From a virus, in the IMG/VR virus record IMGVR_UViG_3300046387_000195, positions 1 through 24,534 of that record: 24,534 nucleotides of DNA, one strand, 5' to 3'. The notes beneath the pieces are model-generated. The model did no database searches, was not told where the DNA came from, and saw nothing but the letters and a program-made list of their open reading frames with translations. Of this stretch, positions 1 to 24,534 are shown piece after piece (position 1 is the first letter of the stretch; the number at the start of each line of letters is the position of its first letter). The translations under genes and the position numbers were made by a program.

Positions 1-297
1 CCTATGAGCAACACCAAAGCGTACATTCCAATCTGTATTCACCCATCCCTTCTTAAGATCCTGATAATACTGTCTCTTAAGACCTAATTGCATGTGCAGA
101 TCATTAAAGATTGCACGTATCTCCGCATAGTACTCTGTGAGTTCAGGTTCTGCGAGTCCTAACCTGATTCTACCATTTACATCACTCTGTTGGTTGCGTA
201 TCCAACTCAACACCTTATCATGGTCAATGTTCAGTTGTCCTTCACATAGAAACGAACTGAAGATAGGTGTTACATTCAATTGTGATGTAGCATTCAT
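1..297 (-). CDS. 2OG-Fe(II) oxygenase-like protein, C-terminus cut off by window edge
   Basis: The frame opens with ATG at 297 and stays open for 99 codons to the window edge, so only the N-terminal part is seen. The start VTPIFSSFLCEGQLNID, followed by a helical region and then KGWVNTDWNVRFGVAHR, resembles the N-terminal half of the small phage 2OG-Fe(II) oxygenases (2OG-FeII_Oxy_5 type, common in T4-like cyanophages). In that family an x-W-x-N segment directly precedes the iron-binding H-x-D. The catalytic H-x-D/H residues would lie just past the edge, so activity cannot be judged here. The ATG overlaps the TGA of the upstream small gene (ATGA), which supports this start and co-transcription from the promoter at 1041-1069. 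The assignment is by remembered family pattern. Confidence 0.6.
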   Translation of the reverse strand, partial: MNATSQLNVTPIFSSFLCEGQLNIDHDKVLSWIRNQQSDVNGRIRLGLAEPELTEYYAEIRAIFNDLHMQLGLKRQYYQDLKKGWVNTDWNVRFGVAHR

Positions 298-440
298 TTG
301 TTTTGATTGATCTCATGTAGAATAGCTTCAGCAGATGCATGGTCACCCTTATTATATGCTTCAGCATACTTAAGGATGAGTAAACGCATCTCATCAATTG
401 CCGATGAGTTCTTGGTAGAATCCTTGAATTTCTTCTTCAT
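294..440 (-). CDS. small hypothetical protein, 48 aa
   Basis: ATG at 440 opens a 48-residue frame starting MKKKFKDSTKNSS and ending AILHEINQNK. Its composition is that of a real soluble helical protein: a basic N-terminus, then an amphipathic Leu/Ala/Glu-rich helix (LLILKYAEAYNKGDHASAEA). The TGA overlaps the ATG of the oxygenase-like gene as ATGA, the usual coupling in this cluster. The start is uncertain. From 440 the gene overlaps the previous one by 47 bp, with a GAGGAA about 13 nt upstream. The internal ATG at 389 gives 31 aa and only 3 bp overlap-like spacing with the preceding stop. No function is recognised. Confidence 0.5.
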   Translation of the reverse strand: MKKKFKDSTKNSSAIDEMRLLILKYAEAYNKGDHASAEAILHEINQNK

Positions 441-618
441 TGTGATACAGAGTTTCCTCTTCGTTACATTGATCAGGGTCTAACCACTCAAAATACTCAT
501 CAGCAAATGCCATAGCGTCATCAATACGCTCTTCAGTCATCAGTTGATTGAATCTAGTACATACCCATGCATGAATGTCATCACGTTGAGCAGATACTAT
601 AGTTTGGTCATCATTCAT
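394..618 (-). CDS. acidic hypothetical protein, 74 aa
   Basis: This is a 74-residue, strongly acidic protein (runs such as CNEEETLYHNEEE) with predicted helical character and no signal peptide or membrane segment. ATG at 618 is preceded by GGAG at about 10 nt. It overlaps the stop of the upstream gene by 8 bp. It is the third gene of the unit starting at the promoter at 1041-1069. Small acidic proteins in phage early regions sometimes bind host enzymes or mimic DNA, but nothing in the sequence proves that here; the family is not recognised. Confidence 0.75.
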   Translation of the reverse strand: MNDDQTIVSAQRDDIHAWVCTRFNQLMTEERIDDAMAFADEYFEWLDPDQCNEEETLYHNEEEIQGFYQELIGN

Positions 619-769
619 TGGTAGGGAACTCCACGTTTAGTTTAGCTTGAGCAAGAGATGCAACCATAGTCCATACTGTTTCACCAGATATGATATGTTG
701 GTCGCAAAAGTATTCAACTGTATCCTCCATGATCTCCATGAGTTCTACAAGTTGTTTGTCAGTGTTCAT
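611..769 (-). CDS. small hypothetical protein, 52 aa
   Basis: ATG at 769 opens a 52-codon frame, MNTDKQLVELMEIMEDTVEY to KLNVEFPTNE, ending at TGA 611-613. It fills what would otherwise be a 147-bp hole in a tightly packed operon. The ATG overlaps the stop of the upstream gene as ATGA, and its own stop overlaps the next gene by 8 bp. The sequence is acidic and mostly helical (LMEIMEDTVEYF, TVWTMVASLAQAKL), with a single Cys. No family is recognised, but the overlaps on both sides make it a convincing gene. Confidence 0.75.
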   Translation of the reverse strand: MNTDKQLVELMEIMEDTVEYFCDQHIISGETVWTMVASLAQAKLNVEFPTNE

Positions 770-1020
770 AACTTTACAACAGTTAATGTGTTAGATAAAT
801 GATCGTACGAGACAAATTGTACGTCACGTGGTAGCATACGGTTGAGAGCAGCAGCGAAGTCATTTGGAAACTTCCTGAATGCACGCCAGTAGCGTAACTC
901 TCCATCCTCATCTATATCTACACGAGGGGTGACAGCAAATGAATACTCCCCAGTAATATACTTAGTAGGGAATGGTTCAACTAATGTCTTGATGTAGTCT
1001 GCAAGTGGATTTGGTTTCAT
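766..1020 (-). CDS. hypothetical protein, 84 aa
   Basis: This 84-residue protein is the first gene downstream of the promoter at 1041-1069, with ATG about 15 nt after the expected transcript start. It has a mixed alpha/beta pattern: a strand-like YSFAVTPRVDIDEDG, a basic/aromatic LRYWRAFRKF, a helix DFAAALNRML, then strands VQFVSYD and TLTVVKL. There is no Shine-Dalgarno before the ATG, so initiation may depend on the very short leader. The family is not recognised. Confidence 0.8.
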   Translation of the reverse strand: MKPNPLADYIKTLVEPFPTKYITGEYSFAVTPRVDIDEDGELRYWRAFRKFPNDFAAALNRMLPRDVQFVSYDHLSNTLTVVKL

Positions 1021-1040
1021 TTTGAGTGATGAATGTATGT

Positions 1041-1069
1041 AGTATAGTATGAAATGGGTAAAAGGTCAA
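1041..1069 (-). promoter_or_regulatory. sigma70-type (early-like) promoter
   Basis: On the minus strand, TTGACC (1069-1064) and TATACT (1046-1041) are separated by exactly 17 nt. The predicted start is near 1033-1035, giving a leader of about 14 nt to the ATG at 1020. It lies in the only non-coding gap (1021-1071) in this part of the cluster. It should drive the five genes from 1020 to beyond the left edge. Confidence 0.75.
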
Positions 1070-1071
1070 CC

Positions 1072-1521
1072 CTATCTAAGATAGAGGTAACCACCTGCCC
1101 AGTCTGCTCTATTAAAGCAATCAACACGAGACTGCTCATCTAATAGATTGAAGCGTACGTATTTAGTGTGAGGAGACTTCCATGATGCAGGTTTATAAAC
1201 TGCACCAGTCTTCTTGTCAACAAATGCATGTACACCAGAGTCTCTATTCTCATTTCTATTCTGGAATGTATCGTACTCTACTTGTATAATCTTATGATAC
1301 TTGCGTCCTTCCTCAACTCTAAACGTAACTACATTCTTCTCAGTACCATCCTTGAGTGCTTTCAATTTGTTGACTGCATACTCTGAACCTTCACCTCTAG
1401 CTAGGGTTCTCTCTTGAGATGCTATACTGTAATTAATATATTGCTTGCCCAACACTTCACATAGTTCCTCAGTGTACTGTCTAACAGTATCAGTTACAGG
1501 AATGAATTGAGTTTTGGTCAT
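1072..1521 (-). CDS. conserved-type phage hypothetical protein, 149 aa
   Basis: The 149-residue product has an N-terminal helical half (about 1-60), a beta-rich middle (NVVTFRVEEG, HKIIQVEYDTFQ) and a highly characteristic C-terminus: VHAFVDKKTGAVYKPASWK, then KYVRFNLLDE and ADWAGGYLYLR. I associate that C-terminal block (VHAFVD...G.VYKPASWK...RFNL...AGGYLY) with a small protein common in marine T4-like phages whose function is unknown. It is the only gene after the structured leader at 1548-1691 and its promoter. No Shine-Dalgarno is visible in the A/T-rich 26 nt before ATG 1521. Its last codons contain the palindrome CTATCTTAGATAG. Confidence 0.85.
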   Translation of the reverse strand: MTKTQFIPVTDTVRQYTEELCEVLGKQYINYSIASQERTLARGEGSEYAVNKLKALKDGTEKNVVTFRVEEGRKYHKIIQVEYDTFQNRNENRDSGVHAFVDKKTGAVYKPASWKSPHTKYVRFNLLDEQSRVDCFNRADWAGGYLYLR

Positions 1522-1547
1522 TTAAAATAGTTAGAATTGAATTGAGG

Positions 1548-1691
1548 GTTGAGAGACTAGGGTAAGTAAATTACTTTAACGTCATGTCTCTGCTTCTATT
1601 AGACTTAAAGGACGTAATTTCTCTGCTGAACAGAGACAACCATAGATCCTTGCTTTTGTCAGAGTAGTTAGAAACCTAGTGATCTCTCAAC
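1548..1691 (-). ncRNA. structured RNA: long 5' leader or free small RNA, family unknown
   Basis: Read on the minus strand, the segment is closed by GTTGAGAGA (1691-1683) pairing with TCTCTCAAC (1556-1548) and CTAGG (1679-1675) pairing with CCTAG (1561-1557), a 14-bp stem with one 3-nt bulge. Inside are a 6-bp hairpin with a 5-nt loop (TCTCTG 1636-1631 / CAGAGA 1625-1620) and a bulged stem (1619-1615/1573-1569 and 1610-1605/1579-1574). A competing 7-bp pairing, GTCTCTG 1637-1631 with CAGAGAC 1592-1586, would open both inner hairpins, so the RNA may switch. The first base of the closing stem sits where transcription from the promoter at 1698-1726 should start. The 243-bp region has no credible ORF. 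It could be a cis-acting leader of the 149-aa gene or a stand-alone RNA; no poly-U terminator follows. Confidence 0.55.
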
Positions 1692-1697
1692 ATTTAT

Positions 1698-1726
1698 ATA
1701 ATAGTATATTTCAACGTCCGTGTCAG
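1698..1726 (-). promoter_or_regulatory. sigma70-type (early-like) promoter
   Basis: On the minus strand, CTGACA (1726-1721) and TATTAT (1703-1698) are spaced by exactly 17 nt. Transcription would begin near 1690-1692, which is the first base of the closing stem of the structured RNA. The ATG of the next gene is about 170 nt further on, an exceptionally long leader for this cluster. Confidence 0.65.
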
Positions 1727-1764
1727 TAGCTAGTGTACACTTATTCAACTGTCCATCATGGTGG

Positions 1765-1977
1765 TTAGAATGGACAATCATCTGGTATAACAAACGTAGG
1801 GATTTGTGGTGACTCTCCACCCATCCATGCACTACGTTGCTCATCTTGCCATTGAAGATGCTTTACACGAGTGATCATTTCATCAACGTGTTCCTTTTCT
1901 TGCATTTGTGCAGTGGTCAGTTCCTTTTCGTACTGATAGTCTGTCCAAACGATGTCATAATAATACTTGTTTACCAT
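1765..1977 (-). CDS. hypothetical protein, 70 aa
   Basis: I place the start at the ATG at 1977 (MVNKYYYDIVWTDYQYEKEL), which overlaps the nuclease-like gene's stop by 7 bp. A longer reading from ATG 1998 adds seven residues and a 28-bp overlap. The protein has an aromatic N-terminus, a charged helix (EKEHVDEMITRVKHLQWQDE) and a Pro-rich acidic tail (PTFVIPDDCPF). Its stop codon lies inside a 7-bp inverted repeat (1750-1756/1770-1776) without a U-run. The family is not recognised. It is the last gene of the unit that contains the nuclease, so it could be an accessory to it, but nothing shows this. Confidence 0.75.
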   Translation of the reverse strand: MVNKYYYDIVWTDYQYEKELTTAQMQEKEHVDEMITRVKHLQWQDEQRSAWMGGESPQIPTFVIPDDCPF

Positions 1978-2507
1978 AGTGCTACATCCATTACCCAATC
2001 TTGTTTTAATAGTTCTTTGACCTTAGTACAGATGAAATCATCATTTCCAATGCCTTTGCCACCTTGCTGATGAGCAAACAAACTATCAGTAGAGTCTACA
2101 TTATTAAGGAAATCTTCCTTAGTAAACCATACTAGTCTGCACTCATCCTCATCTGGGTTGATGCCAAAGAATACCAGTCTCTCCCAATCCTTATCTTTAC
2201 TGACATGATTGATGATGAACTGATCTTCATTCACTCCTCCCTTCTTGTTACGTGTAGCAAGTGAGAACTTAATCTCTGTTCTTATCTGATCAATCACTCT
2301 ATCATGTCCAGCAGTTGATGTTGGTGCTCTATTGATAGCATAACCCAACTCTTGCATATAATATGATACAAAACGCTCTCCAAATTCACCCTTCTGTTTG
2401 GGTGACATGTACACATAACCCTTGAATGGTGTATCTTGCCAAGGATCTTGTACGTTTGAATCTATGTAAGTGCGGAGTTTACCGTCTTGGAATTGATCTT
2501 GAAACAT
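1971..2507 (-). CDS. PD-(D/E)XK-type nuclease-like protein
   Basis: The 178-aa protein shows the order of a PD-(D/E)XK restriction-endonuclease fold. Helix 1 has the acidic motif KGEFGERFVSYYMQELGY (E41, E44). Next comes AGHDRVID (D69, possibly D73), then the catalytic-type strand IRTEIKFSL (E78-x-K80). A Q-F-I-I-N-H segment and the strand RLVFFGINPDEDECRLVWFTKED follow, a combination seen in many small type II enzymes. The size suits a complete stand-alone nuclease. No methylase is adjacent, so a classical restriction-modification pair is not indicated. Host-DNA degradation, DNA repair or defence against competing phages are all possible. The assignment is by motif order only. The gene sits 5 bp after the 64-aa gene. 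Confidence 0.6.
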   Translation of the reverse strand: MFQDQFQDGKLRTYIDSNVQDPWQDTPFKGYVYMSPKQKGEFGERFVSYYMQELGYAINRAPTSTAGHDRVIDQIRTEIKFSLATRNKKGGVNEDQFIINHVSKDKDWERLVFFGINPDEDECRLVWFTKEDFLNNVDSTDSLFAHQQGGKGIGNDDFICTKVKELLKQDWVMDVALW

Positions 2508-2512
2508 AATGA

Positions 2513-2707
2513 TTAAGGAATTAGGTTACCGTCTGCGTCATACCAGTCATCACTAACGTTCTCTAGCTCCACACCACCATCCTCAAGATAGTTGTGAGTG
2601 TATAATCTAGATTGTAGTGCGTGGAATAGTGATGGTTCAGATTTGTCGTAAACCATTAGTGCATCTAGAATTGTAGTGAGTTGAGTCTTTGAGAGTTCAA
2701 CTTGCAT
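2513..2707 (-). CDS. hypothetical protein, 64 aa
   Basis: The 64-residue product starts with a helix (MQVELSKTQLTTILDALMVY), then a His/Leu-rich stretch (LFHALQSRLYTHNYLED) and an acidic C-terminus ending DDWYDADGNLIP. It has the best ribosome-binding site of the small-gene region: GGAG 6 nt before ATG 2707. It is the first gene downstream of the candidate promoter at 2734-2739 and precedes the nuclease-like gene by 5 bp. The family is not recognised. Confidence 0.8.
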   Translation of the reverse strand: MQVELSKTQLTTILDALMVYDKSEPSLFHALQSRLYTHNYLEDGGVELENVSDDWYDADGNLIP

Positions 2708-2713
2708 TAATAA

Positions 2714-2717
2714 CTCC
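2714..2717 (-). promoter_or_regulatory. ribosome-binding site of the 64-aa gene
   Basis: GGAG lies 6 nt before ATG 2707. It is notable because most genes in this cluster have no recognisable Shine-Dalgarno. Confidence 0.6.
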
Positions 2718-2733
2718 GTGTCTTTACCTTATT

Positions 2734-2762
2734 ATTATAGTGTATACAGAGTGGATACGGAA
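2734..2762 (-). promoter_or_regulatory. candidate promoter with perfect -10 and weak -35
   Basis: TATAAT (2739-2734) lies 26 nt upstream of ATG 2707 in an 88-bp gap. At 17-nt spacing the -35 position reads TTCCGT, a poor match, so activator dependence (as at T4 middle promoters) is possible. An 8-bp inverted repeat (2739-2746 / 2769-2776) brackets the -35 region. Confidence 0.4.
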
Positions 2763-2776
2763 CAATAATATACACT
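2739..2776. repeat. 8-bp inverted repeat spanning a promoter
   Basis: AGTGTATA (2739-2746 on the plus strand) is repeated inverted as TATACACT (2769-2776), with a 22-nt centre. One arm touches the -10 TATAAT and the other lies just upstream of the -35 position. This could be an operator for a dimeric regulator. A hairpin terminating the upstream gene, which stops at 2796, is less likely because no U-run follows. Confidence 0.4.
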
Positions 2777-2795
2777 TTGTAAACTGGCACACCCT

Positions 2796-3062
2796 CTATT
2801 GCTCATAATCCCATTTTCTAGGATTATGAGGACATGCAGCAGTTGAGAATCTTGCCTTGATGGTCATCAGACAACCGCATAACTTACAGTTATCAAGAAT
2901 ACCAAGAGAACTATCATCTTTGATAGTCCTATGACCCTCTCTGTCTGGTATCCATCCTTTCCAGTAATCTAACTGTACCTTATTAAGATACTCACAACCA
3001 TGACATATTGCTAACCGTTCGTTATATATTTTGTCATCAACTATGAATTTCTTTAATTTCAT
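2796..3062 (-). CDS. small Cys-rich zinc-binding-type protein
   Basis: I use ATG 3062 (MKLKKFIVDDKIYNERLAIC), 4 bp after the previous stop, giving 88 aa. An upstream ATG at 3113 would add 17 residues and a 47-bp overlap. The protein has C20-H-G-C23, then C59-K-L-C62-G-C64 followed by LMTIKARF, and C77-P before a C-terminal KWDYEQ. This order (CxxC ... CxxCGC.M..KAR....CP...W) matches a small zinc-ribbon-like protein found widely in phages (it recalls DUF6171). The cysteines probably form one metal site. The function of the family is unknown; nucleic-acid binding is only an inference. It is the last gene of the six-gene unit starting at the promoter at 4178-4206. Confidence 0.7.
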   Translation of the reverse strand: MKLKKFIVDDKIYNERLAICHGCEYLNKVQLDYWKGWIPDREGHRTIKDDSSLGILDNCKLCGCLMTIKARFSTAACPHNPRKWDYEQ

Positions 3063-3066
3063 TACT

Positions 3067-3366
3067 CTATCTACGATTCTTGATGTATTTAAGCTGACAC
3101 CACTGTGCTTCATTGCATAGTAGTAATGTATGAATCTTCTTATGCTTCATTTCCTTACCACTAGTGTACATACACGAGTGTTTGTCTTTAACATTAGTTT
3201 CAATAGTTATATATCTTGAGGGTGTTATAAAACCTCTTTTTGGTTCTACTGGATCACCTTTGAAGTAAACCCATCCCTCATCAACCATGGTGCCACCCCA
3301 ATACTCACGTTCCCATACAACGTAGTCACCAACTTGAGGATCGTATTGTGGATTAGTCAACGACAT
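3067..3366 (-). CDS. conserved-type phage hypothetical protein, 99 aa
   Basis: The start is ATG 3366 (MSLTNPQYDPQVGDYVVW); the codon before it, TTG, extends the frame but is unlikely to be used. The protein is beta-rich with Trp/Tyr-containing strands (VGDYVVWEREYW, EGWVYFKGDPV, RYITIETNVK), then a Lys/His-rich piece (KEMKHKKIHTLLLC) and a basic end (KYIKNRR). The N-terminal 60 residues look like a small SH3-like or KOW-like barrel, but that is a guess from strand pattern. I associate this type of protein with marine T4-like phages without a known function. It overlaps the upstream coiled-coil gene by 14 bp. Confidence 0.8.
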   Translation of the reverse strand: MSLTNPQYDPQVGDYVVWEREYWGGTMVDEGWVYFKGDPVEPKRGFITPSRYITIETNVKDKHSCMYTSGKEMKHKKIHTLLLCNEAQWCQLKYIKNRR

Positions 3367-3550
3367 CAAACTCTTTCCTATCCTTGTTTGCTGGATTAGG
3401 TAATCTGAACATCTCTTTCAGATCATTGAGCTCTGCTAATTCTTTAGTTAATTTATCTATCTGTGCTTGCAGTATTTGAAAGTTATGATCATTATTATTC
3501 TGAAGCATTAAGATGTTGTTAATAGCATCTTTAAATTCGTTCTCTTTCAT
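3353..3550 (-). CDS. small coiled-coil protein, 65 aa
   Basis: This is a 65-residue protein in which residues about 5-50 form a continuous amphipathic helix with heptad-like Leu/Ile spacing (NFQILQAQIDKLTKELAEL), followed by a short Pro-containing acidic tail ending EFDVVD. A parallel dimeric coiled coil is likely. There is no signal peptide. It overlaps the upstream 57-aa gene by 20 bp and the downstream gene by 14 bp. The family and role are not recognised. Confidence 0.8.
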   Translation of the reverse strand: MKENEFKDAINNILMLQNNNDHNFQILQAQIDKLTKELAELNDLKEMFRLPNPANKDRKEFDVVD

Positions 3551-3704
3551 TACAGATTAATTGGTATAATTGACGGTGTAATTCAGATTCAACTGAAGAT
3601 ATGTGATCAAGAATAAAAGCTTTATCTTGATTATCACAGGTCAGTTCAATGACATTATTTAGTTGTGTCAATGCTGACAGTAAGCGTTCTTTCTCTGTAC
3701 GCAT
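3531..3704 (-). CDS. small helical hypothetical protein, 57 aa
   Basis: ATG 3704 follows the previous stop by one base (TGATATG) and opens 57 codons, MRTEKERLLSALTQLNNVIE to QLYQLICNERERI, ending at TAA 3531-3533. It occupies a 155-bp stretch that would otherwise be empty in a cluster with almost no gaps. The sequence is mainly two amphipathic helices (ERLLSALTQLNNVIEL and DHISSVESELHRQLYQLI). Together with the following gene this gives two adjacent small helical proteins that could interact. No family is recognised. Confidence 0.7.
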   Translation of the reverse strand: MRTEKERLLSALTQLNNVIELTCDNQDKAFILDHISSVESELHRQLYQLICNERERI

Positions 3705-3705
3705 A

Positions 3706-3924
3706 TCAGTATCTAGATGGATAATCTGGTGGGTTGTAGCTATTCAATCCAAACTCTTCACAATGACGTTGTTTAAGATACTCAATAACTTCATCTTTCC
3801 ACTCCATTAATTCATTGTAACACTCTTGATTATGTGCACAACCTCTTAATTTAGTATCAGGTTTATGTAAAGACTCTAATAAAAGGGTAAGACCATCTCT
3901 ACGTTTTTCATGTTTTGTTGTCAT
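3706..3924 (-). CDS. hypothetical protein, 72 aa
   Basis: I choose ATG 3924 (MTTKHEKRRDGLTLLLESL), which follows the previous stop by one base. The frame could also begin at ATGs 3933, 3942 or 3945, adding up to seven residues and overlapping by 20 bp. The protein has a basic N-terminus, a Cys/His-containing middle (GCAHNQECYNELMEW), a charged helix (KDEVIEYLKQRHCEEFG) and a Pro/Tyr-rich tail (YNPPDYPSRY). The three cysteines and nearby histidines might bind metal, but no standard motif is present. The family is not recognised. Confidence 0.75.
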   Translation of the reverse strand: MTTKHEKRRDGLTLLLESLHKPDTKLRGCAHNQECYNELMEWKDEVIEYLKQRHCEEFGLNSYNPPDYPSRY

Positions 3925-3925
3925 G

Positions 3926-4156
3926 TTAATCATCAACTGCATCAAAGTTACTTATATCACATACAGGAACTTCATGTCCATCAATAAGATACCAATGCTG
4001 CATTGTACCATGTAATTCTGGATGTCCAGCAAAGTCTGATGGATATTCACGTTCACCAATGTATTTAATCTGATCTTCAGGAATATTATTATCCCTCATG
4101 ACCGCTTGGATCTTATAATGCATCAACTCATGTGGAGCTGCAGTCATATGTGTCAT
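3926..4156 (-). CDS. hypothetical protein, 76 aa
   Basis: This is the first gene of the six-gene unit after the promoter at 4178-4206, with ATG 4156 about 15 nt from the expected start of transcription. The alternative ATG at 4147 is close by. The 76-aa product has a helix (HELMHYKIQAVMRDNN), then a His-rich stretch (FAGHPELHGTMQHWYLIDGH) and an acidic end. Eight histidines in 76 residues is unusual and could mean metal binding. No catalytic signature is recognised, and there is no clear Shine-Dalgarno. Confidence 0.75.
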   Translation of the reverse strand: MTHMTAAPHELMHYKIQAVMRDNNIPEDQIKYIGEREYPSDFAGHPELHGTMQHWYLIDGHEVPVCDISNFDAVDD

Positions 4157-4177
4157 TCAAATAATGCTAATGTAATA

Positions 4178-4206
4178 ATTCTATCACACGTCAAGGTGTG
4201 TGTCAA
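4178..4206 (-). promoter_or_regulatory. sigma70-type promoter, -35 overlapping a stop codon
   Basis: TTGACA (4206-4201, a perfect consensus) and TAGAAT (4183-4178) are separated by exactly 17 nt on the minus strand. The TGA stop of the upstream gene (4205-4203) is inside the -35 box. The spacer contains CACAC-CTTGAC-GTGTG, a 5-bp inverted repeat. The promoter marks the border between the late structural genes and the small-gene region and should drive the genes from 4156 to 2796. Confidence 0.8.
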
Positions 4207-4562
4207 CCTGGATTTGCTGGTACTTTGTTACCATATGGTTGTGACCCACTTGGATTCATAACATAGCACTCAACAAAATAATCCATGTCTGATAGGTCAG
4301 TTGATAGTGGGAACCAATCACCTGCTGTTTCTACTGCTGTTGCTTGACTATCAAATTCATAGAATGTATATCTATTGGCAAATACCTCACCAATCTCATC
4401 TACTGGTATGAAATCCTCGTAGTATGTTTTAACTGTTGCTTTCTTGGTGTCATCCAATGCCATCCAATCAGATATATCAACAACCAATATGTATTTGTTT
4501 TTATTCTTTGCAAAGTAATGGACTACCTCATATAGTCTCTGTGCATTCATTGATACTAACAT
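4203..4562 (-). CDS. hypothetical protein following the structural genes, 119 aa
   Basis: This 119-aa protein has an alpha/beta pattern: helix NAQRLYEVVHYFAKNKN, strand KYILVVDISDWMAL, helix, then an aromatic segment (NRYTFYEFDSQ) and a Gly/Pro/Ser-rich C-terminus (NPSGSQPYGNKVPANPG). ATG 4562 shares one base with the stop of the 330-aa gene (TAATG) and is preceded by GAGGTG at 7 nt, which fixes the start. Being tightly coupled to tail-related genes it is probably a late, virion- or assembly-related protein; that is inference from position. The family is not recognised. Confidence 0.8.
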   Translation of the reverse strand: MLVSMNAQRLYEVVHYFAKNKNKYILVVDISDWMALDDTKKATVKTYYEDFIPVDEIGEVFANRYTFYEFDSQATAVETAGDWFPLSTDLSDMDYFVECYVMNPSGSQPYGNKVPANPG

Positions 4563-5554
4563 TATATTTCACCTCTTTCAATACGTGCAATTAGAGTTTC
4601 TAACCATTCTTCTCCTTTAGCTTCTATCTCTGCATCTGTTAAATTAGTTGCTTCTACTAACTCTGCAGATGCATTAGCAGGTAATCTTGTATATCTGTCT
4701 ATACCTGCTTCTTTAGCAGTAGCACGTGTTCTATACTGAGCAACCTCTATTCTACCTATTGTACCAAACTCTGATTGTACCTGTGTTATAGTTGATAAAA
4801 CCAAATATGTTGTCATCTTCTGAGCGAAGTATGATAGAGAGTTAGATGATAGTTTCCAGAAATGATATGTACTTGCTAGATAATCCTCATCATTACCTTG
4901 CTGACCATATGCTGCTATTGAGTTATCACTAAGACCAACTGTTTTTCTATTATTATATTCTGTTGGTGTAATAGGGAATATAACATCATTTGCAGTCTGT
5001 GCTTCTGATCCTTGTGCATTCTGTTTAGGATTGTCTCTAATCCATTTTCTATATGCTAACCACTGAGCTGCTAACTCTGTACTTAATTCATTATCAGGTA
5101 ACTGTGTCCAATCACTATCTTTAAGAAGAAATACTCTGACAAGATTAATCTTCTCCCAAGTTAATACATTACTCTCTTGAATCTTTCTTTCAACTGCCTT
5201 CTGATACTCTGCTTCAGTTATGTCCTTATAATCAAAGAACTTATCTCTCAATGAAGTGAATAATGCATCTACATCATATTCAGCAACACCAGCTGGGTCA
5301 AATTCATAACTGGACCATTTACTCGTCTGAGTCTTATGATCTCGTTTATACTTACTACGTTGTATTAAATATGTACCATCTGAATGGTAAACAAACAACT
5401 CTAATGCATCCTTAGCAGAATTCCATAGAGGTGTGATGATTGGATCTATTTCAGAATTCCAATAATCATCATTAAATTGTTTTTTAACACCTTGATATGA
5501 AACTATCCTATCAAAGGCATTAAAAATCATTTGTGCAGTAGATGTCGTTGCCAT
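4562..5554 (-). CDS. tail-related protein with tail-assembly-chaperone-like segment
   Basis: This is a 330-aa protein. Residues about 134-177 (KINLVRVFLLKDSDWTQLPD, then a short linker, AAQWLAYRKWIRDNP) match the pattern R-x-x-L-L-x-x-(S/T)-D-W-T-x-L-x-D...W-x-x-Y-R-x-x-(L/I)-R-(D)-x-P. That is the hallmark of phage tail fibre/tail assembly chaperone proteins (PF16778 type), here embedded in a larger protein. The N-terminal about 100 residues and the helical C-terminal 120 residues (KMTTYLVLSTITQVQSEFG onward) are not recognised. It directly follows three collar/fibre genes, where a fibre-assembly factor would be expected. A GATAAATA late-promoter-like box lies 25 nt before ATG 5554. It could also be a minor structural protein. 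Confidence 0.65.
   Translation of the reverse strand: MATTSTAQMIFNAFDRIVSYQGVKKQFNDDYWNSEIDPIITPLWNSAKDALELFVYHSDGTYLIQRSKYKRDHKTQTSKWSSYEFDPAGVAEYDVDALFTSLRDKFFDYKDITEAEYQKAVERKIQESNVLTWEKINLVRVFLLKDSDWTQLPDNELSTELAAQWLAYRKWIRDNPKQNAQGSEAQTANDVIFPITPTEYNNRKTVGLSDNSIAAYGQQGNDEDYLASTYHFWKLSSNSLSYFAQKMTTYLVLSTITQVQSEFGTIGRIEVAQYRTRATAKEAGIDRYTRLPANASAELVEATNLTDAEIEAKGEEWLETLIARIERGEI
4570..4575 (-). promoter_or_regulatory. ribosome-binding site of the 119-aa gene
   Basis: GAGGTG lies 7 nt before ATG 4562 and inside the last codons of the preceding gene. It decides the start in favour of 4562 over the internal ATG at 4550. Confidence 0.6.
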
Positions 5555-5578
5555 CAGTATATTAGAACCTTTATATAT

Positions 5579-5586
5579 TATTTATC
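5579..5586 (-). promoter_or_regulatory. candidate T4-type late promoter box
   Basis: GATAAATA on the minus strand differs by one base from the T4 late promoter TATAAATA. It directly follows the TAG of the giant collar gene and lies 25 nt upstream of ATG 5554, in the only real gap (5555-5586) of the late block. Late transcription of this kind needs a phage sigma such as gp55, which is not in the window. Confidence 0.5.
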
Positions 5587-8500
5587 CTACATCGCTTTGA
5601 TGAGGTACTTAGAACGATGATATTTAGTAACTAGAGATAAACTATCTTGAACACTTGCAGTACCGTTTACAGATATTGGTGTAGATGTAGAGAGAGTTAA
5701 TGTACCATCAGTGAATCTAATATTAGAATCTCTTGCAGTAACTACTCTTCTAATCTCATCAATACCATCCTCAGGTCCACAAGTACCTTCATTACCAGGA
5801 ATTGATGCATTTAATGTTGGAACAAATATTCTTTCAGTGTATGTTGCATATCTAACACCAATCATTGCAAGACCCCAGTTATCATTAACAGATCCACCTT
5901 GTTCATTTGGGTTATCTCCTGAACCATCTGGTCTTGTTTGTCTTATTATTAAATATGCACCACTTATTCTTGCATCACTTTCTTCATCAATATCAATAGT
6001 ATAATTTGCCCATCCTGACGTTGATACACTCTGTGGGTCTGCTACAGCTTGAATAATACTTTCAGATGTGGCATCCAATGATACTTTAAAATAGCAATCT
6101 ATTGCTTCTTCTGGTGCTTCACCACCATTAGATCCATTACCTTTAATAACACCAAATGTAATCTTATCAGCATTAAGTAAGTTTAGAGGACCAACTTGTA
6201 AGAATCTACTACCGAGACCACTGTATCTAATATGTCTATTAGCCATACCATTACTGATATTACTTGCAACTGCAAAGTTATCACCAACAGATCCAACAAC
6301 ATTTATTGCATCACTTGCTGAATGCCATATGTTAGCAGCAGCACCTGTAAATGCAGAACCTGCTGTTGATATATCATAAGCACCATCTGGGAAGTTTGGA
6401 ACTTCATAATATTTACCTGATGGATCAGATATACCAACCACATCATCATCACCAGGTAATCTACCATAACATCCAATTTCTACTCTACCTGAATTACCAT
6501 TTTGGAAAGGATCGCTTTGATTACCTGCACCAGCAGTTCCACCATTACCAACTTCAACAAAGAACGATGTTGTTATATCATCTGTTGCTAATAAAGGTTG
6601 TATTTCAATCTGTAATCCAGCACCTCCACCTCCTCCACCACCAGAGGGGTTTGCTCCTTCTTCTTCAAATGTTGCTGTAAGTGTAACATATCCTCCACCT
6701 GTGGATCCAGCTGATTCACTAGGTGATGTGACGTAAGTTGTGCTAATTGCTGATCTACCAGCATTACCACCAGATCCTGACCCCGTATTAACATGACCAG
6801 CACCAGCGACACCACCAGCACCACCAGCACCACCAGAAGCTGGTCCAGCACCACCGCCACCGCCACCTCCTCCACCAGAGGTACATCCTTTTGATCCACC
6901 ACTAAGTCCAGGAGAAAATGTAAATAGATTATTCTCATATAATGAATCTGCTGGTCCTATACCAGCACCACCAGTCCAGCATGGGTCAGTGATACCACCA
7001 CCGTTCCATCCTCCACCTGAACCACCGCCACCGCCACCACCGCCAGCACCAGCGATTGCTTGACCTTGAGTACCAGCAGTTAAAGCAGTACAACCACCAC
7101 CACCGCCACCAGATCCACCGTTACCCCATGCACCAGATCCTGAAGGACCACCATTTGCTTGGAATGCTCCATCACCACCAGTAGCTGATGGTTCACCTGT
7201 ACTTCCTACTTGTTGGTTCACACCTTGATTTCCTTGTTGTCCTATAACAAAACCAAATATACCTTGCCAATTAGGTATTCTACCTGTAACTCTTCTACCT
7301 GGAGATGCAGTACCACCACCATAACCAACACATCCTCCTATACCATTGGCAGGACCATTACCACCAGCACCACCAGAAATATCAAAATCTACATATATAA
7401 CTGAAGCAATTTCTTCATCTGGTACTCCATTAATATCATTAACATCTATACTACCAGTAGTAACGTTTGTACCAGTAGTTATTAATTCTTCTACCCTAAT
7501 CTCCCATAGATTAGTACCTGCACTAATTCCCTTACTATATCTAAAATCTCCAGCAGTTTGTCCGTCACCAGTTACTATTTGTGCACCATCTGCGTTAGAA
7601 CCAACACTTGCACCATTATAATAATATGTGTATGTTCCACCTCCACCAGCACCTTGTAATTGCTCCTCTGATACATCACAAACCCAATTCATTTGTGATG
7701 TACTATTAAAAGCATTGGTAACATTTGATATTGTACTAACTTCACAAACATCAAACCTTTGAGTTGGAGAATGATTATAAGTAGGAAATTGCATTTGTTG
7801 TACTTCTATTTCATACCTAGTATTTGGTTGTTGATTAATAGCAGTAATTTCTACCTTAGCATTACAATCACTTCCAGAACCATCTTTGAAACATAAACCA
7901 GGAAATGCTGGTGCAGTTATAGGAGTAAATCCAGCACCATTATTACCTGTTATAGTACAAGGATAAACGTTATTAGCTGTTACTGCTATGTTAGTAAAAC
8001 TAGTATTATCTTGACCAGAAGTTTGTCCCTGATTCTGAGTAAATGATATAGTTTGTCCTCCAATCTGCCATGATACAGTTCCTAATGCATATCCATTAGA
8101 TCCACCATCTAACCATTCAAAATTAAAATCTACCTGAGCAAATCCATGACCAGTAACAACTATGCTTCCACTTGCATTAAATTCAATTTGAACATTAGAA
8201 GTACCTGCTAATTGACTTCCTCCTCTGAATCTATAACAACCCCAATAGTTCCATTCACCATTTTCATATGAAGGACCATTTCTTCCATATGGGTTTATTG
8301 CTCTTAAAGTTCCCAGATAATAAAAATGGAATCCCATCATACCAGATTTATTCTGATTATTAGGATTTGCTGGATCTATAACCAAACCATCACCATTTGA
8401 TGTGGTCTCCATAAAGTTTTGTGCAGTGAAGTTTGCACTAGGTCCATATACAGTAGTCCAATTAACAGTACCACCAGTTTGTCCAAATATAGTTGAACCT

Positions 8501-11500
8501 TGAATTGCATTACCAGTACCAAGATCCCAATTTAAACCAGCAGTAAAGTTTGGTTGAACTTTCCAAAGATTCTGCTGTCCTAAACCATTAGGAGTATTAA
8601 CTGCAGTTGTTTTAATATCAGATGTACGAACTGGTGATATTTGTATATTACATGGCCATGTATTTACCCACGATCCAGTAGCTGTTCCTGTTAATTCAAC
8701 ATAATTTTGACCAGCAACATAACCAGGTCCATATACATCTGTCCAACTAGTAGATGATGTGCTCCAAGTTTGTGATGCAGTTCCTTGTGATAAAAATGCA
8801 TCATATGAACCATTACCACCACTACCTTTATCATTCCATCCTTGGATTGGACGCAATCCACCTGCAGGAGATGCACTATTTCCTACACCACCAGTAGTTC
8901 CAGTATCACCATTGTCTGTTAACGAAAAACTAAATCTAGGATCTTGGAATATTTCTGTAGGTATTGTATATGTACCACCTTGTCCACCTTGACCTCCATT
9001 AGTACCAGCTTGTCCACCTTGTCCACCACCAGCAGTAATAGTATATGGATTACCATCAACAGTTATAGTTACAGATGTATCAAATCCATTTCCACCCGAA
9101 CCTGAGGCACCACCGCCTCCTCCTCCACCACCTGCCATTCTAATGGTATAAGATGTAATATTTTCTCCACCTGCATTTGCTGCTATATTTGCAGTGCCAC
9201 TATCATATAAGTTTAAAAATCTTTCTTCACCAGTTCCTGGTGTAGTAACTATGATCTCTTTACCACCAATAGTTGTAGAATCATCAACTACCCAAACTCT
9301 TGGTGTTGGTGTAACAGGAACATCAGTAAAATATCCTGACGCTAATCTAACAGTACCAACACCAGCAGATTGAACTTCATCACATAATGCTTGGAATGAT
9401 GACGTTGTAAAGTTAGCTGCTAGAATAGAATATGTACCATCTAACTCAGTTTGTGTATTCTGTAGTGTTACATTATCACCAATATCAAATGAATGAAGAC
9501 CTGAGAATATTATTGTTATAACACCATTCTGAGCAGAAGCACTAACAATAGGAATTGCACCTGGTTCTGTAATCTTGTAGTTATAACAACCATCCCAAGT
9601 ACCCTCTGAACCTGCTCTCAATCCAACTTTTGCAAGACCAACTGCATCATAACCATTAGGATGGAAAGCAGCACCAACAGGATTATTCAATGTACCAGTA
9701 ATATTATTATCACTTCTGTATTCACCAATTGGATCAGCACCTGTTACACCACTAGCAGATGTTTGTTGCAATTCTATAGTTATAGGTTGTTCTGCAGCAT
9801 CACGATATATTATTGGGATTTCAACCTCTCTATTTTTCCATACTTGATACGTAGCATCATATGCACCAAATCCACTACTATTATTGTTTATATTATATGA
9901 ACCAGCAGATTCCATCAGTTCATACCATGTTGATGTTCCTGCACTATTAGAACCAGTAAATCTTATTTTAAGATTATCAGTGACATCATCACATCTTTCA
10001 CCACCATTGATATCATTACCCATGATTCCCAATGCAAAGAACTGAGTATATCCTTCAACATTTAATGTAAATGATGCATCTCTAGTTGGTTGATGAGTTG
10101 CGAATACTGTATTTCCTGAACTACCAAATCCTAGATATTTTGTCCCACTACCAGGACTAAGGAATCCACCAATTTCTCCTACTCCATTACCCCAATCAAG
10201 TAAAGCAGTACCACTTAATGTCCATGTCAGCTCAGGATCAGTAACTTCAAATGTTTTATCTGGTAATGCATTAGTTGGTTCTTTTAATCCAATACCGTCT
10301 ACATTACCAAACGTAGAAGTCTTTGGACTTAATGGTCTATATCCTAATAATCCATGAGAGTGACCTAATGTTTCTCCACTAGGTAGGTTAGGTATAAAGT
10401 TTTCAATATATCCTTTTACTCTACCATATCCTGTAGTAAATCTATCAACACCTGATACGTTAGCTTCAGTGACAGTATCTGGTTCACTATGCAATAAGTT
10501 ATGTAAGTGTTCTGGTGCTCTTGCAAATATATAATCATTTATAGGACCAACTGTATATTTCTTTTCACCTGTTAAATATGGTTGAATTAATGTAGTAACA
10601 CTTGCATACCCTGTAGTAAGAACATCACTTATCTGATAAAACTCAACAGGATCTTCAATAGTATCTGTACCAATGAACCATTGTCCACCAACATCACCAA
10701 CATTCATGGTGATTCTATCTCCTACTAATGGAGTACCAGCACCATTAACACCTTGACCAAATCCAATTAGTTTTCTATCTCTATAATCAGGTACTCTAAA
10801 CTCTCCAAGAACCTGTGGTAAATCTGAAATACTAAATGCTTTTCTTATTTTAATACGTGGTTGATTAGTTAAACCACCAATAATTACATCTAAACTTGTG
10901 TCTACAATACCAGAATTACCACCAGTAACAGTATAATTTTCTGTTAACTGAGGACTTCTATTATATAATGGTATTAATGATCCACCACCAGCAGTAAAAT
11001 CTTGATATGTACAGATCTGCTGTTGATTACTTAGTGTTGCTTGTACATGAAATCTATAGATATGCTTCTCACCATTTGGTGGTTGTGGTCCTGAATATCC
11101 ATTGTTGACCCATTCAGCAGCAGAACCAAGTGATGATTGTTCTACAGTATTTTGTTGGAGTACAGCACCAGCTGGAAGTTGTTGGTTAACAGTAAATGAT
11201 ACAAATGTATTTGCTATATTCTGAACATGCCAATTAGTTCTTACATCTGTAGATAAGTCTTCAATTAATATTTCATATGTATCTACACCAACACCAGATG
11301 GTAAACCACTTAAGTTTGCCCATGAAAATGCTGGTGTATCGTTATTAGCATTAGAATATTGAGAATAACCTGTAGGATATCCTTGTCCTGTTAAAGGATC
11401 AAATGTTCCTGGATCTAAAGCAGGTACAGTACCATAATTAGTCTCTGGTAATATAAGAGGATAGTTTTGATCTGCTGTCTGTATTAATGATATTGATGTT

Positions 11501-12114
11501 ATAACCCAATTAACAGTACCACCAGGAGCACCACCTGTATTGTTGTCTGGATCATAATTAATTAATATTCTAAAAACATGTGTATCAGCTTGTGATGCAA
11601 GTGATTGAAATGTGTCTGAATATTCTAAAAGATATCGTTTTCCTTGTACAACTTGTCCATTAGCAGTAGGATAATCATTTAATAATTCAAATGTTAATTC
11701 AGCACCATTTGGAACTACTCTTTTGTATTCAGTAGTAAATGGTATTGGTTCTGAATGTATCTCAGCATATACATTACCACTGTCTACAAATGTTCTATAA
11801 ACTGTACCTGGTGCACCAGTTACATCTGATCTTATAGAATTATTTGCTTGTGCTTCTGTTGTTAAATTATATTCATTACCTATCTTTTCATATAATAATG
11901 GATAGTCTTTAATATCATATTTTTCTCCATCACAATAAAGAAAGTTTCTATAATTATATGCTGGAGTTTCACCACCAGTACCTTCACCAGTTATTGTACC
12001 ACCTACAGAAGTGGAATAGCTATCCACTAAAGATGGAACTATAGCACCTATACTCATATAGGAACCAGTCTTATCGCTATAAAAATTTTTATAAGGAGAT
12101 CTATATTGTACCAT
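5587..12114 (-). CDS. giant mosaic tail-collar adhesin, 2175 aa
   Basis: This is a virion fibre/adhesin protein, likely in the tail or baseplate. Residues 57-82 give the first half of a tail collar domain (NFLYCDGEKYDIKDYPLLYE). The second half, LGEFRVPDYRDRKLIGFG, comes only at 436-453. In between, residues about 200-362 look like a PEBP/YbhB domain (NWHVQNI; GYSGPQPPNGEKHIYRF). H536-x-H538 and H585-x-H587 are gp12-like metal pairs. Residues 680-845 and 1960-2090 are related beta-sandwich domains. Residues 994-1105 and 1579-1885 are glycine-rich. W1124 and W1219 begin a repeated WTxVYGP motif. The C-terminus ends YLIKAM, like other collar proteins. ATG 12114 overlaps the previous stop (TGATG). 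The frame is intact throughout. A role in host-surface recognition is inferred. Confidence 0.85.
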   Translation of the reverse strand: MVQYRSPYKNFYSDKTGSYMSIGAIVPSLVDSYSTSVGGTITGEGTGGETPAYNYRNFLYCDGEKYDIKDYPLLYEKIGNEYNLTTEAQANNSIRSDVTGAPGTVYRTFVDSGNVYAEIHSEPIPFTTEYKRVVPNGAELTFELLNDYPTANGQVVQGKRYLLEYSDTFQSLASQADTHVFRILINYDPDNNTGGAPGGTVNWVITSISLIQTADQNYPLILPETNYGTVPALDPGTFDPLTGQGYPTGYSQYSNANNDTPAFSWANLSGLPSGVGVDTYEILIEDLSTDVRTNWHVQNIANTFVSFTVNQQLPAGAVLQQNTVEQSSLGSAAEWVNNGYSGPQPPNGEKHIYRFHVQATLSNQQQICTYQDFTAGGGSLIPLYNRSPQLTENYTVTGGNSGIVDTSLDVIIGGLTNQPRIKIRKAFSISDLPQVLGEFRVPDYRDRKLIGFGQGVNGAGTPLVGDRITMNVGDVGGQWFIGTDTIEDPVEFYQISDVLTTGYASVTTLIQPYLTGEKKYTVGPINDYIFARAPEHLHNLLHSEPDTVTEANVSGVDRFTTGYGRVKGYIENFIPNLPSGETLGHSHGLLGYRPLSPKTSTFGNVDGIGLKEPTNALPDKTFEVTDPELTWTLSGTALLDWGNGVGEIGGFLSPGSGTKYLGFGSSGNTVFATHQPTRDASFTLNVEGYTQFFALGIMGNDINGGERCDDVTDNLKIRFTGSNSAGTSTWYELMESAGSYNINNNSSGFGAYDATYQVWKNREVEIPIIYRDAAEQPITIELQQTSASGVTGADPIGEYRSDNNITGTLNNPVGAAFHPNGYDAVGLAKVGLRAGSEGTWDGCYNYKITEPGAIPIVSASAQNGVITIIFSGLHSFDIGDNVTLQNTQTELDGTYSILAANFTTSSFQALCDEVQSAGVGTVRLASGYFTDVPVTPTPRVWVVDDSTTIGGKEIIVTTPGTGEERFLNLYDSGTANIAANAGGENITSYTIRMAGGGGGGGGASGSGGNGFDTSVTITVDGNPYTITAGGGQGGQAGTNGGQGGQGGTYTIPTEIFQDPRFSFSLTDNGDTGTTGGVGNSASPAGGLRPIQGWNDKGSGGNGSYDAFLSQGTASQTWSTSSTSWTDVYGPGYVAGQNYVELTGTATGSWVNTWPCNIQISPVRTSDIKTTAVNTPNGLGQQNLWKVQPNFTAGLNWDLGTGNAIQGSTIFGQTGGTVNWTTVYGPSANFTAQNFMETTSNGDGLVIDPANPNNQNKSGMMGFHFYYLGTLRAINPYGRNGPSYENGEWNYWGCYRFRGGSQLAGTSNVQIEFNASGSIVVTGHGFAQVDFNFEWLDGGSNGYALGTVSWQIGGQTISFTQNQGQTSGQDNTSFTNIAVTANNVYPCTITGNNGAGFTPITAPAFPGLCFKDGSGSDCNAKVEITAINQQPNTRYEIEVQQMQFPTYNHSPTQRFDVCEVSTISNVTNAFNSTSQMNWVCDVSEEQLQGAGGGGTYTYYYNGASVGSNADGAQIVTGDGQTAGDFRYSKGISAGTNLWEIRVEELITTGTNVTTGSIDVNDINGVPDEEIASVIYVDFDISGGAGGNGPANGIGGCVGYGGGTASPGRRVTGRIPNWQGIFGFVIGQQGNQGVNQQVGSTGEPSATGGDGAFQANGGPSGSGAWGNGGSGGGGGGCTALTAGTQGQAIAGAGGGGGGGGSGGGWNGGGITDPCWTGGAGIGPADSLYENNLFTFSPGLSGGSKGCTSGGGGGGGGGAGPASGGAGGAGGVAGAGHVNTGSGSGGNAGRSAISTTYVTSPSESAGSTGGGYVTLTATFEEEGANPSGGGGGGGAGLQIEIQPLLATDDITTSFFVEVGNGGTAGAGNQSDPFQNGNSGRVEIGCYGRLPGDDDVVGISDPSGKYYEVPNFPDGAYDISTAGSAFTGAAANIWHSASDAINVVGSVGDNFAVASNISNGMANRHIRYSGLGSRFLQVGPLNLLNADKITFGVIKGNGSNGGEAPEEAIDCYFKVSLDATSESIIQAVADPQSVSTSGWANYTIDIDEESDARISGAYLIIRQTRPDGSGDNPNEQGGSVNDNWGLAMIGVRYATYTERIFVPTLNASIPGNEGTCGPEDGIDEIRRVVTARDSNIRFTDGTLTLSTSTPISVNGTASVQDSLSLVTKYHRSKYLIKAM
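5845..6237 (-). other. beta-sandwich domain, second copy (reelin-repeat-like pattern)
   Basis: Residues 1960-2090 of the giant collar protein carry ITFGVIKGNGSNGGEAPEEA, then a short strand block, an I-D-I-D-E segment, the strand AYLIIRQTRP and NDNWGLAMIGVRYA. The same order of motifs occurs at 9580-10077 in this gene and at about 17295-17680 in the giant fibre gene. Confidence 0.45.
6460..7380 (-). repeat. main glycine-rich domain (ALK/PF12810-like), low-complexity DNA
   Basis: Residues about 1579-1885 of the 2175-aa protein hold many Gly runs of 5-9 (for example GNGGSGGGGGGCTALTAG, AIAGAGGGGGGGGSGGG, CTSGGGGGGGGGAG). The order Gly-run, C/T-x-L, short spacer, (A/V)-A-G-Gly-run recalls the glycine-rich domain of ALK/LTK and bacterial PF12810 proteins. 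Polyglycine-II bundles, as in phage S16 gp38, are another model. At DNA level this is a (CCA/CCG)n-like, locally GC-rich block in an AT-rich genome, prone to slippage and to false antisense ORFs. Confidence 0.65.
8800..9135 (-). repeat. first glycine-rich segment
   Basis: Residues 994-1105 read MAGGGGGGGGASGSGGNG, then a strand pair (TVDGNPYTITAGGGQGGQAG), more GGQGGQGG, and end near GGNGSYDAF. The T-I-x-A-G-G-G pattern is typical of glycine-rich adhesin modules in phage and bacterial proteins. Low-complexity G/C-rich codons stand out from the flanks. Confidence 0.6.
9580..10077 (-). other. beta-sandwich domain, first copy (reelin-repeat-like pattern)
   Basis: Residues 680-845 of the giant collar protein: FFALGIMGNDINGGERCDD, NLKIRFTGSNSAGTSTWYEL, VEIPIIYRDAAEQPITIELQ, then GLAKVGLRAG. 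The pattern is G-N-x-x-N-G-G-E, a strand ending before a Trp, a (V/I)-P strand and a closing G-(L/I)-x-x-(V/I) strand. It recurs twice more in the window. Confidence 0.45.
11029..11517 (-). other. PEBP/YbhB-like domain inserted in the collar domain
   Basis: Residues about 200-362 of the 2175-aa protein show, in PEBP order, TPAFSWANLSGLPSG, YEILIEDLSTD (the DPDAP position), NWHVQNI, LPAGAV, then GYSGPQPPNGEKHIYRFHV. The last motif corresponds to the strongly conserved GY-x-GP-x-PP-x-G-x-H-x-Y-x-F of PEBP/YbhB proteins. The first half of the collar domain ends near residue 84 and the second half resumes near 436, so the domain sits inside the collar. Confidence 0.65.
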
Positions 12115-13553
12115 CAGACTTTAATCAGATATTCCGTAACGATGTATGGCTGTATATATTTATCTGCCTTCTTAGAGTTGTTTTTATCAATACTAATTTT
12201 AGAAACTAATCCACTATCAGCTCTTGCAAATGCAGCTCTTGTAAGCATTTCATATGTGTGATCTTCATCAGAATTAAAATCAATTCTGTGTCTATGAGAA
12301 CCATCATTACCAGTCTCACCAACAAGTGTGGTTATGTTCGCAACACCAGATGGTACTTGAGCATAAGCATCTGGATCAGAACTTGCAAAAGGTACATTCT
12401 TTATAGCACCATTATATCCCCAACTAGATGGAAAATCGTTATTAGGACCATAATTCTCTAGTTCAGATGAGTTTATTGCAACGTTATCTTGTCCACTCAT
12501 ATCACATTGATCACCACCTAAAAAACCAGGAAGAACAAATTCACAGTCACATTCTTGTTCTAATAATGATTCATATATGATAGAACCAAATTGTACGTTT
12601 CCTGAATCACCACCAGGAGTACCCCCACTACAAGGGTTATCATCACCACTATTTCTTAATCTATTATCCCAGTTAACGTTCTGCCATTGGTTAGAAGATG
12701 ATGGTTCATCAGCACATAACCCTTGCTCTGGCCATAAACAATATCCACCACTAGTAAATCCAAGACATCCATTAAAACATGCACCATAATATTCATAACG
12801 TAAGTTTCCTAAATCTGTATCTTTTGCAAAGTATGTTTGATTTGTAACCATTCTATTTTCCCATTCATGTCTACACAATGGTTGAGTAGTATTAGTAAAC
12901 CACTGACATATATTCAATGTAGTCAATGATGGGTTGTGGTTTTTTTGTCTAGACCTAAAATAATTTTGTGAATTATCTTTTTGTCTGTGTCTAGTAGTTG
13001 ATGATCTATGTAAATGGGGTTGAAATGCAGTGTGGGGAACTTCAGATGTTGCAGTATATACACCAGTATCAAGAGAGAATCTTGGTTCACCTCTCAATGG
13101 TATTGTTTGTGGTGGTATATAAAAATCTCCTGTATAAGATAATTGATATGGACTATCAATATTCTGAACAACATCTAATTGAATACCAGATTTAAACTGA
13201 GTTGTACCATTATCATCAACTACAGTCAAATCATTATACAAACCAATGTTAGATGATGTTGTAGATCTAATATGTTTATTTCTTAAGTCTGGAAGTTGAA
13301 ACTGTTCATTAGTAATAACTTGACCATCTTTTAAGAATTTTGTTTCTTGCCCTACACCTAATACTGCTGCTAATTCTGGATATTGATTAGCAAATAAAAC
13401 AGTACCATCACATCTTACATAACCAGCTGGTAATATTCTTCTATTAATAGGATCTTTAGGATTAGTGCCTTCAGTAAGTTCTACTGGAAAACTTATGATA
13501 GAACCACACATAGTTCCATGTTTTGCTTTTTCTTTTGTGTAAAAACTTGCCAT
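12114..13553 (-). CDS. tail collar domain protein (short-tail-fibre type), 479 aa
   Basis: The N-terminal collar domain runs from about residue 12 to 96: GTMCGSIISFP, LPAGYVRCDG (41-50), QYPELAAVLG (57-66) and FQLPDLRNKHIRS (85-97). Residues 97-170 are beta-rich. The centre (215-355) has more than ten cysteines (for example ACFNGCLGF, LEQECDCEF), probably disulphide-bonded or metal-binding outside the cell. H180-x-H182 and H420-x-H422 are gp12-like metal pairs. The C-terminus KYIQPYIVTEYLIKV is the usual end of collar-family fibres. ATG 13553 is one base after the previous stop, with AGGG about 9 nt upstream. It is probably a trimeric tail fibre or baseplate spike component that contacts the host surface; its exact T4 equivalent cannot be fixed. 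Confidence 0.8.
   Translation of the reverse strand: MASFYTKEKAKHGTMCGSIISFPVELTEGTNPKDPINRRILPAGYVRCDGTVLFANQYPELAAVLGVGQETKFLKDGQVITNEQFQLPDLRNKHIRSTTSSNIGLYNDLTVVDDNGTTQFKSGIQLDVVQNIDSPYQLSYTGDFYIPPQTIPLRGEPRFSLDTGVYTATSEVPHTAFQPHLHRSSTTRHRQKDNSQNYFRSRQKNHNPSLTTLNICQWFTNTTQPLCRHEWENRMVTNQTYFAKDTDLGNLRYEYYGACFNGCLGFTSGGYCLWPEQGLCADEPSSSNQWQNVNWDNRLRNSGDDNPCSGGTPGGDSGNVQFGSIIYESLLEQECDCEFVLPGFLGGDQCDMSGQDNVAINSSELENYGPNNDFPSSWGYNGAIKNVPFASSDPDAYAQVPSGVANITTLVGETGNDGSHRHRIDFNSDEDHTYEMLTRAAFARADSGLVSKISIDKNNSKKADKYIQPYIVTEYLIKV
12157..12164 (-). promoter_or_regulatory. weak candidate late promoter box inside coding sequence
   Basis: GATAAATA, the same octamer as at 5579-5586, lies 43 nt upstream of the giant collar gene's ATG. 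It falls in the codons for ADKYIQPY of the upstream gene, so it may be chance. Its identity to the other box and its distance to the start are the only support. Confidence 0.25.
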
Positions 13554-13554
13554 G

Positions 13555-14955
13555 TTAATACGCCCTGATTATATACATTACTGTTAAAGATGGAGTGTTT
13601 GGATTTATCTGTACACTTAATGCAGTTGCTACGGATAATGGTGCTGTGGTTCCTGTTGCGATGTCATTAATAAGAATGGTTGATGGTATGGATAAACTAC
13701 CTCTAGCCATACTAACTTCCATTGCATCATGTGCATGTGATCTTAAAGTATCACTTCCCCAACCTTCACCATCATGATTTAACGTTGTTGTATATGTATT
13801 AGTTACAGCTGTATTTATTGGTTGTAACTCACCCAACGAAGGATCATAAGGTTCATCTAGAATATCATTCAAAGGCATTGTCAATCCTCTTTGCTCTGCA
13901 GGAATATCTACTGACTGGTAATAATTTCTTCTACCATTATAATATCCAGCAGGTGGGAATGCTCCTACATGTGCTGTTGTTTGAACGTTTGGTAATGCTA
14001 AATTGTTATCATTATAAGGAAAATTCTCATCTACATGATAAAATCTCTGTGCTATTGGTCTAGATGTTGCTGGTATTGCAGGTATTACTTCTAATTCAGG
14101 ACTAATATAAACTTCACCAGTACCATCAGGTAAACTTAATCCACCATCAAATTCATCAAACCATGAAATATTTTTCTCGCCTGGTTTCCATCTACCTGCT
14201 TGAGCTCCTTGAGTCTGTCCAGCAGGAGCAACAGCACCATAATCATATGACTTATCTTTATCTGCTGTTGGTGGAACAAATTCTTGTACTCCATTACCAA
14301 ATGCATATGCACCCCAAAACTGATCAAATTCTGAATCAGTAGCAGGTTTGTGACCGTGCTCTGGTATATGGTTCACACCTAATTTTCTAGGTACAACATA
14401 AGCAGTATCAAAATAGATTGGATCATCCATTGTAATACCAGTTATTCTACCAGCAAGCTGATTAGATGGTTCTAGTGTAAATGTAATATCTACATCAGAA
14501 CTAAGAAGTGTTGGAGGTTGTGTTGCATCAGGTCCATTTACACCAATGTATATCCCCATTGCAATTTTATCTGCAGCAGTAAGACTACTACTGTTAGGTT
14601 GTTGTCTCTGTCCTTCAATATCAACTAATGCAAGCTGATTTAGATTTGGTAGACCAAATATATCAAGATGTCCAAGAGATTCATCTTTATTGTATGGAAA
14701 ATCATTAACTATACCATTATTAACACCATTAACGAATCCACTACCTTCTTCTGGGAATGGACCATATTGATTGCCCAATGTAGCAGCAAGTAAAGGATAA
14801 TCTGCAGCATTAAGAGTAGCATTATTAAGACTACAAACAATCCATCCTGCAGGTATATTATCTAATCCTTGTCCTGATTGAGAACCACCGCCCCAAGGCA
14901 TTATTGTACCTATTGGAGCGAGTTTTCCTGATTTGATTCTATTATAGAATGCCAT
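13555..14955 (-). CDS. tail collar domain protein (short-tail-fibre type), 466 aa
   Basis: The collar domain begins at residue 12: LAPIGTIMPWGGG, IPAGWIVC (34-41), DYPLLAATLGNQYGPF (52-67), then FGLPNLNQLALVDIEGQ (100-116). The usual C-D-G is replaced by C-S-L here. The beta-rich body carries H200-x-H202 (PEHGHKP) and H407-x-H409 (RSHAHDAMEV), a pair per protein as in the two following genes. The C-terminus ends SLTVMYIIRAY, the typical collar-family end. ATG 14955 has GAGAGG 8 nt upstream, inside the last codons of the giant fibre gene. Three collar proteins in a row suggest either several fibre types or a layered fibre. Host-surface binding is inferred from the family. Confidence 0.8.
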   Translation of the reverse strand: MAFYNRIKSGKLAPIGTIMPWGGGSQSGQGLDNIPAGWIVCSLNNATLNAADYPLLAATLGNQYGPFPEEGSGFVNGVNNGIVNDFPYNKDESLGHLDIFGLPNLNQLALVDIEGQRQQPNSSSLTAADKIAMGIYIGVNGPDATQPPTLLSSDVDITFTLEPSNQLAGRITGITMDDPIYFDTAYVVPRKLGVNHIPEHGHKPATDSEFDQFWGAYAFGNGVQEFVPPTADKDKSYDYGAVAPAGQTQGAQAGRWKPGEKNISWFDEFDGGLSLPDGTGEVYISPELEVIPAIPATSRPIAQRFYHVDENFPYNDNNLALPNVQTTAHVGAFPPAGYYNGRRNYYQSVDIPAEQRGLTMPLNDILDEPYDPSLGELQPINTAVTNTYTTTLNHDGEGWGSDTLRSHAHDAMEVSMARGSLSIPSTILINDIATGTTAPLSVATALSVQINPNTPSLTVMYIIRAY

Positions 14956-14958
14956 TGA

Positions 14959-17900
14959 TTAAACCTCTCTTAGCCACCATCCTTGTACAGAGGAAGAAAC
15001 GATGGTGCCTTGTGAATCCGTTCCTCCTAGGTATACCAATGTAAATCCAGCGTTTGCTGTCTGTACTACAAGTTCACCTGAATTGTATGGTGTAGTACCA
15101 CTCAATCCAATTGTAGTTCCAGTTGCATCTCCTTGTACCTTAGTATTTGGAGTCAATGCTCTAACAATCAACATTGTATCAAATCCTAGATTTCCACCAA
15201 CTTCAACAACTCTAACTTCATCACCTGTAGTTGGTGACTCAGGTAAGTAAACGATCAAGTTACTTTGATCAGTTACATTAACAAAGTATGTTACATTTGC
15301 TTTTAAATTTAGATCAGAAACATCAGATCCATTAGAAACGTAACGTGAGTGTCTACCACCAGTCTTAGTATAGAAGTTAGTTAATCCAAATGCATCAATA
15401 GATTGATCTCTATTGACTGTAAATGTATTTGCACCGTTAGTACCAAGATTAGTTATATTAAACTGTGGACTCTTAGATGGTGACTCAGCAGCAGTTCCTC
15501 TAATTGTAAGAGAGTTACTTATCTCTGCATCACCATAAACATCAACACCAAATGTAACTTGGTTTCCAAGTGTTAGAACTTCTTCAGGACCAAATGATGA
15601 GTAAAGTTTAATGTCACCTCTACCAATCACACCAGCGTCAAAGTAGATAGAACCAGAGTGATCAGCATGACCATCATCGTTAATTATTTTAACTATGCTT
15701 GTCTGTCCTACAGAATCTAAGATGTTAACTCCACCACCATATGATGTAAGTTCACCATTTACAGTTAAGTTACCTCTTCTGAATGGTATAGTTCCATCTT
15801 GACCCAATTCATTCATGGTAGCTGTATGAACAGTACCAAAGAGTGCTAAGTTAACTAAGAAGAATTCACTATTTCCTGTATTCTTATCGTATATACGTAA
15901 CCAGTTAGTATAATCTAGTTTAGTCTGTACGATAATACCATTATCAATGATAGCAGAGAGATAATCTACACCAGCACGTTGACGTAAATCAATATCTACA
16001 AGATCTGCAGACTCACGATGTTTAAGAACCCTTATTACATCAGAAGTTGCTTGAACATAGTTAGCAATATCTTGAGCAGCAGTTCCTTCTTGTGCAGGAA
16101 TACATCTTAAAGTTTTACCTGCTACATCAACTGCAGCAATTGACATTATTTCCCAAGGACCAGTACCACCTGATGCTGAGTTAACTCTAACTAAATCATT
16201 AACAGCAAATGCACCAGTACCTTCACCAAGTTGGTCAACCTGTAGGTAAACTGAACCTGGAACTGAACCTGTTGATGCGTTAGCTGATAAAGCAGCATTA
16301 GGTCCATTAGCTTGTATTGATAAAGGATCTAACCAGTAAGAGTAAAGTCTAACATTACTCTCATTACCTTCATATCTTGCATATGAATTAGAAGTAGCTT
16401 CTGTACTTGGAAGTACCCTACTAATATCAAGTCTTCTATACTGATTACCAATTTCTAAGGTAGCAGCACATGTATCAAAGTAAAGAGTATTCTGATCATT
16501 ACCATTCTTAATAGTGAACTCTTCGTTAACTACTGCTCTGAATACAACGTTAGTTAAGTTCTGAGTGCTGAGAATGTTTCTAGAAACTTTAATCTTATCT
16601 GCATCAATCTCTGTAATTCTAGTATCAGGAAGTAATAATGCACTACCAAAGTTAGATTCAAACGAGATTAAATCATTAACACTTAACTTAGCAAGATCAG
16701 CAGTGCTAATATTATTGATAAAGAATGTAAATTCCTCACCAGCATTAATTGTAATGTTACCTTGGAATGTTCCTCTATCAGTGCTTCCACAACCACCAGA
16801 TATATCAAGATTATTATTGATGATTAGATCACCACCAATGTAAGTATCACCAGTTGTTGAATCAATAGTGAATACATCATTAGCAGCACCACCATCGCAT
16901 CCACTAGAAACAACCAAGCTCTTAGTTGTTTGTGTGAGTGTGGTCTTAACTTGGAATACCTCACCAATATCATATACAATTGGTTCTACATCTGTAACAG
17001 AAGCACTTCTACTAATGATAACGTAATCGTTAGTAGCAATCTCGCCTCCAAATTCTGCAAGATATACATCCTCTGTATCACCAACATTATCAATTACATC
17101 AGTAATCCATGTAGCGTCAAACTGTACGTTACACTTGTAGATTGCTGTTCCATCAGGATGGTCATTTCTTACACCTGTGAAAGTACCAAATGGTTCTCTC
17201 TCAGCAACAATATAATATGGAGCAGTTGATATTCTTGGAGTAGATATAACTTTCAAGAATTCAACGTGAGTTAAACCACCAGAGTTAGATGCACTGAAGT
17301 ATCTTACATTTGTAATACCATAGTTATCTACACCAGTGTTACTTGGTTGATATAGCTGGAAGGTTACATTTGCCTGTTGTGCAGCAACTGGAACATCTAA
17401 TGTAAACTTAGATACACCAGGAGCCATAGTGTTAACGTCTTGGATTGGAATTATTTGATCAATCAATACCCATGTAGCAGATGCAATACCAACGCTATAA
17501 GCATCTAAACTATAACGTAGTTCTAAATGTTCTGGACTTGAAGGATCAGTAACGTCTGGATATTCACCACCGTTAGTGTTATTACCTACAATAGCATCTA
17601 TTTCAAATCTAGAAATAGGACCAGCACCACCAAGATTAGATCCATCTACGGGAGAGAATGCAACTGATCTTTCAGATCCAGATGAACTACTACCAGATCC
17701 TTCTTCAGCGAACCAAATATAATTCTGATTTGTATTGAATCCACCAGTAGAACCACTAGCACCTGGTGTAGTTGCTGCAATTGATACATTACCAACAACA
17801 CCAAGGAAGCTACCACCTGAAGTAATGGCACCTAGTGTCTCACTAGCCATTGCAAGTGTGGTATAATTTTCACCAACACCTTCAGGTGAATCTATAATAA

Positions 17901-20900
17901 TATAATCATTCTCTTTTAACCATGGTGCACCAGTGTCATCCACTGGAGATTGACCTAATGGTATATAAACCTGATTACCTGTTAATTGAATAAGATCCTG
18001 AGGTTCAATCTGTGGATTACCACCAACATTAGTGATAGCATCCTGATATTGAATACCACCCCAATTTCCAGTACCAGCAGTGTCAACAGTACAATACTTA
18101 GATGAACTTGTTGCTACTCTATCAACAGTAACAATATCAACGTTGTTATTGTATAGGTTATTACCTAAGATACCAGAAGTATGGTTAATCTTCTCAGAAC
18201 CAGATCTTGCTCTGTCTGCAGTAAAGGAGAATGATGAGAATCCACCACACAATGTCATGCTAGAGTTAAATCTAGCAGATGCATCAACAATTAGACTGTT
18301 TCTAACTCTAGTTGTTCCACCCTGACCAGCAATGGTAATGTCGGAAGCATTAGTAGCAAAATTAAGTGTATTAGTATTACTACTGCCACCAAAGAAGTTA
18401 ACAGTTCCAGCAGTTGTTGTTAAGTTTACTGTATCTTCAAGTTGTCTAGTAGTACCAAGTTGTACATCACCAGCAATCTTAAATGACTTAGTTCTTATCT
18501 GAGTATAAGATAATGTTTCATTATTGCCATATGCACCACCAATTTCTACTTTAGAAATATTTGTGATTGGTGTATTTGGTGTAGTACCTAGATTAATATT
18601 ACTATGGAAACTGTTGCGACCAATGTTAATATATTGATCACCAGTAACACCATCAACTAGATTTAATGTTGCTACTTCAGTTCTTTGATTACCAATTGAA
18701 ATGGTTGAAGCAAAATCACCAACGTTAAGTGTTCCTATGAATGTGTTATCACTTATAGCATTGAATGTTCCAGATGTCTCAGAAGTTCTGATTTCAGCTG
18801 TGGTTCCATCACCATTGACCTCAATGTCACGCTCAAATCTAACGTCTTCAGTAAATCTTGAATCACCCTTAACAACTAATGCTCTATCTAATTCAGCATC
18901 AGTTACATTAACACCAACCTTACCTTCATTATTTCCACGAGTAGCTTCAGTAATTACTGAAGTTTCAGTAGAAACACGTAATGTAGCGTAATCTGTAATA
19001 ACCTCGCTATCTCCACCAACAACTAATGCATCATTAATTCTTGCCTTAGTACGAGAAGCATACTGTGTATATGTTAGGTAATCTGTTGTTCTACGTCCAC
19101 TAATGTATACGTTACCAACAACATCTAAGTTTGCTTTTGGATCAGTGTTATCATCTTCTACAAATGCATTCTTATATGCATCATGTGTAGATCTAACAAT
19201 TGTGTTAATACCTAACTTGTATTCACCAATCGTTTCAGTCTCAGTTCTTAATGCCTCAGCACCTAGAACACCAACTTCCTTGAAGTTAGCATTAGAGAAC
19301 TCAATAGTAGGAGTGTCACCACCAACAGGAATTCCACTGATAATATCTTCCCATGCTTGAATATCCTGAGGAATCTGATCAATAACTTGGAAATGAACGT
19401 AATTATTTGTTGATGAGAATGGATCGCCAGGCTTAGCAGCATATACTGTCCAAGTTAAATTAAGTCTATTATCATAGTATAGGTTCTTAATTCTAATCTG
19501 TGATCCAGATGTGATACCAATATCAGTGTTAGTAAGTGCAACACCACTATTAATGTCTCTGAATGAAAGTTTAACAACGTTGGTTCCATCAAACTCAATG
19601 TTATCAATTTCATCATTACCAATCGTAGCAAAGTAGTTTGCAAGTACCCAAGCAATGGATCCATTCTTACCAACTTCAGATCCCTTAAAGAGAACGTCAC
19701 CTGGTATTGGAAGAACTCCACCATAGTTAATACCCTGCTCTGCACCAATTGTAGTTCCACCTTGAGCAATAAGAGGAGACAGATTAGGAGTAGTATTAGA
19801 AGCTACGCCTTGAATTGTATGTGTCTGGAACTTATAAGATTGACCTTTACCTCTAGCATTAAATGCAAATACAGCAGATCTGATAGTATTCTTACTGATT
19901 CTAATATCACCTTCAGTTGGTGGAGAGAATGCAGTTCTATCTAAACCTTCATCTTGCTCAATTTGGCCGAGATTATTTTCTGTACTATCTACATTTGAAC
20001 GTATGATTAGGGAATCCTTCTGCTGTGTGAAGTCACCATCTTGTACAGATACAACAACAGGAGATTCAAATGTATTAGGTAGTTGTCCATCTCCACCAAT
20101 AACTGTAATATTCTGGTTGAATGTTACAGGGGTGTCAAATGTGGTAACTAAACCTCCAATTGTATCATCCTCATCACCATCATCTGTAAGTTCTGCTTTA
20201 TCAATGAATGTTTCTTCACCAGTGATAGCATTGATTCTCTTATTACCAATGTATAGATCACCTTGTGAGTTAATACCAGTGTAGAATACAATACCACCAT
20301 CTTGCTTCTTAGACTGAGCATAGAAGTCTTCTTCTGGTGTTAGAACTACTTCTTGTCTAGCTGGTAGACCAGTAGAGTAGTTACCTGGTCCATAACCAAG
20401 ATATTCAAATGTGTGGTTACCTGCACGAGCAATAGATGGTCGTCTAAGTTCAACGTAGTAACGTTGATCAGATAGTACCGTGCTATCACCAGAGATAGGA
20501 ATCAATCTATCTTCAGATCCAGAGGTTGCATTACCAGACTGTGCTTGAATTTGATTTCCAGATGTAAATGTATTCTCTACAAATGCAGGTTGACCAACAA
20601 AATCACCAATAAGTTCTCTAGTTAGAGAGTTCTTAAAGTCGTTAACTGTAACTAAACCTTGTGTATAGTTATCAGCAGCAGAGAATGTAGCTGGTGGATC
20701 AATTAGTCCAGCATAGTAATCTTTTTCTTCCTGTGTTGTACCAGAATTCTTAAACCATAGAGGATCATTTCTAAAGTTTAGAGGATATAACTTACTTACA
20801 GGTTGGGAGAACTTAAATTTCTTAAAGTTATTTGTTACACCAGCACCTGTTGGGAAAGGTGAAAGGTTACCACGTAATGCAGTTATGTAATAGATACCAT

Positions 20901-23900
20901 CTTGCTGTCCAGCAATACGTTTCTGTAATGTTTCATATCCAAAGATGTAGAATGTATCATCAATGATTCCTGTATCTTCTACACTAGCAACATAGTATTC
21001 AACACCAGCATCATCCTGAATTCTATCACCAGGAGTAATGGTGTAAACATTAGCACCATTTTGCTTGTAATAATACTGAGTAAGACCTTTAGCAATGTTT
21101 GTCTTGAGAGGTAATGACTTACCACTATCCTGATCCTCTTGCATGTCAGCAAAGACAGTGCCTTGAGTGAATCTAGTGCTGTTGTATTCACTATACTCTA
21201 AAGTACCACCACGAATATTCTTGATGATTAGATAATGTTGACCAGCAGTAGTATAGTAAGCATGAACATTAGCAAGACCTGATGAATTACCAGAGAATGA
21301 TATTGCATTACCATCACTTGCTTGATTATCAACCTTACTTACTACGAAGTTACCACCCTGAGGAGCATTGATCTTAATAGTTGTTAGGATCTCATTTCTT
21401 AATCCAGGGAAATTCTTAGTATCAATTGTGTGATCATTAAGAGTCAACTCAAGATACTTGATGCTAGGATCTAAATCATCTTCTACATAACGACCAGATT
21501 GAATTGTTGACTGAACACCAGATGTAAATCTAGCGAACCCACGATATTCAATACCAGAACCAGTTAGATCCTTCTTGTATGGATCGTATGCTGCATCAAG
21601 ATTTAGATTATTAGATAAGAAATCATTAGAATCATAACCAATGTATTCACCAGCTTGTACTGGGTTCTCAAATCTAGCACCATATACAGTACCAACAACT
21701 GGTTTCAATAGTACCTTCTGAGGTACTAACTTACGTGTGTCGTCAGTTCTAGTCTTAAGAACAAATCCATTAATAGGATCTCTCGCATTCTCAAGATACT
21801 TAGGTATAACATAACGAATCTTATATGTTCTATCATCTGCTGTACGAGTATCATCAAGACGCTCATACCACATATCTGTAGACTTAGATCTATCAGCATA
21901 ATCTGATAGTTGAATTCTCCAGAAAACATTATTCTTCTTGACGTTTTCTGGTTGTCCACTTACCTCATCCTTACATGCAATATACCACTTACCTGTACTA
22001 GTTACATTATCTGTAAAGGTAGGATCAAACCTCATTGGTGATCTACGCTTATTCGCAAATACATCAAAGACTAGACCTGCCTGACCTGTAGCAAATATAA
22101 TTGGATTAGCACCATTTATTGAATCAGCATAAGTCTGGTGAATTGTAAATGTTTTATTGTTTGCATATCTTACAAAGAATGCAACGTTAGGATTAATTCT
22201 ACCAACATTAGCATCACTAGTATCAGTTACAGCAACACTTGAATTACTTGCAAACTGAGTTCCAACTAATGGCAACAGTCCACCTTCAATAGCTCTAATG
22301 AACACCGTCTGTGCTTCAGAACTACCGATAGATGAAGATGGTTTGTCAAAGATGTGTGATACATCAGTTTCAATACCAGCAACAATAGATGTACTTAACT
22401 GTGACTTGTAGTTGTGTAGATCATAACTATCATCAAGAATAAATTGGTATAGATCAATCTCAACATCCTTATCAATTGCATCAGTTTCAGATGCATAGAT
22501 GTAGATACCAGCTGCTGCGTTCTCTTTAGATGTTGCAAGCATCAATCTGGTTTGATCATTTCCATCAAAGAATGATGTAGAACCGTAGTTCTCTGGTTGT
22601 GTAACTCTACCTGGTGCAATTACATAGTATGTTCTGTTAGTTTCAAATCCATTAGGTAATCTAACAAGACGCTTATCAACATCAACATATGTCTTAGTTA
22701 CAGTATCAAAACGAGGTCTAGGAACCAATCTTACAGGAGTTCCAGTCTCAAACTTATGTGGGTCAGATGGGTTACCACCTGTGTCAATTGTGAATACAGT
22801 TGCTCTAGATGCAAGAAGTGCAGTGTTAACTGTTTGTTCCTGTCTAGTAACTGTTCCTAAACCACTGTTAATAATAGTGGTAATGTTTCCAACAATTGTT
22901 TCAATAGCATTAGCTGTACCACTACACTCTCTATAAGATGTTGAAGTTAATGTATCTTGAATAATATCAGGACCATCAATCTCAGGACCAACAGTTACAG
23001 TTGTTGGTAATGTGTCTGCCCATATTCCACTTTCATATACAAAGTAAAGATCTGTAGTTGTGCTACTCTGAAGAGCATTTACTGTATTACCTTCAGCTAA
23101 TCTAGAACCATTAACACCTAACTCAATTTGAGTATTACTTACAATTCTCTTAACGTATGTTCCTTCTGGAATGTTACTAAAGGTAGCAACAGCACCATCT
23201 TGAAGTAAACCATGAACGAATGCAGGTGTTGAAGGATTAATTTGTCCACGAGAATTTTCATACTCTTTAACACTCATACCAATGATTATGCCACGAGTAT
23301 CATTAACATCAATGATTGCAGAACCAGAAGTTGTAGAACAGTTGAATGCAAGAACATCAAAGTTTCTCATAGCAGCAGTTGCTATGCTACCCGTGTAATT
23401 CCATGCATCTAATGTCTCTGTCTTCTCTCCATCAATATACTCTAGATTCATTCCAACATAGTATGCTTCACCAGCTTGTATACTATTAATGTTTCCACCA
23501 AGTCTTAGGTCATTAACAATAGCATCAACTATGTAAGTAACATCACGGAAACACTTGGATGCTTCATTGTCAATTGTGTAATCACCTGTGTTGAGTACGG
23601 GTAGATTAGCAAGAGATCCAGTTTCAATTGCCTCTGTAATAATATCGTATAAGTTCTCAATACTAGAACGTACGTTAGCACAATCCCATTCACCAGAACT
23701 AAGTGGTGGTAATGAATTAAGATTACCATCATTAAGGGATGTACAAATAATATCAACAAGAGCATTAACTGTTGCAAGAACATCTGAACAATTACCATCA
23801 GCATAACCAGATGGTTGATACTTAGTAGCAGATCTTGGATATGCATGTGTAGTCTTATTCTGATCCTTAGTACAACTAAAGACTAGAGACTCTTCTAAAA

Positions 23901-24534
23901 GTTTAATGCTAGTTCCAATTTCTAATGAGTGAGAACCAATTGTAAGAGCAATATCTCCAGTAGCAGCATCATAAACTGCATTAGATACGTTATGATTAAC
24001 TAGAGGAGATGAACCTACATCAACTGTTATTGAATATGTGGTTACAGAAACAGGATTAACGTTTGCACCAGCAACAGGATCAGTACCAATACGAGGATAT
24101 GTCTTAGTGGTATTATTCTGATCCATTCCACAAGAGAATGTCAAAGAGTTAGCATCAATAGATAACAGATCTGATACTAATACACCATGTGGTGCACCAA
24201 AGTAGAATACTAAGTAACCAGTAGAAGGATCATAAGTTGCATTATTTGGTGTTATCTGAGATCCATTAACAACGTTGATTGCACCAGTAGCAGCACTTAC
24301 AAATGTATGATCATAGTTACCACCTGATATAACAGCACCTGCTGCAGCAGATATAAATGTGTGAGCGAATTGATCTTGAGTAGCTGCAACACCAACATTA
24401 ATTGTGATTGATGTAGCAGTCTTAGAAATAATGTTTAGAGAAGTATTCCATGCAGGATCTGATCCACCATAGGTACTTCTTTGTATTCCATTTAGATTAC
24501 CAACACCACCATCATTTCCAATTGCTTGAACAAT
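14959..24534 (-). CDS. giant fibre-like virion protein, N-terminus beyond window
   Basis: The frame is open from the right edge to TAA 14959-14961: 3191 codons with no credible start. The in-frame TTG at 24144 sits inside a repeat unit. Seen from the edge, it begins with H-T-F-[VI]-S-A-A tandem units (24256-24363). F-x-C-x-x-D-x-N-x-T-x-x-Y-P-R repeats (23833-24138) and three Cys-marked helical repeats (23446-23793) follow. A long beta-rich shaft has fibre-type units such as LDVVGNVYISG and ALVVKGDSRFTEDV (about 18500-20300). A reelin-repeat-like domain lies near 17295-17680. The C-terminal domain holds NLIVYLPESPTTGDEVRVVE and ends VQGWWLREV, an end I associate with cyanophage fibre-like proteins. 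It is first in the visible late operon. A baseplate or long-tail-fibre role is likely; the T4 counterpart is unclear. Confidence 0.85.
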   Translation of the reverse strand: MVQAIGNDGGVGNLNGIQRSTYGGSDPAWNTSLNIISKTATSITINVGVAATQDQFAHTFISAAAGAVISGGNYDHTFVSAATGAINVVNGSQITPNNATYDPSTGYLVFYFGAPHGVLVSDLLSIDANSLTFSCGMDQNNTTKTYPRIGTDPVAGANVNPVSVTTYSITVDVGSSPLVNHNVSNAVYDAATGDIALTIGSHSLEIGTSIKLLEESLVFSCTKDQNKTTHAYPRSATKYQPSGYADGNCSDVLATVNALVDIICTSLNDGNLNSLPPLSSGEWDCANVRSSIENLYDIITEAIETGSLANLPVLNTGDYTIDNEASKCFRDVTYIVDAIVNDLRLGGNINSIQAGEAYYVGMNLEYIDGEKTETLDAWNYTGSIATAAMRNFDVLAFNCSTTSGSAIIDVNDTRGIIIGMSVKEYENSRGQINPSTPAFVHGLLQDGAVATFSNIPEGTYVKRIVSNTQIELGVNGSRLAEGNTVNALQSSTTTDLYFVYESGIWADTLPTTVTVGPEIDGPDIIQDTLTSTSYRECSGTANAIETIVGNITTIINSGLGTVTRQEQTVNTALLASRATVFTIDTGGNPSDPHKFETGTPVRLVPRPRFDTVTKTYVDVDKRLVRLPNGFETNRTYYVIAPGRVTQPENYGSTSFFDGNDQTRLMLATSKENAAAGIYIYASETDAIDKDVEIDLYQFILDDSYDLHNYKSQLSTSIVAGIETDVSHIFDKPSSSIGSSEAQTVFIRAIEGGLLPLVGTQFASNSSVAVTDTSDANVGRINPNVAFFVRYANNKTFTIHQTYADSINGANPIIFATGQAGLVFDVFANKRRSPMRFDPTFTDNVTSTGKWYIACKDEVSGQPENVKKNNVFWRIQLSDYADRSKSTDMWYERLDDTRTADDRTYKIRYVIPKYLENARDPINGFVLKTRTDDTRKLVPQKVLLKPVVGTVYGARFENPVQAGEYIGYDSNDFLSNNLNLDAAYDPYKKDLTGSGIEYRGFARFTSGVQSTIQSGRYVEDDLDPSIKYLELTLNDHTIDTKNFPGLRNEILTTIKINAPQGGNFVVSKVDNQASDGNAISFSGNSSGLANVHAYYTTAGQHYLIIKNIRGGTLEYSEYNSTRFTQGTVFADMQEDQDSGKSLPLKTNIAKGLTQYYYKQNGANVYTITPGDRIQDDAGVEYYVASVEDTGIIDDTFYIFGYETLQKRIAGQQDGIYYITALRGNLSPFPTGAGVTNNFKKFKFSQPVSKLYPLNFRNDPLWFKNSGTTQEEKDYYAGLIDPPATFSAADNYTQGLVTVNDFKNSLTRELIGDFVGQPAFVENTFTSGNQIQAQSGNATSGSEDRLIPISGDSTVLSDQRYYVELRRPSIARAGNHTFEYLGYGPGNYSTGLPARQEVVLTPEEDFYAQSKKQDGGIVFYTGINSQGDLYIGNKRINAITGEETFIDKAELTDDGDEDDTIGGLVTTFDTPVTFNQNITVIGGDGQLPNTFESPVVVSVQDGDFTQQKDSLIIRSNVDSTENNLGQIEQDEGLDRTAFSPPTEGDIRISKNTIRSAVFAFNARGKGQSYKFQTHTIQGVASNTTPNLSPLIAQGGTTIGAEQGINYGGVLPIPGDVLFKGSEVGKNGSIAWVLANYFATIGNDEIDNIEFDGTNVVKLSFRDINSGVALTNTDIGITSGSQIRIKNLYYDNRLNLTWTVYAAKPGDPFSSTNNYVHFQVIDQIPQDIQAWEDIISGIPVGGDTPTIEFSNANFKEVGVLGAEALRTETETIGEYKLGINTIVRSTHDAYKNAFVEDDNTDPKANLDVVGNVYISGRRTTDYLTYTQYASRTKARINDALVVGGDSEVITDYATLRVSTETSVITEATRGNNEGKVGVNVTDAELDRALVVKGDSRFTEDVRFERDIEVNGDGTTAEIRTSETSGTFNAISDNTFIGTLNVGDFASTISIGNQRTEVATLNLVDGVTGDQYINIGRNSFHSNINLGTTPNTPITNISKVEIGGAYGNNETLSYTQIRTKSFKIAGDVQLGTTRQLEDTVNLTTTAGTVNFFGGSSNTNTLNFATNASDITIAGQGGTTRVRNSLIVDASARFNSSMTLCGGFSSFSFTADRARSGSEKINHTSGILGNNLYNNNVDIVTVDRVATSSSKYCTVDTAGTGNWGGIQYQDAITNVGGNPQIEPQDLIQLTGNQVYIPLGQSPVDDTGAPWLKENDYIIIDSPEGVGENYTTLAMASETLGAITSGGSFLGVVGNVSIAATTPGASGSTGGFNTNQNYIWFAEEGSGSSSSGSERSVAFSPVDGSNLGGAGPISRFEIDAIVGNNTNGGEYPDVTDPSSPEHLELRYSLDAYSVGIASATWVLIDQIIPIQDVNTMAPGVSKFTLDVPVAAQQANVTFQLYQPSNTGVDNYGITNVRYFSASNSGGLTHVEFLKVISTPRISTAPYYIVAEREPFGTFTGVRNDHPDGTAIYKCNVQFDATWITDVIDNVGDTEDVYLAEFGGEIATNDYVIISRSASVTDVEPIVYDIGEVFQVKTTLTQTTKSLVVSSGCDGGAANDVFTIDSTTGDTYIGGDLIINNNLDISGGCGSTDRGTFQGNITINAGEEFTFFINNISTADLAKLSVNDLISFESNFGSALLLPDTRITEIDADKIKVSRNILSTQNLTNVVFRAVVNEEFTIKNGNDQNTLYFDTCAATLEIGNQYRRLDISRVLPSTEATSNSYARYEGNESNVRLYSYWLDPLSIQANGPNAALSANASTGSVPGSVYLQVDQLGEGTGAFAVNDLVRVNSASGGTGPWEIMSIAAVDVAGKTLRCIPAQEGTAAQDIANYVQATSDVIRVLKHRESADLVDIDLRQRAGVDYLSAIIDNGIIVQTKLDYTNWLRIYDKNTGNSEFFLVNLALFGTVHTATMNELGQDGTIPFRRGNLTVNGELTSYGGGVNILDSVGQTSIVKIINDDGHADHSGSIYFDAGVIGRGDIKLYSSFGPEEVLTLGNQVTFGVDVYGDAEISNSLTIRGTAAESPSKSPQFNITNLGTNGANTFTVNRDQSIDAFGLTNFYTKTGGRHSRYVSNGSDVSDLNLKANVTYFVNVTDQSNLIVYLPESPTTGDEVRVVEVGGNLGFDTMLIVRALTPNTKVQGDATGTTIGLSGTTPYNSGELVVQTANAGFTLVYLGGTDSQGTIVSSSVQGWWLREV
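14964..14969 (-). promoter_or_regulatory. ribosome-binding site of the 466-aa collar gene
   Basis: GAGAGG lies 8 nt before ATG 14955, within the last codons of the giant fibre gene, pointing to translational coupling. Confidence 0.6.
17295..17680 (-). other. beta-sandwich domain, third copy (reelin-repeat-like pattern)
   Basis: In the giant fibre protein: SRFEIDAIVGNNTNGGEYPD, then LELRYSLDA, ATWVLIDQIIP, FTLDVPVAAQQANVTFQLYQ and DNYGITNVRYFSA. This is the clearest copy. The order LRYSLDA - W-x-L-I-D-x-I - L-D-V-P - V-T-F-x-L-x-Q - D-x-Y-G-I-x-x-V resembles the subdomains of reelin repeats. Confidence 0.5.
23446..23793 (-). repeat. three Cys-marked helical repeats in the giant fibre protein
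   Basis: CSDVLATVNALVDIICTSL, CANVRSSIENLYDIITEAI and CFRDVTYIVDAIVNDLRLGG follow each other at 36-43 residue spacing. The first two continue alike (G-x-L-x-x-L-P-x-L-x-(S/T)-G-(E/D)-(W/Y)). Each is a single amphipathic helix led by Cys. They suggest an alpha-helical bundle or solenoid within an otherwise beta fibre. Confidence 0.65.
23833..24138 (-). repeat. two copies of the F-x-C-x-x-D-x-N-x-T-x-x-Y-P-R module
   Basis: FSCGMDQNNTTKTYPR (24138-24091) and FSCTKDQNKTTHAYPR (23880-23833) are 86 residues apart. Each follows a strand region (A-x-Y-D-(A/P)-(A/S)-T-G-x-(I/L) ... S/G-H/P). I recognise this module from marine cyanophage giant proteins, where many copies can occur, so more copies are expected right of the window. 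Confidence 0.7.
24256..24363 (-). repeat. two tandem 18-residue H-T-F-[VI]-S-A-A units
   Basis: HTFISAAAGAVISGGNYD (24363-24310) is followed directly by HTFVSAATGAINVVNGSQ (24309-24256), 54 bp each. Conservation is at protein level; third codon positions differ freely, so the repeat is old or under selection for protein. It lies before the first Y-P-R module and shows that the gene continues beyond position 24144. Confidence 0.7.

Follow-up and report, generated by a model that had tools for sequence, protein, structure and literature searches.

A putative promoter-anchored leader RNA of two nested, covarying modules in marine T4-like cyanophages

The structured element at positions 1691-1548 of the window (the whole stretch of 24,534 nt analysed here) most likely acts in cis, as the 5' leader of the mRNA for a 149 aa DUF7717 protein. 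Comparison with related phage sequences shows a common fold, covariation, a register between promoter and stem, and a position before genes; transcription, an effect on stability and a recognition role are what we infer from these. Whether the closing stem P1 protects the 5' end while the enclosed modules, A and B, act as recognition domains is a fuller proposal in which our confidence is about evenly balanced.

The 24.5 kb virus record is that of a T4-like cyanophage. A tail assembly chaperone and very long ORFs occupy 4.5-24 kb of the window, and 0-4.5 kb holds small genes of unassigned function, mostly on the minus strand. The 243 bp gap pointed out in an earlier, sequence-only reading was found at 1764-1522, between the ORFs at 1998-1765 and 1521-1072. 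The features of the gap and the following gene are:

1698-1726, minus strand: predicted promoter, with a -35 box CTGACA (1726-1721), a 17 nt spacer and a -10 box TATTAT (1703-1698); 10 of 12 consensus matches
1675-1691, minus strand: 5' strand of P1, with 1691 as predicted +1 (MFE fold, promoter register, compensated variants)
1660-1671, minus strand: 5' half of module B, comprising P2 (C)UAAC (1671-1667), UA and P3 CUCUG (1664-1660) (covariation; model R2)
1596-1658, minus strand: module A, in the loop of B (model R1 match of 82.1 bits, E 2.2e-25; covariation; column composition)
1577-1595, minus strand: 3' half of module B, comprising AAG, P3' CAGAG (1592-1588), ACAUGAC and P2' GUUA (1580-1577) (covariation)
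1548-1561, minus strand: 3' strand of P1 (MFE fold, compensated variants)
1522-1547, minus strand: single-stranded spacer of 26 nt from P1 to the ATG start codon (unpaired in the MFE fold; without a terminator)
1072-1521, minus strand: downstream gene, a predicted protein of 149 aa, DUF7717 / phrog_818 (ORF list and family matches)

The 14 bp bulged closing stem that had been read directly from the letters, with its first base at the predicted +1, was present in the MFE fold, where 1691-1683 paired with 1556-1548 (9 bp) and 1679-1675 with 1561-1557 (5 bp), separated by a 3 nt bulge. Energy-model folding thus recovered P1, but the stability of the fold was unremarkable (MFE -37.8 versus -31.1 for shuffled sequences, with 15 of 200 shuffles equally good; z -1.65), and single-sequence folding was dropped as proof of structure. 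Module B was paired otherwise in the free MFE fold than in the comparative model; imposing the comparative helices gave -36.5 versus -37.8 kcal/mol, and this constrained fold lost part of P2. Relatives carried three unrelated P1 sequence types, every one of them paired, and compensated variants occurred inside types (e.g. GUUGAGAGA/UCUCUCAAC and GUCAAGGGA/UCCCUUGAU). A shuffle-based score of P1 that allowed gaps over a broad, AU-rich span discriminated poorly, with only 28 % of the sequences' own stems above the 99th percentile of shuffles; the case for P1 is based on the compensated variants and on the promoter register instead.

The region was resolved into two RNA modules, an outer module B with stems P2 and P3 and an inner module A nested in its loop. 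The layout of B is P2-UA-P3-AC-[loop or insert]-AAG-P3'-ACAUGAC-P2', closed by P1. Module A has the consensus GCAAGGRUCUAUGGUUGUCUC-NN-UUCAG-NN-GAGAAAUUACGYCCUGUAAGUC and in the window consists of a stem (1649-1647 with 1612-1610) and a hairpin (1636-1631 with 1625-1620) with loop UUCAG and an invariant internal loop; the outermost pairs of this copy are unformed. The outermost helix is also the weakest of A generally (66 % of cells paired), in part owing to a shifting register. For 38 distinct sequences of A, 11 of 20 pairs changed on both sides and the covariation score was 0.267, compared with 0.121 for shuffled alignments (reached in 0 of 500) and at most 0.083 for slid ones. Module B, with 34 distinct sequences and 98.9 % of cells paired, varied on both sides in five of the six pairs of P2 and two of the five of P3, and scored 0.583 against 0.172 for shuffles (0 of 500) and at most 0.146 for slid alignments; the variable loop insert was excised from many of its rows. 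Slid controls preserve relatedness, unlike shuffles. The hairpin loop UUCAG was invariant across 86 distinct copies of A, as were the internal-loop letters UCUAUGGUUG and AAUUACG. Diversity and covariation are underestimated, since loci were gathered partly by exact patterns; nhmmer found no diverged copies of A in 2.2 Mb of loci, which were themselves partly chosen by exact pattern. The covariation proposed as a check in the sequence-only reading was found for A and B, and P1 varied with its pairing kept. By this comparison, the alignments show a real RNA-level structure at 1691-1548.

Module A resembles B in its 3' half (CAGAGAAAUUACG..GUAA in A and CAGAGACAUGACG..GUAA in B; window 1625-1606 and 1592-1571, minus strand), where a CCUG variant of B has ACAUUAC. 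A and B may be distant relatives of each other.

A mutually exclusive pairing of GTCTCTG with CAGAGAC had also been proposed. The letters are present (approximately 1637-1631 and 1592-1586), but the pairing was not conserved, and a switch of this kind was ruled out: relatives pair GUCUC.. within A and CAGAG with CUCUG (1664-1660) in B, and the nested copies at loci L117, L141, L160, L162, L099 and L191 have CAGAC, CAGTC or CAGG in B, which breaks the alternative. This bears on the possibility that A, B or both are aptamers for a metabolite or ion that control translation, in the manner of tandem riboswitches. A conserved aptamer-like fold in a 5' leader was indeed found, judged by covariation, fixed loops and position; invariant loop letters with compensated stems in all those copies of A are what aptamers display, and cyanophages do have leader RNAs in the form of glutamine riboswitches and manA. 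However, no expression platform was recognized, as there was no terminator in 1400-1850 of the window and the alternative pairing was broken in relatives; control through translation or mRNA stability may still operate. The start codon of the window gene was unpaired in the MFE fold, modules were freely swapped before the same gene, and the downstream genes had no nameable common pathway. A sensor of this type is considered unlikely, although a credible competitor.

The position of the 5' end was approached through the promoter. Since CTGACA-17-TATTAT ends at 1698, the standard +1 would be 1691, the first base of P1. Promoter-like matches as such were at background level in the scanned stretch (two found, 1.4 expected by chance). 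Among 77 distinct upstream sequences, most had a -10 box at a constant distance from the first base of P1; no conservation of a -35 box was detected among relatives aligned on that base. In type i leaders (n=30, including a few sequences of the third class) the frequencies were 0.90 for T at -12, 0.93 for A at -11 and 0.97 for T at -9, and in type ii (n=47) they were 0.98 for T at -12 and 0.94 for A at -11, with a TATAAT hexamer often 2 nt further upstream. This constant register places the start of P1 0-2 nt away from the expected +1. For the first five nucleotides, mean pairing probability was 0.88 in 62 B leaders, compared with 0.34 at -10-like sites between genes of P-SSM2 (n=72); among mixed leaders (n=63) it was 0.79, compared with 0.53 for their own dinucleotide shuffles. 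At the level of sequence, the leaders thus have what a 5'-terminal stabilizer calls for, a stem at the start site with few unpaired 5' nucleotides. In type i leaders, that of the window included, a TATAAAT overlaps the -10 box and might serve as a late promoter, in which case +1 would fall about 6 nt inside the stem. The sigma-70 reading is favoured by type ii leaders, in which the register is kept without TATAAAT. Leaders of the third class (type iii, e.g. L095, L112 and L286) start with AGUGAGAAACAG and are preceded by a conserved AAAGTGTCCTTATAGTG. At the usual register, their aligned upstream sequences showed no clear -10 box of the sigma-70 type, which is evidence against the preferred reading; perhaps another phage promoter class serves them.

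On the preferred reading, a transcript begun at 1691 would have its 5' end locked into P1 immediately, with no unpaired 5' tail. P1 would frame B, whose loop would bear A as an independent domain with invariant internal loops. The stem would shield the 5' end from 5'-end-dependent decay through a pyrophosphohydrolase and RNase E or RNase J, and the mRNA would live longer during infection; A and B would be recognition domains for some partner (a protein, an RNA or a small molecule) through which stability or translation is tuned. Bacterial mRNAs are known to be stabilized by 5'-terminal pairing, and RppH of Bacillus subtilis requires at least two unpaired 5' nucleotides (PMC3997798). In infection by the podovirus P-SSP7, host RNase E is raised and phage transcripts are thought to be protected (PMC9692554). 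That the register is conserved with unrelated P1 sequences suggests that the paired 5' end is what matters. Such protection would need no more than P1, and another explanation, namely a partner, is therefore called for by the invariant loops of A and B. Module-bearing leaders number only one or two per genome, which argues against general mRNA protection.

Searching phage records with the stretch by blastn gave matches in P-SSM2, P-SSM5, S-SSM4, S-SSM6b and single-cell marine viruses, all in intergenic or unannotated DNA; a 52 nt core was 98 % identical in P-SSM2, where the surroundings differ. A pattern scan found the core of A in at least 119 stretches of IMG/VR, whose contigs are fragments, from marine T4-like cyanophages. 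Elsewhere A follows B, lies inside other modules or is free-standing, and S-SSM4 has a B with a short loop and without A. No exact-pattern match to A was found in 84,980 genomes of cellular species that would point to a host origin. Whole records carry about one copy each of A and B (some contigs have two of A), and a scattered regulatory repeat was ruled out on this basis. P-SSM2 has a single copy each of modules A, B, C, D and G, all at 55.8-57.0 kb, where they form part of the PSSM2_070 and PSSM2_071 leaders. The near-identity of A in phages that share about 50 % at the protein level, in differing surroundings, is what would be expected if A were a DNA-level or mobile element spread by recombination, with no RNA function of its own. 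However, changes were confined to stems and were compensated, loops were fixed, and the promoter register and the strand relative to the next gene were largely kept; this explanation is very improbable.

A same-strand ORF of at least 60 aa started within 300 nt of 69 of 90 copies of A and 81 of 98 copies of B. The downstream genes belong to several small-protein families that differ between phages, and none of the downstream proteins scanned had a known function. The four closest DUF7717 homologues (L001-L004) all carry modules: L001 has B(A), and L002-L004 combine B, A and D. However, modules mostly precede other genes: they lay within 700 nt upstream of only 16 of 80 DUF7717 homologues, which rules out conservation tied to this gene, and the P-SSM2 homologue adjoining the module region has none. 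Downstream of modules in many contigs is a 42 aa acidic protein (..NFAEFLLENADTAADVLAVLDDVVEV..; PSSM2_071, L317 16933-17061), for which there were no Pfam or PHROG matches.

The sequence-only reading had offered a leader or a trans-acting small RNA of 144 nt. The latter would require that the structured 5' portion is released by cleavage or terminates ahead of the gene, to function as an sRNA or to lure away a host protein or defence factor as a decoy. It would accord with about one copy of each module per genome, clustered in one short stretch, with next genes that vary between phages and with compact folds that have fixed loops. No terminator-like site was seen, although processing by an RNase might still produce a 3' end, and same-strand start codons lie close downstream in most copies; the lack of a terminator and the nearby start codons together favour a cis leader over a stand-alone RNA. 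The leader is accordingly the favoured role of the two, and the trans-acting RNA is judged improbable.

The element had looked undescribed and unlike the glutamine riboswitch, and this was borne out. Rfam 15 gave no match in the window or in a further 121 kb of module-rich loci, and no relevant match at a permissive threshold in 47 kb, and the element was not described in the open-licence literature covered by full-text searches. In the P-SSM2 genome, used as a positive control, Rfam 15 detected manA, PhotoRC-II, a tRNA and the glutamine riboswitch, and nothing at 55.8-57.0 kb, where the modules lie. Neither the window nor the module loci reached the gathering score of manA, wcaG, PhotoRC-II or the glutamine riboswitch. 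The manA RNA (RF01745) is likewise a multi-stem leader of T4-like cyanophages that precedes diverse genes, and in P-SSM2 it shares a hairpin at the predicted +1; it differs in having no sequence or structure match and in lying at approximately 142.8 kb. That 5'-terminal hairpin is GUUGAA..UUCAAC (L322 2835-3034), and the manA leader had the best-paired 5' end among the 72 intergenic -10-like sites of P-SSM2. The glutamine riboswitch (RF01739), PhotoRC-II (RF01717) and wcaG (RF01761) are also structured cyanophage leader elements (PMC2864571; PMC9964418), but had no Rfam matches in the window or module-rich loci; the same search did locate the first two at other sites in P-SSM2. Stabilizing stems of the ompA/papA type in bacterial mRNAs likewise start at +1 and pair the 5' end (works listed in PMC3997798). 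P1 differs in enclosing two elaborate conserved modules and in being known from sequence alone. GOLLD and ROOL are phage-linked RNAs. These ornate RNAs form oligomers (PMC12286853) and resemble the present element as elaborate structured RNA outside protein genes; they differ in spanning many hundreds of nucleotides rather than approximately 144, in position, the element here being a leader, and in the lack of an Rfam match.

Seven or more other modules (C-I), delimited by eye and regular expression and not by covariance models, recur between genes and combine or nest with A and B (L317 16600-16905 in P-SSM2; L143, L183, L204 and others). One is tRNA-like, with GGGGGUUCAAUUCC, and an outer frame GGGCA..GUAAGUCCC is common to A, E and F. 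Module C is pseudoknot-like (GAGG/CCUC and GGAUGU/ACAUCC) and lies just before start codons (L082 3060-3136, P-SSM2). Inspection ruled out a coding peptide in C, as compensated changes in its stems would give different peptides and a frameshift occurs in one variant. A perfect 6 nt palindrome followed C in 62 of 63 distinct copies in related loci (CACGTG, GCTAGC, CTATAG, CCTAGG, CCATGG or TCTAGA), with self-complementarity kept and sequence not. RNA dimerization through this hexamer is possible, and it hints at RNA-RNA contacts such as those of GOLLD and ROOL. Tentatively, and with rather more doubt than confidence, marine T4-like cyanophages may share a kit of about nine or more RNA domains (A-I), shuffled, swapped and nested as mRNA leaders, in which the hexamer of C could allow dimerization.

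To our knowledge, nested interchangeable domains have not been described for phage leader RNAs. If the kit exists, it would be an RNA counterpart of protein domain shuffling, gathered in P-SSM2 in one short stretch. A and B are two covariation-backed RNA families new to Rfam 15, in viruses of abundant ocean cyanobacteria, and both are directly testable because they occur in the cultured phage P-SSM2. The promoter-anchored stem yields a concrete prediction about how phage mRNA may survive where host RNase E rises in infection.
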